Source: Paeniglutamicibacter sp. Y32M11 (lineage in GTDB: Bacteria; Actinomycetota; Actinomycetes; Actinomycetales; Micrococcaceae). From it: 64,000 nt of DNA. Positions 1-64,000 of the stretch are shown here, in pieces; within the stretch, counting starts at the first letter, position 1; every line of letters starts with the position of its first letter. The notes below the pieces were generated by a model. It did no database searches, was not told where the DNA came from, and worked only from the letters and a program-made list of their open reading frames with translations. The DNA lies in assembly GCF_019285735.1 (NCBI RefSeq), contig NZ_CP079107.1:3844001-3908000 (forward strand), in the 5' to 3' direction. The position numbers were made by a program, and so were the translations under genes.

Positions 1-516
1 ATGGGCAAGGTCAAACTGCCCACGCGCTTTGTCATGGCTGCCGCATCCGGCGCGGTCGTTTCAACCATCGCACTGGTGATTAGCGGCCCCATCTACGGGG
101 TCCTCACCCACAGCCTTGCTGACATCTGGCTCATCTCCTGGCTATATACCACCGCCATCACAACGATCGGCATGGGATTGCACCCCATCTTGCGCCATTG
201 GACAACGGCCACCTTGACGCTCTGCTTTGTTGCACTGAACTTCACCAGCTCGGGCGGCATCTTCATGCCAGAAGTGCAGCCGGGCCTGTTTGCGGCGCTC
301 AACGCCTTCTGGAACGGCGCAGCGTGGCTTCACGCAGTCCAAACACTGACCTATTTCCCGAGTGAGGGAATCGGCCTCGATATCCTGAAATTGGCACTAT
401 GGCTCATCGCCGGTATCGCACTGATGATCCTCACTCACGCGTGGAGTGATCGCAAGACCCGCCTGGCCGACGAGGATGCCAAGATTTCCGAGGTAGAGCA
501 GACCATCGCCGCCTAA
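1..516 (+). CDS. Membrane protein, probably C-terminal part of a YhgE/Pip or DUF3533-type protein (5' end uncertain)
   Basis: The frame is open from the first base of the window, so the true start may lie upstream; the visible part is 171 residues. It has about four to five hydrophobic segments (roughly residues 10-33, 38-60, 68-85, 125-147) and a charged C-terminal tail. The stretch with SSGGIFMPE followed by an aromatic-rich segment resembles the C-terminal membrane region of YhgE/Pip (ABC-2-like) proteins, in which a TSSGGxxP-like motif is common. It ends 23 bp before the first copy of a repeated operator-like site in front of the TetR gene, so it could belong to the same regulon or be the end of an upstream operon. 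Function is not known; the family call is tentative. Confidence 0.55.
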   Translation: MGKVKLPTRFVMAAASGAVVSTIALVISGPIYGVLTHSLADIWLISWLYTTAITTIGMGLHPILRHWTTATLTLCFVALNFTSSGGIFMPEVQPGLFAALNAFWNGAAWLHAVQTLTYFPSEGIGLDILKLALWLIAGIALMILTHAWSDRKTRLADEDAKISEVEQTIAA

Positions 517-538
517 TCGCGATGGCCGCATAATTTCC

Positions 539-554
539 AATCAAACGATTGACA
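539..554. promoter_or_regulatory. Operator-like site 1 (AATCAAACGATTGACA)
   Basis: First of three related 16-bp sites around the TetR gene, with the pattern AATCnAnCGATTGAyw. Its right half contains TTGACA, a consensus -35 hexamer. A second small dyad, GTGAC-CGGC-GTCAC, follows directly at 555-568. The TetR protein is the natural candidate to bind here; that is inference. Confidence 0.5.
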
Positions 555-588
555 GTGACCGGCGTCACGGTGTTTGCTGGAGTATCCG

Positions 589-604
589 AATCAATCGATT
601 GATT
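589..604. promoter_or_regulatory. Operator-like perfect palindrome, site 2 (AATCAATCGATTGATT)
   Basis: A perfect 16-bp palindrome 35 bp upstream of the GTG start of the TetR gene. It shares AATCnAnCGATTGA with the sites at 539-554 and 1277-1292, and as the most symmetrical copy is probably the highest-affinity one. Position and repetition suggest TetR autoregulation. Confidence 0.6.
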
Positions 605-639
605 GGCTCGGATACCTTCAGTAGACATTGGAGTCCCGG

Positions 640-1278
640 GTGAACATCGTCAAGGTCCAGCAGGCCGCCGTGCTGCTCTTTGCCCGCCAGGGGTTTGCCG
701 CAACCGGCATCCGGGAGCTGGGGGCAGCGGCCGGCATCAACTCCGCCACGATCTATCACTACACCGGCAGCAAGGAACAGCTGTTGGTGGCGATCATGCG
801 CGGTTGCCTAGAATCAATGATCACTTCGGGCTCGGCCGCGCTGCGCAGCAGCTCCGAACCGACCATCCAATTGGCGGCGTTGGTCTCATCCCATGTTGGT
901 TTTACTGCCTCCAACCCACTGACCGCCCGCGTTGCCGAATACGAAATGCGCGCACTGGCACTCGAAAATCAATCGGCAATGCAACAGCTTCGCGATGACT
1001 ACGAAGCCCTCTTCGCCCAGGTTGTTGAACGCGGAATCCGCGTCGGCGATTTTTCCTCCATTGACTCCACCATGGCCCGTCTTGCGCTGATGGAAATGGG
1101 GACCGGCGTTGCCCATTGGTATAGGCCCGATGGCCGACTCACGCTCTCCGAGGTCCAGCACAACTTTGTGGACATGGCCTGCAAGATCCTCTCCGCCGAC
1201 CCATCCACCCTGATGGGAGTGGACTTCATAGATCCACCGGTGCTGCTGGGCAGCGAGCCGCCGGGAGTTAGTACCTAA
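640..1278 (+). CDS. TetR family transcriptional regulator
   Basis: A repressor of 212 residues. The N-terminal 50 residues form a typical TetR DNA-binding domain ([11 protein letters not shown], then [27 protein letters not shown], the helix-turn-helix with the usual YHYxxSKEQLL end). The rest is a helical ligand-binding domain of the kind found in acyl-CoA-responsive members. I chose GTG at 640 because GGAG at 630-633 sits six bases before it; a TTG at 628 in the same frame has no good ribosome site. It lies directly upstream of the carboxylase/lyase genes, as a TetR regulator does near accD1-accA1 in mycobacteria, so control of leucine catabolism with an acyl-CoA inducer is likely. Three matching operator-like sites flank it. 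Confidence 0.9.
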
Positions 1279-1292
1279 TCCACCGATTGACA
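1277..1292. promoter_or_regulatory. Operator-like site 3 (AATCCACCGATTGACA), in front of the carboxylase operon
   Basis: Third copy of the AATCnAnCGATTGAyw pattern, in the gap of 52 bp between the TetR stop codon and the carboxylase beta start. It again includes TTGACA, so binding would cover a -35 element and let the TetR protein control the carboxylase genes separately from its own promoter. Confidence 0.5.
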
Positions 1293-1330
1293 GGACATTC
1301 CCTCCCCCGTTTTGCTTCGAAAGAGGATCC

Positions 1331-2941
1331 ATGGAAGCGCTAGACAGCACGCTCGACATCACCAGCCCCGGTTACTTGAAAAATGCAGCCGAGCAAAACC
1401 TGCTGGTCGCCGAGCTCAAGAACCGTCTGGCCACCGCAGCCCGCGGCGGATCGGAGAAAACCCGACAACGGCACGTGGATCGAGGAAAGCTTCTGCCGCG
1501 TGATCGCGTCGAAGCACTCCTGGACGAGGGTTCACCGTTTCTAGAAATCGCGCCACTGGCGGCGGAGGGTATGTATGACGGGGAATGCCCGGGCGCCGGG
1601 CTCATCACCGGTATCGGTCTGGTCCACGATCGTTTTGTGATGGTCGTCTGCAATGATGCAACGGTCAAGGGCGGGACCTACTTCCCGATGACCGTAAAAA
1701 AGCACCTGCGAGCCCAGGAAATTGCGCTCGAGAACGGCCTGCCCTGCGTATACCTCGTTGACTCGGGCGGCGCTTTTTTGCCCATGCAGGACGAGGTCTT
1801 CCCGGACCGCGATCACTTCGGGAGGATCTTCTACAACCAGGCCAACCTGTCAGCCGCCAAGATTCCGCAACTTGCCGCGGTCCTGGGCTCCTGCACCGCA
1901 GGAGGTGCCTACGTTCCGGCGATGAGCGATGAGACGGTGATCGTCCGCAACCAGGGCACCATCTTTTTGGGCGGACCCCCACTGGTGAAGGCGGCCATCG
2001 GCGAAATTGTCAGCGCCGAAGAACTCGGCGGCGGCGATCTTCATGCCAAGACCTCCGGGGTGGTTGACCATCTGGCCGAAAACGATGCCCACGCCATCTC
2101 GATTCTCCGCGACATCATCGATACCCTGCCCTCCACCCCGCAACCGGTGTGGGACGTCCTGACCGATAACCCGGCGCCGCTTCTGGATCCCAGCGAACTG
2201 TACGGTGTTGTTCCCACCGATGTGAACGCATCCTACGACGTGCATGAGGTCATCGCGCGGATCGTTGACGGCAGCGAGTTCCACGAATTTAAGGCCAACT
2301 ACGGCACGACCTTGGTCACGGGTTTCGCCCGCATCCACGGTCACAAGGTCGGCATCGTGGCCAATAACGGGGTCCTCTTCTCCGAATCCGCACTCAAGGG
2401 AGCCCACTTCATTGAGCTCTGCGATCAACGCGGCGTACCGCTGATCTTCCTGCAGAACCTCGCGGGTTTCATGGTCGGCCGAGATTATGAGGCCGGCGGC
2501 ATCGCCAAACATGGCGCCAAGATGGTCACCGCTGTTGCCACGGCACGGGTTCCCAAGCTCACCGTGATCATCGGCGGGTCCTTCGGTGCGGGCAACTACT
2601 CTATGTGCGGGCGGGCCTACTCCCCGCGTTTCTTATGGATGTGGCCGGCGGCCCGGATCTCGGTCATGGGCGGGGCCCAGGCATCCTCCGTCCTAGCCAC
2701 CGTCAAGCGTGATGCCCTCGAGGCGGCGGGTTCCACGTGGAGCGCCGAAGAAGAAGCCACCTTCAAGGAGCCGCTCAAGGCCCAGTATGAGCACCAGGGC
2801 AATCCGTATTACTCCACGGCGCGGCTCTGGGACGACGGCGTCATCGATCCCCTCGACACGCGCAGGGTCCTGGGCCTGACTCTGGATGTCTGCGCAAGAC
2901 AACCCCTGAAGGAAACCTCCTTCGGTCTGTTCAGGATGTGA
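1331..2941 (+). CDS. mccB: Acyl-CoA carboxylase beta subunit (carboxyltransferase), methylcrotonyl-CoA type
   Basis: This is the carboxyltransferase half of a biotin-dependent acyl-CoA carboxylase, 536 residues, the usual length. The N-terminal crotonase-like half carries the [15 protein letters not shown] region and the C-terminal half [16 protein letters not shown] followed by [17 protein letters not shown]. That last stretch is characteristic of methylcrotonyl-CoA carboxylase (MccB, mycobacterial AccD1) rather than propionyl- or acetyl-CoA carboxylases. The enzyme carboxylates 3-methylcrotonyl-CoA to 3-methylglutaconyl-CoA in leucine breakdown. An AGAGG ribosome site precedes the ATG. The alpha subunit gene follows after six bases. 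Confidence 0.9.
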
Positions 2942-2947
2942 GGCACA

Positions 2948-4982
2948 GTGAAAACCACACTCTTTACCACCGTGCTGGTGGCTAACCGCGGGGAAATCGC
3001 GGTGCGAATCATTCGTACGCTGCGCGCCATGGGCATCAAATCCGTGGCCGTGTACTCCGATGCTGATGCGGGGGCCAAGCACGTGCGCGAGGCCGATCAG
3101 GCGATCCGGATCGGCACGGCGGCGGCTTCCGATAGCTATCTGAACATCACCAACGTGCTCGAGGCGTGCCGACAATCCGGCGCCCAGGCGGTGCATCCGG
3201 GGTACGGGTTCCTCTCCGAAAACATCGCCTTTGCTCGAGCGCTTAAGGACGCGGGAATCACCTTCATCGGACCGAATATTGATGCCCTGCTGCTGATGGG
3301 TGACAAGATTCGCTCCAAGAACCACGTGGCCGCCCACGATGTCCCGGTGACACCCGGCATCGCCGAGCCCGAGCTCAGCGACGAGGAACTCATCGACGCG
3401 GCCGAGTCGATCGGGTTCCCGGTGCTGATCAAGCCATCGGCCGGTGGCGGCGGCAAGGGCATGGTGGCCGTTGATTCGCCCGAGAAACTCCCCGCTGCCC
3501 TACTCAGCGCCAGGCGTACCGCGTTGAGTTCCTTTGGTGATGACACGCTGTTCCTCGAGCGTCTGGTGCGCAGCCCGCGGCACATCGAGGTGCAGATCTT
3601 GGCCGACACCCACGGCAATACCGTACATCTGGGTGAACGTGAGTGCTCGCTGCAACGCAGGCATCAAAAGGTCATCGAGGAGGCACCGGCTCCCCTGCTG
3701 GAAAACCTCAAGGACGGTTCTTCCATCCGTGCCCAGTTGGGCGCAGCTGCCGTAGCCGCGGCCGCGTCGGTGAACTATGTGGGAGCCGGAACCGTGGAAT
3801 TCTTGGTCTCCGACGAGGCCCCGGGCGAATTCTTCTTCATGGAAATGAATACCCGCCTGCAGGTGGAGCATCCGGTCACCGAGGAAGTGGTGCGGGTTGC
3901 CGGCGAGCGCCTGGATCTGGTGGCGGCGCAGGTGCGCATTGCCGCCGGCGAACCCCTGGGCTTCACCCAGGATCAGGTCTCCCTGCACGGTCACGCCATC
4001 GAGGCCCGTGTGTACGCCGAGGACCCGGCCCACGACTTCATGCCCTCCACCGGACGCCTGCTGCGCGTTCTCGAACCCGGCGGTGAACACGTGCGTGTGG
4101 ACTCATCGCTGGTCGAAGGCTGGGAAATCTCCCCCACTACGACCCGATGTTGGCGAAGGTCATCGCCTGGGGCGATGATCGGAACAGTGCCTTGGCGCGT
4201 CTTGATCGGGCGCTGGCACACACCGAAATCCTGGGCGTGCTGAGCAACATCGAATACCTGCGGCTGTTACTCGGCGATTCAGATGTCCGCGCCGGAAATT
4301 TGGATACCACCCTGATCGAACGCAAGATGCCGGGCATGATCTTTAGGAGCATCACCCATACCGAACTGGTGCTGGCCGCTGCCATGTTTATCGCTCGGTC
4401 TCCCGGGAGTGGCGGAACCTGGCGGGCCCGTGACTCCTGGCGGCTGGGAGCACGCACCGCCATGACCACCACCCTCGAAGTTGAGGGCAGGCTTTGGACC
4501 CTGACCTCGGTGCCCACCGCCGGCGGACGACGCTTCACGCTGGAAGGCCAGGACTTCGAGGTGACCCAGCTACCCGGGGGCAACTTCGCAATTAATGGAG
4601 TGCAGGAGCAGCAGATCACGGCATTTGGTGATGATGCAACCCTCTGGATCGGCCGCGACGGCTGGGCCGGAGCAGTGCGCAGCCTGGATCAGCGGGAGCT
4701 GTTGCACCGGGAACTGGCTAACCGCACACTGACTCCCGGAGAAGCGCCCCGGAGGTCCGTTCCCCGATGCCCGGCACGGTGATCGCGGTGGGCGTCAGCG
4801 ATGGGCAGTTGGTTCGGGCCGGAGAAATCTTGGTGACGATCGAGGCCATGAAGATGGAGCACCCCATGGTCTCCCCCGGCGCGGGTACCGTGAGCATCGG
4901 GCGATTGCGCGTGGGTGACTTGGTTAAGGCCAACCAGGTCGTCGCCACCCTCGACTACACCGCGGAAGCAGAGGCATCATGA
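2948..4982 (+). pseudogene. mccA: Acyl-CoA carboxylase alpha subunit (biotin carboxylase plus biotin carrier), interrupted by two frameshifts
   Basis: The partner of the beta subunit: biotin carboxylase domain ([11 protein letters not shown] near the N terminus, [14 protein letters not shown]-grasp loop, [14 protein letters not shown]), a middle region, and a C-terminal biotin carrier domain with the biotinylated lysine in EAMKMEHP. It starts with GTG at 2948 after a GAGG. The frame breaks twice: at the CCCCC run 4131-4135, where one more C would give [15 protein letters not shown], and at CCCC 4747-4750, where one more C would give PEVRSPMPGTVIAV. With both bases restored the protein is about 678 residues, normal for the family, with no other damage. 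Either two homopolymer reading errors or a recent loss of function; I favour errors. The stop overlaps the start of the lyase gene. Confidence 0.85.
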
Positions 4983-5800
4983 TGAGCTTCAGCATGGGAC
5001 CCGCCATCCTCTTTTGCCCTGCCGACCGGCCCGACCGCTACGCCAAGGCGCTTCAACGCGCCGACGCCGTGATCATCGATCTCGAAGACGCGGTGGCCGC
5101 GGGCGACAAGGAAACAGCGCGGCAGGCACTACTGGCGAACCCACTGGATCCACAACGCACCATCGTGCGGGTCAATCCGGCGGGCACCGAAGATTTCGCC
5201 GCGGATCTCGCAGCGGTCCGGCAGACCGCGTACCGCACCATCATGCTGGCCAAGACCGAGACCCTTGACGATTTGGCCGCGGTCAGCGATTTCAACGTTG
5301 TGGCGTTGTGCGAGACGGCGCTGGGTGTCATTAATGCCCCGCAGCTTGCCGCAGCACCCAACGTTGTGGCGCTGATGTGGGGCGCAGAGGACCTGGTCGC
5401 TTCTTTAGGCGGTTCCTCTTCGCGCCACGATTCGGGCGGTTACCGCGATGTAGCGCTGCACGCCCGCTCCCAGGTACTGCTGGCCGCCGGTGCCTTCGGG
5501 AAGCTCGCCATTGATTCGGTGTACATCAACATTGCCGACCACGAAGGGCTGCTGGCCGAATCCATCGACGCCCAGGCCTCCGGGTTCGGGGCCAAAGCGT
5601 CAATCCACCCGGGCCAGATGCCCGTGATCCGCCAGGCGTTCTTGCCCTCGGCCGAGCAGGTCGAGCGCGCCACACGTATTCTTGCCGCGGCGAAGGATGC
5701 AGCCGGAGTGTTCACGTTTGAGGGGCAGATGGTGGATGAGCCGCTGTTGCGCCATGCCCGGGCCACGTTGGCGCGGCATGCATCAACGACGACCCCATGA
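4979..5800 (+). CDS. citE: CitE-like HpcH/HpaI-family acyl-CoA lyase
   Basis: A 273-residue TIM-barrel lyase of the citrate lyase beta/CitE-like family. Visible motifs are VIIDLEDAV (metal/acid region), VRVNPAGT (substrate arginine), ALCETALGVI (metal-binding Glu) and WGAEDLVASLG (Asp). No citrate lyase alpha or gamma genes are nearby, so it is not part of classical citrate lyase. In Mycobacterium tuberculosis a homologue in the accD1-accA1 operon cleaves beta-hydroxyacyl-CoAs such as HMG-CoA; here too it follows both carboxylase subunits (start overlaps the alpha stop), so a role in the last steps of leucine breakdown is likely. The acyl-CoA dehydrogenase and MaoC hydratase found in that operon are absent here. 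Confidence 0.85.
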   Translation: MMSFSMGPAILFCPADRPDRYAKALQRADAVIIDLEDAVAAGDKETARQALLANPLDPQRTIVRVNPAGTEDFAADLAAVRQTAYRTIMLAKTETLDDLAAVSDFNVVALCETALGVINAPQLAAAPNVVALMWGAEDLVASLGGSSSRHDSGGYRDVALHARSQVLLAAGAFGKLAIDSVYINIADHEGLLAESIDAQASGFGAKASIHPGQMPVIRQAFLPSAEQVERATRILAAAKDAAGVFTFEGQMVDEPLLRHARATLARHASTTTP

Positions 5801-5802
5801 CG

Positions 5803-5842
5803 GATGCCCCGTCGCAGCTTCCGCAGTCAGCGACGGGGCATC
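5803..5842. terminator. Bidirectional stem-loop terminator
   Basis: A perfect 13-bp stem (GATGCCCCGTCGC at 5803-5815 with GCGACGGGGCATC at 5830-5842) between the convergent lyase and alcohol dehydrogenase genes. It can end transcription from either side. Confidence 0.8.
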
Positions 5843-5848
5843 GATTCG

Positions 5849-6895
5849 TTAATTCTGGTGCGGGACGATGACCGCCCGGGCATTCAGCTTGCCAGCCACC
5901 ATTTTCCTGTACGCCTCCAGCCCGTCCTCCAACGAGTAGGTCTCGATTTCCGGAGTGATCTGCCCCGCCCGATACATATCGACAACCTCGTGGAGCTCCT
6001 CAATGGTTCCCCAGTAGGTGTTGGTAATGACCGACTCATACGGAGTGGTGAAAAAACTCCACTCATGCACGCCACCGGCGATCCCGACAACAACGAGCTT
6101 GCCACCTTGCGCCATTGAAGCCGTGGCGGTCGCCAAGGTGGGCGTGACACCCACGAAATCGAACGCCGCGTCGACCCCGCGACCGCCGGTGATCTCTCGG
6201 ATCTTCTGGACTTGTTCGGGTCCGGAAGGAACGGTCATTGCTCCGGCCTCCTCGGCCTTGGCCATGGCCTCGGGCTTCGTGTCCGTGGCGATGATGGTGG
6301 CACCGGTGAGCGCTTTGAGTATCTGCACGGCGATCTGGCCCAGTCCTCCCAGACCCACGACCAACGCAAATCTTCCGCCCGCGTTCAGGTGCGGCAGTGC
6401 CCCCTTGATCGCGTGGTAGGGGGTCAGAGCCGCGTCCGCGAGCGGTGCGGCGGCAACCGGATCGGCATCGCCCAGCGGGATCAGGTTGCGAGCAGGCACG
6501 GTGACATACTCGGCCATACCGCCATCACGTCCCAGCCCGATCCCGGCATATGGATTGGTCGCGGCGTTTTCACAGTACGTGTCTTGGCCGCGCGAACATG
6601 CCTTGCACCTGCCACAGCCCACGGGTCCATAAACCAAATAGGCGTCGCCAATGTTGATACCGCTGACACCCTCGCCGACTGACTCCACCCACCCGGAGTT
6701 TTCATGCCCGAGCGTGAATCCCGCTTTCATGTTGCCCGGAATCTCTGCCGTGAAATCCTGGAAAATGCTCACGTCCGAATGGCATGCCCCGGCACCTGCG
6801 ACCTTGAGCAGGACTTCTCCGGGACCTGGCTCGGGCTTTTGGACTTCCTTGAGAGCCGGAAACTGCTTCCATTCCTCGAAAACTATCGCGCGCAT
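5849..6895 (-). CDS. Zinc-dependent alcohol dehydrogenase, NAD(P)-dependent
   Basis: A 348-residue medium-chain dehydrogenase. Catalytic zinc ligands are in GACHSD (Cys38, His39 region) and GHE (His64, Glu65); the four-cysteine structural zinc loop reads CGRCKACSRGQDTYC; the Rossmann fold shows VVGLGGLGQIAVQ. It oxidises an alcohol to an aldehyde or the reverse; the substrate cannot be read from sequence. The ATG follows an AGGAAGAAGG ribosome site. It is divergent from dsdA with about 200 bp between them and stands alone as a transcription unit. Aryl-alcohol or short-chain alcohol dehydrogenase are the main possibilities. Confidence 0.88.
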   Translation of the reverse strand: MRAIVFEEWKQFPALKEVQKPEPGPGEVLLKVAGAGACHSDVSIFQDFTAEIPGNMKAGFTLGHENSGWVESVGEGVSGINIGDAYLVYGPVGCGRCKACSRGQDTYCENAATNPYAGIGLGRDGGMAEYVTVPARNLIPLGDADPVAAAPLADAALTPYHAIKGALPHLNAGGRFALVVGLGGLGQIAVQILKALTGATIIATDTKPEAMAKAEEAGAMTVPSGPEQVQKIREITGGRGVDAAFDFVGVTPTLATATASMAQGGKLVVVGIAGGVHEWSFFTTPYESVITNTYWGTIEELHEVVDMYRAGQITPEIETYSLEDGLEAYRKMVAGKLNARAVIVPHQN

Positions 6896-7100
6896 GTTGT
6901 GCCTTCTTCCTGCTGGATGGGCAAACTCTTCACGGGACTCAGGCTATCGGCTGTCACTTAAGAATTCCACGGTCGTTCCCACCGGTTCGTCCGCCCGTCA
7001 CTCAAGGGCCTTACGAACATCCTTCCGGCCGGGTCCGAGAAGCGCCGATTCGCCGCCGACAATCCGGTGCCCTACATTGGGGAGCAGACCGCCCGCAATC

Positions 7101-8474
7101 ATGGAGAATCCAGCGACAATGAACCAAGCCTTCGACCTACAGCAACTCCTCACCGACCCCATCGTCGCGGCACTGGCCCGGGCCGAAGAAACCGCGTGGT
7201 TCGCCGCCAAGCCGACCGACACCGCGGCGGGTATCGACGCTTCGGGCATCAACCCCGGAATCATCGAGGACGCCCGGGCACGCTTTGGCCGTTTCGCCCC
7301 CTGGTTCGCGCAGCATTTTCCCGACACCCGAGCCACAAACGGCATCCTCGAATCCCCGCTGGTCAACATCCCCACGATGCAGGCGGAACTGGGACGTCGA
7401 TTTGGCGCCGTCTTGCCCGGCAAGCTGTGGCTCAAGCGCGACGATTCCCTGCCGGTCAGTGGTTCCATCAAGGCGCGCGGGGGCATCCACGAGGTAATCG
7501 AGGTCGCCGAACGACTTGCCATCGCCGCCGGTCTGATGGCTCCGGGTGATGATGCCCGGGTACTGGATGCCCCCGAGGTGCGCCAGCTGCTATCGGCCCA
7601 TGGCATCGCCGTGGGCTCCACCGGCAACCTCGGCCTGTCCATCGGGATCGTTGCCTCGGAACTCGGCTTTAACACCACCGTGCACATGTCCCTGGATGCT
7701 CGCACCTGGAAGAAGGAGCTACTGCGCGCCCGCGGAGTTAATGTCGTGGAGCACGAGGGGAACTTCTCCGACGCGGTGGCCGCCGGACGCCGCACCGCCG
7801 AGGCGGACCCGAGCGTTTGGTTTGTTGATGACGAGGCCTCGCTGAGCCTGTTCGCCGGCTATTCGGTCGCCGGCTCGCGCTTGGCCGAACAGTTGACCGC
7901 GTTGGACATCACCGTTAATGCGCACCACCCGCTGATCGTGCACCTACCCTGCGGTGTGGGTGGCGGACCCGGCGGCGTGACGTTCGGGCTCAAGGCCGCC
8001 TTTGGGGATGCCGTGCACTGTGTCTTTGCCGAGCCGGTTAACTCCCCCTGCATGTCGCTCGGCGTGCGCACCGGGTTGCACGATGGAATCTCCGTGGCAG
8101 ACATCGGGCTGAGCGGGCTCACCGCCGCCGATGGTCTGGCGGTGGGCAGGCCCTCCCGGCTGGTCGGCGAGCACCTGCAGCAGCTGATCGACGGCTATGT
8201 AACCATCACCGATGAACGGATGAAGGCCTTGGTTGGTCTGCTGCACAATACCGAAAACATCGATGTGGAGCCCTCCGCCGCTGCAGGGTTCGCCGGACCG
8301 TGGCGCATCTTGGAGGATGCGGGGTACCGGGAAGCTTTCGGGCTCGATGACGCGGCTCTGGCCAACGCTACGCACATCATCTGGTCAACCGGCGGCTCGA
8401 TGGTGCCGGCCGCAGAGATGGCTGACTATGTGGCCGAGGGCCAGACCATGGTCAGCGAGATTATCTGGCGCTAG
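7101..8474 (+). CDS. dsdA: D-serine ammonia-lyase (D-serine dehydratase)
   Basis: A PLP enzyme of 457 residues that converts D-serine to pyruvate and ammonia. It aligns with E. coli DsdA through LPVSGSIKARGGIHEV (PLP lysine), AVGSTGNLGLSIGI, VHMSxDARTWKK, GYSVAGSRL, HLPCGVGGGPGGVTFGLK (phosphate-binding glycines), FAEPVNSPCM and TAADGLAVGR. I start it at ATG 7101 because the beginning (MEN...MN) matches that of E. coli DsdA; ATG 7119 with GGAGAA ten bases before it is the alternative. The frame stays open further upstream, but that part runs through the divergent promoter region and is not coding. No dsdX transporter or dsdC regulator is next to it. Confidence 0.93.
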   Translation: MENPATMNQAFDLQQLLTDPIVAALARAEETAWFAAKPTDTAAGIDASGINPGIIEDARARFGRFAPWFAQHFPDTRATNGILESPLVNIPTMQAELGRRFGAVLPGKLWLKRDDSLPVSGSIKARGGIHEVIEVAERLAIAAGLMAPGDDARVLDAPEVRQLLSAHGIAVGSTGNLGLSIGIVASELGFNTTVHMSLDARTWKKELLRARGVNVVEHEGNFSDAVAAGRRTAEADPSVWFVDDEASLSLFAGYSVAGSRLAEQLTALDITVNAHHPLIVHLPCGVGGGPGGVTFGLKAAFGDAVHCVFAEPVNSPCMSLGVRTGLHDGISVADIGLSGLTAADGLAVGRPSRLVGEHLQQLIDGYVTITDERMKALVGLLHNTENIDVEPSAAAGFAGPWRILEDAGYREAFGLDDAALANATHIIWSTGGSMVPAAEMADYVAEGQTMVSEIIWR

Positions 8475-8503
8475 GTATCGCTCCCACCGGTAGATTGGGC
8501 GGC

Positions 8504-8896
8504 ATGGAGATTCTCTCAAGCAGGGTGTTATTGCGGCCCGTGAGACTGGCCGAAACCCAGGGCTTCTACCGCGACGTGCTGGGCCTGGCCGTCTCACGCG
8601 AATTCGGCTCCGGGGAGCACCGTGGTGTGGTGTTCTTCCTGGGCAACGGATTACTAGAGGTTTCTGGTACTCGAGAACCGGGTACCACCTCGACGCTGGT
8701 GCTGTGGATCCAGGTCCGTGACGTGCAGGCGGAGCTAAGCCGTCTGGCCGATCTTGGCGTGATGAACACCCGCGAGGCTCGCACCGAACCATGGGGCCTG
8801 ATTGAAGGGTGGATCCACGATCCGGATGGGACGCGGATCGTTCTCGTCCAGATTCCCGAGAACCACCCGATCCGACGCGATCTGCGTGAGCTGTAA
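8504..8896 (+). CDS. Glyoxalase/bleomycin resistance (VOC) family protein
   Basis: A 130-residue single-domain VOC protein. Features are the opening beta strand and AETQGFYRDVLGLAVSREF helix, an internal GHE-like region replaced by GEHRGVVFF, and the closing strand ending GWIHDPDGTRIVLVQ, in which the conserved metal Glu of many glyoxalases is not present. It may be a dioxygenase-like, isomerase or binding protein; the substrate is unknown. I chose ATG 8504 over TTG 8495. It lies 29 bp after dsdA, so it may be co-transcribed with it, and it ends just before a strong terminator. Confidence 0.8.
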   Translation: MEILSSRVLLRPVRLAETQGFYRDVLGLAVSREFGSGEHRGVVFFLGNGLLEVSGTREPGTTSTLVLWIQVRDVQAELSRLADLGVMNTREARTEPWGLIEGWIHDPDGTRIVLVQIPENHPIRRDLREL

Positions 8897-8907
8897 ACAG
8901 CACAAAA

Positions 8908-8948
8908 GGCCGTGCCCACCCGTAGAGCGAATAAGGGTGGGCACGGCC
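8908..8948. terminator. Bidirectional stem-loop terminator
   Basis: A perfect 14-bp stem (GGCCGTGCCCACCC at 8908-8921, GGGTGGGCACGGCC at 8935-8948) with a 13-base loop between the convergent VOC and phosphodiesterase genes. Confidence 0.85.
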
Positions 8949-8978
8949 GTCATGGGCCGGCAGGAAATGCTGCCGGAG

Positions 8979-10187
8979 TCAGTTGGCGAAGGTATCTGCC
9001 AACTTGCCCTCGTTGTTCCACAGGGCCAGCGAATCGCCGCCGTTGTTCAGCACTGCCACCGAACCACCCAGGTAGAACGCCTCGGCGCTCGGGGTTCCGG
9101 CACCCGAGTAGACCCGCAGTTCGGCACCGGGTGTCAGCTTAAAGCCATCACCAATGTGCATGACGTTGTTCGCCGCATCCCGCAGGACATAACCGCTGAC
9201 GTCGATGGCGCGGTTGCCGGTGTTTTTCAGGATGACGTGCTCGCCGGTTTCCGGCTGAAGGTCGTTTCCGGGTACGTCGTTGACGGCGTTGGAGATGATC
9301 ACACCATTGTTTGACGGGAACACTTTCTGCCCTTTCAAATGACGGTTGAGCTGCTGCGGGAAGTCTCCGGTGAGGCGTTCTGCACCCAGCTCTAGTGATG
9401 CGTCAGCCGCTTCGGTGGAGTTCACGGTGTAAACGCCCAGGCCGAGACCCGCGGCCTTGACCCGTGCGGCGCCCTCTGCGGTCAGCGTCCGGTAGCTCGT
9501 ACCAAAGGAATCTGCGTAGCTGGCGTAGTCGGAAAGTACCTCGGCGCTGGGTACCGAACCGGTCAGTTGCTGCAGCGGAACCTCCGGGGCTAGCGCGGCG
9601 AAGCGCTTATTCGACTCTGCGTCAAAGCCCAAGACCTCAATCTTGCCGCCGCGCAACAGCTCGTTCCATTCCGTGTCCTGGACCAGTGCGTCCGAAACAA
9701 CTTTTTCCACGCCCGGGGACTTGGCCGGGGATTTGATCTCAATAAAAACACCGGTATTCCCGGTTAGAGAATCGGCAACCGCGTCAAAGTGCGGGATCCG
9801 TTGTCCGGTGAAAGCCTCGGAGAAGTACGAACCGGCATCCAACTGCTGCAGTTCGTCCCAGCTGAACGAGGTAATGGGGTCATTCGCGCGTTCGGGGAAA
9901 ATATCCTCGACGTTGGTGGTGCGAGCGGGAGTATCGTCGTGAAAAATAAATGGAACGCCGTCGCTGCTCAGCTGGACGTCGATCTCGACAAAGTCTGCGC
10001 CGGACTGGCTTCCCGCCATGACGGCGGACAGGGTGTTCTCCGGGGCAACGCCGGCGGCACCGCGGTGCCCGATCAAGATCGCTGTCTGCTCCTGATTGAC
10101 GGCAACCGGCGCTGCCATGGCTGGCGTTGATAGGCCGGCGAGCAGGCACAGGCTCAAGGTTCCAAGCGTGATGGTTCGAAACTTCAT
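8979..10187 (-). CDS. Secreted glycerophosphodiester phosphodiesterase with a C-terminal lamin-tail domain
   Basis: A 402-residue exported enzyme. The signal peptide ends at about residue 26 (AMA-AP). The GDPD catalytic domain (about 35-285) shows GHRGAAGVAPENT, EIDVQLSSDGVPFIFHDD with metal-binding and catalytic residues, and EIKSP. After it, residues 290-402 form an immunoglobulin-like lamin-tail (LTD) domain (HVILKNTGNRAIDVSGYVLRD, ELRVYSG, SLALWNNEG). The enzyme cleaves glycerophosphodiesters outside the cell, giving sn-glycerol-3-phosphate and an alcohol; the LTD domain probably attaches it to the surface or another polymer. It is a single gene with its own leader, which contains a long inverted repeat. 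Confidence 0.88.
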   Translation of the reverse strand: MKFRTITLGTLSLCLLAGLSTPAMAAPVAVNQEQTAILIGHRGAAGVAPENTLSAVMAGSQSGADFVEIDVQLSSDGVPFIFHDDTPARTTNVEDIFPERANDPITSFSWDELQQLDAGSYFSEAFTGQRIPHFDAVADSLTGNTGVFIEIKSPAKSPGVEKVVSDALVQDTEWNELLRGGKIEVLGFDAESNKRFAALAPEVPLQQLTGSVPSAEVLSDYASYADSFGTSYRTLTAEGAARVKAAGLGLGVYTVNSTEAADASLELGAERLTGDFPQQLNRHLKGQKVFPSNNGVIISNAVNDVPGNDLQPETGEHVILKNTGNRAIDVSGYVLRDAANNVMHIGDGFKLTPGAELRVYSGAGTPSAEAFYLGGSVAVLNNGGDSLALWNNEGKLADTFAN

Positions 10188-10204
10188 GGGGGATCCCTCG
10201 CTGT

Positions 10205-10255
10205 GGTGGTCGGTACCCCTCCACGTTCCCTTCCGAGAGCAACCGGCCGACCACC
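10205..10255. promoter_or_regulatory. Long inverted repeat in the phosphodiesterase upstream region
   Basis: GGTGGTCGG (10205-10213) and CCGACCACC (10247-10255) are exact complements separated by 33 bases. The repeat starts 18 bp upstream of the phosphodiesterase start and could fold in its mRNA leader or be a protein site. No known riboswitch pattern was recognised. Confidence 0.3.
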
Positions 10256-10467
10256 CCGAGATGAACCGAACGTTAAGCTCTGGATTTCAACAGAGTCTTG
10301 TGCACGGTTGGTGGTCCGATTGCTGGAAATTTTCAACGCATTTAGCTGCTGTTCAGACTCGAGCATGGCCCCGCAGAGCACCAACGTTTCGTGAAGTAAC
10401 CGATGACCACGGTGTTTCGAGCCGACGGGCCTAAAATCGGAATAGGTCGTCGGGAAGGACACGGAGC

Positions 10468-11649
10468 ATGGTTGAACAGTTGGACACGGTAGTGGTTGGC
10501 GGCGGAGCCATGGGCTCGGCCACCGCGTGGGAACTGGCACAACGCGGCCGTGATGTGACCCTCCTAGAGCAGTTCGAACCCGGCCACACCCTGGGCGCAT
10601 CGCATGGAACCACGCGAAATCTTAACCTCGGTTACCTGGATTCAACTTATGTCCGGATGCTCAGCGAATCCCTCACCTTGTGGGACAAGCTCAGCGCCCA
10701 AAGCGGTACCGAACAGATCGCCCGCACCGGCACCGTTAACCACGGCGATCCGGCTACCCAGACCCTGACCTTGAAGGCCCTGAACAACGCAGGAATTCGA
10801 GCCGAAGAAGTTTCTGCCGCCGAGGCCGCCGAACGTTGGAGCGGCCTACGCTTCACCGGTCCGGCGCTACATCTACCCGATGGCGGGCAGCTGAACCCCG
10901 ATCTAGCCCTGCCCAGTTTCCAGCAGGTCGCCACCGCCCACGGCGCCCAGATTCGTCACGGAGTAACGGTTCGCGAGCTCACGGTCCTCGATGACAACAA
11001 GGTGCGCCTGGTCCTTGAATCGGTATCCGGGGAAGAAACGGTTGAGGCTCGTCGCGTGGTGATCACCGCCGGCGCGTGGACCGCTCACCTACTCGGTTCC
11101 TCGGTGGCACTTCCCACGCTAACCGTGACTCAGGAGCAGCCCCTGCACTTCGCCCAGCGTGATGCCGATGCGATCTGGCCCGGCTTTAACCACACGTTGG
11201 TGCCCGGATCCCCGGGTTTCGAAAACGCCTACTCCCCCGTCTACGGCATGCTCACCCCGGGTGAGGGCATCAAGGCTGGCTGGCACGGAACGGGCGTAGT
11301 GACACATCCGGATCACCGGACCTTTGCCGCCGAGCAACGCCAAGTTCAGGCGCTGCAGGACTACGCCCGCGTCTGGCTTCCCGGTGTTGATGCCGATTCG
11401 TTCACGGCCGTCAGCTGCACCTATACCAATACCGAGGATGAGGACTTCATCCTCGATCGGATCGGCCCACTGGTGATCGGTGCCGGGTTCTCCGGCCACG
11501 GCTTTAAATTCACGCCGGTCATCGGACACATCTTGGCAGATCTCGCCGACGGAAGTGGCAAGGCACCTACCAAATTCTCCGCACACCGCAAGATCGCCAG
11601 CTCGACCTTTAGCCAGCGACGCCAGGTGGTAGAAAAGCTGACGTTTTAG
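10468..11649 (+). CDS. solA: Monomeric sarcosine oxidase / N-methyltryptophan oxidase-type FAD amine oxidase
   Basis: A 393-residue FAD enzyme that oxidatively demethylates N-methyl amino acids, releasing formaldehyde and hydrogen peroxide. The N terminus has the dinucleotide fold VVVGGGAMGSATAWELA and the family's GASHGTTRN segment; the conserved cysteine that binds FAD covalently is in SCTYTNTEDEDF, and the C-terminal GFSGHGFKFTPVIG is typical of monomeric sarcosine oxidase, N-methyltryptophan oxidase and pipecolate oxidases. The exact substrate is not predictable. An AAGGA ribosome site precedes the ATG. Its stop codon overlaps the convergent regulator gene by four bases, with no terminator between them. 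Confidence 0.85.
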   Translation: MVEQLDTVVVGGGAMGSATAWELAQRGRDVTLLEQFEPGHTLGASHGTTRNLNLGYLDSTYVRMLSESLTLWDKLSAQSGTEQIARTGTVNHGDPATQTLTLKALNNAGIRAEEVSAAEAAERWSGLRFTGPALHLPDGGQLNPDLALPSFQQVATAHGAQIRHGVTVRELTVLDDNKVRLVLESVSGEETVEARRVVITAGAWTAHLLGSSVALPTLTVTQEQPLHFAQRDADAIWPGFNHTLVPGSPGFENAYSPVYGMLTPGEGIKAGWHGTGVVTHPDHRTFAAEQRQVQALQDYARVWLPGVDADSFTAVSCTYTNTEDEDFILDRIGPLVIGAGFSGHGFKFTPVIGHILADLADGSGKAPTKFSAHRKIASSTFSQRRQVVEKLTF

Positions 11650-12443
11650 CGGCTTGCGGCCAACGCGTCCTGCACCTGCGCGGCGGCCTTTTGCAATGCT
11701 GGCAAAATATCGCGCGCCGCATCCTGAGCGCTCAGAGGTGACGCTGGTCCCACACTCATGGACACGTTCATGGCGGCGACCACCGAACCATCGGAGGCAA
11801 ACACCGGCACGGCAACCGAGCGCAGCCCGATCTCGAGTTCCTGGTCAACGATTGCGTAACCCTGGGCACGTACACGCTCCAATTCCGCCCGCAGCTCCGC
11901 AACGGTCCCGATGCCGTGACCGGTCGGGGCACTAATACCCGCGGCCAGCAGCTGCTCCAGAACACCGGGCGCCTGATAGGCCAAGAGCACCCTGCCCATC
12001 GAGGTATTGGCCGCCGGGAAACGGGTGCCCACGGAAATGCCCACGCGCATGATCGAGCGGGTGTGCACGCGGGCGATGTAGAGAATGTCGCTGCCCTCAA
12101 GCACCGAGGCGGAGGCCGATTCGTGCACCTGCGAGGACAGCTCCTCCAGGACCGGTTCCATGAGCTGGGGCAGCGTGGCGCTGGAGAGATAGGAGTAGCC
12201 CAGCTGCAGGACCTTGGAGGTGAGTTCGAAGAATTTCCCGTCCCCGCGCACGTAACCCAGTTCCTGCAGGGTCAGCAGGAAGCGCCGCGCGGTGGCGCGG
12301 GACAGGTCGGTGCGCTTGGCCACCTCGCTGAGCGTCATCGAGGGGTGCTCGGCGTCAAAGGCGCAGATGACGTCCAGTCCGCGGGCCAGTGACTGGACCG
12401 AGGTGGATCCACCCGCCGCCGGGGTGCTGGTTTCCTGATTCAT
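11646..12443 (-). CDS. pcaR: IclR family regulator of the protocatechuate lower pathway (PcaR-like)
   Basis: A 265-residue IclR protein: N-terminal winged helix (TLSEVAKRTDLSRATARRFLLTLQELGYV, residues about 38-66) and a C-terminal effector domain with the IclR signature region (IVDQELEIGLRSVAVPVF). The ARGLDVICAFD start and the AxxRFLLTLxxLGYV wing are typical of PcaR/PobR-type aromatic regulators. It is the last gene in the run pcaF-pcaI-pcaJ, separated from pcaJ by a stem-loop. Two 15-bp dyads of IclR type lie in front of pcaF, so autoregulation plus control of pcaFIJ is likely, with a beta-ketoadipate pathway intermediate as effector. Confidence 0.88.
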   Translation of the reverse strand: MNQETSTPAAGGSTSVQSLARGLDVICAFDAEHPSMTLSEVAKRTDLSRATARRFLLTLQELGYVRGDGKFFELTSKVLQLGYSYLSSATLPQLMEPVLEELSSQVHESASASVLEGSDILYIARVHTRSIMRVGISVGTRFPAANTSMGRVLLAYQAPGVLEQLLAAGISAPTGHGIGTVAELRAELERVRAQGYAIVDQELEIGLRSVAVPVFASDGSVVAAMNVSMSVGPASPLSAQDAARDILPALQKAAAQVQDALAASR

Positions 12444-12513
12444 CGTGCCCGACTCCTACCGAGATCTATTTCCAAAAAATGAAATGGCCCGCGCCGTTGT
12501 GTGCGCGAGCCAC

Positions 12514-12553
12514 GGGGTGCGCTCCGGGATTCACAAACCGCGGACCGCACCCC
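12514..12553 (-). terminator. Stem-loop between pcaJ and pcaR
   Basis: GGGGTGCG (12514-12521) pairs with CGCACCCC (12546-12553), with further pairing of TCC with GGA inside. It sits 14 bp after the pcaJ stop in the direction of transcription, so it may end or attenuate pcaFIJ transcripts before pcaR. Confidence 0.65.
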
Positions 12554-12566
12554 ACCAATCTACTGC

Positions 12567-13226
12567 CTAGGCCGCCTTGACCAGATCAATCGGCAGGCGC
12601 TGCGCCAACTCCTCGAAGCTGATGCCGTGAGTCGAGCGCACGGTCACGGTGCCGCCGGACAGATCGAAGATCGCCGATTCGGTGTAGATCCGCGAGACGC
12701 AGCCCAGCCCGGTGACCGGGTAGGACAGCGCCTCAACCAGCTTTGACTCACCGGTCTTGGTGAACAGGCCCATCATGACCCAGGTGGCCTTGGCGCCGAT
12801 GGCCAGATCCATGGCCCCACCCACGGCCGGAATGGCGCCCGGAGCGCCGGTGTGCCAGTTGGCCAGATCCCCGGCCTCGGAGACCTGGAAGGCTCCGAGT
12901 ACACAGACATCCAGGTGTCCACCGCGCATCATCGCGAACGAGTCGGCGTGGTGGAAGTAGCTGGCTCCGGGGAGCTCGGTGACCGGGATCTTCCCGGCGT
13001 TGATGAGGTCCTCATCAATATCATCCCCCGTGGCGACCGGGCCCATGCCCAGCATGCCGTTCTCGGTATGCAGGGTGACCCCCTGCTCCGAGGTGAGGAA
13101 ATTGGACACGTTGGTCGGCTGTCCGATGCCCAGGTTCACGAAGGCGCCGGCCGGGATATCGGCGGCGACGATCTTGGCCATTTCGTCGCGGGTCAGTGCC
13201 GCGTCGGTAGTGGTGAAGGTGCTCAT
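12567..13226 (-). CDS. pcaJ: 3-oxoadipate CoA-transferase subunit B
   Basis: The beta subunit, 219 residues, of the transferase that moves CoA from succinyl-CoA to beta-ketoadipate. The catalytic glutamate lies in the conserved TENGMLGMGP segment, and GIGQPTNVSNF, GGAMDLAIGAKATWVMM and the C-terminal VTVRSTHGISFEEL are typical of SCOT-type beta subunits. The adjacent alpha subunit and thiolase genes and the protocatechuate genes elsewhere in the window support PcaJ over acetoacetate or other SCOT-family transferases. Start and stop of neighbours overlap by one base (pcaI ends at 13226), indicating coupled translation. Confidence 0.92.
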   Translation of the reverse strand: MSTFTTTDAALTRDEMAKIVAADIPAGAFVNLGIGQPTNVSNFLTSEQGVTLHTENGMLGMGPVATGDDIDEDLINAGKIPVTELPGASYFHHADSFAMMRGGHLDVCVLGAFQVSEAGDLANWHTGAPGAIPAVGGAMDLAIGAKATWVMMGLFTKTGESKLVEALSYPVTGLGCVSRIYTESAIFDLSGGTVTVRSTHGISFEELAQRLPIDLVKAA

Positions 13227-13897
13227 TAGTTTTTTCCTCCGAGTGCCACAAGGGTGTCGACGTAGATTCCGGGGGTCACCACGACCTCCGGATCAAGCTG
13301 TCCGGTTTCCACAATGTCATCTACCTGCACGATGGCCGACTTGGCCGCGGCGGCCATGATCGGACCGAAGTTCCGGGCGGTCTTGCGGTAAATCAGGTTG
13401 CCGTGCGTATCCGCGCGCAGCGCCTTGACCAAGGCGAAGTCGGCACTGATCGGGCTTTCGAGCACATAGCCCTTGCCATCGATGACGCGGGTTTCCTTGC
13501 CCTCGGCCAGCAGTGTGCCGTAGCCGGTGGGGGTGAAGAAGCCACCAATGCCGGCGCCCGCGGCGCGAATGCGCTCGGCCAGGTTGCCCTGTGGGACAAG
13601 CTCCAGCTCGATTTCTCCGGCGCGGTAGGCCTCATCAAAGTGCCAGGAGTCGGACTGACGCGGGAAGGAACAGATGATCTTCTTGACTCGACGTTCCTTG
13701 ATCAACAGGGCCAGTCCGGCATCTGCCTGACCGGCGTTGTTGTTGATGACCGTGAGGTCCTTGGCGCCGCAGTCCATGAGCGCATCAATGAGCTCCATGG
13801 GCTGGCCGGCGTTGCCGAAGCCGCCAATCAGGATGGTGGCTGAATCGTGGATGTTGGCCACGGCCTCTGCGGCCGTGGTGGCGATGCGTGGTGCCAT
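13226..13897 (-). CDS. pcaI: 3-oxoadipate CoA-transferase subunit A
   Basis: The alpha subunit, 223 residues. The glycine-rich CoA-binding segment TILIGGFGNAGQPMELI, the NNNAGQADAGLALL region, ELVPQGNLAERIRAAGAGIGGFFTPTGYGT and GNLIYRKTARNF are hallmarks of family I CoA-transferase alpha subunits. Together with pcaJ it forms the heteromeric enzyme that activates beta-ketoadipate for thiolysis. It lies between pcaF and pcaJ in the same operon. Confidence 0.92.
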   Translation of the reverse strand: MAPRIATTAAEAVANIHDSATILIGGFGNAGQPMELIDALMDCGAKDLTVINNNAGQADAGLALLIKERRVKKIICSFPRQSDSWHFDEAYRAGEIELELVPQGNLAERIRAAGAGIGGFFTPTGYGTLLAEGKETRVIDGKGYVLESPISADFALVKALRADTHGNLIYRKTARNFGPIMAAAAKSAIVQVDDIVETGQLDPEVVVTPGIYVDTLVALGGKN

Positions 13898-13932
13898 CGG
13901 TGGTTCTCTCCTAAATCTAAGGGGTCAGGGCG

Positions 13933-13953
13933 ATAGGGGTTCACATCCCCTAT
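13933..13953 (-). other. Small stem-loop between pcaF and pcaI
   Basis: ATAGGGG (13933-13939) and CCCCTAT (13947-13953) are exact complements with a seven-base loop, just after the pcaF stop. No U-run follows, so it is more likely an mRNA-stability or processing hairpin than a terminator. Confidence 0.4.
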
Positions 13954-13959
13954 AGGGCA

Positions 13960-15168
13960 TTAGGCTGCGTTGGGGTTTTCCAGCACGACGGCCAGGCCCT
14001 GTCCGACACCAATGCAGATCGCGGCAACGCCCCAGCGCTGGTTTGATTCTTGCAGGCGGCGAGCCAGGGTGCCCAGGATGCGCAGGCCGGAGGCGCCCAG
14101 CGGGTGACCGATGGACAGTGCACCGCCCCAGGCGTTGACGATGTTCTCGTCGATGTCCCAGGCGCGCACGCAGGCCAGCGACTGTGCAGCGAACGCCTCG
14201 TTGAGTTCTACCGCTGCGACATCCGACCAGGAAATCCCGGCCTTGGCCAGTGCCTTGTTGGCCGCTTCCACCGGAGCGAAGCCGAAGAACTGCGGGTCAA
14301 GAGCGGAGGACGCACGTCCTGCGATGCGGGCCAGCGGCGCCGCTCCCAGCAGCTCGCCGCCGCGCTCGGAGCCAATGAAGGCGGCAGATGCGCCGTCGGA
14401 CATCGGCGAGGCGTTACCCGCGGTGACGGTTCCGGTGGCCGCATCGCGGAAAACGGTGCGCAGCGCGCCCAGAGTTTCTGCGGTGGAGTCGGCACGGACA
14501 GTCTCGTCCATGGTGACCTCGGTGCCGCGCTTGTTGGCCGGCGGAACGGAGACAACCAGGTTGCCGTACTTGCCAGCGGCCCAGGCGGCTGCGGCTTGCT
14601 GGTGTGAGCGTGCTGCGAATTCATCCTGGTCTTCGCGGGTGACCTCGTACTTTTCGCGCAGCTGCTCGGTGGCTTCACCGAGGGACACGGTCCATTCCTT
14701 GTTCATGGCCGGGTTCACCAGACGCCAGCCCAGGGTGGTGTTGGCCAGTTCCAGGTTGGCCATCGGGAAGGGGCGCTCGGTCTTGGGCAGCACCCACGGG
14801 GCGCGGCTCATGGATTCGACGCCGCCAACCAGGACCAGATCCGCATCATCGGTGTTGATCTGACGCGAAGCAGCGATCGCAGCATCCAGCGAGGAGCCAC
14901 AGAGGCGGTTCATGGTGGTGCCGGGCAGCGAGGTGGGCAGGCCTGCCAGCAGGGTGGCCATGCGGGCGACGTTGCGGTTCTCTTCACCGGCACCGTTGGC
15001 GTTGCCGAAGATTGATTCGTCGATGGTGTTCACATCGAGCTGCGGGGCGCGGGCCACCAATTCGCGGACCACATGGGCCGCCAAATCATCGGGGCGGTGG
15101 GAGGAAAGGGACCCTCCGATTTTGCCGAAGGGAGTACGAATCGCGTCGTAGAGATACGCCTGCTTCAT
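13960..15168 (-). CDS. pcaF: Beta-ketoadipyl-CoA thiolase
   Basis: A 402-residue thiolase that cleaves beta-ketoadipyl-CoA to succinyl-CoA and acetyl-CoA. Catalytic residues are visible: the nucleophilic Cys in NRLCGSSLDA, the His in GGALSIGHPLGASGLR, and the second Cys in AAICIGVGQGLA. YLYDAIRTPFGKIGGSLS at the N terminus is the PcaF form. I start it at ATG 15168; an in-frame TTG at 15195 would add nine residues and run into the operator region. It heads the pcaF-I-J-R run, and two IclR-type dyads lie 31-64 bp upstream of its start. Confidence 0.92.
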   Translation of the reverse strand: MKQAYLYDAIRTPFGKIGGSLSSHRPDDLAAHVVRELVARAPQLDVNTIDESIFGNANGAGEENRNVARMATLLAGLPTSLPGTTMNRLCGSSLDAAIAASRQINTDDADLVLVGGVESMSRAPWVLPKTERPFPMANLELANTTLGWRLVNPAMNKEWTVSLGEATEQLREKYEVTREDQDEFAARSHQQAAAAWAAGKYGNLVVSVPPANKRGTEVTMDETVRADSTAETLGALRTVFRDAATGTVTAGNASPMSDGASAAFIGSERGGELLGAAPLARIAGRASSALDPQFFGFAPVEAANKALAKAGISWSDVAAVELNEAFAAQSLACVRAWDIDENIVNAWGGALSIGHPLGASGLRILGTLARRLQESNQRWGVAAICIGVGQGLAVVLENPNAA

Positions 15169-15198
15169 GATGGGAGGCCCTGACTTTCTGTTCAATAT

Positions 15199-15232
15199 GT
15201 TCGCATCGCGAACGCTTGTTCACTAAATGAAC
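15199..15232. promoter_or_regulatory. Two IclR-type dyads upstream of pcaF
   Basis: GTTCGC-ATC-GCGAAC (15199-15213) and GTTCA-CTAAA-TGAAC (15218-15232) are two perfect 15-bp dyads, 19 bp apart start to start (nearly two helix turns). IclR-family aromatic regulators commonly use 15-bp GTTC/GAAC-type repeats, so the PcaR-like protein encoded downstream is the expected binder. Confidence 0.7.
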
Positions 15233-15311
15233 TTTATCATCAAGGCCACAACCCATCAAGAGCAATAACGAGGGATTTATGGTGCACACTTGGGGGCCGC
15301 GGCATTAACGC

Positions 15312-15521
15312 TCAACCGCCCACCACCCTGCTCACCGCGCTGGGTGGAGTCTCAATATGCCCCTGGCGGTCGATCCGACGAGCCTCGCAGCCCGCTCCAC
15401 AGCGCACATAAAGCACCATGCCATCGGAGGTATTGTGGGCCGACTCGAGCATCCACGCGTGCTCGTGAGCAATCGTCTGCTGCGGGTGAGAAAAGGTCTG
15501 CGTGGCGTCTGTGTGCATCAT
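15312..15521 (-). CDS. Small cysteine-containing protein of unknown function
   Basis: A 69-residue protein. The segment HEHAWMLESAHNTSDGMVLYVRCGAGC followed by EARRID looks like a conserved small actinobacterial protein: an aromatic HAW, an ESxHxTSxG turn, a beta strand ending in Cys, and an Arg-rich end. Two cysteines (CGAGC) could bind metal or form part of a half zinc ribbon. It is divergent from the CGNR gene, with only 26 bp between the two starts, so they may share a promoter. The opposite strand here is also open but shows no recognisable features. Function unknown. Confidence 0.6.
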   Translation of the reverse strand: MMHTDATQTFSHPQQTIAHEHAWMLESAHNTSDGMVLYVRCGAGCEARRIDRQGHIETPPSAVSRVVGG

Positions 15522-15547
15522 GGAAACTACTATGCTGTAATGGCCTT

Positions 15548-16108
15548 ATGCATCTCAACCCTTACGGAGAATATGCGGTCCTGCTGGCCGCCTCGCTGGC
15601 CAATGATCCGCCCACCGACAGAGACGGCATCATTGCCAGAACCCGCGAATTCGGTATGACCATGGAATTCACGCACGCCCCGAACGACCACCGACTGACC
15701 CTCGAGGTAGTGACGGACTGGTTGCGCGTGGTGGACGCGGCAGATCCCCAAGAACGGGCCAATCTGCTTAATGAGCAGATGGCCGCCGCGGCCGCCTACC
15801 CGCGGCTGGTTGACCACAACAACGAGGGCTGGCATCTGCATTACCGCGATGCCAACCAAACCCTGCCCTATGTTTTGCGCGCGATTTTCGGCGTCGGAAC
15901 GGCACTGCACCTTTCCACTCGCGGCATGCACCGCATGGGCCGCTGCGCCGCTGGACAGGCCCCGGGCGATCCCTGCACCAAGGTGGTCATCGATGTCACT
16001 CGCAACGGCCGCCAGCAATATTGCTCGGTGCGCTGTGCGAACCGGGCAGCGGTTCGCCGGCACCGCGCCCGCACCGGAATATCCCCCGGATCAACCGCTC
16101 GCGGCTGA
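15548..16108 (+). CDS. CGNR zinc finger / ABATE domain protein
   Basis: A 186-residue protein with an N-terminal ABATE domain (LNPYGEYAVLLAASLANDPP..., then LRxVVDAxDPxERANLLN) and a C-terminal CGNR-type zinc finger (GRCAAGQAPGDPCTKVVID, then QQYCSVRCANRAAVRRHR; CGNR itself reads CANR here). Such proteins are presumed DNA-binding stress-response regulators. The ATG at 15548 gives the start expected for the family; the frame is open further upstream but without homology. Its stop codon lies inside a bidirectional terminator. Confidence 0.85.
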   Translation: MHLNPYGEYAVLLAASLANDPPTDRDGIIARTREFGMTMEFTHAPNDHRLTLEVVTDWLRVVDAADPQERANLLNEQMAAAAAYPRLVDHNNEGWHLHYRDANQTLPYVLRAIFGVGTALHLSTRGMHRMGRCAAGQAPGDPCTKVVIDVTRNGRQQYCSVRCANRAAVRRHRARTGISPGSTARG

Positions 16109-16116
16109 TCCGGGGG
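16083..16116. terminator. Bidirectional terminator overlapping the CGNR stop codon
   Basis: A perfect 11-bp stem, CCCCCGGATCA (16083-16093) with TGATCCGGGGG (16106-16116). The stop codon of the CGNR gene forms the first bases of the right arm; the convergent transporter ends 12 bp beyond. Confidence 0.75.
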
Positions 16117-16128
16117 TAACGCCCGGCG

Positions 16129-18384
16129 CTAGCGGCTACCCTTGCCACCCTCAGGCCCGGGGTCCTCGGGCACCAACGGGAGCGTGCCGGTGGCCGGGGG
16201 TGGCGGAGTGATCGTGGAGGCCAAGTCGTGCTCGGATGAGTACTGCAGGAACGACAGGTGTGCCTCAAAGCGATCCAGAACGTCGTTGATGACCTGCTGC
16301 TGGCTCAGTCCCATGAGGTCATAACCCTCCGTGCCGGTGAGCGTAAACACCTCGAGACGGAAGTACACGTCGATTTCGCGCGACATACTGCGGGCACCGA
16401 ACATCGGCACCGGAGCTTCGACCGCGGCCACCTGGTAATGGAAATTGCGTTGGCCCTCCATGGTGACAACCAGGGTGTGCTCATCAATGCCGGTCTCGGC
16501 ATTGGGTGCGCTGGTGAGCATCGAGTCATAGCCCAGCATGGTGAATTCCCGCGTCACCTCGGCGAGGGCCGGGTGCACCACCTTGTCCACAAATTGGGCC
16601 ACCGATTTGTTCGACGGGTAGGCCCGCAGGTGTGCCAACCGCTGGCGCCAGGTCTTCTCCGGGGCGGCTCCGCCGTGCGCGGCCACCGACCGGCGGCGCA
16701 GCACCTGCCCCTCGCGCTCGGCCCGTTCCATCCGCAGCACCTTCGCGAAGGACGCCATCACGAGGTAGGCGATCACCGTGACCGGCAGGGCGAAGATCAG
16801 CGTTGCGTACTCCATTGTTGTCACACCTCCGGCCACCAGCATGGCCACCGTGACCACGGCGGTAACCAGCGCCCAGAAGATGCGCAGCCACTTGGCGCCG
16901 TCCACCGACGGATCCGGGATTGAGGAGGAGAAGTTGGACATCACCATCGCACCGGAGTTGGCACTGGTCAGGTAGAACAGCAGTCCGGACAGGGTGGCCA
17001 GACCGATCAGGAACGGTGCGCCGGGGAACATCTCCAGTAGCGCATACCAGCCGTGCTCGGGAGAATCGATGGCCTCTTGGGCAAAGCCCGAGTTGCCATC
17101 CAGCACCTCGCGCATGGCACTGTTGCCAAAGATCGAGACGATGAAGAAGTCGCAGAGCACCGGTGCGGTGATGGCCGCGATAACAAATTCGCGCAGCGTC
17201 CGCCCACGTGAGATTCGCGCCAAGAAGAGCCCAACAAAGGGGCCCCAGGCCATCCAGAAGGCCCAGAAGAAGAGGGTCCAACTGCCCATCCACGCGGCAC
17301 CGTCGGCTTCATAGGCGAAGGTCGCCAGCGTGCGCTCGGGCAGCGTGAAGATGAAGCGGCCAATATTTTCGATCATCGCATTAAGCAGGAAGGCGGTATC
17401 GCCGGCGAAGAGGATGTAGACCATCATGGCTCCGGCGCACCACAAGTTGAGCTCGGAAATCAGCCTGATGCCCTTATCGATTCCCGAGACGCAGGCGGCA
17501 ACGGTCATGATCACGGCGACCAGCACCAGCGCTATTTGCAGCGCCAGGCCTTCCTCGAAGCCGAAGAGCCAGGAGAAACCGACGTTGAGCAGCACCACGC
17601 CGATACCCATCGAGGTTGCCACCCCGAAGACGGTTCCCACGAGGGCAAAGATGTCAATGACATCCCCCGTCGCCCCACGCACCCGCTTGCCCAGCAAGGG
17701 ATAGAGGACGGCTCGGATCGACAGCGGCATGCCCCAGCGGTAGGCGAAGTAGCCCATCGCCATGCCCAGCAGCGCGTAAAGGGACCAGCCGGCGATGCCG
17801 TAGTGGAACATCGTCCAGACCACGGCGTCTTGGGCGGCCGCGGCAGATTCGGGTGTCGCCGCTGGCGGGGTGATGTATTGGGTGATCGGTCCGGTCACCG
17901 AGTAGAAGAGCATATCGATCCCCACACCCGCGGCAAAAAGCATCGCGACCCAGGTGAAGAGGTTGTACTGCGGGCGGGAATGATCCGGCCCCAGTCGCAC
18001 TCCGCCTTCCTTGGAGAAGGCCACCCAGAGGACAAAGAGGATGACGATGGTGATGGTCAAGACGTAGTACCAGCCGAGGTTGATCGCGATCCAGGTGACC
18101 ACCGAGTGCATGGTGTTTTCTGCCTGCGTCGGCGCGAGCATGGCCCAGATGGAGAAGGCCAGCACGATGGCCGCGGAAATAATGAAGACGCGCCATCTGA
18201 CCCGGGGGCCACTGTCCTCGGCCAGTTCGGCCGGGGCCTTGCTCAGCTCACTGCTGGAGATCGGAGCCCGATTCTCCTCGGAGCTCTTGGGCTTGGGGGG
18301 TTCGATCGCCCCGCTGCGCCCGCGTTTCACCATCGCCAAAAGATCTTCGTGTTTCGCTTTTTGTGCGTCGTCACCGTCGGTCAC
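16129..18384 (-). CDS. BCCT-family betaine/carnitine/choline transporter with long C-terminal domain
   Basis: A 751-residue sodium- or proton-coupled importer of quaternary ammonium compounds with about twelve membrane segments between residues 65 and 560. Diagnostic are GVGIDMLFYSVTGPITQY, WTMFHYGIAGWSLYALLGM and WTLFFWAFWMAWGPFVGLFLARISRGRTLREF (aromatic substrate box). It has about 65 charged residues before the first helix and about 190 cytosolic residues at the C terminus, longer than in BetP and close to BetT-type proteins; such tails sense osmotic stress. I start at GTG 18384 because AAGGAG lies just before it; the frame stays open further upstream. An IclR gene is divergent. Confidence 0.9.
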   Translation of the reverse strand: MTDGDDAQKAKHEDLLAMVKRGRSGAIEPPKPKSSEENRAPISSSELSKAPAELAEDSGPRVRWRVFIISAAIVLAFSIWAMLAPTQAENTMHSVVTWIAINLGWYYVLTITIVILFVLWVAFSKEGGVRLGPDHSRPQYNLFTWVAMLFAAGVGIDMLFYSVTGPITQYITPPAATPESAAAAQDAVVWTMFHYGIAGWSLYALLGMAMGYFAYRWGMPLSIRAVLYPLLGKRVRGATGDVIDIFALVGTVFGVATSMGIGVVLLNVGFSWLFGFEEGLALQIALVLVAVIMTVAACVSGIDKGIRLISELNLWCAGAMMVYILFAGDTAFLLNAMIENIGRFIFTLPERTLATFAYEADGAAWMGSWTLFFWAFWMAWGPFVGLFLARISRGRTLREFVIAAITAPVLCDFFIVSIFGNSAMREVLDGNSGFAQEAIDSPEHGWYALLEMFPGAPFLIGLATLSGLLFYLTSANSGAMVMSNFSSSIPDPSVDGAKWLRIFWALVTAVVTVAMLVAGGVTTMEYATLIFALPVTVIAYLVMASFAKVLRMERAEREGQVLRRRSVAAHGGAAPEKTWRQRLAHLRAYPSNKSVAQFVDKVVHPALAEVTREFTMLGYDSMLTSAPNAETGIDEHTLVVTMEGQRNFHYQVAAVEAPVPMFGARSMSREIDVYFRLEVFTLTGTEGYDLMGLSQQQVINDVLDRFEAHLSFLQYSSEHDLASTITPPPPATGTLPLVPEDPGPEGGKGSR

Positions 18385-18613
18385 GTCATTCTCCTTCGCT
18401 CGGCACATTCGCATCACGGCCGCCCTCATCGGAGACCGCTAGCGCCCCGGCTGGCCCGCACATCGAGGTTCGAATGTGGGGTACGCCTGTTGCGTTTGCC
18501 TCCTCATCGTAGGCCCGGAGCCACGAAATCCGACAACTTTTGTGGTCACCGGGACCGCACCCGGTGCCCGCGCGGCAGCGGCGGATATCCGGCAACCAGT
18601 CGACTCAACTAAG

Positions 18614-19372
18614 ATGAATTTCATGGCAAATTCTCCGAGCGGGGACTCGATGCTCGACCGCCTGGTGCGGATCTTAGACGCCTTTGACGCGCAAAATCCC
18701 ACACTGACGGTCACTGCCTTGGCCCGCCGAGCCGATGTTCCGCGCGCGACCACGTACCGACTGCTGGAGAATCTGGTGTCCCACGGACTGTTGGCGCGCG
18801 ATGCCGACGGGCAGGTGCGCCTCGGCTTGCGGTTGTGGGAATTGGCCAACCGCAGCGCCTCCACCCTCAACCTGCGACAGGCGGCACTTCCCTTCATGGA
18901 GGACATCAACCAGCTGCTGGGGCAAAACACCCAACTCGCGGTGCTGCACGAGGACGATGTGCTTGTCATCGAGCGCCTCTCCCGCCCCGGCTCCGTCATC
19001 AACCAGGCCAATGTTGCCGGGCGTATGCCGGTGCACCTGACCTCCATGGGCATGGCACTGCTGGCCTACTCCCCCACCAACGTGTTGGAGGGGTACATAG
19101 AACGCCATGGGGACACCATGCTGGCCCAACACCCGAAACTGCGCCATGAACTGGCCCAGATTCGTCGCAACGGATACGCAACCTTCGACGGATTCATCGA
19201 CACCAGCACCACCGGAGCCGCCGTTCCGATCCTCGATGACCGTGGTTACGCATCGGCTGTTTTGTCCGTGGTGGTCCCCCTCGGATCCGACCTTTTGCCG
19301 GCGGCCGTCATGGCCTTGCGGACCGCGGCGCGCGGCATCGCTCGGGCGTTGGGCCCGGCCGCGGAAAACTGA
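18614..19372 (+). CDS. IclR family transcriptional regulator
   Basis: A 252-residue IclR protein. The N-terminal winged helix spans MLDRLVRILDAFDAQNPTLTV, then ALARRADVPRATTYRLLENLVSHGLL; the C-terminal effector domain shows the GRMPVHLTSMGMALLAY region and an altered signature (TFDGFIDTSTTGAAVPI, where most members have an Asp-Glu-x-x-x-G pattern). ATG 18623 is an alternative start. The gene is divergent from the BCCT transporter with about 230 bp between starts, so it may control that transporter. The intergenic region holds a CACAT-N10-ATGTG dyad near 18457. Confidence 0.85.
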   Translation: MNFMANSPSGDSMLDRLVRILDAFDAQNPTLTVTALARRADVPRATTYRLLENLVSHGLLARDADGQVRLGLRLWELANRSASTLNLRQAALPFMEDINQLLGQNTQLAVLHEDDVLVIERLSRPGSVINQANVAGRMPVHLTSMGMALLAYSPTNVLEGYIERHGDTMLAQHPKLRHELAQIRRNGYATFDGFIDTSTTGAAVPILDDRGYASAVLSVVVPLGSDLLPAAVMALRTAARGIARALGPAAEN

Positions 19373-19386
19373 CCCTTGGGCCAATT

Positions 19387-19408
19387 CCCGTCGCCGAAGC
19401 GACGCGGG
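19387..19408. terminator. Possible terminator between IclR and vanK-like genes
   Basis: GTCGC-CGAA-GCGAC (19390-19403) extended by CCC/GGG around a two-base bulge, between convergent genes. The tetraloop is stable but there is no T-run. Confidence 0.4.
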
Positions 19409-19460
19409 ATCCTGACATATTCGACCAGCGCCTATTGTCCATGTGTCTCGGATATGCCTC

Positions 19461-20830
19461 CTACCGACCGTGACTGCCGGTGGTTTCGTGTGCGTGCATA
19501 TCGGCTGAAACACCCGGAATGATGCCCTTTGGTGAGCGCATGAATCCAACAGCGATTGCCGCCACCAGCACCACAACACCCACGCCAAGATACAACTGTC
19601 CGGGCGTCCACGAGGCATCCAGCAGGGAGCCGGCCGCCAGCGGGGCGAGGATGGCACCGAAGCGCCCGATGCCGATGGCCCAACCAACTCCGGTGCCGCG
19701 GGTTTGCGGGGCATAAGAAGCAGGGGCCAACGTGTACAGACCGGCGATACAACCGTTGATGAGCATGCCCACCACAATGCCCATAACAAACGCGAGGGCC
19801 AGGATGCCCACGGCCGAAATAAACACCACCATGGTGATCGAGGAGAGCACCGTGAAGACGAGCAGCACCTTGCGCGCCTGCCACTTGGTGGTCAGCACCC
19901 CAAAGAGCAAGGATCCGAAGGTGCCACCCAGGGTGAGCATGAGACCACCGATCACACCCTGGCTTTCGCTCATGCCCGCGGTGACCAAAAGCTTCGGAGT
20001 CCAGCTGTTGACGAAGTAGAAGCCGAACATCGTGGCGAAAAATGCCACCCAAATCAGCGTGGTGGCGCGGCGATTGGACGGGGCGAACAGGGCAGTGAGC
20101 TGTTGTCCCTTGACGCCGCGCACCGGGGTGCGGCCATCCACCTCGGGCAGTAGAACTGTGTCAGCACTCAGACGAAGCTTGAGCACCAGGGCAGCAAGTC
20201 GTTTCTCGGCGCGCGGGGCCGCTTGGTCACCAGGAAGTCAACGGATTCGGGCACCACCGCCAGCAACAGCAGGAAGGCGAGCGTGGTGGCGATGCCGCCA
20301 AAGACGAAGACCGCACGCCAGCCATAGCTGGCCTGCAACGACACCGCGGCCAAACCTCCCAGCGTGGCACCGACGCCGTAACCTGCGGTGTAGATGCTCA
20401 CCGCCATGCCGCGCCAGCGCTTGTTGGAGTATTCGCTGGTGATCACGTTGGTGCAGGCCAAGATGCCGCCGACGCCCAGTCCGGTGACCACGCGCCACAA
20501 CCCCAGTTCGGTGATCGAGTGCGCGGTGGAGGACAGGAACATGCCCGCAGCCGCCAGCCCCGTGGTGAACAGCAGCATCGGGCGGCGCCCGAAGACATCG
20601 GCAAAGGGGGCCAGGAACAGGGAACCGGCCGCCATGCCCAGCAGTCCGGCACTGAGCAGAACACCGAGCTGGGAGCCGCTGAGCCCAAATTCGGTGGAAA
20701 CCCGGTTGGCAGTGAAGGCCATGGCCAGCACGTCGAACCCGTCCAGGGCGTTGAGGAAGGTGCAGACGCCAACAACCACCCACTGGAACGGTGACATGGG
20801 CGAGGCGTCGATGCGGTCTCTGATGTTCAT
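19461..20830 (-). pseudogene. vanK: MFS aromatic-acid transporter, VanK/PcaK-like (frameshifted)
   Basis: An AAHS-family proton symporter for aromatic acids, split between two frames. The N-terminal part (PFQWVVVGVCTFLNALDGFDVLAMAFTAN, with the DGFD motif of the family, then FADVFGRRPMLL) and the C-terminal part (RATTLIWVAFFATMFGFYFVNSWTPKLL, AxGIGRFGAILAPLAAG) together make a normal protein of about 456 residues with twelve helices. The break lies at the GGGG run 20215-20218 (CCCC in the gene); one extra base joins the frames as KRPPRAEKRLAALV. ATG 20830 has a GGAAGA ribosome site. It is third in the van operon, matching C. glutamicum vanABK, so it should import vanillate or protocatechuate. 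Confidence 0.85.
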
Positions 20831-20923
20831 GGTGTTTTTCTTCCGGATTTTTGGGCGCGACAAATCACCCTTGGAGGCTTCGGCGTGATGCCCGCGGGGG
20901 TGAGGTGTCGCTTGGGGTGGTCT

Positions 20924-21934
20924 CTAGTTCGGTTCGATGGTGATGATCGCCGGTCCCGTGTGCGCAGCATCGGCCTTGGCCCCGGTGGCGGAGGTGACCG
21001 CGCGCGAGACGCAGCAGTTCATCTTGGTCGAGAGCCGCTGCTGGCGTTCGGAATAGAACACGTCGCGGTGGTCAATGGTTCCGGCCAGCTGAATGACCCG
21101 GACCTCGCAGAGTCCGCATTCGCCCTTGCGGCAGTGGAACATCATTTCCGCCCCGGCGTCTTCGAGGGCCTCAAGCATGGAGCGGCCCTGCGGGACGGTG
21201 ACCTCCAAGCTCAGCTTTGGGACGCGCACGATGAATTCTTCGGGGTCATACCAGCCGCTATTGCCAAAGGTTTCGTAGCGCAGGTTCGGCAGATCCAGCT
21301 CGCGCTCGACCCAACCGCGGCGCACCGCGTCCATCAGCCGGATGGGCCCGCACATGTACAGCTCGGTGCCGGTATCCGCGCGGCCCACCAGTTCGGGGAC
21401 CTTCAGGGAGGACCCCTCGTTATCGATGTGAACCTCAAGCCGGTCCCCGTGTAGTTCTTCCAGCTCTCCCAGGTAGGCCATGGCCTCGCGGCTGCGCCCC
21501 ACGTAGACCAGCGTGTAGTCGGCCTTCAGTCGCTTGAGTACGGCAGCCATGTTCGCGATGGCGGTAATGCCGATGCCGCCGGCCAGCAGGATGTAGCGCT
21601 GCGCGCCGATGCGCAGCGGGAAGTTCTGCAGCGGCTGGGTGATTTCCAGTCGTGTTCCGGGGATGAGAGAGTGCATGAAGATCGACCCGCCGCGCGAGAG
21701 CGGCGCCTTCATCACGCTGATCACCAGCCGGGTTCCGTCAGCGGCGGCCTCAACCACCGAGTACGAGCGCTTGACCGATTCCCCGTTAATCTGGACCATC
21801 AGGTCAATGTGGGAACCAGGTTCCGCCTTGATCGGCAGGGAAGGCTCCAGGACGATGCGGGCGATGGCCTCGGCCACCGGAATAACCTCGATGACGATGG
21901 CCGACTGCCAGGTTTCAATATTTGTTGCTGCCAT
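20924..21934 (-). CDS. vanB: Vanillate O-demethylase reductase subunit (phthalate dioxygenase reductase type)
   Basis: A 336-residue flavin/iron-sulfur reductase in three domains: FMN domain with the KRSYSVV flavin motif (about 10-105), NAD domain (YILLAGGIGITAIANMAAVL, then LYMCGP; about 110-235), and a C-terminal plant-type [2Fe-2S] ferredoxin domain with C-x4-C-x2-C-x30-C. It passes electrons from NAD(P)H to the Rieske oxygenase encoded immediately upstream. This domain order is that of VanB. It lies between vanA and the vanK-like transporter in one operon. Confidence 0.9.
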   Translation of the reverse strand: MAATNIETWQSAIVIEVIPVAEAIARIVLEPSLPIKAEPGSHIDLMVQINGESVKRSYSVVEAAADGTRLVISVMKAPLSRGGSIFMHSLIPGTRLEITQPLQNFPLRIGAQRYILLAGGIGITAIANMAAVLKRLKADYTLVYVGRSREAMAYLGELEELHGDRLEVHIDNEGSSLKVPELVGRADTGTELYMCGPIRLMDAVRRGWVERELDLPNLRYETFGNSGWYDPEEFIVRVPKLSLEVTVPQGRSMLEALEDAGAEMMFHCRKGECGLCEVRVIQLAGTIDHRDVFYSERQQRLSTKMNCCVSRAVTSATGAKADAAHTGPAIITIEPN

Positions 21935-21980
21935 GGGGATTCTGTCCGTTTTCCTTGATTGTCCGGGGCACTAACCGCGC

Positions 21981-23075
21981 TTAGGCGGAAGGAGTCAGAC
22001 GGCCCTCGGCCGCCAGCATGGATTCTAGGATGCGGCGTACCCACAGGCCTCCGGCATCGATGTTCAAGTTGTAGAACTCGTAGTCGGGATTGGCATCGAT
22101 GGCTGCTTGTTGGGCCATGAGCATTTCCTCGTCTTCACCGAAGACGCCATGCACGCCGTCGCGCAGTTGTGTGGTGATCAGCTGGCTGTCCAGGGCGTAG
22201 TTGCGCATGAAGGCCCAGAAGTAATGGGAGGACCGATCGGTTTCCGGGGTGATGGTGTTCATGACGAAGCCGTTAACGCCCTGGCTGCGGTCGCCCTCCG
22301 GCGCACCGGTTCCCGCCTTGGCCACGCCCACATCGATATTGATGGTGGAGGGGGCCTCAAAGTTGATGATCTGCCAGCGGTCGACCTTGCCCTCGAAGCC
22401 TGGGAATTTGTCGCGCATGTTCTTGAGCCAGAACGGCGGGGCGTCGATGTTGTGCATCCAGCGGGTGACCGTCACTTTGTTGCCCTCCCGAACGGTGACA
22501 AAGTCGGACTCGCTGAGCTCTTCCTGGCCGATGGTGGAGGAATGGACAAATTCCTCGTGGGTCAGGTCCATGAGGTTATCCAGCACCAGCTGGAAATTGC
22601 AGGCGGCGTGAATGGTCAACCCATCCCCTGCCCATTCGTCGCTGGACATCTGACTCATGTCCGGGATCAGGTCCGGGTCCGCCAGCGTGGCGTCGCCCAT
22701 CCAGATCCACACGTAGCGGTAGCGCTCCACGATGGGGAACGAAGGAACCGTGGCGGACGGGTTGATGGTTTCCTGGGCCGGCATGGAGACGCAGCGGCCT
22801 GCCGAGTTGTAGATGATGCCGTGGTAGGGGCACTGGATGGTGTCCTTTTCCATGGTCTTTCCCATGGACAGCGGCGCCAAACGGTGCCAGCAAGCGTCGG
22901 CCAGCGCCACGGCATTTCCGTCTTCGGTGCGATAAAGAGCCACCGGTCGATTGGCAATGCGGCGAGACATCGGTTTGCGCGTCACCTCATGGTCCCAGGC
23001 CGCCACGTACCAAGCGTTCAGCGGGTGGGGCAGGACCTTGTTGGTGGTGGAGCTGGTCGCAGAGACGACGGTCAT
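21981..23075 (-). CDS. vanA: Vanillate O-demethylase oxygenase subunit (Rieske non-heme iron)
   Basis: A 364-residue single-component Rieske oxygenase that demethylates vanillate to protocatechuate plus formaldehyde. The Rieske centre is C-x-H-x17-C-x2-H (ACWHRLAPLSMG...QCPYHG, about residues 62-85). The mononuclear iron site is in LVLDNLMDLTHEEFVH. The opening HPLNAWYVAAWDHEV is typical of VanA. The reductase gene follows at 46 bp, then the transporter. Transcription starts in a region containing inverted CTAACTA/TAGTTAG repeats matching the VanR operator idea. Related O-demethylases of other methoxy aromatics are an alternative, but the vanR-vanA-vanB-vanK set fits vanillate. Confidence 0.9.
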   Translation of the reverse strand: MTVVSATSSTTNKVLPHPLNAWYVAAWDHEVTRKPMSRRIANRPVALYRTEDGNAVALADACWHRLAPLSMGKTMEKDTIQCPYHGIIYNSAGRCVSMPAQETINPSATVPSFPIVERYRYVWIWMGDATLADPDLIPDMSQMSSDEWAGDGLTIHAACNFQLVLDNLMDLTHEEFVHSSTIGQEELSESDFVTVREGNKVTVTRWMHNIDAPPFWLKNMRDKFPGFEGKVDRWQIINFEAPSTINIDVGVAKAGTGAPEGDRSQGVNGFVMNTITPETDRSSHYFWAFMRNYALDSQLITTQLRDGVHGVFGEDEEMLMAQQAAIDANPDYEFYNLNIDAGGLWVRRILESMLAAEGRLTPSA

Positions 23076-23099
23076 GGGATTTTCCTTTCGATACGGTAG

Positions 23100-23148
23100 C
23101 TAACTACCTATCGACATAGTTAGTTGCGTTCGTTACAGACTAACTACC
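23100..23148. promoter_or_regulatory. VanR-type operator region
   Basis: CTAACTA (23100-23106) and TAGTTAG (23117-23123) form an inverted repeat with a ten-base spacer, and CTAACTACC occurs directly at 23100-23108 and again at 23140-23148. As I recall it, the C. glutamicum VanR operator contains an AACTAACTAA half-site, which is very similar. The region lies between the divergent vanA and vanR starts, so it can repress both. Confidence 0.7.
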
Positions 23149-23188
23149 GATATAGTGATTTGCAACACCTAAGTATCGGAAAGTTGCC

Positions 23189-23770
23189 ATGAGTCTTCCC
23201 AACGCATTACTGGCCCTGCTCGTTGTCGAGCCCATGACCGGATACGACCTGCACAAGAAATTCGAGTCCTCAGTTGGGCATGTCTGGCATGCCCCCGATT
23301 CGCAGATCTATCCGGCCCTCAAGCGCATGGAGGCCAACGGGTTACTTGAGGGCGAGGACATCCCCTGGGGACCGCGCGGCACCAAGCGCCAATATCACGT
23401 CACCGCTGCCGGCCGGGAGGCGTTCACGTCCTGGATGAACACCCCACTGGAATATGCACGCACCCGCGACCCGGCACACCTGAAGGCGGCCTACCTAGAA
23501 TGGGCCGAACCCGAAGCCGCCCGCGAACAGCTGCGAGCACACATCGACCACCACGCCGGACTGCTCGAACAATGGCGGGAGACAGTGAAGGAAATCGAGG
23601 ACGGCACCAGCACCATGCTCAATCGCCGGCTGGCCCACACTTCGGCAGCGGACCAAGAAAAAACCCGCGCGTACAAGCTCTTCACCTATGAGGGCCTTAT
23701 GTCCCAGGCCGAAGCCGAAATCGCTTGGGCCAAGCGCGGACTCACCCTGATTGACCGACTCAACGACTGA
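23189..23770 (+). CDS. vanR: PadR family repressor, VanR-like
   Basis: A 193-residue PadR protein. The N-terminal winged helix (ALLALLVVEPMTGYDLHKKF, then QIYPALKRMEANGLLEGE and GTKRQYHVTAAGREAF) is followed by a C-terminal helical PadR dimerisation domain. In Corynebacterium glutamicum vanABK is controlled by a divergent PadR-type repressor, VanR, that releases DNA on binding vanillate; position, family and operator sequence all match. GGAAAG at 23178-23183 precedes the ATG. Confidence 0.88.
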   Translation: MSLPNALLALLVVEPMTGYDLHKKFESSVGHVWHAPDSQIYPALKRMEANGLLEGEDIPWGPRGTKRQYHVTAAGREAFTSWMNTPLEYARTRDPAHLKAAYLEWAEPEAAREQLRAHIDHHAGLLEQWRETVKEIEDGTSTMLNRRLAHTSAADQEKTRAYKLFTYEGLMSQAEAEIAWAKRGLTLIDRLND

Positions 23771-23809
23771 GACGCTGAAGCTCTCTTTGGGCTGAACCGT
23801 AAAACAAGA

Positions 23810-23859
23810 GAGGACCCTTTCGCGTCGCCACCGGGTGGGGGCTACACGAAAGGGTCCTC
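23810..23859. terminator. Bidirectional stem-loop terminator
   Basis: A perfect 13-bp stem, GAGGACCCTTTCG (23810-23822) with CGAAAGGGTCCTC (23847-23859), between the convergent vanR and ABC transporter genes. Confidence 0.85.
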
Positions 23860-23875
23860 GCAGGTTGCGAATTTT

Positions 23876-24739
23876 CTATTTCGCTACCATCGTGATGGCT
23901 TCTTCAGGGCGGTGCCCCTGCTTCGCCTTCTGAATCTCCGCATACACATGGTGCCGCAACTCGGTAAAGCGCGGCAACGACCGCGTCTCCAACTGATCAC
24001 GCTCGGCGGGCAAGTCGATGAGGATGTCTTCCTGCACAATCGTCGGCGAGGAGGACAGGATGATCACTCGCTCCCCCAGGTAGATCGACTCGTCGATGTC
24101 GTGGGTGACAAACAGGACCGTCACGCCCAGCTTCTTCCACACACTGCGAATCAGATCCTCCAAATCCGCACGAGTCTGCGCATCAACCGCGGCGAAGGGC
24201 TCATCCATCAACAGCACCTCGGGCTGGTACGCCACCGCACGGGCAATCGCCACCCGCTGCTGCATACCACCGGAGAGCTGCCATGGGTAAGACTTGGGAA
24301 CATGGGCCAGGCCCACCGCTTCCAATGCCTCGGCCACCAAACGTTTGCGCTCCTCCTTGGGAACCCCCGCATTCTTCAACGGCAACTCCACATTCTCCGC
24401 CACCCGCAGCCACGGGAAGAGCGAACGCCCGTATTCCTGGAACACCACCGCCATCTTCTTCGGAGGACCAGTGATGGCCTGCCCGTCAAGCCGCACCTCT
24501 CCGGAGGTGGAATTTAGCAGCCCGGCAATGCACTTGAGCAGCGTCGTCTTGCCCGAACCCGAAGGCCCGACCAAACACACCAACTCGCCACGGCCCAGAT
24601 CGAAGGTCAGGTTCCGCACCGCCTCAATGTCACCGGCATCCGTGTGATAAACCTTCTTCAAGTTCCGTACCGAAAGCAAGGCCTCACCCTCGGGCAAGGT
24701 ACGCCCACCAGCGTGGGACGTGGGGTTGTTAGACAGCAT
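23876..24739 (-). CDS. ABC transporter ATP-binding protein, SsuB/TauB type
   Basis: A 287-residue ATPase of the nitrate/sulfonate/taurine importer family: Walker A GPSGSGKTT, signature LSGGMQQRVAIARA, Walker B LLMDEPFAAVD and the switch His in FVTHDIDES. ATG 24739 is preferred to an upstream TTG because AAGAGG lies seven bases before it. It is the last gene of a four-gene set (binding lipoprotein, two permeases, ATPase) with overlapping starts and stops. Because the set continues from the phenylpropanoid CoA-ligase gene on the same strand, it probably energises import of hydroxycinnamates or related aromatic acids rather than sulfonates; that is inference from context. Confidence 0.88.
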   Translation of the reverse strand: MLSNNPTSHAGGRTLPEGEALLSVRNLKKVYHTDAGDIEAVRNLTFDLGRGELVCLVGPSGSGKTTLLKCIAGLLNSTSGEVRLDGQAITGPPKKMAVVFQEYGRSLFPWLRVAENVELPLKNAGVPKEERKRLVAEALEAVGLAHVPKSYPWQLSGGMQQRVAIARAVAYQPEVLLMDEPFAAVDAQTRADLEDLIRSVWKKLGVTVLFVTHDIDESIYLGERVIILSSSPTIVQEDILIDLPAERDQLETRSLPRFTELRHHVYAEIQKAKQGHRPEEAITMVAK

Positions 24740-25502
24740 TTTCAACCTCTTTCAGGCCGTGGTACCAACGCAACACGCGCCGCTCAACCGCTTGGAAAAT
24801 AAAGGACAAGGCCACACCGATCAAACCGAGGACCACGATGCCGGACCACATTTCGGGGACCGCGAAGGAACGCTGGAACTGCACAATCGTGAAGCCCAGT
24901 CCGGAGGACGAGGCAAACATTTCGGAGATGACCATCAAGATCAACCCGATCGACAACGCCTGGCGCACCCCGGCCATAATCGTCGGGGTCGCCGAGGGCA
25001 GGATCTGATAGCGGATCCGAGCAAACCCAGAGATCCCGTAAGAACGAGAGGTCTCATTCTGCACCGGGTCAATGGAACGCACACCCTCGATGGTGTTCAA
25101 CAGCACCGGCCAGATGCAGCCGGAGATGATGACCGCGATCTTCATCCCATCATTGATGCCCACCAAAAGCATCAACACCGGAACCAACACCGGAGGCGGC
25201 AACGCCCGGAAGAACTCGAACACCGGCTCGGTCACCGCACGCATGGTGCGGTTCAAACCCACCGCCAACCCTAAGACAATGCCCAGTACAATCGCGGCGA
25301 GTACACCAATAACCAGCCGCATGATGCTGGGCAACACATCGGTGATCAGCCGTTCACCGATCCACGTCTCCACAAACGTCGTCAACAGCTTGGCCGGCGT
25401 GGGAGCAAAGAAGTTCGGGGCACCGGAGGTGGCCAGCCACCACCAGAGCAACAAAATAATCGGCAAGCCCAGAAGGAAACCAACAGATTTCAGGGTTTTC
25501 AT
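24729..25502 (-). CDS. ABC transporter permease, SsuC/TauC type
   Basis: A 257-residue integral membrane protein with six or so helices and the BPD_transp_1 fold. The EAA loop, which contacts the ATPase, is visible as ETSRSYGISGFARIRYQILPSATPTIMAGVR. It overlaps the stop of the preceding permease by four bases (ATGA) and the start of the ATPase gene by eleven. Two different permeases in one importer point to a heterodimeric channel; most SsuABC-type systems have only one permease gene. Confidence 0.85.
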   Translation of the reverse strand: MKTLKSVGFLLGLPIILLLWWWLATSGAPNFFAPTPAKLLTTFVETWIGERLITDVLPSIMRLVIGVLAAIVLGIVLGLAVGLNRTMRAVTEPVFEFFRALPPPVLVPVLMLLVGINDGMKIAVIISGCIWPVLLNTIEGVRSIDPVQNETSRSYGISGFARIRYQILPSATPTIMAGVRQALSIGLILMVISEMFASSSGLGFTIVQFQRSFAVPEMWSGIVVLGLIGVALSFIFQAVERRVLRWYHGLKEVENAV

Positions 25503-26341
25503 ACCGTCGCCTCCCCGCGAACCGACGGATGCCAGGACAGCACCCGCTTCTCAACAATGCGCGTCACGGCATTGATACCAACACCCAAGAAGCCGGTCGC
25601 AAGAATCAACGCATACATCCCAGAAATCGCGCCACCGGACTGTGCCAAGGCGATCTCCTTACCTAATCCCGGAGAACCAATCAGCAGTTCCGCGGTGATC
25701 GCCAGGATCAGCGCCACCGAGGCGGCCAAACGAATACCGGTCATCAGGTACGGCAACATCGTCGGGAACACAACATCTCGCACCCGCTGCACATAGGAGA
25801 ACCCATAGGAGCGTGCCGTCTGCATGGCCACGTTATCCACGTCCGCCACTCCGTAGAGCACCTGAATGAGGACCTGCCAGAAGCAGGCGTACACGATCAG
25901 CAGCAGCGAAGACTCGAGCTTGATGCCAAAGAGCAGCACCGCCAGCGGGATCAACGCGACCGAGGGAATTGGACGCAAGAACTCGATGCTCGAGTTCGTC
26001 AAACGGCGCAAGAAGGGCGACATCCCAATGACCAGACCCAGCACCAACGCAGCAACCACGGCAATGACCAATCCAATGAGCCACGCCAGCATGGTGTCCC
26101 AGACCGCGACCCAAAACGCGGTGAGGCCCAAGTCGGCAATCAACGCTGCGATGACTTCGGAGGCCGGTGGCAGGTACTTCGCCTGCACCAGACCAACGAC
26201 CGGCATGAGCTCCCACAGTCCCAGGAACACCACGATGCCAATCAAACCCAACACCCATTTCGGCCATCCCTTGGACGCCGGCCGGCTCGCCTTGGCCTTC
26301 ACCGAGGCGCGCGTGACTCCTCCAGTAACTTGAGTGGTCAT
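25499..26341 (-). CDS. ABC transporter permease, SsuC/TauC type (second)
   Basis: A 280-residue paralogue of the next gene's product with about 30 polar residues before the first helix. The EAA loop reads QTARSYGFSYVQRVRDVVFPTMLPYLMTGIRLA. Its start overlaps the binding-protein stop and its stop overlaps the following permease start, both as ATGA, which favours balanced translation of the two permeases. Confidence 0.85.
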   Translation of the reverse strand: MTTQVTGGVTRASVKAKASRPASKGWPKWVLGLIGIVVFLGLWELMPVVGLVQAKYLPPASEVIAALIADLGLTAFWVAVWDTMLAWLIGLVIAVVAALVLGLVIGMSPFLRRLTNSSIEFLRPIPSVALIPLAVLLFGIKLESSLLLIVYACFWQVLIQVLYGVADVDNVAMQTARSYGFSYVQRVRDVVFPTMLPYLMTGIRLAASVALILAITAELLIGSPGLGKEIALAQSGGAISGMYALILATGFLGVGINAVTRIVEKRVLSWHPSVRGEATV

Positions 26342-27318
26342 GGCAGTAGGGCTTCGAGGTCAACGGGTTTGGTGATCGCACCGAATTCTTGGGCCGCGTC
26401 ACCGAGCTTCTGAGCCGCCTCCGTGTTGATGTCCACGCGGTAGCGCGGCAGCACGAGCTTTTCTCGGGTTTCCGCTTCGATCTTGGTATAGGTGCCCACG
26501 ATGTCGCGGACCTCCTGCGGGTTCTCGTTAGCGTATTCGAGCGACTTGTTCATGGCACGCTGGAATTTGGCTGTCAGCTCGGGCTCGGCGGCGACCTTGG
26601 CCGAAGTGGTGAAGTAGCCGGCAATATCAAGCTCCGGATCGAAGTCGGAGAAGTTGTTGCTGACGGCGCGAGCACCGTCGCCCTTGGCCTGAACCAGGAA
26701 GGGGTCAAGGATCCAGGCAGCATCCACGATGCCCTTTTCCAAGGCCGCCGGTGCCTCCGGGAATGGCACCTCAACAAAGTTGATGGTGCTCGGATCCCCG
26801 CCATCGTCCTTGACGACCTGAGAAACGGTGATGTCACCGATGTTGGAGAGGTTGTTGACCGAGACCTTCTTGCCAGCCAGGTCCTTCGGGGACTTGATGG
26901 GTGAGTCCTTGGAGACCACTACGGCACCGAAGTCCCCGTCCTTGTTCCCCGAGGTGGTGACGCCATTGGCGACAACTTTCATGCTCAGGCCCTTGTCGTT
27001 GGCGACCATGAGTGAGACGTAGTTGGAGAAGGCGAAATCGTAGCTGCCGGACTGAATTCCCGGGACGATGGCCGAGCCGCCGGTGGCGGTCTGGATGTCG
27101 AGGTCCAGCCCCTCGTCCTTGAAGAAGCCCTTGGAATCACCCAGGAAGATCGGGGCGGTGTCCACGATCGGGATGACGCCCACGGTGATCTTTTCCAGGC
27201 CCGCGGCGCCTGATGCCCCCGCGGAATCAGCGGCCCCACCGCTGGGCGAGCCGGAGCCGCAGGCGCTCAACGCGAAAATTCCCAATGCTGCCACTGCGAG
27301 TGTGAGTTTATTCTTCAT
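26338..27318 (-). CDS. ABC transporter substrate-binding lipoprotein (NMT1/SsuA-like) 1
   Basis: A 326-residue lipoprotein: signal peptide with lipobox ALSACGSG, then a linker rich in Ser, Gly and Ala, then a two-lobed NMT1/SsuA-type binding domain (KITVGVIPIVDTAPIFLG, GFFKDEGLDLDIQ, GSYDFAFSNYVSLMVA). It begins the ABC operon segment downstream of the CoA-ligase gene. It is clearly paralogous to the lipoprotein at 28942-29940; shared stretches include KGLxMKxV, GD-TxxxxxxDGGDPS and PFPxxxxxLE. Substrate is inferred from context as an aromatic acid. Confidence 0.88.
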   Translation of the reverse strand: MKNKLTLAVAALGIFALSACGSGSPSGGAADSAGASGAAGLEKITVGVIPIVDTAPIFLGDSKGFFKDEGLDLDIQTATGGSAIVPGIQSGSYDFAFSNYVSLMVANDKGLSMKVVANGVTTSGNKDGDFGAVVVSKDSPIKSPKDLAGKKVSVNNLSNIGDITVSQVVKDDGGDPSTINFVEVPFPEAPAALEKGIVDAAWILDPFLVQAKGDGARAVSNNFSDFDPELDIAGYFTTSAKVAAEPELTAKFQRAMNKSLEYANENPQEVRDIVGTYTKIEAETREKLVLPRYRVDINTEAAQKLGDAAQEFGAITKPVDLEALLP

Positions 27319-27333
27319 GAGGTTTCGGTGTCC

Positions 27334-28878
27334 TTACGGGATGTGTGCCGACGGTGTGGATCCGCCGAAGGTCTTGCGCAGATCGGTCTTGCGGATCTTG
27401 CCGCTAGCGGTGCGGGGGAAGTCGTCGGTGAGCACCACGGTGCGGGGGATCTTGTATCTGGCCAGGCGTCCGTCAAGGTGTTCCTTGATGTCCTTTTCGG
27501 TGATCTCAGTGCCCGCTGTGGGGACCACGATGGCCCGCGGCACCTCGCCCCATTTCTCGTCCGGGACACCGATCACTGCCACCGATGCCACCCCGTCGAG
27601 TTCCATGATGGCCTGCTCCACCTCGGCTGGATAGATATTCTCCCCGCCCGAGATGATCATGTCCTTGAGCCTGTCGGAAATGAAGAGGAACCCTTCGGCA
27701 TCAAGGTGCCCCATGTCCCCGGAGCGGAACCAGTTCCCGTTGATGAAGGCCGCCTCGCTCGCCTCCGGCAGCTTCCAATATTCCTTGATGACGTTGGGGC
27801 CCGAGATCAGGATCTCGCCGGTTTCGCCGACCGGCTGTTCGTCCCCCGAGGGATCTACGATCATCACGTCGGTGAAGAAGTGTGCCAATCCGGCCGAGCC
27901 TGCCTTGGATCTGGAACGTTCGGCCTGCAGCGAGGTGGCCCCCGGCGCGGTTTCGGTCAGTCCGTAGCCACCCGAGAACCCCAGCCCGCGCTGTTCATAG
28001 GCCTCGAGCACGCGCATCGGGACAGCGGATCCGCCACAGGTCAGCATGCGCAGCGAGGAAATGTCGGTGGTGGCCCAAGCGGGGTGTTCGGCCAGCATCT
28101 GGTAGGTGGTGGGAACCCCGGAGAGTGAGGTGATCGAATGGCGTTCGATCGCCCCGAGCACCGCAGAGGGCTCGAATCTATCCTGCAGCACCAAGGTCCC
28201 GCCCTTGAGCAGGGTCGGCAGAGCGCCCATGCCCAGCGAGGCGACATGGAACATCGGGGCGATCAATAGAGCCTTCGCATCGCTGGTCACGTCGTAGTCG
28301 ACCAGCACGTTGAGCGAATTCCAAATCATGTTCCCGTGCGTCAGTACCGCGCCCTTCGGCCTGCCGGTGGTTCCGGAGGTGTACAGGATGATGGCCGGGT
28401 CTTCGTGGTCCACTGAGACGTCCACGTATTCGGCATCCGCTGCCGTCAGTGCGCGCTCATACGCCGAGTCGGCTCCCGGTGTGTCATCGAGCACCAGATG
28501 GTGCTCGATGGAGCTTTCACCCTTGGCTGCCTGGGCCAGGTCATCAAGTGAGACCGGATTGATCAGCACGGTACTACCGGAGTCAACCAGGGCATAGTTC
28601 AATTCCCGTGGCGTCAGCCGGGTGTTCAGCGGGACGAAGATGGCACCAATGCCGCCACAGGCAAAGAGCGTTTCGAGGAAGGCGGAGTGGTTGTTGCCCA
28701 GGTAGGCCACGCGGCTGCCCTTTTGCACGTCCAGTGCGCGCAGTGCGTTGGCCAACTTGTTAATGCGGTTAGCCAGTTGCGCATAGCTCAGGGACAACTC
28801 GCCCTCGATGACAGCCGCTTGATCATGCGACTTGATGCGCCGCTTGTGGATCCAGCCGCCCAGCCCTTGGTTATGCAT
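27334..28878 (-). CDS. phdA: Acyl-CoA synthetase (AMP-forming), probable phenylpropanoid-CoA ligase
   Basis: A 514-residue ANL-superfamily ligase. Motifs in order: IILYTSGTTGRPKGAVLTHGN (P-loop, about 164-184), GGYGLTETAP, WFRSGDMGHLD, SDRLKDMIISGGENIYP, and the catalytic lysine in TASGKIRKTDLR near the C terminus. It would activate hydroxycinnamates such as p-coumarate, ferulate or caffeate to CoA thioesters, the first step of side-chain shortening. The assignment rests on its cluster with hydratase, dehydrogenase, amidohydrolase and MarR genes, as in the C. glutamicum phd and Rhodococcus cou clusters. ATG 28878 follows an AAAGG site; a stem-loop lies 14 bp upstream of the start. Confidence 0.8.
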   Translation of the reverse strand: MHNQGLGGWIHKRRIKSHDQAAVIEGELSLSYAQLANRINKLANALRALDVQKGSRVAYLGNNHSAFLETLFACGGIGAIFVPLNTRLTPRELNYALVDSGSTVLINPVSLDDLAQAAKGESSIEHHLVLDDTPGADSAYERALTAADAEYVDVSVDHEDPAIILYTSGTTGRPKGAVLTHGNMIWNSLNVLVDYDVTSDAKALLIAPMFHVASLGMGALPTLLKGGTLVLQDRFEPSAVLGAIERHSITSLSGVPTTYQMLAEHPAWATTDISSLRMLTCGGSAVPMRVLEAYEQRGLGFSGGYGLTETAPGATSLQAERSRSKAGSAGLAHFFTDVMIVDPSGDEQPVGETGEILISGPNVIKEYWKLPEASEAAFINGNWFRSGDMGHLDAEGFLFISDRLKDMIISGGENIYPAEVEQAIMELDGVASVAVIGVPDEKWGEVPRAIVVPTAGTEITEKDIKEHLDGRLARYKIPRTVVLTDDFPRTASGKIRKTDLRKTFGGSTPSAHIP

Positions 28879-28891
28879 GAGTACCTTTCCC

Positions 28892-28917
28892 GTGTGCCGG
28901 CCGGGCGGCCGGCACAC
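28892..28917 (-). other. GC-rich stem-loop just upstream of the CoA-ligase start
   Basis: GTGTGCCGGCC (28892-28902) and GGCCGGCACAC (28907-28917) form a perfect 11-bp stem with a four-base loop, between the binding-lipoprotein stop and the ligase ribosome site. No T-run follows. It may separate transcript segments or stop 3' decay, allowing higher binding-protein levels than ligase. Confidence 0.55.
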
Positions 28918-28941
28918 CTACTTCGAACGTTGTTCCGAGGA

Positions 28942-29940
28942 CTACTTGACCGTCAGGGCTGCGATGTCCGGGGCCTTGGAGAGGAACGTGTGCTTGGCGG
29001 CGAGTTCGGCCAGCTTGGTCAACTGTTCGGCCGGCACCGCCCCATCCCAGGTCTCCATCTTCAGGTTTTCCGCGACCTTGGCGTCCATTTTCATGAATGC
29101 CGGCAACAGCGCCTTGGCACCGGCCTGGTCGGCTTCGGCGGCGGCGAGAGTTTCGGTCATGGCAGCCTTGAAATCGGCGACGACCTCAGGCTTTTCCTCG
29201 GCGAACTTGCCGCTGGTGAAACTGACCATGGTCGGCAGGCCGGGGATGGCTTTCTGGTTCGGGTAACCGATCAGTTTGTTCTCCGGGTTGGCTAGCGCCT
29301 TGGAGAGGAACGGTTCGGGCAACCAAACGGCGTCCATGTTTTTGCGTTCGAGTTGGGCTTCCATGTCGGGGAAGGGCATCTCGGAGAATTTGAGGGCACT
29401 CGGGTCGCCACCGTCGATGGCCGCCGATTCCATGATCGTCAGGTCGCCCTGGGTCTTGAGTGCGTTGACGGATGTGGTTTTGCCGGATAGGTCAGCAAAG
29501 GTTTTGATGCCAGAATCGGCGCGCGCGACCACACCGTTGATGTCATCACCCGTGGCTTTGGAGTTCGAGTAGCCCGATACGATCTTCATCTGTAGGCCCT
29601 TGTCCACCGCGGTCAGTACCGAGAGCGGGTTGCCAACGGCGAAGTTCAGATCGCCGGTGGAAACCGCCGGTAGCATCGCTGCGCCGGCGGAGCTGGTGGT
29701 CAACTCGACGTCAAGGCCGTGCTTTTCAAAGATGCCTTCGTCGATTCCATATTTCATGGCGACCGACGGAGCGATCGGCAGGACCCCGACGACGACCTTG
29801 GTCAGTCCGCCGGATTCGGACCCACCGGCAGCGGCTGTGTCTGTGGAGGCGGTCCCGGAGGGTGAGCCCTGGCCGCAGCCGGTTAGCGCGAGTGCCGCGA
29901 TTGATGCCCCAGCGAGAATGGTAGACAGACGCTTCTTCAT
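28942..29940 (-). CDS. ABC transporter substrate-binding lipoprotein (NMT1/SsuA-like) 2
   Basis: A 332-residue lipoprotein with lipobox LALTGCGQ, a low-complexity linker and a two-lobed NMT1-type domain (VVVGVLPIAPSVAMKYG, GIFEKHGLDVELTTSSAGAAMLPAVSTGDLNFAVGN). It is a paralogue of the lipoprotein at 26338-27318 and has no permease of its own, so it probably feeds the same ABC channel with a different substrate. ATG 29940 follows AGGAGCACTC. It has its own promoter (30018-30046) that resembles the promoter of the SDR operon in this cluster. Confidence 0.87.
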   Translation of the reverse strand: MKKRLSTILAGASIAALALTGCGQGSPSGTASTDTAAAGGSESGGLTKVVVGVLPIAPSVAMKYGIDEGIFEKHGLDVELTTSSAGAAMLPAVSTGDLNFAVGNPLSVLTAVDKGLQMKIVSGYSNSKATGDDINGVVARADSGIKTFADLSGKTTSVNALKTQGDLTIMESAAIDGGDPSALKFSEMPFPDMEAQLERKNMDAVWLPEPFLSKALANPENKLIGYPNQKAIPGLPTMVSFTSGKFAEEKPEVVADFKAAMTETLAAAEADQAGAKALLPAFMKMDAKVAENLKMETWDGAVPAEQLTKLAELAAKHTFLSKAPDIAALTVK

Positions 29941-30017
29941 GAGTGCTCCTTGGTGAAAATGATGGCCCAGGCGCCTACGCCCCAACCGCGAGTGATGTGA
30001 CCCCTGCCACATCAGAT

Positions 30018-30046
30018 AATCTAAACTCAATCATTGAAAAAATCAA
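30018..30046 (-). promoter_or_regulatory. Promoter of the binding-lipoprotein 2 unit
   Basis: On the minus strand: -35 TTGATT (30046-30041), 17-base spacer, -10 TAGATT (30023-30018), giving a leader of about 70 bases. The -35 sits inside TTGA-N5-TCAA on the plus strand (30034-30046), as in the promoter at 33777-33805. Confidence 0.55.
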
Positions 30047-30164
30047 TAGTTGTCATTTTTTTGTTCATGAATTCTTGGATGTGGCGTCACACTCGCCGGA
30101 GCCCCGTACAGGATGCGGCAAGAGCCGGGTGCACCCCAACGGGCCCCGGACGTTGGGATGGTTT

Positions 30165-30620
30165 CTACGCGTAGAAGCGGTAAATCCCACGGGAAACCAC
30201 GGCTGGCTTTGGGGCACCCTCGACCTCGACGACCTGGTCAACGGCGATCTGGTAGCCGCCTTTGACCTCTTCAACCTCGGCGATCTGCGCCTTCATGCGA
30301 ATCTGGGCGCCCACCGGGACCGGCGAGGGAAAGCGGACCTTGTCCAGTCCATAGTTGACGCGCGTGCCAACGCCGGTGACGTCAAAGAGCTCGGACCAGA
30401 AGGCGATCTGCAGGCTCAGCGAGAGGTAGCCGTGGGCGATCGGCCCGCCAAAGGGACCGTCCTTGGCCTTTTCCGGGTCGGTGTGGATCCACTGGTGGTC
30501 ATCCGTCGCGTCGGCAAACGTGTTGACCTGGTCCTGGGTGACGGTGCGGAAGTCGCTGTACCCAAGGTCGGTGCCGGCGGCGGATGCGAGCTGCTCGTAA
30601 GAAAGAACTGTCTGGCCCAT
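30165..30620 (-). CDS. phdE: MaoC family enoyl-CoA hydratase
   Basis: A 151-residue hot-dog-fold hydratase. The MaoC/hydratase-2 motif reads FADATDDHQWIHTDPEKAKDGPFGGPIAHGYLSLSL, with the catalytic Asp and His. In this cluster it should add water to the alpha,beta double bond of the hydroxycinnamoyl-CoA. It is last in the gene order SDR, amidohydrolase, acyl-CoA dehydrogenase, MaoC, the same order as the phdBCDE genes of C. glutamicum as I recall it. Confidence 0.82.
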   Translation of the reverse strand: MGQTVLSYEQLASAAGTDLGYSDFRTVTQDQVNTFADATDDHQWIHTDPEKAKDGPFGGPIAHGYLSLSLQIAFWSELFDVTGVGTRVNYGLDKVRFPSPVPVGAQIRMKAQIAEVEEVKGGYQIAVDQVVEVEGAPKPAVVSRGIYRFYA

Positions 30621-30691
30621 GATGGGTACTCCTTTTAGAGGTGGTTGGTCTTGAGATGTTTGAAAACTGACAGGTGGTGCAGCGGGAGCTT

Positions 30692-31879
30692 CTAGCGGAA
30701 GGCCCCGATGCCGGTGATGGCCCGGCCGAGGATCAACGCATTGATCTCGTCGGTGCCCTCATAGGAATAAATGGCCTCGGCGTCGGCGTGGAAGCGGGCG
30801 ACGTCGTAATCCAGCACGATGCCGTTGCCCCCGCAGACCTCCCGCGCTAACGCCGCGGTTTCACGAAGCATTCGCGCGGTGAACATCTTGGCCATGGCCG
30901 AGTTCTCATCCTTATAGATCCCTTCGTCCTGGGCCTGAGTCAGGCTGACCACCATGGCCAGCGAAGCTGTCACGTTGGTGAGCATCGTGGCGAGCTTTTC
31001 CTGGATCAGCTGGAACGACGCCAGCGGCTTGCCGAACTGGTGGCGCTCGGACACATACTTCAATGCCGCCTCGTAGGCGCCGGCCGAAGCACCGGTGGCA
31101 ATCCAGGCGACATCCGAGCGCATATTGCGCAGGCATGCCGCAACGTCGGCGAAGGAGTTGATCTTCGCCAGCCGCGCCGACTCTGGAATCTTGACGTCAA
31201 CCAACTCGATGTCAGCGTTTTGCATGATCCGCAAGCTGGTCTTGCGCTCGATCTTGCTCAGCTTCACGCCCGGCGCGTCGGTGGGCACCAGGAAGCACTT
31301 GACCTTCGAATCGGCGGTGTCGCGGGCGAATACCGCCAGCACATCGGCCTGGGCCGCGCCGCCGATCCAGCGCTTGGCTCCGTTGATGACCCAATGACCG
31401 CCGCTTTCGTCCTCCTCAAACCGCGCCTCGGTTTCCAGCCCTCCGGCGATGTCCGAGCCATGCTCAGGCTCGGTGAGGGCAAAGACGCCCTTGTACTCGT
31501 AGGAGGCGATCTTCGGATCCAGCTCGGCGACCTGCGCGGCGCTGCCGCCCAGGTTCACCGTGGTGCGAAACAGCCCGGACTGGGCGTTGTAGAAGGTGAC
31601 GACCGAGGCATCCACCCGGGCCAGTTCGAAGTTCCTGAAGCCCCCGAAGAGGCCGCGGACCAACTCGCCATTGGTCAAAACCTCGGCCGGACGCATCATG
31701 TCCAGCTGCACCAGCGGTTCGATGATCGCATCCGGGAATTCCCCGCGGTCCCAGTGGTCGTTGAGTACTGGGCGCACATGCTCATCGAGCACGCCGCGCA
31801 GGCGCAGCAGTGCCGCGCGCTCTGCGGCGGAAAGCAACCGGGCGAAGCCGTATTGGTCGCTCGGGTAGAAATCGGTCAT
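30692..31879 (-). CDS. phdD: Acyl-CoA dehydrogenase, glutaryl-CoA dehydrogenase-like
   Basis: A 395-residue flavoprotein of the acyl-CoA dehydrogenase family. Seen are FALTEPEHGSDIAGGLET, WVINGAKRWIGGA, SERHQFGKPLASFQLIQEKLA, REVCGGNGI and the catalytic glutamate in YSYEGTDEINALILGRAITG. It can introduce the double bond into saturated phenylpropionyl-CoAs, which would let the cluster also take dihydro-cinnamates. ATG 31879 overlaps the stop of the amidohydrolase gene (ATGA), so upstream in-frame codons are not used. Confidence 0.85.
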   Translation of the reverse strand: MTDFYPSDQYGFARLLSAAERAALLRLRGVLDEHVRPVLNDHWDRGEFPDAIIEPLVQLDMMRPAEVLTNGELVRGLFGGFRNFELARVDASVVTFYNAQSGLFRTTVNLGGSAAQVAELDPKIASYEYKGVFALTEPEHGSDIAGGLETEARFEEDESGGHWVINGAKRWIGGAAQADVLAVFARDTADSKVKCFLVPTDAPGVKLSKIERKTSLRIMQNADIELVDVKIPESARLAKINSFADVAACLRNMRSDVAWIATGASAGAYEAALKYVSERHQFGKPLASFQLIQEKLATMLTNVTASLAMVVSLTQAQDEGIYKDENSAMAKMFTARMLRETAALAREVCGGNGIVLDYDVARFHADAEAIYSYEGTDEINALILGRAITGIGAFR

Positions 31880-32769
31880 TTCCTGTCCAGCCCCAGCACC
31901 CGCACCGCGTTGTCCTTGAGGATCAACGGGCGCACCTCGTCCTTGAGCGGTAACTCCGCGAAGGCGCCGAGCCACTTTGCCGGGGTGATCAGCGGGTAGT
32001 CAGTCCCAAAGAGCACCTTGGTAGAGAGCACGTTGTTGCTCATCTTCACCAGCGAGGCCGGGAAGTACTTCGGGCTCCAGCCGGAGAGGTCAATGAAGAC
32101 ATTGGCCTTGTGCGTGGCGATCGAGTTGGCCTCGTCCTGCCACGGGACCGAGGGGTGGGCCATGATGATGGTGAGCTTCGGGAAGTCCGCCGCCACGTCG
32201 TCGAGCAGCAGCGGGTTGGAGTAGCGCAGCTTGATACCGCGCCCGCCGGGAAGTCCCGCCCCCATGCCGTTCTGACCCGTATGGAAGATGCACGGCAACC
32301 CGAGTTCTTCCAACGCCGTCCACAGGGGATAGAACTCCTCGGACGAGGGATCAAAGCCCTGCAGCGAGGGGTGGAACTTGAATCCACGCACGCCCAGCTC
32401 GTTGGCTTGGCGGTGCGCCTCGACGATCGCGGCCGGGCCGGTGCGCGGATCGACCGAGCCAAAGGGAATTAGCACGTCACTGTTGCGTGCCGCCCCAGCC
32501 ACGAGGTCATCGATCGAGTTCGGCTCATGGCCCAACGCGGTGCGGGCATCAACGGTGAACAGCACCGCCGCCATCTTCGCCTCGCGGTAGATCTCGGCGA
32601 CGCGATCCACCGAGGGCGTGCGCTCTTCGGACTTGAAGTACGCTGCCGAGGCCTCGAAGAGATCATCGGGCATGGCCTTGTGCCCGCACTCGTCGACCTC
32701 AAGATGCACGTGCATATCGATCGCGGTGATCTCGTTGAGGTTAATGGTGGATTCGTAACGGATGCTCAT
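31876..32769 (-). CDS. phdC: Amidohydrolase 2 family TIM-barrel hydrolase
   Basis: A 297-residue metal-dependent hydrolase of the ACMSD/amidohydrolase-2 type. Ligands visible are IDMHVHLE (His20, His22), GFKFHPSLQG, FHTG, AHPSVPW and FGTDYP (Asp). No thiolase is in this cluster, and in Cou/Phd clusters an amidohydrolase of this kind is proposed to split the beta-keto acyl-CoA by hydrolysis (retro-Claisen), giving the aromatic acid and acetyl-CoA. That role is likely but inferred. Confidence 0.8.
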   Translation of the reverse strand: MSIRYESTINLNEITAIDMHVHLEVDECGHKAMPDDLFEASAAYFKSEERTPSVDRVAEIYREAKMAAVLFTVDARTALGHEPNSIDDLVAGAARNSDVLIPFGSVDPRTGPAAIVEAHRQANELGVRGFKFHPSLQGFDPSSEEFYPLWTALEELGLPCIFHTGQNGMGAGLPGGRGIKLRYSNPLLLDDVAADFPKLTIIMAHPSVPWQDEANSIATHKANVFIDLSGWSPKYFPASLVKMSNNVLSTKVLFGTDYPLITPAKWLGAFAELPLKDEVRPLILKDNAVRVLGLDRK

Positions 32770-32786
32770 TGTCTTACGTTAGCTTT

Positions 32787-33713
32787 CTACTTGGCTACCG
32801 GTTCGGGCTGCAGTTCGGCCGGAAGTTCCGGGAACGTCTCGCCAACAGATTGCTGCTTGTCGGCAAAGGGGAACCGTTGCTGCAAGGTCGCGTAGTCCCA
32901 GCCGCCGTCATTAAAATCGGATTCAATGGCTTCGGGGTGGCTCCACAGCTGGAGGCGGTCACCGCCGGCACCGATGGCTTGGCCGTTAATCTTTCCAGCC
33001 TCATCGGAAGCGAGGAATGCGATCAGACCGGCGACATCGTCGGCGGTGCCGAACCCTAGAACCTTGCGGAAGAAGTCCGGCATGGCCTCGCCACGCTCGT
33101 CGGCTTCGACGGCCTTGGCGAAGTAGGGAACGGTCTTGGTCATGGCGGTGGCGGCCACCGGGATGACGGCGTTCACCGTGACGCCTGCACGCTTCATTTC
33201 CAATGCCCAGGTACGAACCATGCCCACAATGCCGGCCTTGGCGGCGGAATAGTTGGTCTGGCCGAAGTTGCCGCGCTGACCGGTGGGGGAACCGATCGCG
33301 ATGATGCGCCCGGCAATGTTATTTTCCTTGAAGTATCCGTAGGCCTCGCGAACACAGGTGAAGGTTCCACGCAGGTGCACGTTGATGACAAGATCAAAAT
33401 CCTCGTCGGTCATCTTCAGGATCGACTTGTCGCGCAGCACCCCGGCATTGGTGACCAAGATGTCTAGGCGGCCGAAGTTCTCCACGGCGGAGGCGACTAG
33501 TGCCTTAGCGGTCTCGGTAGTTCCAACGGGGGCCACGACCGAAACGGCCTTGCCGCCGGCCGCGGTGATCGAGGTGACAGCCTCTGCTGCCACATTCTCG
33601 TCGACGTCGTTAATGACTATCGAGGCTCCTTGGCGCGCGAGTTCCTGGGCGTAGCTCAGGCCGAGTCCGCGGCCACTGCCGGTAACAATTGCAACTTTTC
33701 CAGCCAGCGACAT
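32787..33713 (-). CDS. phdB: SDR-family 3-hydroxyacyl-CoA dehydrogenase
   Basis: A 308-residue short-chain dehydrogenase: TGSGRGLG cofactor motif, NAG (VTNAGVL), catalytic YSAAK and an extended C-terminal tail of about 60 residues after SDEAGKINGQAIGAGGDRLQLW. The extension is like that of multifunctional beta-oxidation SDRs. It should oxidise the 3-hydroxy-3-arylpropionyl-CoA to the keto form. ATG 33713 follows GAAGGAG. It heads the operon SDR-amidohydrolase-acyl-CoA dehydrogenase-MaoC, and is divergent from the MarR gene. Confidence 0.83.
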   Translation of the reverse strand: MSLAGKVAIVTGSGRGLGLSYAQELARQGASIVINDVDENVAAEAVTSITAAGGKAVSVVAPVGTTETAKALVASAVENFGRLDILVTNAGVLRDKSILKMTDEDFDLVINVHLRGTFTCVREAYGYFKENNIAGRIIAIGSPTGQRGNFGQTNYSAAKAGIVGMVRTWALEMKRAGVTVNAVIPVAATAMTKTVPYFAKAVEADERGEAMPDFFRKVLGFGTADDVAGLIAFLASDEAGKINGQAIGAGGDRLQLWSHPEAIESDFNDGGWDYATLQQRFPFADKQQSVGETFPELPAELQPEPVAK

Positions 33714-33765
33714 GTCTGCTCCTTCGAGGATAGTTATTGCTCCCGCAGACCTACTCGTGGGAACC

Positions 33766-33783
33766 TTGTTATATACATAACAA
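33766..33783. promoter_or_regulatory. MarR-type operator palindrome
   Basis: TTGTTAT-ATAC-ATAACAA is a perfect dyad (seven-base arms) between the divergent SDR and MarR starts. It covers the -10 of the SDR promoter. The MarR protein encoded next door, which in Cou/Phd systems responds to aroyl-CoA esters, is the expected binder. Confidence 0.7.
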
Positions 33784-33805
33784 CTTAAACTCTTGAAAAA
33801 GTCAA
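33777..33805 (-). promoter_or_regulatory. Promoter of the SDR (phdB-like) operon
   Basis: On the minus strand: -35 TTGACT (33805-33800), 17-base spacer, -10 TGTTAT (33782-33777). The -35 lies inside TTGAAAAAGTCAA (33793-33805), nearly the same as TTGAAAAAATCAA at the lipoprotein 2 promoter, and TAAACTC precedes both on the plus strand. Confidence 0.55.
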
Positions 33806-33841
33806 CGATTAAGTTTCTTATCAATCTCGAGGAGCAACACC

Positions 33842-34309
33842 ATGGCGATCAAGCCGGGTACCAGCGTGAACACCACCGACCGCTTCCTAGCCAGCGAACT
33901 GGCAGGGGACATCGAGTTCCTCACGGCACGCACCCGCTCACTGGGATCATCGCGCGCCAACAAGCTCCTGGAGCCGCTCGGGCTCAAGGTCCGCTCGTAC
34001 TCCGTACTGTCCCTAGCCTGCAGCAATCTGGCGCCGACCCAGCGGGAACTAGCCGAGTTCCTTTCCCTTGACCCAAGTCAGATCGTGCCACTGATTGACC
34101 TGCTGGAAGACCGCGGCCTGGTGGAGCGGACGGCTGACCCTCAGGATCGCCGGTCCAAGGTCATCACCGGAACCTCCCTGGGGGTGCAGCTCTATGAGAA
34201 GGCCCGTCAAGCCACCGCCGAGGGCGAAGCTCTGGCCATGGCGCGACTCAGCACGTCCGAGCAGGAGACCTTGCGCGACCTCCTCTCGCGCATGGCTTTC
34301 CAAGAGTAG
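33842..34309 (+). CDS. phdR: MarR family regulator of the phenylpropanoid cluster
   Basis: A 155-residue MarR repressor: a winged helix spanning APTQRELAEFLSLDPSQIVPLIDLLEDRGLVERTADPQDRRSKVI, flanked by dimerisation helices. It is divergent from the SDR operon with a perfect dyad in the gap. C. glutamicum PhdR and Rhodococcus CouR are MarR repressors in the same position that release DNA with hydroxycinnamoyl-CoA; the same control is likely here. Confidence 0.83.
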   Translation: MAIKPGTSVNTTDRFLASELAGDIEFLTARTRSLGSSRANKLLEPLGLKVRSYSVLSLACSNLAPTQRELAEFLSLDPSQIVPLIDLLEDRGLVERTADPQDRRSKVITGTSLGVQLYEKARQATAEGEALAMARLSTSEQETLRDLLSRMAFQE

Positions 34310-34454
34310 AAGGGGCGTGGCGACCGCGTGCCAACAAGGGCAGATCACCGACCCCGCCCGGCCGCGTCTTGTGGCACTTCTTTCGATAATGCAGGTCGTC
34401 GCAGCCCTGCCGTCACCCTGGTGCCCAAACCTCAAGTTCAACCAGAGAAGCGTA

Positions 34455-34468
34455 AAATTATCTAATTT
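34455..34468. promoter_or_regulatory. AT-rich palindrome upstream of the HTH-TOBE regulator
   Basis: AAATTA-TC-TAATTT is a perfect dyad, about 48 bp before the regulator start, in otherwise GC-rich DNA; the surroundings extend it imperfectly (CGTA... / ...TTGCG). Likely operator or promoter core for the mod operon. Confidence 0.5.
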
Positions 34469-34515
34469 GCGACTCATACACACCTAAAGATCCGAATATG
34501 AGGCAGGATGTGGTT

Positions 34516-34926
34516 ATGACGAAACTTCGAGTCTCCGAGGCTGCCCGCTTTCTGGGAGTCAGCGATGACACCATTCGACGCTGGACGGAAAACGGAAACC
34601 TCACTCCCCTCAAGGACGACTCGGGCCGATTGGCCGTTGACGGTCTTGAACTGGCACATCTAGCTAGGGGCCAAGCCCAGCTTCCCGATGATCCCTCATC
34701 GGCGGCTTCTTCGGCCCGCAATCGTTTTGTCGGACTGGTCACCGGAATCACCATGGATACCGTCATGGCGCAGGTCGAGTTGCAGTGCGGACCATTCCGC
34801 GTCGTCTCACTCATGAGCAGCGAAGCAGCCCGCGAAATGAATCTCGAGCTGGGCTCCATCGCCACCGCAGTGGTCAAGGCAACCACCGTCATCATCGAAT
34901 CCCCGCAGGGAAAGATCGGCGTATGA
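34516..34926 (+). CDS. HTH (MerR/excisionase-like) regulator with a TOBE (Mop) molybdate-binding domain
   Basis: A 136-residue protein. The N-terminal DNA-binding part reads LRVSEAARFLGVSDDTIRRWTENGNLTP, as in MerR/excisionase-type helix-turn-helix domains; residues about 68-136 form a single Mop/TOBE domain (NRFVGLVTGITMDTVMAQVELQCG, ...GSIATAVVKATTVIIESP), which binds molybdate or tungstate. It is smaller than E. coli ModE and has a different DNA-binding domain. Its stop overlaps the modA start (ATGA), so it is probably the molybdate sensor of this operon. ATG 34498 is an alternative start. Confidence 0.85.
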   Translation: MTKLRVSEAARFLGVSDDTIRRWTENGNLTPLKDDSGRLAVDGLELAHLARGQAQLPDDPSSAASSARNRFVGLVTGITMDTVMAQVELQCGPFRVVSLMSSEAAREMNLELGSIATAVVKATTVIIESPQGKIGV

Positions 34927-35735
34927 GCCTTCACTACCGCCGAGTGTCCATGCTCCTCGCGGCAACCGCACTCATCGTCAGCCTTTCCGGCTGTGCGTTT
35001 GGCACCGTCGACAACGCGGATAATCAATCCCCCTCGGGAAGCAGCACCACCAGTGAACCAAGCGGTGAGATCACTGTCTTTGCTGCGGCCTCGTTAAAGG
35101 CTCCCTTCACCACCTTGGCCGAGAAATTCGAGGCCGCACACCCCGGTACCACCATCAAACTAAGCTTCGCCGGTTCCGCGGACCTGGTCACCCAGCTCAC
35201 CGCCGGCGCCCCAGCGGACGTCTTCGCCTCGGCAGACACCAAGAACATGTCCAAACTCCAGGACGCCGACCTTGTTGCTGACACGCCAGTCGACTTCGCC
35301 ACCAACACTCTGGAAATTGCGGTCCCCCCGGCCAACCCTGCGGCGGTCAATTCCCTTGCAGACTTGGTCGAACCCGGCCTCAAGCTGGTCATCTGCGCGC
35401 CGCAGGTACCGTGTGGGGCCGCGACAAAGGCCGTTGAGGAATCCGCGGGTATTACGCTGGCACCGGTCAGCGAGGAATCCTCGGTCACCGACGTCCTGGG
35501 CAAGGTGACAAGCGGTGAGGCCGACGCTGGGCTCGTGTACCTCACCGATATCAAGTCCTCCGGGGACAAGGTCAGGGGGATCAAATTCCCCGAGTCCTCC
35601 GCCGCGGTGAACATCTATCCGATCACCACCGTGAGCACCTCCAAAAATAAGGCTTTGGCCGATGCCTTCATCACCTCGATCACCGACGCGGCGGGCCAAA
35701 AAGTCCTGACCGACGCGGGGTTCGGTACGCCGTAG
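34923..35735 (+). CDS. modA: Molybdate ABC transporter substrate-binding lipoprotein
   Basis: A 270-residue lipoprotein (signal peptide with SLSGCAFG lipobox, Ser/Thr-rich linker) with a ModA-type periplasmic-binding fold: [51 protein letters not shown] and a C-terminal [11 protein letters not shown]. The two oxyanion-contacting serine regions (AAAS and GSAD) are present. The start overlaps the regulator stop; a frame upstream of this ATG is open but not used. Confidence 0.92.
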
Positions 35736-35743
35736 GGCCCGGC

Positions 35744-36562
35744 ATGAACCGACGCAGCCCGGTAGGGTATACCGCGATTCCCCCCTGGATCTATGCCGTG
35801 GCCGGCTTGGGGGCATGTTTTGTTTTGCTCCCACTGCTCGCCATGGTGACCAAGGTTAACTGGTCCCAGTTCATCCCCCTGATCACCTCCGAATCCTCAC
35901 TGACGGCGTTGGGCCTGAGCCTACGCACCTCGGCGGCCAGTACGCTGCTGTGCATCGTACTCGGAATTCCCTTGGCGTTGGTGTTGGCGCGCGGGAGCTT
36001 CCCGGGACAGCGAATTCTGCGCGCCTTCGTACTGCTCCCGCTGGTACTTCCTCCGGTGGTTGGCGGCATCGCACTGCTCTATACCTTTGGTCGGCAGGGC
36101 TTACTGGGCCGCGGCCTGGAGGTGGCAGGTATCCAGATAGCGTTCTCCACCACCGCCGTGGTGCTGGCTCAGACTTTTGTGGCCCTGCCGTTTATGGTGG
36201 TCAGTCTCGAAGGCGCCTTGCGTAGCGCGGGCGGTAAGTATGAAGCCGTGGCCGCCACCTTGGGTGCCAGGCCAACTACGGTATTGCGCCGGGTGACGCT
36301 GCCGCTGGTACTACCCGGTCTGGCATCTGGCGCGGTATTGTCCTTTGCCCGCTGCCTCGGGGAATTTGGCGCGACCTTGACGTTCGCCGGATCGCTGGAG
36401 GGAGTCACCCGGACTCTGCCGCTGGAAATCTACTTACAGCGCGAGAGCGACGCCGATGCCGCCGTGGCACTGTCCCTAGTATTGGTGGCGGTGGCGGTCT
36501 TGGTTGTCGGGCTCGCGTATGGCAATCCCCAGCAAAAGAGGAAGAGTCGGGTGCCGCAATGA
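35744..36562 (+). CDS. modB: Molybdate ABC transporter permease
   Basis: A 272-residue membrane protein with about five to six helices and the ModB EAA loop ([29 protein letters not shown]), preceded by [22 protein letters not shown]. It forms the channel for molybdate with ModC. Its stop codon overlaps the modC start. Confidence 0.92.
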
Positions 36563-37605
36563 GCTTTCACTTCGAGGCAACCCTTGCCAACCGCGACTTC
36601 GAGGTTTCGCTGCATTGTGAACCCGGCGAGACGCTGGCCGTGCTGGGGCCCAATGGGGCCGGCAAATCAACATTGCTGGCGATCATTGCCGGCCTGTTGC
36701 GGCCCGATTCCGGCAGGGCATCCATCGGCGAGCGCGTGCTCTTTGATCTCGGTGCACCTACACGTACCTGGCATGCCCCACATTTGCGCGGAACCGCGCT
36801 GCTCGCCCAAGAACCGCTACTCTTTCCCCACCTCAGTGCATTGGAAAATGTCGCCTTTGGACAGCGCAGTCAGGGGGTTCGCGCGGCGGCCGCGCGCAGC
36901 AGTGCCCGTGGTTGGCTTGCCGCCACGGAGACGGAAGAATTCGCGTCTCGCCGCCCCGATCAGCTGTCGGGCGGGCAGGCGCAGCGCGTTGCCTTGGCCC
37001 GCGCGTTGGCCACCTCACCCGAGCTTTTACTGCTAGATGAACCCATGGCCGCGTTGGACATCCATTCCGCGCCCATGATGCGTCGACTGCTCAAGCGCGA
37101 ATTGGCGCACCGCTTCGCCATTATCATCACCCATGACGTGCTGGATGCATTGATGTTGGCCGATAAGGTGGCGATTCTGGAGGGCGGACGCATTATCGAA
37201 TTCGGACCAACCCTCGAAGTGCTGAACCGGCCTCGTTCGCGTTTTGCCGCAGGGCTCTCGGGACTCAACCTGATCACTGGACCAACACGGGATGAAGTCA
37301 TTGATACCGACTACGGGTTGATCGCCGGTACCAGTGAATCCCCGCTGCCGCCGGGCACCCTGGCCGCAGCGACCTTCTCCCCTGCGGATATTTCCATTTA
37401 TCTGGATCCCCCACATGGCAGCCCGCGCAATATGCTCACTGCGTCCATCACCGAGATCGAGCCGCACGGTGATGCGATTCGAGTGCGGGCCGGGCAGCTG
37501 GCCGCCGACATCACCGTCGCTGCCCTGGCAGATTTGGCCCTTGAACCCGGGATGCGGGTCTTTTTTGTCCTCAAGGCAACCGCGGTGCGCATCTACCCTG
37601 CCTGA
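36559..37605 (+). CDS. modC: Molybdate ABC transporter ATP-binding protein
   Basis: A 348-residue ATPase: Walker [13 protein letters not shown], signature [16 protein letters not shown], Walker [12 protein letters not shown], switch ITHDVLDAL, and a C-terminal TOBE domain (about 280-348) that may sense molybdate for feedback inhibition. It is the end of the regulator-modABC operon; pobA begins 185 bp later in the same direction, with no clear terminator between. Confidence 0.92.
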
Positions 37606-37634
37606 GTAGGCACCGCACTCGCATCGATCACCCA

Positions 37635-37668
37635 CATCAACAATTATCATTCAATGAGACTGTTGATG
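37635..37668. promoter_or_regulatory. Inverted repeat upstream of pobA
   Basis: CATCAACA (37635-37642) and TGTTGATG (37661-37668) are exact complements with an 18-base spacer that contains TATCAT. It is a candidate operator or promoter region for pobA; the binding protein is unknown because no regulator gene lies next to pobA. Confidence 0.45.
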
Positions 37669-37790
37669 CATCGACGGTGAGCGTGCCCACAGACTGGTTC
37701 CAGACACTTCACCACCGAGGACACCGCGAGCCATGCGCAACGATGCGTTTCGGCCAATGACCTCCCGGTAGAAAGACTTGGATCCTGCTT

Positions 37791-38981
37791 ATGAGTACAG
37801 CGCGCACCATCATCAAGACTCAAGTCGGCATCGTGGGCGGCGGCCCCGCCGGATTAATGCTCTCGCATCTTTTGGCCAAGACCGGCGTCGAAAACCTCGT
37901 TGTTGAGTCCCGTGATCACGAGACCATCCGCAACACCCACCGAGCCGGCATCCTGGAGGCCGGTTCGGTCAAGATGCTCACCGACTCCGGCGTCAACGGA
38001 CGCGTACTGACCCATGGCGACGAACACACCGGGATCGACCTGCGCTTCAACGGCGAATCCCACCCGCTGGACTTCACCGACTTGGTCGACGCCACCGTCA
38101 CGCTCTACGCACAGAACGAGGTCTTCGTCGACCTAGCCGCGGCCCGTAAACGCGATGCCGGCGACGTGCGCTATTCCTCCGAAGTCACCGCGGTCTTCGA
38201 CCTGGAAACCGAGACCCCGAAGTTCCACTTCACCGACGCGGACGGCAACGGCTTCGAGGTGCACTGCGACATTCTGGTCGGCGCCGATGGCTCGCGGTCC
38301 TTCTGCCGCCGCGCGGTTCCCGGCACACAAGACTTCAAGATCGAGTACCCCTTCGCTTGGTTCGGCATCCTAACCGAGGCCCCCAAGAGCTCCCCGGAAC
38401 TGATCTACGCGAACTCCCCACACGGCTTCGCTCTGATCTCCCAACGCTCGGAGACCGTGCAGCGCATGTACTTCCAGTGCGACCCGAACGAGGACGTGGA
38501 TTCTTGGAGCGATGACCGGATCTGGAACGAGCTGCAGCGCCGCGTCGACGGGCCCGACGGCTTCACCCTGAAGACCGGGAACATCTTCGACAAGACCGTG
38601 TTGAAGTTCCGCTCCTTTGTCCGCGAACCGCTCTCCCACGGCCGGATGTTCCTGATCGGCGACGCCGGGCACACCGTCCCGCCCACCGGCGCTAAGGGTC
38701 TTAATCTGGCCTTCGCCGACGTCAGGGTGCTCTTCGAGGCCATCGACTCGTTCTACTCCACCCAAAACTCGGCGCTGCTGAACGGCTACTCCGATCTGGC
38801 GCTGAAACGCGTCTGGAAGGCGCAGAACTTCTCCTACTGGATGACCTCGATGCTGCACACCCCGGTGAACGCCGACCCATTTATGGCTAAGCGCGCGCTG
38901 GGCGAACTCGATACCGTCACCTCCTCCCGTTATGGGCAGCAATACTTGGCCGAGTCCTACACCGGCTGGCCACACTCCTAG
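37791..38981 (+). CDS. pobA: 4-hydroxybenzoate 3-monooxygenase
   Basis: A 396-residue flavoprotein that hydroxylates 4-hydroxybenzoate to protocatechuate with NAD(P)H and oxygen. FAD-binding motifs: VGIVGGGPAGLMLSHLLAKTG at the N terminus, VGADGSRSFCRRAVP in the middle, and GDAGHTVPPTGAKGLNLAFADV. The motif set is the same as that of Pseudomonas PobA and length is equal (about 394). It leads the run pobA-pcaHGBDC. There is no adjacent PobR. Confidence 0.94.
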   Translation: MSTARTIIKTQVGIVGGGPAGLMLSHLLAKTGVENLVVESRDHETIRNTHRAGILEAGSVKMLTDSGVNGRVLTHGDEHTGIDLRFNGESHPLDFTDLVDATVTLYAQNEVFVDLAAARKRDAGDVRYSSEVTAVFDLETETPKFHFTDADGNGFEVHCDILVGADGSRSFCRRAVPGTQDFKIEYPFAWFGILTEAPKSSPELIYANSPHGFALISQRSETVQRMYFQCDPNEDVDSWSDDRIWNELQRRVDGPDGFTLKTGNIFDKTVLKFRSFVREPLSHGRMFLIGDAGHTVPPTGAKGLNLAFADVRVLFEAIDSFYSTQNSALLNGYSDLALKRVWKAQNFSYWMTSMLHTPVNADPFMAKRALGELDTVTSSRYGQQYLAESYTGWPHS

Positions 38982-39037
38982 CCTTCTCCCGTCTTTTCTC
39001 CACCATCTCCGCACGCCCCCACCGAAAGGAGCACGCA

Positions 39038-39871
39038 GTGAGCACCGAAACCACCTCACCCGAGACGTTCAACGATTCGCATGTGCTGGATCCAGCAGCC
39101 ACCACGCTCTCCCAGGAAGCCATCTCCACCGAGATCGCCGACATCCACGAGGCCTACCGCCAGTTAGTTGTTGACGGGAAGAAAGCCGAGACGCAGCCGC
39201 GCATCGACTTCGCTCCCTACCGCTCCTCGCTGCTGCGCCACCCCACCAAGAACCTGCACCACGTGGACCCCGAGACCATTGAGCTGCACTCCCCCGCCTT
39301 CGGTGAGCGCGACGTGCACGCCCTAGAATCGGATCTGACCATCCAGCACAACGGCGAGCCGATCGGCGAGCGCATTGTGGTCGCCGGGCGCGTACTCGAC
39401 GGTGACGGACGCCCGGTCGCCGGCCAGCTGGTGGAAATCTGGCAGGCCAACGCCGCCGGACGTTACATCCACAAGCGTGACCAGCACCCTGCCCCGATCG
39501 ACCCGAACTTCACCGGTGTGGGTCGTGCGATCACCGGTCCCAATGGCGAATACTCCTTCACCACCATTAAGCCGGCGCCCTACCCGTGGAAGAACCACCA
39601 CAACGCCTGGCGCCCGGCGCACATCCACTTCTCGCTCTTCGGAACCGACTTCACCCAGCGGATGATCACCCAGATGTACTTCCCGGGCGATCCGTTGTTC
39701 AGCCTTGACCCGATTTACCAGGCGATCACCGACAAGGATGCCCGCGACCGGTTGGTCGCCACCTACGACCACTCGATCACCAGCCACGAATGGGCCACCG
39801 GCTACAACTGGGACATCGTGTTGACCGGGTCCAACCAGACCTGGATGGAAGACGAAGAGGGAGATCACTAA
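39038..39871 (+). CDS. pcaH: Protocatechuate 3,4-dioxygenase beta subunit
   Basis: A 277-residue iron(III) dioxygenase subunit. The ligands lie in the typical segments: Tyr in WQANAAGRYIHKRDQ and His/Tyr in PYPWKNHHNAWRPAHIHFSLFG. It cleaves protocatechuate between the hydroxyl groups, giving 3-carboxy-cis,cis-muconate. It is longer at the N terminus (about 40 residues) than Pseudomonas PcaH, as in other actinobacteria. GTG start after AAAGGAG. Confidence 0.94.
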   Translation: MSTETTSPETFNDSHVLDPAATTLSQEAISTEIADIHEAYRQLVVDGKKAETQPRIDFAPYRSSLLRHPTKNLHHVDPETIELHSPAFGERDVHALESDLTIQHNGEPIGERIVVAGRVLDGDGRPVAGQLVEIWQANAAGRYIHKRDQHPAPIDPNFTGVGRAITGPNGEYSFTTIKPAPYPWKNHHNAWRPAHIHFSLFGTDFTQRMITQMYFPGDPLFSLDPIYQAITDKDARDRLVATYDHSITSHEWATGYNWDIVLTGSNQTWMEDEEGDH

Positions 39872-39872
39872 C

Positions 39873-40466
39873 ATGACTCAGTCACCTAACACCGGCGCAG
39901 CCGCACTGAAACTGGCTCCCACCCCGGGACAGACCATCGGCCCGTTCTACGGTTATGCCCTTCCCTATGAGAAGGACAACGAACTGGTCAACCAGTCCCG
40001 CCCCGGCGCCGTCCGCCTGCACGGCGTGGTCACCGACGGGGCCGGGACCGTCATCCCCGACGCACTGCTAGAAATCTGGCAGCCCGACGAGGACGGCACT
40101 ATCGTCTCCAAGGACGGCTCGCTGGTGCGCGACGGCTACACCTTCACCGGGTGGGGCCGCACGGCAGTGGACAACGTCGGGCACTACACCTTCACCACGC
40201 TGAATCCCGGAGCCACCGAGGCCGGCAAGGCACCGTTCATCATGCTCACTGTCTTCGCCCGCGGCCTGCTCAACCGCCTGTTCACCCGCATCTACCTGCC
40301 GGAGGACACCGCGGCACTGGCCAACGATCCGCTGCTGGCCTCACTGGACCCCCAAGCGCGTCAAACGTTGATCGCCACCCGCGAGGAAGATGGTTCGTTG
40401 CGCTTCGACATCTCGCTGCAGGGCGAGGGCGAAACCGTGTTCCTGTCCTACCCGCGCGAGTCGTAA
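39873..40466 (+). CDS. pcaG: Protocatechuate 3,4-dioxygenase alpha subunit
   Basis: A 197-residue subunit (PTPGQTIGPFYGYALPY, ALLEIWQPDEDGT, GWGRTAVDNVGHYTFTTLNPG, LNRLFTRIYLPED). It has the intradiol-dioxygenase fold but not the iron ligands, which are supplied by PcaH. It follows pcaH after one base. Confidence 0.94.
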   Translation: MTQSPNTGAAALKLAPTPGQTIGPFYGYALPYEKDNELVNQSRPGAVRLHGVVTDGAGTVIPDALLEIWQPDEDGTIVSKDGSLVRDGYTFTGWGRTAVDNVGHYTFTTLNPGATEAGKAPFIMLTVFARGLLNRLFTRIYLPEDTAALANDPLLASLDPQARQTLIATREEDGSLRFDISLQGEGETVFLSYPRES

Positions 40467-40631
40467 CACTCGCTCCCTCAAGTGCCCCCGAGCGCCGGGG
40501 ACTCGCCGTTTCCACCCCCGAACCGGGATGATGGTCACGGTGAGTTCCCGCGTTGCGGGGGCTTTGGCGGTTCATTCCCGCCATCTAGCTTCGCCAGCCA
40601 CATCAACAGACCTCCAGGAGAATCACCGACC

Positions 40632-42035
40632 ATGTTCCCGGCCGATTACGGACTCTTGACCCCAGCGTGGGCGGCGACGCCCGTATCAGATACCACCTCG
40701 GATACCGCCTTCGCCCAGGCAATGCTCGACGTGGAGGCCGCCTGGGTCAAGGTTCAGGCCGACGCCTCGCTGTGCAGCGCCGCTGATGCCCAAGCCGTCG
40801 CCGATATCGCCAAGGTTGAGCTTTATGATCTGGCCGAGTTAGCCGGCAAGGGTCCGGATGGGGCCAACGCGCTGATCCCGCTATTGGGCATGATGCGTGC
40901 GCAACTCACCGCTTCCGGCGCCCCCGCGACCGCTGCAACCGCACTGCACCGCGGGGCCACCAGCCAGGACGTGATCGACAGTGCCCTGATGCTCATGGCA
41001 GCCCGCTCCATCACGCTGATCCGCGCCGACCTGCTAACAGCCGGTGTAGCGCTCTCCGAACTCAGCGCCGCACACGCCACCACCCTGTGTGTGGCGCGCT
41101 CCCTGACCCAACATGCGCTGCCCACCGTCTTCGGGCTGCGCGCAGCAAACTGGCTCGCCGCCCTCACTGCGGCCGTGCGCGTCCTTGATGCCGTGTCCCT
41201 GCCTTTGCAATGGGGCGGGGCGGTGGGCACTCTGGCCTCACTGCACCAGCGTCTGGGCACCTCTCTTCCGTACAAATCCGAGCATTCCCTGGCCGAACGG
41301 GCCCACCAACTGTCCACCGCTCTGGCTACGGAACTTGGCTTGGGCGTCCCGGTCGCCCCCTGGCACACGGTGCGCCAACCGGTACTGAGCCTGGGTTCCG
41401 CGCTGGGTTCGGTCATTGCAGCGGCCGGCACCTTCGGCGCCGACGTACTCACCGCTTCCCGTCCGGAGATCGGCGAGCTGTCCGAACCGCGCGAAGCCGG
41501 CAAGGGTGGATCTTCCGCCATGCCGCAAAAACAGAACCCCGTTCACTCGGTACTGCTGCGCAACGCCGCATTTGCCGCCCCCGCCCACGTTGGAACGCTC
41601 TTCACCGCCGCCGGTACCGCAGTGGATGAACGTCCAGACGGCGGCTGGCATGCAGAATGGGCTCCACTGCGCGAGCTGCTCCGCTTGGCTGGCGGCGCCG
41701 GGCACCACGCAGCGAGACTGGCCGCGGGACTAGATGTTCACCCCGAGGCCATGGCCCGGAATATGGCCCTGTCCGGGGACCTTTTGGTATCCGAGCGTAT
41801 CTCGGCCGTGGTGGCGCCCTTGGTGGACGGCGGCAAGGCAGCGGTGCAAGAGCTGGTCCTTGAATCCTTGCGCACCGGCACCCCCCTGCGTTCACTGTTG
41901 CTAGGAGTCCTGCCCTCGGACATGGACAACCACGTGTTCCTGGATGACCTGCTGGACCCGGCCGGCTACCTAGGCTCGGCCACCGACTTTATTACCCGTA
42001 TTCGCGACGATTTCAACGATTGGAAGGTCTCATGA
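40632..42035 (+). CDS. pcaB: 3-carboxy-cis,cis-muconate cycloisomerase
   Basis: A 467-residue member of the fumarase/aspartase superfamily; the signature loop is GGSSAMPQKQNPVHSV, and HRGATSQDVIDSALML is the second conserved region. It makes 4-carboxymuconolactone. The ATG at 40632 has CAGGAG before it; the open frame upstream to 40482 is not part of the protein. About 165 bp lie between pcaG and this start, with only a weak CCCGC/GCGGG hairpin near 40543. The stop overlaps the pcaD start. Confidence 0.93.
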   Translation: MFPADYGLLTPAWAATPVSDTTSDTAFAQAMLDVEAAWVKVQADASLCSAADAQAVADIAKVELYDLAELAGKGPDGANALIPLLGMMRAQLTASGAPATAATALHRGATSQDVIDSALMLMAARSITLIRADLLTAGVALSELSAAHATTLCVARSLTQHALPTVFGLRAANWLAALTAAVRVLDAVSLPLQWGGAVGTLASLHQRLGTSLPYKSEHSLAERAHQLSTALATELGLGVPVAPWHTVRQPVLSLGSALGSVIAAAGTFGADVLTASRPEIGELSEPREAGKGGSSAMPQKQNPVHSVLLRNAAFAAPAHVGTLFTAAGTAVDERPDGGWHAEWAPLRELLRLAGGAGHHAARLAAGLDVHPEAMARNMALSGDLLVSERISAVVAPLVDGGKAAVQELVLESLRTGTPLRSLLLGVLPSDMDNHVFLDDLLDPAGYLGSATDFITRIRDDFNDWKVS

Positions 42036-42847
42036 GCATCCCTACCCTGACCCCATCACTGCTGCATGCAGCACCGGAACTACCCACTCTCATTCTCGGC
42101 CCCTCGCTGGGCACCGGTTCGCTGGCCCTCTGGGGACCGGCCGTGCCGTACCTCAAGGACAACTTCCAGCTGGTGGCCTGGGATCTTCCCGGACACGGCG
42201 AATCGGCTCCGTCCACCGAGGAATTCTCTATGGCCGAGCTGGCCGCGGGCGTCATCAACATGATCCAGGCACTGGAAACCGATCAGGTCATCGCCGCTGC
42301 CGCACCACTGTTTTACGCCGGTGTATCCATTGGCGGCGCCATCGCGCTGCAGCTGGCTAACGATTTCCCCGGCGCCTTTGCCGGGCTCTCGGTCATTTGC
42401 TCGGCAGCAAAGATCGGCACCCCAGAGGGCTGGAAGGACCGCGCGGAACTCGTGGCCAAGGCCGGCACTCCGGTCGTCGTGGCAGGTTCTGCCGAACGCT
42501 GGTTTGCCCCCGGTTTCATCGAAGCCAATCCAGTGATCTCCACCGACCTGCTGCACAATCTGCAGGATGCGGACCGCTTTGCCTATGCCCATGCCTGTGG
42601 CGCACTGGCCGGCTTCGATTTGCGTGAATCTCTGGCCACCATGAGCGACCCGATCCTGGCGATCGCCGGCGCCCACGACTCGGTCTGCCCGCCGGCAGAT
42701 GCCCAGTTCATCGCGCAGCACACGCAAAATGGCCAAGCCGCCACCGTTGATACCGCCGCGCACCTAGCCCCGGCCGAAGACCCGGCAGCCACCGCCGCAC
42801 TGCTGAACGACTTCTTCGCCTCGATCACCACGGAGAAAACCGCATGA
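42032..42847 (+). CDS. pcaD: 3-oxoadipate enol-lactonase
   Basis: A 271-residue alpha/beta hydrolase. The nucleophile elbow is AGVSIGGAIALQ (Ser), DLPGHGESAP is the oxyanion-side motif, and the acid and base lie in AGAHDSVCPP and AAHLAPAEDP. It opens beta-ketoadipate enol-lactone to beta-ketoadipate. Unlike in many actinobacteria, it is not fused to the following decarboxylase (PcaL form); the genes are separate here and overlap by ATGA on both sides. Confidence 0.92.
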   Translation: MSIPTLTPSLLHAAPELPTLILGPSLGTGSLALWGPAVPYLKDNFQLVAWDLPGHGESAPSTEEFSMAELAAGVINMIQALETDQVIAAAAPLFYAGVSIGGAIALQLANDFPGAFAGLSVICSAAKIGTPEGWKDRAELVAKAGTPVVVAGSAERWFAPGFIEANPVISTDLLHNLQDADRFAYAHACGALAGFDLRESLATMSDPILAIAGAHDSVCPPADAQFIAQHTQNGQAATVDTAAHLAPAEDPAATAALLNDFFASITTEKTA

Positions 42848-43260
42848 GCAGCGCCGATCGCCTCCCTGGGGACACCTATGATGCGGGCTTAACCGTCCGC
42901 AAGCAGGTCCTTGGCACCGAACACGTGGCCAGGGCCACCAACAACTCCAACGAATTCACCGACGAATTCCAGGAAATGATCACCCGCTATGCCTGGGGCA
43001 CCATCTGGACCCGCGATGGCTTGGAGCGCACCACCCGCAGCGCCATCACGCTGACCGCGCTGATCGCCGGCGGCTATTGGGAAGAGCTCGAAATGCACGT
43101 GCATGCGGCCTTGCGCAATGGCATGACGGCGAACGAGATCAAGGAAGTCTTCCTGCAATCGGCCATCTATTGCTCGGTTCCGGCAGCGAACACCGCGTTT
43201 AAGATCGGCAAGAAGGTCTTGGCCGAATACGCGGAACAGGACGCCGCTGCGGCCGAGTAA
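42844..43260 (+). CDS. pcaC: 4-carboxymuconolactone decarboxylase
   Basis: A 138-residue CMD/AhpD-fold enzyme (RKQVLGTEHVARATNNSNEFT, TRYAWGTIWTRDGLERTTRSAITLTALIAG, LRNGMTANEIKEVFLQSAIYCSVPAANTAF). It decarboxylates 4-carboxymuconolactone to the enol-lactone. Last gene of the pobA-pcaHGBDC run, followed by a terminator. Confidence 0.93.
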   Translation: MSSADRLPGDTYDAGLTVRKQVLGTEHVARATNNSNEFTDEFQEMITRYAWGTIWTRDGLERTTRSAITLTALIAGGYWEELEMHVHAALRNGMTANEIKEVFLQSAIYCSVPAANTAFKIGKKVLAEYAEQDAAAAE

Positions 43261-43281
43261 GAGCTTTTGCACAGCGGTATG

Positions 43282-43328
43282 AGAAGGGATCTGGACGATG
43301 AAAATCGTGCGGATCTCTTCTTTTTTCT
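43282..43328 (+). terminator. Rho-independent terminator of the pca operon
   Basis: An 18-bp imperfect stem (43282-43299 with 43304-43321, wobble pairs and one mismatch) closed by a GAAA loop and followed by TTTTTTC. It is the clearest intrinsic terminator in the window. Confidence 0.85.
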
Positions 43329-43357
43329 TCCGTGTCATTTCGCTCCCTGGCAACCAG

Positions 43358-43390
43358 CGGCGTACTCACGGATCCGGCGTACTCACAGAT
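43358..43390. repeat. Tandem direct repeat upstream of the NmrA-type gene
   Basis: CGGCGTACTCACGGAT (43358-43373) and CGGCGTACTCACAGAT (43375-43390) differ at one base and are 17 bp apart. Between the pca terminator and the reductase start, it may be a regulator site. Confidence 0.45.
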
Positions 43391-43538
43391 AAATTGGGTT
43401 CACCGGGTTGCTGGTAGCACACTGCTTTCCACCACAAAACAACGTCCTTCAAAGTGCGCGCTGGTTTTGGGGAAGTAATCGCGGCCACGTGCGGTTGTGC
43501 AAAGGGACAGTCAGATTTTTTTCCGCGAAAGGAACCCC

Positions 43539-44423
43539 ATGACCATTCTCGTCACCGGCGCCACCGGCCAGCTCGGCCGCCTTGTTGTTGAAGCACTTCT
43601 CGAAAAGGCCGTGCCCGCGGACCAGATCGTGGCCGGTGGTCGAAACCCGGCCAAGTTGGCCGAGCTTGCAGCTCTGGGTGTGCAGACCCGCAGCATCGAT
43701 TACTCCGATCCGGCATCGCTGCGCGAGGCATTCACCGGCGTCCACAAGGTCCTGTTGGTATCCGGAAATATCCCCGGTTCCCGGGTCAGTCTCCACCTAA
43801 ACGTCATCGAGGCTGCCAAGGACGCCGGTGTGGAATTACTCGCTTACACCAGCATTCCGAATGCCGACTCCAGCACCATGGCCCTGGCCGTCGACCACCA
43901 GGACACCGAGCGCGCGTTGAATAACTCGGGGCTGCCCGTCGCCCTGTTGCGCAATGGCTGGTACCTGGAAAACTACACCGACCAGTTGGCCGGCTACCTA
44001 CAGCACGGGTCGGTGTTTGGTTCCGCCGCTGAGGGTGCACTCAACGGCGCCACCCGCGCCGATCTTGCCCAGGCCGCGGCGGCCGTATTGCTGGCCGATG
44101 ACCAGGGCGGCACCATTCACGAGCTCGGCGGAAGCGACAGCTTCACCCTTGCCGATCTGGCTCAGGAAGTTACCGCCGCCACCGGTCAGTCGGTGACCTA
44201 CCAGGACCTGCCCGAGGAAGATTTCTCCCACGTGCTCATCGGCGCCGGCGTTCCCGAAGCTTTTGCCAGGATCTTGGCCGACAGCGATCGCGGCATTGCC
44301 CGCGGCGACCTGCTGGTCCAGGGCAATGCCTTGGAGACTCTGCTCGGACGCCCGGCCACCACGCTGCGTGAGGCAGTACAGGCGAGCGCTTCCGTTGCGG
44401 CAGTGACCCAGCCAGCCAGCTAA
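43539..44423 (+). CDS. NmrA/QorB-like NAD(P)-binding reductase
   Basis: A 294-residue atypical SDR. The N terminus MTILVTGATGQLGRLVVEALLEK has the TGATGxLG cofactor motif; later AYTSIPNADSS, LRNGWYLENYTDQLAGYL and LAQEVTAATGQSVTYQDLPEE match QorB-type quinone oxidoreductases. It likely reduces quinones or acts as a redox sensor. ATG 43539 follows AAAGGAA. It is a single gene bounded by a terminator on each side. Confidence 0.82.
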   Translation: MTILVTGATGQLGRLVVEALLEKAVPADQIVAGGRNPAKLAELAALGVQTRSIDYSDPASLREAFTGVHKVLLVSGNIPGSRVSLHLNVIEAAKDAGVELLAYTSIPNADSSTMALAVDHQDTERALNNSGLPVALLRNGWYLENYTDQLAGYLQHGSVFGSAAEGALNGATRADLAQAAAAVLLADDQGGTIHELGGSDSFTLADLAQEVTAATGQSVTYQDLPEEDFSHVLIGAGVPEAFARILADSDRGIARGDLLVQGNALETLLGRPATTLREAVQASASVAAVTQPAS

Positions 44424-44442
44424 GTCACCCGCGTATCGTGCG

Positions 44443-44474
44443 GCGGCCTCGGAACCACTAGGTTCCGAGGCCGC
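44443..44474. terminator. Bidirectional stem-loop terminator
   Basis: A perfect 14-bp stem GCGGCCTCGGAACC / GGTTCCGAGGCCGC with an ACTA loop, between convergent genes. Confidence 0.85.
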
Positions 44475-44519
44475 TGCAGCTTTGGCCCTGGAATGCCCTG
44501 CCAGCGTTGAGGCCGCCGC

Positions 44520-45653
44520 TTACTGCCCAAGATCCTCGGGGACACGCGACCACGTTGCATCGTCCGAGTTCGCATCCAGGCATTCCCACGTAAGGGAATC
44601 GAGCTGCAGCCGAGCCTCGTCGGTGAACCAATAGGTCTGATCCGGGTTCCACCCTGCCACCATGCTGGCGCGTTCCGCATCCACCTCGATGGATTCGCCA
44701 GCCGTCAACAAGTATGCGGCAACACCCAGGTGAACACCGTCGTAGTCACGGGCCATCTGCGAGAAATCGGGTATGACCCAGCGCCCCACACGGCCGGAGG
44801 TTCGGTACCAGTCGTGGCGCTTCTGCGCTGTGATCTCCAAGGGGTAGATGCTGCACAGCTGCGCCCAGGAATAAGCATCGACGATTTCGAAGATGCGGGC
44901 AGAGCTTGGCACCGTGACCGCCATCGATTCTGCCTTCTCCCACCCAAATCCGTCTTCGACACACCACAGCCCCACCGGAGACTCGTCATGGAACTCGCCG
45001 GTGGAATGTAGCAGAGCAGCCGGCGGCCTCGACCACCATTCCCCTCCCCAAGGGGCCTTGGGATCGAGGGGACGTTCAGCCTCCGCCCTCACTTCCTCGG
45101 TTAGCGCAGCATTTTGCCAGGCTTGCAGCACCGCAGCCGCGGGTTCTCCGCTCGGCGTCCAGCGACTCGGGGCATCAGCCTGCTGCCATTGCACAAACCA
45201 TTGCCGATCGAGATCTACCGACGACATCCAATGCGCTGCATGCTCCGAATCGGCAAGATGTTCGGCGACCCTGACCAACTCGGCACGCACGGTTACCGAA
45301 CCCGCGATCAGGTCGTGGCCGTCGGGCTCCTGCCAATAGCGCGCGGAATTAACGCTGTTGACCAAGGCCTTGCGCAGCAACTCCGCGGTGACCGGGAGAA
45401 GTGGGGTTTCAGCCAGCAACGCTGCAATCTCCCCCGGGGTGATGGTGGATCTTCGGCTGTCTTTGACAGCTGACCTGGAGTACACAACGGCATCTCCGCG
45501 TGCCGATTCCAGTGCGTAAGAGGCATCAAACAGACCGGCATGGAGCGGGAACTCTGTTCGCTCATGGAGCAGCACCGCTTCGGATTCCAGTGCGAACTCC
45601 AGCAGTAGCCGGCGGCCCCGCCGACCGCCAAGCAATGCATGAACCAGTCCCAC
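44520..45653 (-). CDS. Protein of unknown function, 377 residues
   Basis: I do not recognise the family. The protein is soluble, acidic and Trp-rich (including GGEWWSRPP, WYRTSGRVGRWVIPDFS, SLTWECLDANSDDATW), without a signal peptide or membrane segment. An N-terminal GLVHALLGGRRGRRLLLEFAL is followed by mixed alpha/beta sequence. GTG 45653 follows AGGGAG six bases before it. It stands alone, divergent from the dehydrogenase gene. The composition and codon use are like those of neighbouring genes, and the frame is intact, so it is a real gene. Confidence 0.75.
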   Translation of the reverse strand: MGLVHALLGGRRGRRLLLEFALESEAVLLHERTEFPLHAGLFDASYALESARGDAVVYSRSAVKDSRRSTITPGEIAALLAETPLLPVTAELLRKALVNSVNSARYWQEPDGHDLIAGSVTVRAELVRVAEHLADSEHAAHWMSSVDLDRQWFVQWQQADAPSRWTPSGEPAAAVLQAWQNAALTEEVRAEAERPLDPKAPWGGEWWSRPPAALLHSTGEFHDESPVGLWCVEDGFGWEKAESMAVTVPSSARIFEIVDAYSWAQLCSIYPLEITAQKRHDWYRTSGRVGRWVIPDFSQMARDYDGVHLGVAAYLLTAGESIEVDAERASMVAGWNPDQTYWFTDEARLQLDSLTWECLDANSDDATWSRVPEDLGQ

Positions 45654-45737
45654 GAGTGCTCCCTACGAGGATCCACCGGCCGCTCGTGCGCGGCTGTGCC
45701 TCCAACATACCCGGCCCTGGACTCCTAGAATGAAGCC

Positions 45738-46697
45738 ATGCGCATCGCGATCCTTGATGATTACCAGAATGTTGCCCGTTCGATGGCCGATTGGGAGACG
45801 CTGAACGGCAAAATCAGCGTCTTCACCGAGTTCCTCGGGCACGACGACGATACCGTCTGCGAGACACTGCAGGACTTCGACGTGGTGGTGATGATGCGCG
45901 AGCGCACCCCGTTTACCGCGCAGCGGCTACGTCGACTGCCCGCATTGAAGCTGCTGGTTACCACCGGGATGCGCAACGCCGCCATCGATCTTCAGGCGGC
46001 GCTGGAGTGTGGCATCACGGTGTGCGGCACCTCCGGTAGCCCGGCCGCGGCAAGCGAACACACCTGGGCACTGATCATGGCGGCGGCCCGGCGTCTGGAT
46101 CTCGAGCTTTTCTCCGCCGCGCGGCCGCGCACCGCCGACCAGCCCTGGCAGCAGAGCCTGGGCACCGAATTACGTGGAAAGACCCTCGGTCTTTACGGCC
46201 TGGGCAAGCTGGGCAGCCAGGTCGCGACGATCGGTCAAGCCTTCGGGATGCGGGTTATCGCCCACAGCCAGAACCTCACGGCCGAACGGACCACCGAGCT
46301 GGGTGTGGAGCTGGTCTCGCAGGAGCAGCTTTTTGCCCGCAGCGACGTGCTGTCCATCCACCTAAAACTCTCCGAACGCACCACCGCGGTGGTGGGTGCA
46401 CAGCAGCTGGCGCTCATGAAGCCCGGGTCCATCCTGGTCAACACCTCGCGCAGCGCCATCATCATTCAGGACGCGCTGCTGGCGGCGCTTGGTTCCGGGG
46501 CTCCGAAGGTGGCGGCCATCGACGTTTTTGATGTTGAACCGCTGGAGGAAAACAATCGATTACTGCGAACTCCGGGGGTCATTGCCACCCCGCATCTGGG
46601 GTACGTGACGGAGGATCAGTACCGGATCTTCTATTCCGGCGCTCTCGAGGATATCGCCGCCTGGGCCGCCGGAACACCGATCAACCTGCTCACCTGA
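45738..46697 (+). CDS. D-isomer-specific 2-hydroxyacid dehydrogenase
   Basis: A 319-residue NAD enzyme. NAD-binding GLYGLGKLGSQVATIGQAFGM, the catalytic Arg in LVNTSRSAIII, the Glu region in DVFDVEPLEENN and the His in ATPHLGYVTED are all present. It interconverts a 2-keto acid and its D-hydroxy acid; phosphoglycerate and other substrates are possible. The stop lies nine bases from the convergent LysR stop with no terminator between. Confidence 0.87.
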   Translation: MRIAILDDYQNVARSMADWETLNGKISVFTEFLGHDDDTVCETLQDFDVVVMMRERTPFTAQRLRRLPALKLLVTTGMRNAAIDLQAALECGITVCGTSGSPAAASEHTWALIMAAARRLDLELFSAARPRTADQPWQQSLGTELRGKTLGLYGLGKLGSQVATIGQAFGMRVIAHSQNLTAERTTELGVELVSQEQLFARSDVLSIHLKLSERTTAVVGAQQLALMKPGSILVNTSRSAIIIQDALLAALGSGAPKVAAIDVFDVEPLEENNRLLRTPGVIATPHLGYVTEDQYRIFYSGALEDIAAWAAGTPINLLT

Positions 46698-46706
46698 GCT
46701 TCGTCC

Positions 46707-47636
46707 TCAGTCATTCAACGGTGCAATGCCCAACAGGGCGTCCTTGACCGCGATCGTGCGCTGACGCAGCGCCTGTGCCACCGCGGCCACGGCCGGCTGA
46801 CGCAACGAGTCGGGGCGCAGCACCATCCAATATGGCAGGTTTTCGGCGAAGTCCTCGGGCAGCAGGCGCACCAGATCCGGGTGGTGATCGGCCATAAAAC
46901 AAGGCAAGAAGCCGATTCCGGCGCCGGCCCGCGTGGCCTCAACATGGACAAAAACGTTGGTGGAGCTCAGCGAGTCAAGCATCCCGGGCACCAGCCGTCG
47001 CGGCGCATCCAGATCGTCAACCTGCAGCATCGAATCAACAAAGTACACCAGCCGGTGTTGGCTCAGTTCCTTGATGCCGGCCGGTGAGCCGAACTCCTTG
47101 AGATAGCTGACCGAGGCATACATGCCCAAGGTGTAGTAGCCCAACCGGATCGCCTCGGCCCGGTGCACCTGGGGTTCACCGACCACCACCTCCAGATCCA
47201 GTCCGGAGCGGTGCTGTAATGCCCGTCGGGTGACCGTGACGATTTCGACGCTGAGGTTCGGGTGCGCACGGCGCAGTTGGGCGACCGCCGGCGCGATGAT
47301 GAAGGCGCTAAAGCCGTCGGTGGCGGAAATACGCACCACCCCGGAAATCGCATCGGCTTCCGTCTCGCCCGCGTTGATGGTGGCCACAGCCGTTTCCACG
47401 TCCTCGGCGGCGCGCACGGCCTTGCGGCCCAGGTCCGTTAGCTCCCATCCACCCACGGTGCGCGCCAGCGTCCTACCACCGAGGCTCTTGTCCAATGCCG
47501 CAATTTGGCGCGAGACGGTGGTGTGGTTTAACCCCAGGGATTCGGCCGCCGTTGTAAAGCGTCCGGTCCGTGCCACGGCAAGCAGGACCAACAGATGATG
47601 GGGGTTCGGGGTGGTCCCGGAAACGTGGAGGTTCAT
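46707..47636 (-). CDS. LysR family regulator
   Basis: A 309-residue LysR protein: N-terminal winged helix LLVLLAVARTGRFTTAAESLGLNHTTVSRQIAALDKSLGGRTL and a C-terminal substrate-binding domain (GVVRISATDGFSAFIIAP, ...PDLVRLLPEDFAENLP). It is divergent from the MHS transporter gene with 158 bp between starts, so it should control that gene and the following dehydrogenase. The gap also contains a CRP/GlxR-like site and a CACCGGTG palindrome (47683-47690). Confidence 0.87.
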   Translation of the reverse strand: MNLHVSGTTPNPHHLLVLLAVARTGRFTTAAESLGLNHTTVSRQIAALDKSLGGRTLARTVGGWELTDLGRKAVRAAEDVETAVATINAGETEADAISGVVRISATDGFSAFIIAPAVAQLRRAHPNLSVEIVTVTRRALQHRSGLDLEVVVGEPQVHRAEAIRLGYYTLGMYASVSYLKEFGSPAGIKELSQHRLVYFVDSMLQVDDLDAPRRLVPGMLDSLSSTNVFVHVEATRAGAGIGFLPCFMADHHPDLVRLLPEDFAENLPYWMVLRPDSLRQPAVAAVAQALRQRTIAVKDALLGIAPLND

Positions 47637-47718
47637 ATCTGCAATTGTGCACCCATTCTCTGCGCAACTGGTCATTGCTGCACACCGGTGCCCGTATCCA
47701 TACTGAGTGAAGTCTTCC

Positions 47719-47734
47719 TGTGTAATGGATCACA
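47719..47734. promoter_or_regulatory. CRP/GlxR-type site
   Basis: TGTGT-AATGGA-TCACA differs at one position from the TGTGA-N6-TCACA consensus, and sits inside a perfect CCTGTG-N8-CACAGG dyad (47717-47736), 61 bp before the transporter start. It suggests control by a cAMP-responsive regulator of the GlxR kind. Confidence 0.6.
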
Positions 47735-47794
47735 GGACCCGTCTCGCAATGCCGATATCAACGCCGACATCTGCAGAACATAAGGAGCGCCTTG

Positions 47795-49168
47795 ATGAGC
47801 ACCAACAAGCTCAGCGATACCCCCGTCTCGGAGAAATCCGGGCTGAAAAAGATCGTGGCCGCCTCGATGGTGGGCACGGTGGTGGAGTGGTACGAATTCT
47901 TCCTCTACGCCACCGCCGCCTCACTGGTCTTCGGTAAGTTCTTCTTCCCGAACGCAGGCTCGGAACTCGACGGCATCATCGCGGCGTTCCTGACCTATGC
48001 AGTGGGCTTCATCGCCCGCCCGCTCGGTGGCATCGTCTTTGGCCAGATCGGTGACAAGCTCGGGCGCAAGCACACCCTGCAGGTCACCATCATCATGGTC
48101 GGCGTGGCAACGTTCCTGATGGGCTGCCTGCCCGGCTTCAACTCCATTGGCTACTGGGCACCGGCACTGCTGGTGATCTTGCGCTTCATCCAGGGCTTCG
48201 CCGTGGGCGGCGAATGGGGCGGAGCGGTCCTTCTGGTGGCCGAGCACAGCCCGAATAAATCCCGTGGTTTCTGGTCCAGCTGGCCGCAGGCCGCGGTCCC
48301 GGTGGGCAACCTGTTGGCCACCCTGGTGCTGTTGGGCATGAGCTGGATCCTCCCGGCCGAGCAGTTCCTGTCCTGGGGCTGGCGCGTGGCCTTCTGGGTC
48401 TCGGCCTTCATCGTCATCATCGGTTACTACATCCGCACCCACGTGTCCGAGGCACCGATCTTCCTCGAGGCCCGCGCCCAGGTTGAGGCCGACAAGGCCG
48501 TCAGCTACGGTGTGCTGGAAGTGGTGAAAAAGTACCCCAAGGGCATCTTCGGCGCCATGGGCCTGCGCTTTGCCGAGAACATCCTCTACTACATCATCGT
48601 GTCCTTCACCATCGTGTACCTGAAGACCGTGCATTCCTACGACACCAGCCAGCTCTTGCTGGCCCTGCTGGTGGCCCACGTCATCCACTTCCTAGTCATC
48701 CCGCAGGTTGGCCGGCTCTCCGATGCTCTCGGCCGCAAGCCGGTTTACCTCGCCGGTGCGATTCTCGGCTCCACTTGGGCCTTCTTCGCCTTCCCGATGT
48801 TTGATACACGTAATCCGTTGATTATCATCGCCGCGGTCACCATCGGCCTGTGCTTCCACGCCCTGATGTATGCGGGCCAGCCGGCGATCATGGCCGAAAT
48901 GTTCCCCACCCGCATGCGCTATTCGGGTGTCTCGCTGGGCTACCAGGTCACCTCGATTGTTGCCGGCTCGATGGCCCCCATCATCGCGACGGCCCTGCTG
49001 AAAAACTACGGTTCCTGGCTGCCGGTGGCCATCTACGTTGCCGTGGCCTGTGCCATCACCGCGATTGCGGTGATCACGCTGAAGGAAACCCGCGGTGTCT
49101 CGCTGCACGATATCGACGACGCCGATGCCCGCAAGCACGGGTTGAACACCGCCCGGGTCGCCAGCTGA
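47795..49168 (+). CDS. MHS-family MFS metabolite:proton symporter
   Basis: A 457-residue, twelve-helix transporter of the metabolite:H+ symporter family (KgtP/ProP/ShiA relatives). Typical are MVGTVVEWYEFFLYATAA near helix 1, GIVFGQIGDKLGRKHTL (loop 2-3 motif), RFIQGFAVGGEWGGAVLLVAEHSP and RMRYSGVSLGYQVTSI. A carboxylate substrate is likely; with the next gene coding for a 3-hydroxybutyrate dehydrogenase-type enzyme, a short hydroxyacid is the best guess. The ATG follows AAGGAG. Confidence 0.88.
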   Translation: MSTNKLSDTPVSEKSGLKKIVAASMVGTVVEWYEFFLYATAASLVFGKFFFPNAGSELDGIIAAFLTYAVGFIARPLGGIVFGQIGDKLGRKHTLQVTIIMVGVATFLMGCLPGFNSIGYWAPALLVILRFIQGFAVGGEWGGAVLLVAEHSPNKSRGFWSSWPQAAVPVGNLLATLVLLGMSWILPAEQFLSWGWRVAFWVSAFIVIIGYYIRTHVSEAPIFLEARAQVEADKAVSYGVLEVVKKYPKGIFGAMGLRFAENILYYIIVSFTIVYLKTVHSYDTSQLLLALLVAHVIHFLVIPQVGRLSDALGRKPVYLAGAILGSTWAFFAFPMFDTRNPLIIIAAVTIGLCFHALMYAGQPAIMAEMFPTRMRYSGVSLGYQVTSIVAGSMAPIIATALLKNYGSWLPVAIYVAVACAITAIAVITLKETRGVSLHDIDDADARKHGLNTARVAS

Positions 49169-49220
49169 GCACCCACGAGTTCGACACCTGCACGCAATAG
49201 CACCACGTAAGGAACAGTTC

Positions 49221-50021
49221 ATGACCCAGCAGCAAACCCCACGGATGAACCCCGCGCCCGCACAGCCGTTGGCGGGGCGGCGGGCCCTGGTCACCGGAGG
49301 TGCCAGCGGCATCGGTTTGGCCGTGGTGCACGCTCTGGCGGCCCGCGGCGCGCACGTCATCGTCGCGGATAGGGATCACACCGGCGCCGCGGCGGTGGCG
49401 GCGGAGGTCGGTGGGTCAAGCTGGGCTGTCGATTTGCTGGATCCGGCGGCGGTAACCGACGAGCGCCTAGCCGAAGAACTCGACGGGGTGGACATTCTGA
49501 TCAACAATGCCGGGATCCAGCATGTGAGCCCGATTCAGGACTTTGACCCGGCGGAGTTCCGCAAGATCATGACCCTCATGGTGGAGGTCCCGTTCCTGCT
49601 GATCCGCGCGGTCCTGCCGAAGATGTATGCGCAGGGGTTCGGCCGGATCATCAATGTCTCCTCGGTGCACGGGCTGCGCGCCTCCGCGTTTAAGTCCGCC
49701 TACGTCACCGCCAAGCATGGACTCGAGGGACTTTCGAAGGTCACGGCGCTGGAAGGTGGCGAGTTCGGGGTGACCAGCAATTGTGTGAACCCCGGCTACG
49801 TGCGGACCCCTCTGGTAGAAAAGCAGCTGGCGGACCAGGCCCGGGTCCACGGCATCGGTGAAACCGAGGTGTTGACCAAGATCATGCTGACCGAAAGCGC
49901 CATCAAGCGGCTGATCGAGCCGGACGAGGTCGCCTCGCTCGTTGCCTGGTTGGCCAGCGATGAGGCGGCCATGGTGACCGGTTCCAGCTACACCATGGAT
50001 GGCGGCTGGTCTGCCAGTTAG
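49221..50021 (+). CDS. SDR, 3-hydroxybutyrate dehydrogenase-like
   Basis: A 266-residue SDR. TGGASGIG cofactor motif, NNAGIQHVSPI, YVTAKHGLEGL active-site region and GVTSNCVNPGYVRTPLVEKQLADQA match bacterial D-3-hydroxybutyrate dehydrogenase (NAGIQ and GYVRTPLVExQ are characteristic). It would produce acetoacetate. It follows the transporter after 52 bp in the same direction and ends at a strong hairpin. A related hydroxyacid cannot be excluded. Confidence 0.82.
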   Translation: MTQQQTPRMNPAPAQPLAGRRALVTGGASGIGLAVVHALAARGAHVIVADRDHTGAAAVAAEVGGSSWAVDLLDPAAVTDERLAEELDGVDILINNAGIQHVSPIQDFDPAEFRKIMTLMVEVPFLLIRAVLPKMYAQGFGRIINVSSVHGLRASAFKSAYVTAKHGLEGLSKVTALEGGEFGVTSNCVNPGYVRTPLVEKQLADQARVHGIGETEVLTKIMLTESAIKRLIEPDEVASLVAWLASDEAAMVTGSSYTMDGGWSAS

Positions 50022-50030
50022 CCGCTCCCC

Positions 50031-50088
50031 AACACAACAGCGGTCCCGGACTAGCGCCAATGCGCTGGTCCGGGACCGCTGTTGTGTT
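50031..50088. terminator. Long bidirectional stem-loop terminator
   Basis: A nearly perfect stem of about 26 bp: AACACAACAGCGGTCCCGG on the left pairs with CCGGGACCGCTGTTGTGTT on the right (to 50088), with an inner AGCGC/GCGCT stem. Longest hairpin in the window; it ends the dehydrogenase gene and serves the convergent regulator. Confidence 0.85.
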
Positions 50089-50120
50089 GCATGAGGGGCG
50101 CCGTCACGGCATCCTGATTT

Positions 50121-50774
50121 TTAGCCGTTGGGCAGGCCGATCTGTCCAAAAAGCGACAGTCGGATCCTGCGAGCCTCGCTCATGTGTTGACTCATGAGTT
50201 CCCGCGCCGCGGAACCGTCGCGGCTGCGGATCGCCTGCACCATGTTGGCATGCTCATCCAGCGACTCGCCCCACCTAGAACCGATCGATAGCGTCGAGGA
50301 CGGCGCATGGATCTGGTGTGTGGCCAGGCGGTCCAGCAGATCCTTCAGAATCGGGTTGTGCGCAGCACTCCAGAGTGCCGAATGAAAATCGATGTTGGTC
50401 CTCAGGCGTGTCCGATCATCGGGCTCCGACAGGGCTCGATCGCGTTCGACCAGACCTTCGAGCCGAATGAGGTCCATCTCGGTGCGTGCCGCGGCAGCTT
50501 CCAGCGCGGCCTGCCCTTCGAGCAGTATCCTCAGGTCGTAGACCTGCATGAGCTGTTCCGGGGTGATGTCCCGGACCTGGAGACCTCGGGTCCCGCGTTC
50601 AAGCAATCCCTCCTGCGCCAGCCTGCCCAGCGCCTCGCGCACCGGAGTACGCGAAACGCCGAAGCGTGAGGCCAGGGCCACTTCCTTGAACGCGGTGCCC
50701 GGACGGTGGGAGCCATGCAATATTTCGGCACGCAGTTCGGCATGGATCGTCTCCGAATCAACCTTTGCCGCCAT
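50121..50774 (-). CDS. GntR family (FadR/FCD) regulator
   Basis: A 217-residue protein: N-terminal GntR winged helix (FKEVALASRFGVSRTPVREALGRLAQEGLLERGTRGLQVRDI) and C-terminal all-helical FCD domain, with Asp and three His (residues from FHSALWSAAHNP, ...HQIHAPSS, ...HANMVQAIRSRD) that usually bind a metal and a carboxylate ligand. It lies downstream of tcuA on the same strand, GGAGG ahead of its ATG. A tricarboxylate or dicarboxylate as ligand fits the neighbourhood. Confidence 0.86.
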   Translation of the reverse strand: MAAKVDSETIHAELRAEILHGSHRPGTAFKEVALASRFGVSRTPVREALGRLAQEGLLERGTRGLQVRDITPEQLMQVYDLRILLEGQAALEAAAARTEMDLIRLEGLVERDRALSEPDDRTRLRTNIDFHSALWSAAHNPILKDLLDRLATHQIHAPSSTLSIGSRWGESLDEHANMVQAIRSRDGSAARELMSQHMSEARRIRLSLFGQIGLPNG

Positions 50775-50824
50775 CTGAACCCACCTCCGCCCCCATTCCT
50801 GGGGGCTCCGTCGTAATTTCTTGC

Positions 50825-52318
50825 CTAGGCCAGCGTACCGGCACGGCGCCCGAACACGACTCCGGCGGCCAGCCCGGAGCCACCGGGGTAGTTCGCGGAG
50901 AAGAGCCCGCCGAGCATTTCGCCGCAGACGTACAGTCCGTCGATGTGCTCGCCGTTCTCGTTCAGCACCCGTCCGTGGGTGTCGGACTTCAGGCCACCGA
51001 AGGTGAAGGTGATGCCACAGGTGACCGGGTAGGCGTAGAACGGGCCGGTCTCCAGGGGCATGGCCCAGTTGCTCTTCGGCGGGGTCACCTTGGCAGCGCG
51101 GCCATCGAGCACGTTCGGGTCGTAGGTGATCGAGGTGTCGATGGAGTCGTTGAACTCGCTGACGGTCTTGGACAGGGCGGCGGCGTCCACGCCCAGCTTG
51201 TCCGCCAGTTCCTCAATGGTGTCGGCGATGACCTCGGAGATGCCGGGCATCTCGTACTCTTCTGCACGCAGCATGGGGCGCAGCGACGCGTCAAAGACCT
51301 GGTAGGCGACGGAATCCGGCTGCTGCAAGATGACCCGTCCGTACTTGGCATAGGTAAGGTTGCGGAAATCCGCGCCCTCGTCCAGGAAACGCTCGCCACG
51401 GTTGTTCACGATGATGCCCAACGGGTAGCTCTGGCGAGTCAGTCGGTTGGTCAGCTCACGATTTGACTCGTTTTTTGCGGTGAAGGCATCCCACTGCACG
51501 GAGTGGCAGGTTCCCCAGTCCCCGCCCTTGACCGCGCCGGCGGCCAGACCGGCGTTGATCATCTCGCCATGGTTGAAGGCGGTGCCACGGATTTTGGCGT
51601 TCTGCCAGCCCTCGCCGAGGTGCTCGCGGCGCATTTCCGGGTTCGATTCGAAGCCTCCGGCCGCCAGGATGACGGATTCGGCGCGCAATTCCTGCACGCT
51701 TCCGTCCTCGCCGCGGACCTTGACGCCCTTGGCCACGCCATTCTCGAGAATGATGTCAAAGACATCTTGTCCGTAGCGGACCTCGGTGCCGAGCTTTTCG
51801 GCGACGGCGACGTGGTCGGCCATCAGACCCTCGCCGCCGCCGACGTTACCCACGTGCAGGCCGCCCCAGAAGAGGAAGGTGCCGTCCTCGCGTTCGTAGG
51901 CCTGGCGCTCGTACATCAGGCGGTACTTCAGGCCCAGGCCCTGGAGCCAGCGCAAGCCCGGTGCGGCCTCGTTGACCAAAACCTCGGTCAGCTCCGGGTC
52001 GTTGCGTCCCTCGGTAACCTTCTTGAGGTCGGCCGCATAATCGGCGGCGGAGTACGGCGGAACCTCGGAAACGGCGTGGCGCTCGTCGGCTTCGATGAAG
52101 TCGCTCAGGTCCTCGATGCCGTTGTGGGCGATGCGGGTGGCACCGGCGGTGTAGTAGCTGTTGCCACCAAAGAGCTCGCGTGGTGCCTTCTCGAGCAGCA
52201 GCACCTTGCGGCCGCGTTCGGTTGCGGCATGGGCCGCGGTGAATGCGGCGTTGCCGCCACCAACGACGATTACGTCGGCCACGTTTGCGGCGCCTACTTC
52301 AGTTGCTGTGCTACCCAT
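50825..52318 (-). CDS. tcuA: FAD-dependent tricarballylate dehydrogenase-like
   Basis: A 497-residue FAD enzyme of the fumarate reductase/succinate dehydrogenase flavoprotein superfamily. Seen are ADVIVVGGGNAAFTAAHAATERGRKVLLLEKA, GGNSYYTAGATRI, ILAAGGFESNPEMR, NRGERFLDEGADF and the C-terminal GITFTFGGLKSDTHGRVL then GEMLGGLFSANYPGGSGLAAG. The GGNSYYTAGAxR segment is typical of TcuA, which oxidises tricarballylate to cis-aconitate. The Salmonella electron-accepting partner TcuB is not in the window. It neighbours a Tct-type importer. ATG 52318 follows AGGGAG; an operator-like dyad is 46 bp upstream. Confidence 0.85.
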   Translation of the reverse strand: MGSTATEVGAANVADVIVVGGGNAAFTAAHAATERGRKVLLLEKAPRELFGGNSYYTAGATRIAHNGIEDLSDFIEADERHAVSEVPPYSAADYAADLKKVTEGRNDPELTEVLVNEAAPGLRWLQGLGLKYRLMYERQAYEREDGTFLFWGGLHVGNVGGGEGLMADHVAVAEKLGTEVRYGQDVFDIILENGVAKGVKVRGEDGSVQELRAESVILAAGGFESNPEMRREHLGEGWQNAKIRGTAFNHGEMINAGLAAGAVKGGDWGTCHSVQWDAFTAKNESNRELTNRLTRQSYPLGIIVNNRGERFLDEGADFRNLTYAKYGRVILQQPDSVAYQVFDASLRPMLRAEEYEMPGISEVIADTIEELADKLGVDAAALSKTVSEFNDSIDTSITYDPNVLDGRAAKVTPPKSNWAMPLETGPFYAYPVTCGITFTFGGLKSDTHGRVLNENGEHIDGLYVCGEMLGGLFSANYPGGSGLAAGVVFGRRAGTLA

Positions 52319-52364
52319 CGTGCATCTCCCTGTCCGGACCCCGCTCGGAGCCTTCTGGATACGA

Positions 52365-52374
52365 GTGTATACAC
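52365..52374. promoter_or_regulatory. GTGTATACAC palindrome upstream of tcuA
   Basis: A perfect ten-base palindrome followed by a second half-like ATATACA (52378-52384). Position in the tcuA promoter region and the downstream FCD-type GntR gene suggest an operator for that regulator. Confidence 0.5.
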
Positions 52375-52415
52375 AAATATACAAAGAGCGCTACCCCTCC
52401 GAAATACATCCGGAC

Positions 52416-53168
52416 TTACTTTTGCGGGCGCACTCCCGAGCCGATCCAGCGGTAGCGGTGTTCCGGACGCCCCGGGGCGCCATACTTCGCACGCAGTTCG
52501 GTCATCCCGCGCCCGGTCATCATCTCCAGGTATCTCCGGGCGCTGACTCGCGAGATTCCACAGATTTCGGAGATCTCGCTGGCCGAGAGATCCCCGGCAT
52601 CACCCGCCTTCAATGCCTCGCGCAGCGCCTGGCCCACCAACTGGACCGTCGGCTGAGAGAACCCCTTGGGCAACGGCGCGTCCGCTCGCTCGGCAGTTCC
52701 CGTCGAACGATCCTCGCGGCGCCTATCCGGGCCCCCGGCGCGGAGCATGGAGTCAATGTCGCCCTGGTCAAGTGTCGGACCACTGCGCTCCGCGGCCTCG
52801 GCTCTGGAGGTTCGAAACGCTTCGAGTCTGCGGTTGAAGTCACTCACGGTAAAGGGTTTGACGAGGTAATCATCAACGCCTCGGCCCACAGCGAAGCGCA
52901 CGGTATCGCGCTCACTGGCGGCGGTAATCATGATGACACCCGTGTTGTACCCGCTGCCACGCAGATCTTCCAGCACCTGCAGGCCGTCCATGTCGGGCAG
53001 GTGCACATCAAGCAGGATCAGGTCGACGCGACCCTCCTCAAGGAAAGCCAGCACCGGTCCGCCGCGGTCCAGCACGCCCGCCACCACAAACCCATCCAAC
53101 GCACCCACATAGCGGGAGTGGAGGAGTGCAATATCCGGATCGTCGTCGACTATCAATGCCCTGATCAT
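52416..53168 (-). CDS. Response regulator, CitB/DctR type
   Basis: A 250-residue regulator: receiver domain with acidic DDD at 8-10, phospho-acceptor Asp54 (LILLDVHLPDMDG) and Lys104 (VDDYLVKPF), followed by a linker rich in Arg, Glu and Asp and a C-terminal helix-turn-helix (SASEISEICGISRVSARRYLEMM). This is the CitB/DpiA/DctR architecture used to control carboxylate transport. Its start overlaps the sensor kinase stop (ATGA). Confidence 0.9.
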   Translation of the reverse strand: MIRALIVDDDPDIALLHSRYVGALDGFVVAGVLDRGGPVLAFLEEGRVDLILLDVHLPDMDGLQVLEDLRGSGYNTGVIMITAASERDTVRFAVGRGVDDYLVKPFTVSDFNRRLEAFRTSRAEAAERSGPTLDQGDIDSMLRAGGPDRRREDRSTGTAERADAPLPKGFSQPTVQLVGQALREALKAGDAGDLSASEISEICGISRVSARRYLEMMTGRGMTELRAKYGAPGRPEHRYRWIGSGVRPQK

Positions 53169-54763
53169 GCCTGTTCCTCAGCTCGATGACCCGGCAGCAT
53201 GCTGGCTGCGGACCAATTCCATTCCACGGTAATTTTGGCCCCGCCCAGCTCCCCGGTGGCAACCGACACCGTACCTGCACGTCGCCGGATGACCCGGTCA
53301 ACCAGGGCCAGCCCAATGCCGCGGCCGACACCGGCCTTGCTACTCACCCCGCGACGAAAGATCTCCGCAACGGCATCCGAGGCAATGCCCGGCCCACTGT
53401 CTTCAACACAAATCATCAAACGCTCCGGTCCGGCACTCAACAGTAGCCGCACCGCTCCCCCATCACCCGCGGCCTCGATCGCGTTACTGAGCAGGTTTCC
53501 CACCACCGTCAGGGTGTCCTCGTCGGCCCGCCACCCCGGCTCGGTCTCGGACTCCGGATCCACCAGCAGCCGAACCCCTGCTTCGCGGGCCCCGGCAGCA
53601 TTGGCGCCAACAAGACCCGAGAGCGCGGGATCCTTCAGCACCCCCGCGTCGACGCCACGGGCGGCTCCGCTGATTCGCTCCAGATAGGCCGCGGCCTCCC
53701 CCGGCTCGCCAAAGGACAGATAACCCGAAAGGACGTGCAATCGGTTGGCGAATTCATGAGCCTGCGAACTCAAGGCGTCGGCAAGACTTCGCTGACCCTT
53801 CAATTCGCGCAGGGTCGATTCCAATTCGGTCCGATCCTGAAGGGTCAATGTTCGACCCAGCGATTTACCCCCAGCCAGTGCCTCGCGACGGGTTGCCACC
53901 AGAATGCGCTCCCCCGAGAGGACATACTGGGTTTGCTCGGCCTCCGGGGCCTCGCTACTAAGCTGCGCATGGACGTTCGGATCGAGCACGTCCGCGGCCC
54001 TGGCACCCAGAACTTCACCGTGAAGCCCCAGCAATCGTCGAGCCTCGTCATTGACCAGGGTCAATCTACCCTCGGTGTCAACGCCCAGAACACCATCATG
54101 CACACTGAACAGCAGCGCCTGTTGCGACTGCAGCAAGCCCGCGACGGCCTCGGGCTCCACCCCATAGATCCGCCGGCGGACCACACGGGCCGTCAGCGCC
54201 GAAGCAATCGTTCCCAGCGCGGCAGCACCCAGGATCCAAGGGGCGACATCTCCGACGATTTCCAGCAGTTCCCCGCGGATCTCGCTCTGCAAAATCCCCA
54301 CGGAGACGGTCCCGACGATTTTCCCCTCAAACCACACCGGCTCCTTGGCCCGCAGCGTCACACCCTGTGGCCCAACCTCTGTGCCGCGGAACGATTCCCC
54401 CGCTCGCACCGGGTCGTGATCCGATGACACCTTCTCCCCGATGCGCTCCGGATCCGGGTGAGCCACGCGAATCCCTGCCAGGTTCGCCACCGTGACGTAC
54501 TGGACACCGGAAACCGACGTCGCAAGATCCGCGATCGGTGCGATCACCTCCGTGGCCTCGGGGCTGCCCAAATGCGATTGAACCGCCTCTTGGGCCGCGA
54601 TTTGAACCGCCACCGTGTACACCCGATCGAAGGCGACCTCCTGAGTTCGATGATCTTCGAAGACCAGGATCACGACGGACACCGCGCCCATCAGCCCCAG
54701 CACGATTCCCAGCTGCATTGCCAGCAGCTGTGCCCGCCTGCGGTGTTTTGATAGGGATAACAC
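53165..54763 (-). CDS. Sensor histidine kinase, CitA/DcuS type
   Basis: A 532-residue kinase. Transmembrane helices at about 14-35 and 171-192 bracket an extracytoplasmic PAS-like (sPDC) sensor; a cytoplasmic PAS domain lies at about 205-310; the phosphorylated His336 is in LSSQAHEFANRLHVLSGYL, the form specific to CitA/DcuS kinases; an HATPase domain follows (NAIEAAGD, DSGPGIA). Such kinases sense citrate or C4-dicarboxylates outside the cell. GTG 54763. It diverges from tctC, so it is likely to sense the substrate of that transporter. Confidence 0.9.
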   Translation of the reverse strand: MLSLSKHRRRAQLLAMQLGIVLGLMGAVSVVILVFEDHRTQEVAFDRVYTVAVQIAAQEAVQSHLGSPEATEVIAPIADLATSVSGVQYVTVANLAGIRVAHPDPERIGEKVSSDHDPVRAGESFRGTEVGPQGVTLRAKEPVWFEGKIVGTVSVGILQSEIRGELLEIVGDVAPWILGAAALGTIASALTARVVRRRIYGVEPEAVAGLLQSQQALLFSVHDGVLGVDTEGRLTLVNDEARRLLGLHGEVLGARAADVLDPNVHAQLSSEAPEAEQTQYVLSGERILVATRREALAGGKSLGRTLTLQDRTELESTLRELKGQRSLADALSSQAHEFANRLHVLSGYLSFGEPGEAAAYLERISGAARGVDAGVLKDPALSGLVGANAAGAREAGVRLLVDPESETEPGWRADEDTLTVVGNLLSNAIEAAGDGGAVRLLLSAGPERLMICVEDSGPGIASDAVAEIFRRGVSSKAGVGRGIGLALVDRVIRRRAGTVSVATGELGGAKITVEWNWSAASMLPGHRAEEQA

Positions 54764-54823
54764 GTCGATTCGGGCCCCTTCAATTTCTCGTTAACTTTGT
54801 TTTCTTTATTGTTCTTATGACCT

Positions 54824-54854
54824 AAAGCACATTTTCGCTGTGCTTTGCATCACT
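54824..54854. promoter_or_regulatory. Inverted repeat and overlapping CRP/GlxR-like site upstream of tctC
   Basis: AAAGCACA (54824-54831) and TGTGCTTT (54839-54846) are exact complements with a seven-base spacer. Overlapping it, TGTGC-TTTGCA-TCACT (54839-54854) matches eight of ten conserved positions of a CRP/GlxR site. The response regulator and a GlxR-type protein are candidate binders. Confidence 0.6.
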
Positions 54855-54887
54855 ACTCTGACACCTTAGTGGTCGAGGGACCTGCCG

Positions 54888-55910
54888 ATGACACCCGGTC
54901 CACCACCCATGAGATTACGGATGAAAATGAGCAAGAGCATAATCAAGAAGACCCTATACGGTGCCGTTGTCGCCGTCGTGGCAGGTCTGGCCCTGGTCAA
55001 TGCGGCAGCAAGTGGTGGTGAGTCGACCGCACGGTCAAAGCTCGTCCTCATGGCTCCGGCAGCCCCCGGCGGCGGGTGGGACGGTTTTGCCCGCGAGTCG
55101 CAGCAGGCCATGAAGTCCGGCAGCGTCGTTAACAACGCCCAGGTCGTCAACGTCCCGGGCGCCGGTGGAACCATCGGCTTGAGTCAATTTGTCCAGATGG
55201 AAGGCCGTCACGACATGATGATGGTCACCGGCGGCGTCATGGTTGGTGCCATTGAGCTCTCCAATTCCGAGACGACCTTCGAGGACATCGTTCCCATTGC
55301 CCGGCTCGCCGATGACTACGCGGTGCTGGTAGTTCCCGCCAAATCTGAATTCAAAACCCTCGATGACTTCACCAAGCAGTGGAAGGCGAATCCCGGAGGA
55401 ACATCAATCTCCGGCGGCTCGCTGGGGTCCATCGACCACCTACTGACCGGCCTGGTGGCACAAAAGATCGGCATTGATCCGATCAAAACCAACTACATCG
55501 CGTATTCCGGTGGCGGCGAGGCACTGACCTCGATGCTTTCCGGAACGACCGTCGGCGGAATGTCGGGCTACAACGAAGTAGCCGATCAAATCGAATCCGG
55601 CAGCCTGCGCGCCCTAGCAATTTCCTCGGAAGAGCGCCTGCCTGGTGTGGAGATCCCCACCTTCAAGGAACAAGGCGTCGACGCGGCGATGGCCAACTGG
55701 CGCGGTGTCGCCGCGGCGCCGGGCATCACCGAGGAGCAAAAGCAGGAATTTGTGGACATCGTTACCGAATACCGTCAGACCGAACACTGGCAGGATGCGC
55801 TGGAACGCAACAGCTGGACGGACAGCTTCATGACCGGTGACGAATTTGAAGAGTTCATTGACTCCGAGGTCGCCGTGACCAAGGAAATCGTGGAAGGGCT
55901 GGGACTGTGA
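54888..55910 (+). CDS. tctC: Tripartite tricarboxylate transporter substrate-binding protein
   Basis: A 340-residue extracytoplasmic binding protein of the Bug/TctC family with an N-terminal signal anchor (TLYGAVVAVVAGLALVNAAA) after a basic start. Family motifs: APAAPGGGWDGFAREXQQ-like segment, NVPGAGGTIGL, YIAYSGGGEALTSMLSG and LPGVEIPTFKEQG. It delivers a di- or tricarboxylate to TctAB. GAGGGA at 54875-54880 supports ATG 54888. Confidence 0.9.
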   Translation: MTPGPPPMRLRMKMSKSIIKKTLYGAVVAVVAGLALVNAAASGGESTARSKLVLMAPAAPGGGWDGFARESQQAMKSGSVVNNAQVVNVPGAGGTIGLSQFVQMEGRHDMMMVTGGVMVGAIELSNSETTFEDIVPIARLADDYAVLVVPAKSEFKTLDDFTKQWKANPGGTSISGGSLGSIDHLLTGLVAQKIGIDPIKTNYIAYSGGGEALTSMLSGTTVGGMSGYNEVADQIESGSLRALAISSEERLPGVEIPTFKEQGVDAAMANWRGVAAAPGITEEQKQEFVDIVTEYRQTEHWQDALERNSWTDSFMTGDEFEEFIDSEVAVTKEIVEGLGL

Positions 55911-56548
55911 AAACCACCAACGACTCCACCGCCACCGTGCGGAGCGCAGAGGATTACCCGGTGCGTATCACCGGCTTCTGGTCGGGTCGAAGCGAGCTAA
56001 TCGTCCCAGCGCTGGTCTTCGCGCTGGCCGGCTTCCTCACTTACGGAACTGCGACCATGGACGTGATGGGCACCAGTATTCCGGGACCACAGTTCTTCCC
56101 CACCATCGTTTGTGTGCTGCTGTTCGTCGTGGCGTCCATCCACACGGTGCAGATCCTGCGCACTCGTCGCTTCCCCCAGGAGGAAAGCGAAGGGCAGAAC
56201 GCCGACTTCTCCACCGACTTGCTCGGCGACCTCGCCGACACGGAGCGCAGCTCCATCTATGGGGCAACTGCTACGCCGTCGGCCACCGGAAAGCGGAAGG
56301 CCTACTCAGACTGGAAGACCCTGGGCATGACCGTGGGAGCAATTGCCGCGTTCATCGTGGCACTGCCCATACTGGGCTGGATACTCAGTGCAGCCGGCCT
56401 GTTCTGGGTCATCTGCCGCGCGTTGGGAAGCCGACGCCCGCTATTTGACCTCAGCGTCGCCATTCTCTTTTCCTCGGTCATTCAGCTGGCCTTTAATGCC
56501 GGGCTCGGTCTCAACCTGCCCTCAGGTTTCCTGGAAGGACTGATCTGA
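55907..56548 (+). CDS. tctB: Tripartite tricarboxylate transporter small membrane subunit
   Basis: A 213-residue membrane protein with four helices (about 27-46, 60-80, 145-165, 175-205) and a polar loop between helices 2 and 3 (about 55 residues, rich in charged residues), as in TctB. The ATG-type start (GTG) overlaps the tctC stop, and tctA follows after one base. Confidence 0.87.
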   Translation: MKTTNDSTATVRSAEDYPVRITGFWSGRSELIVPALVFALAGFLTYGTATMDVMGTSIPGPQFFPTIVCVLLFVVASIHTVQILRTRRFPQEESEGQNADFSTDLLGDLADTERSSIYGATATPSATGKRKAYSDWKTLGMTVGAIAAFIVALPILGWILSAAGLFWVICRALGSRRPLFDLSVAILFSSVIQLAFNAGLGLNLPSGFLEGLI

Positions 56549-56549
56549 C

Positions 56550-58094
56550 ATGGATTCTATTTCCCTGCTCATGGAGGGCTTCGCGCAGGCCCTAACACCC
56601 ATAAATCTCATGTGGGTGGTGATCGGTGCGATCCTCGGAACCGCCGTAGGCGTATTGCCCGGACTCGGTTCGGCCATGGCCGTCGCCTTGCTGCTTCCTA
56701 TTACCTTTTCGCTTGATCCGACCGCGGCATTCATCATGTTCGCCGGCGTCTACTTCGGTGGTCTTTTCGGGGATTCGACCTCCGGAATTCTGCTTAATAC
56801 ACCAGGCAATTCATCCGCCATCGCCTCCACCTTCGAGGGCCATCGCATGGCACTTGATGGCAGAGCGGCGAAGGCCCTGGCCACCGCGGCCATGGGAGCC
56901 TTCATCGGCGGTCTCATTGCCACCACGGTGGTCGTTTTCTTCGCCCCGGTACTCGTGAAGATGGCAACTGCATTCGGTCCCGCCGAATACTTCGCACTCG
57001 CGGTCTTCGCTTTCCTCGCCATTTCCTCGGTGGTCTCCGATTCCGTGGTCAAGGGCCTGATGTCCCTGGGCATAGGTCTGGTCCTCGCCCTGGTCGGCGT
57101 GGACGGCCCCTCCGGTACGCCCCGCTTCACCCTCGGTATGCCGCAGCTCTTCGACGGCATGTCCATCGTGGTGATCACCGTCGGGTTGCTGGCACTGGGT
57201 GAAGTCCTGCATATCGCCTCACGTATCCACCGCGACGGCACCGCCGTCCGCATTGAATCCAAGGGCCGCCCGCGCCTGGAACTCAGCGACATCCGTCGGG
57301 CCATGCCCGCTTGGTTGCGTGGCACCGCATTCGGCGTTCCCTTCGGCGTTATTCCCGCCGGCGGTTCCGAGGTTCCCACGTTCATGGCCTACGGCCTGGA
57401 AAAGAAGCTCGCTGCCCGCAATGGAGATACCGATTTTGGTAGCACCGGGTCAATCCGTGGTGTTGCTGCCCCGGAAGCCGCGGCGAATGCCACCGCCGGC
57501 ACCGCCATGGGAGCGCTTCTTGCTCTCGGCCTGCCTACCTCGGCAACCGCTGCCATCATGTTGGCCGCCTTCCAGCAGTATGGGATGCAGCCGGGCCCGT
57601 TGCTGTTCGAACGCAGCGGTCCAATGGTCTGGACGTTGCTCGCGTCACTGTTCATCGGTCTGGTTGTCCTGCTGGTCCTGAACATGCAGTTCGCTGTGCT
57701 CTGGGCCAAGCTGCTGCTCATCCCCCGTCATTACCTCTACGCGGGCATCGCGGTGCTCTCGGTACTGGGTGTCTACGCGATCAGTTCTTCTATCATCGAC
57801 CTGTGGATCTTGTTGGGCGTGGGCCTGCTGGGCTTCATGATGCGCCGCTACAAGTTCCCACTCGCACCGGTACTGATCGCGGTCATTCTTGGCCCGCTGG
57901 CCGAGACGGAATTGCGACGCGCACTCACGGTCTCCGAAGGCAACCTGTCGATCCTGATCGACAGCCCGGTCACCATGGTGCTCTACGGACTGCTGGCCAT
58001 TACTCTGGTGATCACCGCCATCCAGCACGTGCGTCACAGCAGGGCCGCTCGAAGCACGGCACCGAAATTCGATGCCGATAGGCTCGGCGTCTAG
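56550..58094 (+). CDS. tctA: Tripartite tricarboxylate transporter large membrane subunit
   Basis: A 514-residue permease with about eleven to twelve helices. The hallmark GVLPGLGSAMAVALLLPITFSLDPTAAFIMF and GGLFGDSTSGILLNTPGNSSAIASTFEG is present, along with PEAAANATAGTAMGALLALGLPTSATAAIML. It forms the substrate channel. Last gene of tctCBA, followed by a terminator. Confidence 0.92.
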   Translation: MDSISLLMEGFAQALTPINLMWVVIGAILGTAVGVLPGLGSAMAVALLLPITFSLDPTAAFIMFAGVYFGGLFGDSTSGILLNTPGNSSAIASTFEGHRMALDGRAAKALATAAMGAFIGGLIATTVVVFFAPVLVKMATAFGPAEYFALAVFAFLAISSVVSDSVVKGLMSLGIGLVLALVGVDGPSGTPRFTLGMPQLFDGMSIVVITVGLLALGEVLHIASRIHRDGTAVRIESKGRPRLELSDIRRAMPAWLRGTAFGVPFGVIPAGGSEVPTFMAYGLEKKLAARNGDTDFGSTGSIRGVAAPEAAANATAGTAMGALLALGLPTSATAAIMLAAFQQYGMQPGPLLFERSGPMVWTLLASLFIGLVVLLVLNMQFAVLWAKLLLIPRHYLYAGIAVLSVLGVYAISSSIIDLWILLGVGLLGFMMRRYKFPLAPVLIAVILGPLAETELRRALTVSEGNLSILIDSPVTMVLYGLLAITLVITAIQHVRHSRAARSTAPKFDADRLGV

Positions 58095-58123
58095 GCACAA
58101 AAAGCCAACACGAAACGCCCCTC

Positions 58124-58168
58124 AAGAGGGAGGGCTTCACGGTTTTGAACCGTGAAGCCCTCCCTCTT
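58124..58168. terminator. Bidirectional stem-loop terminator
   Basis: A perfect 20-bp stem (AAGAGGGAGGGCTTCACGGTT at 58124-58144 with its complement to 58168) with a three-base loop, ending tctCBA and serving the convergent reductase. Confidence 0.85.
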
Positions 58169-58244
58169 TGCTGCCCAAGGATGCCATCGAGGTCCGTATG
58201 CCAACCGTGATGAACGTTGGCGCCATAGATCCGGGCGAAAAACG

Positions 58245-58886
58245 CTAGATGGTCCGTGGGGCCTTGGCCAGTTTATTCGTCAGTTCCTCCACATTCTGAC
58301 GCAGCCCATAGGCCGGACGGTCACGTTCCACCCGCCAGCTCTCGGCCAGCGGGCCGATATTAACTGTGTCGAAACCGAATTCGTCGTAGAGCCGGGTGAT
58401 CAGCGCCGCCGCATCCTCGTGGTCGCTCGCGGTGGCTAAGGCACGGCGATTTTCGGTGCCGGTTGGCGTCCCCGTCGTGGTGATTTCCGCCGCGCCGATG
58501 TGGTTAAAGCCCTTGGCCACCTTCGAATCACTCAGGTGTTCCTGGATCAGGCTTGAGGTAGTGGTTTCACCGGCATCCAGTGCCGCGATGTGCCCGTCGC
58601 GCTCCCAGTAGTAGTTGATCGTGTCGATCACGATCTTGCCGGACAGCTCCTCGACGGGAAGGTCCTTGTAGTGACCCAGCGGAATGGTGACCACTGCGAA
58701 GTCGCCCGCTGCCCCGGCCTCGGCCGCGGTGGCTGCCCGCGCCTTCGGTCCGAGTTCGGCCACCAGGTCCGCGAGGGTTTCTGGCCCACGCGAATTGCCG
58801 ATGACCACGTCATAGCCCAGCTCTACGGCCTTGCGTGCAACCTGGGATCCAATGTGTCCTGCTCCGATGATTCCTATGCTTGTCAT
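58245..58886 (-). CDS. NADP oxidoreductase, F420-dependent-reductase-like
   Basis: A 213-residue protein with an N-terminal Rossmann fold (SIGIIGAGHIGSQVARKAVELGYDVVIGNSRGPETL) and a C-terminal helical part with KGFNHIGAAEI. It resembles F420H2:NADP oxidoreductase-like proteins, many of which use only NAD(P)H. The role is unknown. ATG 58886; the open frame upstream to 59009 is not used. It is divergent from the GntR gene and convergent with tctA. Confidence 0.82.
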   Translation of the reverse strand: MTSIGIIGAGHIGSQVARKAVELGYDVVIGNSRGPETLADLVAELGPKARAATAAEAGAAGDFAVVTIPLGHYKDLPVEELSGKIVIDTINYYWERDGHIAALDAGETTTSSLIQEHLSDSKVAKGFNHIGAAEITTTGTPTGTENRRALATASDHEDAAALITRLYDEFGFDTVNIGPLAESWRVERDRPAYGLRQNVEELTNKLAKAPRTI

Positions 58887-59097
58887 GCCGGTTCCAACGA
58901 CGCTCTTGGAGACAGCATTCCCCTGCGTCGCCAAGTTACGCCGAGGACGTAAGATGCCGGGGCGTAAAACAAAGCGGCAGAGTTGGGACAGCGCATTACG
59001 CCTCGGCAACAGCCATCGCCTAAGCTTTCACCGTCCCGTGATTGACTGCCTAAGACAGGAAATACGGTGGCCAGCGACGCAAAGGAACGGACATTTC

Positions 59098-59841
59098 ATG
59101 GCATACGGCGAGCTCAACACCGCTTCCGGGGTACCCCTGTACCGCCAGATTAAAGAAATCTTGCGCCGCGAGATCACCGATGGCATTGCCGATCCACAAA
59201 AGCCGATGACCGAAGCCCTTCTACTCGAGCGCTTCGAGGTTAGCCGAGCACCCATCCGTCAGGCACTGGCCGAACTGGCATCCGAGGGTTACGTCTTCCG
59301 CAAACAGGGCAAAGGAACATTTCCGGTTACCGGCACGCGGGTCCAGCGGCCCGCAGATGTCCGCTCTGGAGCCCTCTACCAATACCTCTCCGACACCGGC
59401 CTTCACCCCACGGGTCAGGTCTCCGGTATCGAAAGAGTTCAGCCGCCCGAAAAGTTACGCGACCTCTTGGGGCTGGAGCCTCACGAACTACTCTTACATT
59501 TCACTCGATTGATCTCCGTCGAGAACCAGCCCTTGGTCGCGGCAGACGTCTACATCCGGGCACCGAAGGATTTCCACCCCACGGGTGCGGAACTTGAGGA
59601 ACGCGGCTCCGCGTTTGAATTGCTGGAAAAGCAGTTTGGGATTGCCCATATTCGCGCCGAGCATGAGGCTTGGGCGACAGCAGCAACGCCCGAACAGGCC
59701 GCCATCTTTGGGATTGCTGCAGGAAGTCCACTTCTGGTCATCGAGACCATTTTCTACACCACCGGCGATCTGCCGGCCGGTTGGCGTTCGGCCGTGCACC
59801 AGGCCGAGAACTTCAAGTACAAGTTCACCACCAACCGCTAA
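59098..59841 (+). CDS. GntR family (HutC/UTRA) regulator
   Basis: A 247-residue repressor: N-terminal winged helix (YRQIKEILRREITDGIADPQKPMTEALLLERFEVSRAPIRQALAELASEGYVFRKQGKGTFP) and a C-terminal UTRA effector domain (FTRLISVENQPLVAADVYI, ...FGIAAGSPLLVIETIFYT). It lies upstream of the phosphotriesterase-family cluster in the same direction and is the probable regulator of it. AAAGGA precedes the ATG. The frame is open further upstream but without homology. Confidence 0.88.
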   Translation: MAYGELNTASGVPLYRQIKEILRREITDGIADPQKPMTEALLLERFEVSRAPIRQALAELASEGYVFRKQGKGTFPVTGTRVQRPADVRSGALYQYLSDTGLHPTGQVSGIERVQPPEKLRDLLGLEPHELLLHFTRLISVENQPLVAADVYIRAPKDFHPTGAELEERGSAFELLEKQFGIAHIRAEHEAWATAATPEQAAIFGIAAGSPLLVIETIFYTTGDLPAGWRSAVHQAENFKYKFTTNR

Positions 59842-60157
59842 ATAGCCTTTTTCGCGTCTGACCTCTTCCTTCCGACGAGGTCAGATGAATTGTAGCGCCC
59901 ATCACCCGATCGCGTGACCTGAGTCGCTTTGACTTTGACAAGACACCGTGTAAAGCTAGTTGACAGGTAATCGAGGTCACATGGGCGTGAGACGCGGACT
60001 ACAGCCGATAGGCAACAAGCTCTCAAATACCCTGCCAACCAACTCGATTGCCTTGCCTGCACCGAGTTCGGCGAGGATTCACTCCAGAGGTCGCGGTGCA
60101 TGATCCTTCCCAGTGCGCCACTCCAAAATGGAGCGACGCTGATGAAAGGTTGTGCCG
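59842..60157. other. 316-bp gap between the GntR gene and the phosphotriesterase-family cluster
   Basis: It begins with a perfect nine-bp stem TCTGACCTC/GAGGTCAGA (59857-59885), likely a terminator for the GntR gene. A possible promoter follows: TTGACT (59929-59934), 16 bp, TAAAGC (59951-59956). GTGACCT and its complement AGGTCAC occur around it (near 59914 and 59975). A ribosome site AAAGG stands eight bases before the next ATG. No coding sequence was recognised. Confidence 0.5.
59857..59885 (+). terminator. Stem-loop after the GntR gene
   Basis: TCTGACCTC (59857-59865) and GAGGTCAGA (59877-59885) are exact complements with an 11-base loop, 15 bp past the GntR stop codon. Confidence 0.6.
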
Positions 60158-61138
60158 ATGATGGATACAACAGCACCCACCGCCACCGTCAATACGGTCC
60201 TCGGTCCAATTCCCGCCCATGAGCTCGGCGTCATTGCCGCGCACGAAGCGCTACTTTCGGTGGTTCCCGGAGCACAATTTGCTCCGGATATTTCCATGGA
60301 TCGAGCGGAGATCTTCGAGGCATTGGCCACCAAGCTCACTGCGTTCCGTGAGGCCGGAGGCAAGACCATCGTTGATTCCACCGGCATGTTCCACGGCCGT
60401 GACCTGCCGCTCTACGAGGCACTGTCGCGCAGTACCGGCGTGCACATCATTGCCTCCACCGGCATGGGACCGGAAGAGAATCTTGGTGGGTACTTCCTCA
60501 CCCCACAGACGAACCCGCCAACGCCGTGGCCGGCCGAAAAGTTCGCCGAACTCTTCTCGCAAGAAATCACCGAGGGCATGGTCATCCCGCGACTCGAGCG
60601 CCGCGCCGCTGCGGGCATGGTGACCACCACTGCCGCAACAACAGGCATGACCCCCACGGAAGAATCACTCTTCCGTGGCGCGGCACGGACCGCGGTGGCC
60701 ACCGGGGTCCCACTCACCATCCGATTCGGCGCCGAGGCGCTGACCGATCTAAACATCGTGCTGGACGAAAATCTACCCGCCGAGCGCGTACTCGTGGCCT
60801 CCCTCGATCGCACTGACGCCAAGGGTGCAGCCCTCGAGGTCGCCCGCCGCGGCGCCTACGTCGGACTTGACCACGTTGGCACCAATGATGACGCCAGCTA
60901 CCTCAACGACACCGAACGTTCAGCCCTGGTCATGGAACTGGTGGCCGCCGGCTTCGCCCAACAGATCATTCTCTCCTCCAATGCCATCGGTGTTGCCAAA
61001 GGTCAGGCCGACACCACGGTGGCCTTCGAACACGTACTGGGCACCTTCGTTCCGCAGTTGAAGAACCTCGGCCTCTCGGACGCCGATGCCGCCGCCCTGC
61101 TCGAATCGAATCCGCGCGAGCTGCTCACGGTGCGCTAA
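60158..61138 (+). CDS. Phosphotriesterase-family protein lacking most metal ligands (probable pseudoenzyme)
   Basis: A 326-residue TIM-barrel protein clearly paralogous to the next gene's product: NTVLGPIPAHELGVIAAHE, IVDSTGMFHGRDLPLYEAL and STGVHIIASTG match its relatives strongly. Of the six metal-site residues of the family only the first His (His29) remains; Ala31 replaces the second His, Thr156 the carbamylated Lys, Arg189 and Ser215 the next two His, and Asn275 the Asp, by my alignment. The fold core and length are normal and the frame is intact. It may be a structural or regulatory partner of the neighbour, or bind a different ligand. ATG 60158 with AAAGG eight bases before it; ATG 60161 is possible. 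55 bp separate it from the next gene. Confidence 0.78.
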   Translation: MMDTTAPTATVNTVLGPIPAHELGVIAAHEALLSVVPGAQFAPDISMDRAEIFEALATKLTAFREAGGKTIVDSTGMFHGRDLPLYEALSRSTGVHIIASTGMGPEENLGGYFLTPQTNPPTPWPAEKFAELFSQEITEGMVIPRLERRAAAGMVTTTAATTGMTPTEESLFRGAARTAVATGVPLTIRFGAEALTDLNIVLDENLPAERVLVASLDRTDAKGAALEVARRGAYVGLDHVGTNDDASYLNDTERSALVMELVAAGFAQQIILSSNAIGVAKGQADTTVAFEHVLGTFVPQLKNLGLSDADAAALLESNPRELLTVR

Positions 61139-61193
61139 GCCCCGCAGCCAGCCGCAAGAACCCAAAACTTTCTATTTTTCAAAGGTGACTGTT

Positions 61194-62147
61194 GTGTCAA
61201 AGGTAAACACGGTACTGGGAACCATCCCGGCCGAAGAATTGGGACTCGTAGCCATCCACGAGCACATCGGCTACGGCATGCCCGGATCCGAACTGGACTC
61301 CAAGTGGTGGAAGACCCCCGAGCAGCGCTACGCGGAGACCGTGCCGAAGCTGCGCGCATTCCACGAGTACGGTGGCGGCACCTTCGTGGATGCCACAGGC
61401 ATCTGCAACGGCCGAGACATCGACTACTACAAGTCGCTCTCCGCAAAGACTGGCGTGAACATCATCGCCTGCACCGGTTTTGTCGGTGGCGACACCGCGC
61501 TACCGCATTTCGCCCGCGCCTCGGTGGAATATCTGGCCGAGGTCTTCGTCCACGAAATCACCGTCGGCATCGGGGGTACCGGCTCAAAGGCCGGGGTCAT
61601 CAAGGTCGGAGTCTCCCGCGGCGGCAAAATGACGGAGCTGGATAAGCGCATCTACCGCGCAGCTGCCCGCGCCTCGGTCATCACCGGTGCGCCGATCCTG
61701 ACTCACCTGGCCATCGATGTGCAGCCGGCCATGGATATCTTCAACGACGAGCGTCTACCCCTCGACCGAGTCCTCTTCGGCCACGCCGATGACGGTTTCA
61801 ACGCGGATAACACCCCGGACCTGTACATCGCCGAACAGGGCGGCCGCGTCGGCTTCGACACCTTCGGCTACGAAACCGAGCTGGAAGATCCTCCGTTCTG
61901 GGCCCGTCCGCGCCAGGACCGCCTCGATCACTTCATGCGCTTCCTCAACGCCGGGAACATTGACAAGGTGCTCGCCGGCGTCGACGCCAACTGCTCACCC
62001 CTGGGCTGGCCCGGCGTCAAGGGCCACACCGTGAACTACATGTTCGAGGACCTCATCCCGGACCTGCGCAACGAGGGGCTGGGAGAAGCGGAGATCACCA
62101 AGATCTTCGTCACCAATCCTGCCCAGTTCCTCACGCTCCAAGCCTAG
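61194..62147 (+). CDS. Phosphotriesterase-family metal-dependent hydrolase (lactonase-like)
   Basis: A 317-residue amidohydrolase-superfamily enzyme with all six ligands of a binuclear centre: His22 and His24 (AIHEHIGYG), carbamylated Lys137 (IKVGVS), His171 (ILTHLA), His197 (FGHADD) and Asp264 (AGVDANCS). Many such proteins are lactonases rather than phosphotriesterases. It follows the degenerate paralogue and precedes a flavin hydroxylase and an alpha/beta hydrolase, so hydrolysis of a lactone or ester in an aromatic or cyclic-acid pathway is the likely task. GTG 61194 after AAAGG. Substrate unknown. Confidence 0.85.
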   Translation: MSKVNTVLGTIPAEELGLVAIHEHIGYGMPGSELDSKWWKTPEQRYAETVPKLRAFHEYGGGTFVDATGICNGRDIDYYKSLSAKTGVNIIACTGFVGGDTALPHFARASVEYLAEVFVHEITVGIGGTGSKAGVIKVGVSRGGKMTELDKRIYRAAARASVITGAPILTHLAIDVQPAMDIFNDERLPLDRVLFGHADDGFNADNTPDLYIAEQGGRVGFDTFGYETELEDPPFWARPRQDRLDHFMRFLNAGNIDKVLAGVDANCSPLGWPGVKGHTVNYMFEDLIPDLRNEGLGEAEITKIFVTNPAQFLTLQA

Positions 62148-62217
62148 TTTTCTTGGCCATCCCTTCCCCCTCACGCTTCTCGGGAATCACTTCCCACCCC
62201 ACGAAAGAGACATCATC

Positions 62218-63345
62218 ATGAAGGCAACGGATCTTCAAAACCTCAACATCGCGATCATCGGAGCCGGTTACGGCGGTGCCGCGTCGGCCAAAGCCCTAAG
62301 CCTGCTTGGAGCCACGGTCAACGTCTATGAACAGGCGAGCAAGATCGGCGAGGTCGGTGCCGGCATCGGTCTGCGTCCCTCGACCATGGATCGCTTCCGC
62401 CAGTGGGGCAGCTTCGAGGCCATCGCTGCCGTCAGCTCGCCGAGCGACACCTTCGAGATCCTCACGGCCGACAACAATCCGATCATGGAAGAAGCCTGGC
62501 CCGGGATCAACGACTTCGAGGTTGAAACCAAGACCCATCTGATCCACCGCGGAGACTTCATCGACGCACTGATCGGCGTCCTGCCCGAGGGCATGGTCCA
62601 CCTCGGCCACAAGTTGATAGAAATTCAGGATCAGGGCGCCACCTCCGTGCTCACCTTCGCCAACGGCACCGTGGTCGAGGCAGATCTGGTCATCGGTGCC
62701 GACGGCATCAAGTCGGTGGTGCGCAAGGCACTGTTTGGCGATAACCAGCCGGTCTTCTCCGGCGAGCACGCCTACCGCGCGGTCATTTCCATGGAGGAAG
62801 CCGCAGACATGATCAACGATGACAATCTGCGGATGTTCATTGGCCGTGGCACCAAGGTCTACCTTCTGCCATTGCGCCACCGCAACCAACTCTCCTTCGA
62901 CATCACCGCACTGTGCCCGGACTCCACCTGGGCCCCGGAGGTCTCCAAGGAACAGCTGTTGGCCACTGTGGCAGGTTTTGATGAGCGCATCGTGGCGATG
63001 GCGCGGAATTTGGACATGGACACCGTCTCCATCCGCGCCGTGTACGACATCAACCCGGTGGACAGCTGGCACACGGATTCGGTGGTGATCATGGGCGACG
63101 CCGCCCACGCCATGCTGCACCACCAGGGACAGGGTGCCAACTCGGCGATCATGGACGCCGGCGCTCTGGCCGACGCACTGCTTGAGGCCGATTCGGTCGC
63201 CGAAGCCCTGGCCCTGTTCCAGGCGACTCGCAAGCCGGTGACCGATGAGCTGCAGCGCATCTCGCGTTCGGGCTGGTCCGAGGACGAGCTCAATGAGGTC
63301 TTCCCCGGACAGAAACCAGCATCCCAGTCGAAAGTAGAGGTCTAA
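62218..63345 (+). CDS. FAD-dependent monooxygenase, group A (salicylate/hydroxybenzoate hydroxylase family)
   Basis: A 375-residue flavoprotein. Motifs in order: IAIIGAGYGGAASAKALSLLGATVNVYEQ (FAD and dinucleotide), GAGIGLRPSTMDRFRQWG, IGADGIKSVVRKALFG, and GDAAHAMLHHQGQGANSAIMDAGALADALLE. This is the salicylate/6-hydroxynicotinate/3-hydroxybenzoate hydroxylase type; the substrate is unknown. It is third in the cluster of hydrolases and immediately precedes an alpha/beta hydrolase gene. Confidence 0.86.
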   Translation: MKATDLQNLNIAIIGAGYGGAASAKALSLLGATVNVYEQASKIGEVGAGIGLRPSTMDRFRQWGSFEAIAAVSSPSDTFEILTADNNPIMEEAWPGINDFEVETKTHLIHRGDFIDALIGVLPEGMVHLGHKLIEIQDQGATSVLTFANGTVVEADLVIGADGIKSVVRKALFGDNQPVFSGEHAYRAVISMEEAADMINDDNLRMFIGRGTKVYLLPLRHRNQLSFDITALCPDSTWAPEVSKEQLLATVAGFDERIVAMARNLDMDTVSIRAVYDINPVDSWHTDSVVIMGDAAHAMLHHQGQGANSAIMDAGALADALLEADSVAEALALFQATRKPVTDELQRISRSGWSEDELNEVFPGQKPASQSKVEV

Positions 63346-63350
63346 GCTCC

Positions 63351-64000
63351 ATGTCTATTCATCCCGAAATTGCCAAGATCTTGGCCATGATCCCGGCACC
63401 CGACGGTTCGCCACTTGACCCGGTAGCGATGCGCGCCGGAGAGGCCGCGCACGTCGGCCCGCTTGCCGATCGCCTGCCGATGTTCAAGGTCGAAGACATC
63501 AACGCCGACACCGCAGCCGGCCAAGTGCCAGTGCGGATCTACACCCCCGATGCCGCCGACTCCCACGGGGTGCTGGTCTACGTCCACGGTGGAGCATTCT
63601 TCCTGGGTTCCTTGGACACCCACGACCACGTCGCCCGTGCCCTAGCCAAGGAAACCGGCCACAAGGTTATCTCGGTCGGCTACCGGCTGTCACCCGAGGC
63701 GCTCTTCCCGGCCGGCCTAGATGACTGCTACGCGGTACTGCGCTGGGTGGCGGAAAACGGCCAGAACCTCGGCTGGAACTCCCAGAACCTGGCGATTGCC
63801 GGGGACAGCTCCGGTGGAACGTTTGCCGCCGCCATCGCGGCCAAGGCGCACGACGACGAATTTACCGCCCTCACACACCAAATCCTCTTCTACCCCTCAC
63901 TGGATCTGGACTTCGATGTTGATCGCTACCCCTCGATGCGCGAAAACGCCGTCGGATACGGATTGGAGACCGCAGGCCTTGCGCCCTTCAATTCCTTCTA
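63351..64000 (+). CDS. Alpha/beta hydrolase, HSL/esterase family (cut by the window end)
   Basis: The first 216 or so residues of an esterase: the oxyanion motif HGGAFFLGSLDTHDH, the nucleophile elbow GDSSGGTFAAAIA and a following FYPSLDLDF are typical of hormone-sensitive lipase-type esterases. The catalytic Asp and His lie beyond the end of the window. It begins with ATG 63351, five bases after the hydroxylase stop. It probably cleaves an ester or lactone in the same pathway. Confidence 0.85.
   Translation, partial: MSIHPEIAKILAMIPAPDGSPLDPVAMRAGEAAHVGPLADRLPMFKVEDINADTAAGQVPVRIYTPDAADSHGVLVYVHGGAFFLGSLDTHDHVARALAKETGHKVISVGYRLSPEALFPAGLDDCYAVLRWVAENGQNLGWNSQNLAIAGDSSGGTFAAAIAAKAHDDEFTALTHQILFYPSLDLDFDVDRYPSMRENAVGYGLETAGLAPFNSF

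Follow-up and report, generated by a model that had tools for sequence, protein, structure and literature searches.

Two phosphotriesterase-family genes lie side by side near the end of the 64,000-nucleotide stretch of the Paeniglutamicibacter sp. Y32M11 genome analyzed here (hereafter, the window), and they raise the question of why a bacterium would keep, next to an apparently complete enzyme, a full-length paralog stripped of its metal site. The initial annotation of this region, made from a hand alignment, proposed that the upstream protein (hereafter pPTE) is a pseudoenzyme, possibly a partner in a hetero-oligomer or an allosteric or sensing subunit, whereas the downstream protein (PTE) has the intact binuclear center. 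Joint alignments, homologs from other genomes and the conserved adjacency of the two genes with the same lost ligands all agree with the pseudoenzyme reading. We consider it probable, although by no means certain, that pPTE serves PTE as a dedicated non-catalytic partner, probably within a heterodimer.

The gene pair

The pPTE gene encodes 326 amino acids when translated from the ATG at 60158, with the stop codon at 61136-61138; a second ATG follows at 60161, and residues of pPTE are numbered here from the latter. For PTE, the likeliest start is the GTG at 61194, which is preceded by AAAGG and agrees with the homolog from locus L004 that begins with MSKVNTVLG; with this start, the two genes, both on the forward strand, are separated by 55 bases. 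The PTE residues are numbered from the GTG at 61185, which places the six metal ligands at H25, H27, K140, H174, H200 and D267. Both proteins exceed the PF02126 cut-off of 22.4 bits, and for each of them this family is the sole Pfam match at E<=0.001. PTE combines the family profile score with a complete metal site and reaches no NCBIfam equivalog cut-off, whereas pPTE has the profile score and lacks the binuclear H-H-K-H-H-D site. The two proteins share 33% identity (E 1e-33), and a search of the window's own genome with pPTE yielded two matches only, pPTE itself and PTE.

Table 1 Features of the pPTE-PTE locus (window coordinates; residues of pPTE numbered from the ATG at 60161)
Feature	Coordinates	Strand	Evidence or conservation
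GntR/UTRA regulator upstream of pPTE	59098..59841	+	PF00392, PF07702
pPTE, phosphotriesterase-family protein, metal site stripped	60158..61138	+	PF02126, 117.9 bits
Codons of H28-E29-A30 in pPTE (HEH motif reduced to HEA)	60242..60250	+	Alignment, sequence
Beta3 loop of pPTE, GGYFLTPQTNPPTPW, residues 109-123	60485..60529	+	13/15 positions identical in 81 rows
RLERRAAAG block of pPTE, residues 144-152	60590..60616	+	R144, E146, R147, R148, A151 and G152 invariant
T155, in place of the bridging (carboxylated) Lys	60623..60625	+	Alignment
R188, in place of the third His	60722..60724	+	Alignment; Arg in 80/81 pPTE rows
S214, in place of the fourth His	60800..60802	+	Alignment
N274, in place of the metal Asp	60980..60982	+	Alignment
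Probable ribosome-binding site of PTE, AAAGG	61181..61185	+	Sequence
PTE, phosphotriesterase-family protein, intact H-H-K-H-H-D site	61194..62147	+	PF02126, 176.5 bits
FAD-dependent monooxygenase (FMO), next cluster gene	62218..63345	+	PF01494
Alpha/beta hydrolase (HSL type), continuing past the window end to L031:10275	63351..64000	+	PF07859

Loss of the metal site

At the six ligand columns of the joint alignment, PTE reads H-H-K-H-H-D and pPTE reads H-A-T-R-S-N, so that the assignment originally made by hand proved right at every position. The pPTE residues in these columns are H28, A30, T155, R188, S214 and N274. Misalignment that would hide intact ligands elsewhere in the protein was ruled out, the ligand motifs being in the same register in the MAFFT joint alignments, which included the partner and outgroups, and in HMMER alignments to solved structures.

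The same state is found throughout the homologs of pPTE. We compared 81 rows, namely a 76-row alignment, the Caballeronia protein described below (L036) and four proteins from the class sample, of which one (L120) repeats L112, leaving 80 distinct sequences; L033 and L035, being repeats of L043 and L064, are left out of the ligand counts. In all 81 rows the site is stripped, and never more than the first His is left: it is kept in 80 rows and lost in the Caballeronia protein, where H28 is replaced by Ser. The second His is absent from every row (Ala in 75, Ser in 5, Val in 1), as are the Lys (Ala in 53, Thr in 21, Val in 5, Met and Ser in 1 each), the fourth His and the metal Asp, and the third His gives way to Arg in 80 rows and to Cys in the remaining one. 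The full-length PTE partners, by contrast, have all six ligands in 73 of 73 cases, in line with the original description of the downstream protein. We further aligned 24 of the 26 other places of the phosphotriesterase family that were found; these proteins keep the ligands where covered (the N-terminus of L027 is too short for the first two), and 16 of them have the Lys, whereas in eight the Lys column holds Gly and the next residue is Glu.

Age of the loss and selection on pPTE

A tree was built from 65 sequences, comprising 21 pPTE, 20 PTE and the 24 other PTEs; the pPTE and PTE rows were every fourth alignment row plus L036, L117 and L122. The pPTE sequences form one clade (support 100/100), the PTE sequences another (100/99), and the two clades are sisters (99/98), although several long branches were flagged and the exact place of the pair among distant PTEs is less sure. 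Given these sister clades, and because the 24 other PTEs keep their ligands, the tree indicates that the loss of the metal site is derived and old, and it probably was a single event.

An obvious alternative is that pPTE is a duplicate in decay or neutral drift that persists only through its position in the operon. The lost site would fit such a fate, as would a median pairwise dN/dS slightly above that of the partner (0.28 over 1659 pairs for pPTE and 0.22 over 1955 pairs for PTE; Nei-Gojobori counts on unsaturated pairs only) and the existence of one visibly more eroded copy, L122 (G654 contig 233). Nevertheless, the pair is always found together, and the combination of intact frames, 57-76% identity between the pPTE of the window and the other 76 aligned rows, the dN/dS of 0.28 and 62 positions identical in all 81 rows rules out decay, to which we assign next to no probability. 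These sequence comparisons indicate that the stripped pPTE is a selected state, not a decaying copy, and the frame and length of the window's protein are intact, as had been noted at the outset.

Distribution of the pair

Scanning the genome collection with a three-sequence pPTE alignment yielded 76 loci, all from Actinomycetota by title, including Arthrobacter and its relatives, Kocuria, Streptomyces, Nocardia, Nonomuraea and others. A plasmid search added one close relative of pPTE, 57% identical, on plasmid p2 of the betaproteobacterium Caballeronia insecticola (NC_021295.1). In the public records, the pPTE of this plasmid is labeled phosphotriesterase and its PTE is labeled aryldialkylphosphatase. 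Together with the window, these searches gave 78 loci, two of which are from Nocardia carnea strains. In all 77 loci in which the contig continues past pPTE (that of L111 ends inside it), PTE is encoded directly downstream of pPTE and in the same orientation; four of these PTE copies (L061, L076, L084 and L102) are partial in a single frame, and because the scan patterns were built from pPTE, these loci test adjacency, not whether PTE occurs alone. For the 76 loci measured by script, the pPTE stop and the beginning of PTE homology are between -3 and 62 bases apart. Many of the counts in this analysis rest on draft genomes, and genes split over frames were counted by single open pieces only. 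In six draft genomes (L042, L061, L076, L077, L084 and L102), cluster genes are split over frames or partial, through either sequencing error or real decay.

That question was addressed in a sample of the class. Among its 394 genomes, PTE (E<=1e-60) was detected in five and pPTE (E<=1e-40) in the same five, side by side; the five include the window's own genome, and the protein of another (G196) is identical to that of Nocardia carnea L112. A PTE search of 396 genomes of the phylum detected it in G000 and G196 only, and of 148 relatives only G000, G018 and G021 were seen to have the close pair. No match to pPTE at E<=0.001 was detected in any of the 14 genomes of the same genus (G001-G014), so the cluster is patchy and was perhaps gained by transfer.

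Gene neighborhood

The pair belongs to a recurring cluster that consists of the genes for pPTE, PTE, FMO, an HSL esterase, an MBL hydrolase and a CocE-type hydrolase. Counted at >=40% identity within the sequenced flanks of each locus, FMO and HSL are each present in 76 of the 78 loci and MBL and CocE each in 75; two loci are short (L070 is a 4929-base contig and L111 is cut), and Arthrobacter castelli (L064) is without MBL and CocE genes even though its 11,961-base contig extends well past HSL. The MBL gene is on the other strand in nine loci, including that of the window. All genes of the cluster thus co-occur, and therefore co-occurrence alone cannot single out PTE as the partner of pPTE.

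The solved structures nearest to FMO are 6-hydroxynicotinate 3-monooxygenase and tropone 2-monooxygenase; the CocE-type hydrolase is nearest to cocaine esterase, the HSL protein matches esterases, and the MBL hydrolase has weak matches only. On the Caballeronia plasmid, genes for a P450 (nearest to CYP199), a ferredoxin and a reductase are located upstream of the pair on the same strand. Relatives of this P450 are present in the flanks of 49 of the 78 loci, of the ferredoxin reductase in 47 and of the ferredoxin in 41; none of the three was seen beside the window's pair. These relationships fit an oxidative pathway, and the cluster looks like one for the catabolism of an aromatic or heteroaromatic compound. 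Among the literature matches listed from open-access PMC, there is no described version of it.

Other genes around the pair are of more restricted occurrence. The GntR/UTRA regulator is present in 8 of the 78 loci. A TctCBA tripartite tricarboxylate transporter is encoded upstream in the window (54888-58094), without relatives at >=40% identity in the flanks of the other 77 loci. Past the window end, L031:11876-14930 contains extra genes between an MFS gene and the core MBL and CocE genes, which we take to be a second MBL-fold gene, an HD-domain-like gene and an AraC-like regulator and which are rare in other loci.

Conserved regions of pPTE

Most of the positions that never change in pPTE are located in the front part of the protein: of the 62 positions identical in all 81 rows, 57 fall within residues 1-185, a segment that makes up 57% of the protein and would hence be expected to hold 57% of the invariant positions. 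This lean depends in part on the eroded row L122, without which there are 78 invariant positions in the 80 rows, 63 of them within residues 1-185. The mean column entropy in the 76-row set follows the same trend (0.47 for residues 10-185 vs 0.94 for residues 186-325), and in PTE, too, the first half is the more conserved one (0.32 vs 0.57); therefore, the two proteins share some of this gradient. The most striking conserved block of pPTE is the beta3 loop, GGYFLTPQTNPPTPW, which is aligned with the loop after Y97/I98 in SsoPox.

In SsoPox, V27, Y97 and I98 are located along grooves where the two monomers meet, and both active sites are connected by a cavity in this interface (PMC7084321). A laboratory evolution series of PTE likewise showed loop movements coupled to the dimer interface (PMC7608688). 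When the pPTE profile was aligned to variants of SsoPox with HMMER, S33 of pPTE fell at V27 and G103/P104 at Y97/I98. These three residues are invariant in the 76-row alignment; the exceptions outside it are Cys in place of S33 in the Caballeronia protein and Met/Asp in place of G103/P104 in L122. Thus, judged from these alignments, the conserved front loops of pPTE appear to map to the dimer groove of its homologs, although they could also serve another partner or ligand. In the AlphaFold2 single-chain model, pPTE has alternating core strands and helices in a barrel-like arrangement (pLDDT 85.8, pTM 0.87), and PTE is likewise predicted to be barrel-like. Confidence is low at residues 35-45 and 111-120 of pPTE and at residues 31-41 and 271-278 of PTE; loops modeled in this way may require a partner for ordering, and a shallow alignment could give the same result.

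Conservation in and around the former metal site bears on a second alternative, namely that pPTE is a metal-free enzyme that uses the same barrel, with Arg188, Asp72 and other polar residues, to act on a neighboring step. Indeed, Arg occupies the place of the third His in 80 of the 81 rows, including L122; D72 and E29 are present in all 81, and H28 as well as the cavity-side non-ligand residues D216, D237 and S272, together with R217, in 80 each. D216 and D237, however, align with Asp residues of PTE and of solved phosphotriesterases and therefore may be inherited fold residues; the ligand positions other than that of Arg vary freely; and H28 is Ser in the Caballeronia protein. Moreover, in L122, the most eroded pPTE found, the beta6-beta7 region is shortened, the ligand columns read HVSRNG, D216 and R217 are missing, and D237 and S272, which otherwise never fail, are replaced, although the open frame, most front-half loops, the GGYFLTPQTNPPTPW block, an RVERRAAAG block and an intact neighboring PTE remain. 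The objection from lost residues rests mostly on this one row, and we regard a metal-free activity of pPTE as unlikely but worth keeping in mind.

Somewhat less probable still is a sensing or allosteric role, in which pPTE, as a subunit of PTE or of some other protein of the cluster, would bind a metabolite of the pathway. An anion could be bound by a barrel in which a near-invariant Arg stands in for a metal ligand, and descriptions of regulatory pseudoenzyme subunits exist for other families; nonetheless, no regulatory domain was seen in the Pfam search, and conservation leans to the front-half loops. Should the sensor be part of a heterodimer, this explanation would overlap with the one we prefer, a dedicated partner of PTE.

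Correlated evolution of pPTE and PTE

Distance matrices were compared for the 15 gene pairs among the six cluster genes in the 67 loci in which all six are complete. The distances of pPTE and PTE are correlated with r 0.87 and, given the other four genes, with a partial r of 0.69, in both cases the highest of the 15 pairs. In 500 bootstraps over loci, pPTE-PTE had the highest r in 493 and the highest partial r in 460, and removing four outlying loci leaves the top rank unchanged. PTE is again the best match to pPTE in each of two subsets, of 24 and 43 loci (r 0.89 and 0.88, respectively; comparisons of pPTE and of PTE only). Adjacency may raise the pPTE-PTE correlation by lowering recombination; PTE and FMO, which are neighbors too, reach r 0.42.

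Proposed role of pPTE

We propose that an ancient duplication gave rise to two sister proteins, pPTE and PTE. PTE has retained the binuclear metal center and is probably the catalytic member, presumably a metal-dependent hydrolase that acts on an ester, a lactone or an amide as part of oxidative catabolism. In pPTE, the metal site has been lost, most simply once, and the protein would have become a dedicated non-catalytic partner of PTE. The two most likely form a heterodimer through the loops after beta1 to beta3, where homodimers of the family pack near each other's active sites, and pPTE might either hold PTE in its active shape or complete the PTE substrate groove. Of this scheme, the analysis establishes the lost site, the selection on pPTE, the co-occurrence and the correlated evolution, whereas contact between the two proteins and its geometry, the inactivity of pPTE and the substrate are inferred. 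Co-occurrence, fixed gene order, correlated distances and the conservation of the groove-mapping loops lend indirect support to a hetero-oligomer, whereas the near-constant D216, D237, S272 and R188 count against a purely structural subunit because such a subunit would not need them.

A bolder version of the partner hypothesis can be put forward only tentatively. It holds that the two proteins form an obligate phosphotriesterase heterodimer, widespread and hitherto unrecognized, in which pPTE inserts its near-invariant GGYFLTPQTNPPTPW loop into the intersubunit groove and so completes the PTE active site, with Arg188 as a structural counter-charge that replaces the metal. If pPTE is indeed such a partner, the catalytic subunit expressed alone may look inactive. 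The pair also carries a warning for annotation because the stripped copy is labeled phosphotriesterase in at least one public record.

Comparison with known systems

Phosphotriesterases serve as a model of enzyme evolution and are studied as homodimers. The wider superfamily also includes the metal-independent LigI-type lactonases, which have an amidohydrolase-type barrel. With its predicted barrel and lost metal site, pPTE resembles LigI but differs from it in matching only PF02126 in Pfam. Within the phosphotriesterase family itself (PTE, SsoPox and other lactonases), the pair is at home by its PF02126 matches and predicted barrels, and PTE has the full ligand set; unlike the family, pPTE is without five of the six ligands. 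The family members described in the reports consulted, among them PMC7084321 and PMC7608688, are homodimers. Among the literature matches listed from open-access PMC, there is no described case of a phosphotriesterase with a paired inactive sister subunit.

Dihydroorotase belongs to the same superfamily as the phosphotriesterases. In Pseudomonas, an inactive dihydroorotase homolog (pDHO) is required for the activity of its partner, aspartate transcarbamoylase (ATCase), and a related fungal pDHO domain is said to lack the zinc ligands (PMC7053772). ATCase, however, is not a paralog of pDHO, whereas the conserved neighbor of pPTE is not an aspartate transcarbamoylase but its own sister, PTE. Another parallel is AibH1H2 of Rhodococcus, a heterodimer of the amidohydrolase superfamily in which AibH2 is catalytic and AibH1 is more likely structural (PMC12141560). 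The pair proposed here would resemble it in consisting of two proteins joined as a heterodimer with one catalytic subunit. It differs in that AibH2 is from another protein family (only PF02126 was reported for pPTE and PTE at E<=0.001) and in that, as described there, AibH1 still binds metal and the reaction is a hydroxylation (PMC12141560).

Non-catalytic subunits of related enzymes are thus already known, as exemplified by AibH1 and pDHO. A phosphotriesterase-family case in which the partner is the protein's own sister was not found among the literature matches listed. Carried by dozens of Actinomycetota and by one plasmid of a betaproteobacterium, the pPTE-PTE pair offers a ready test of the transition from a homomer to an obligate heteromer.
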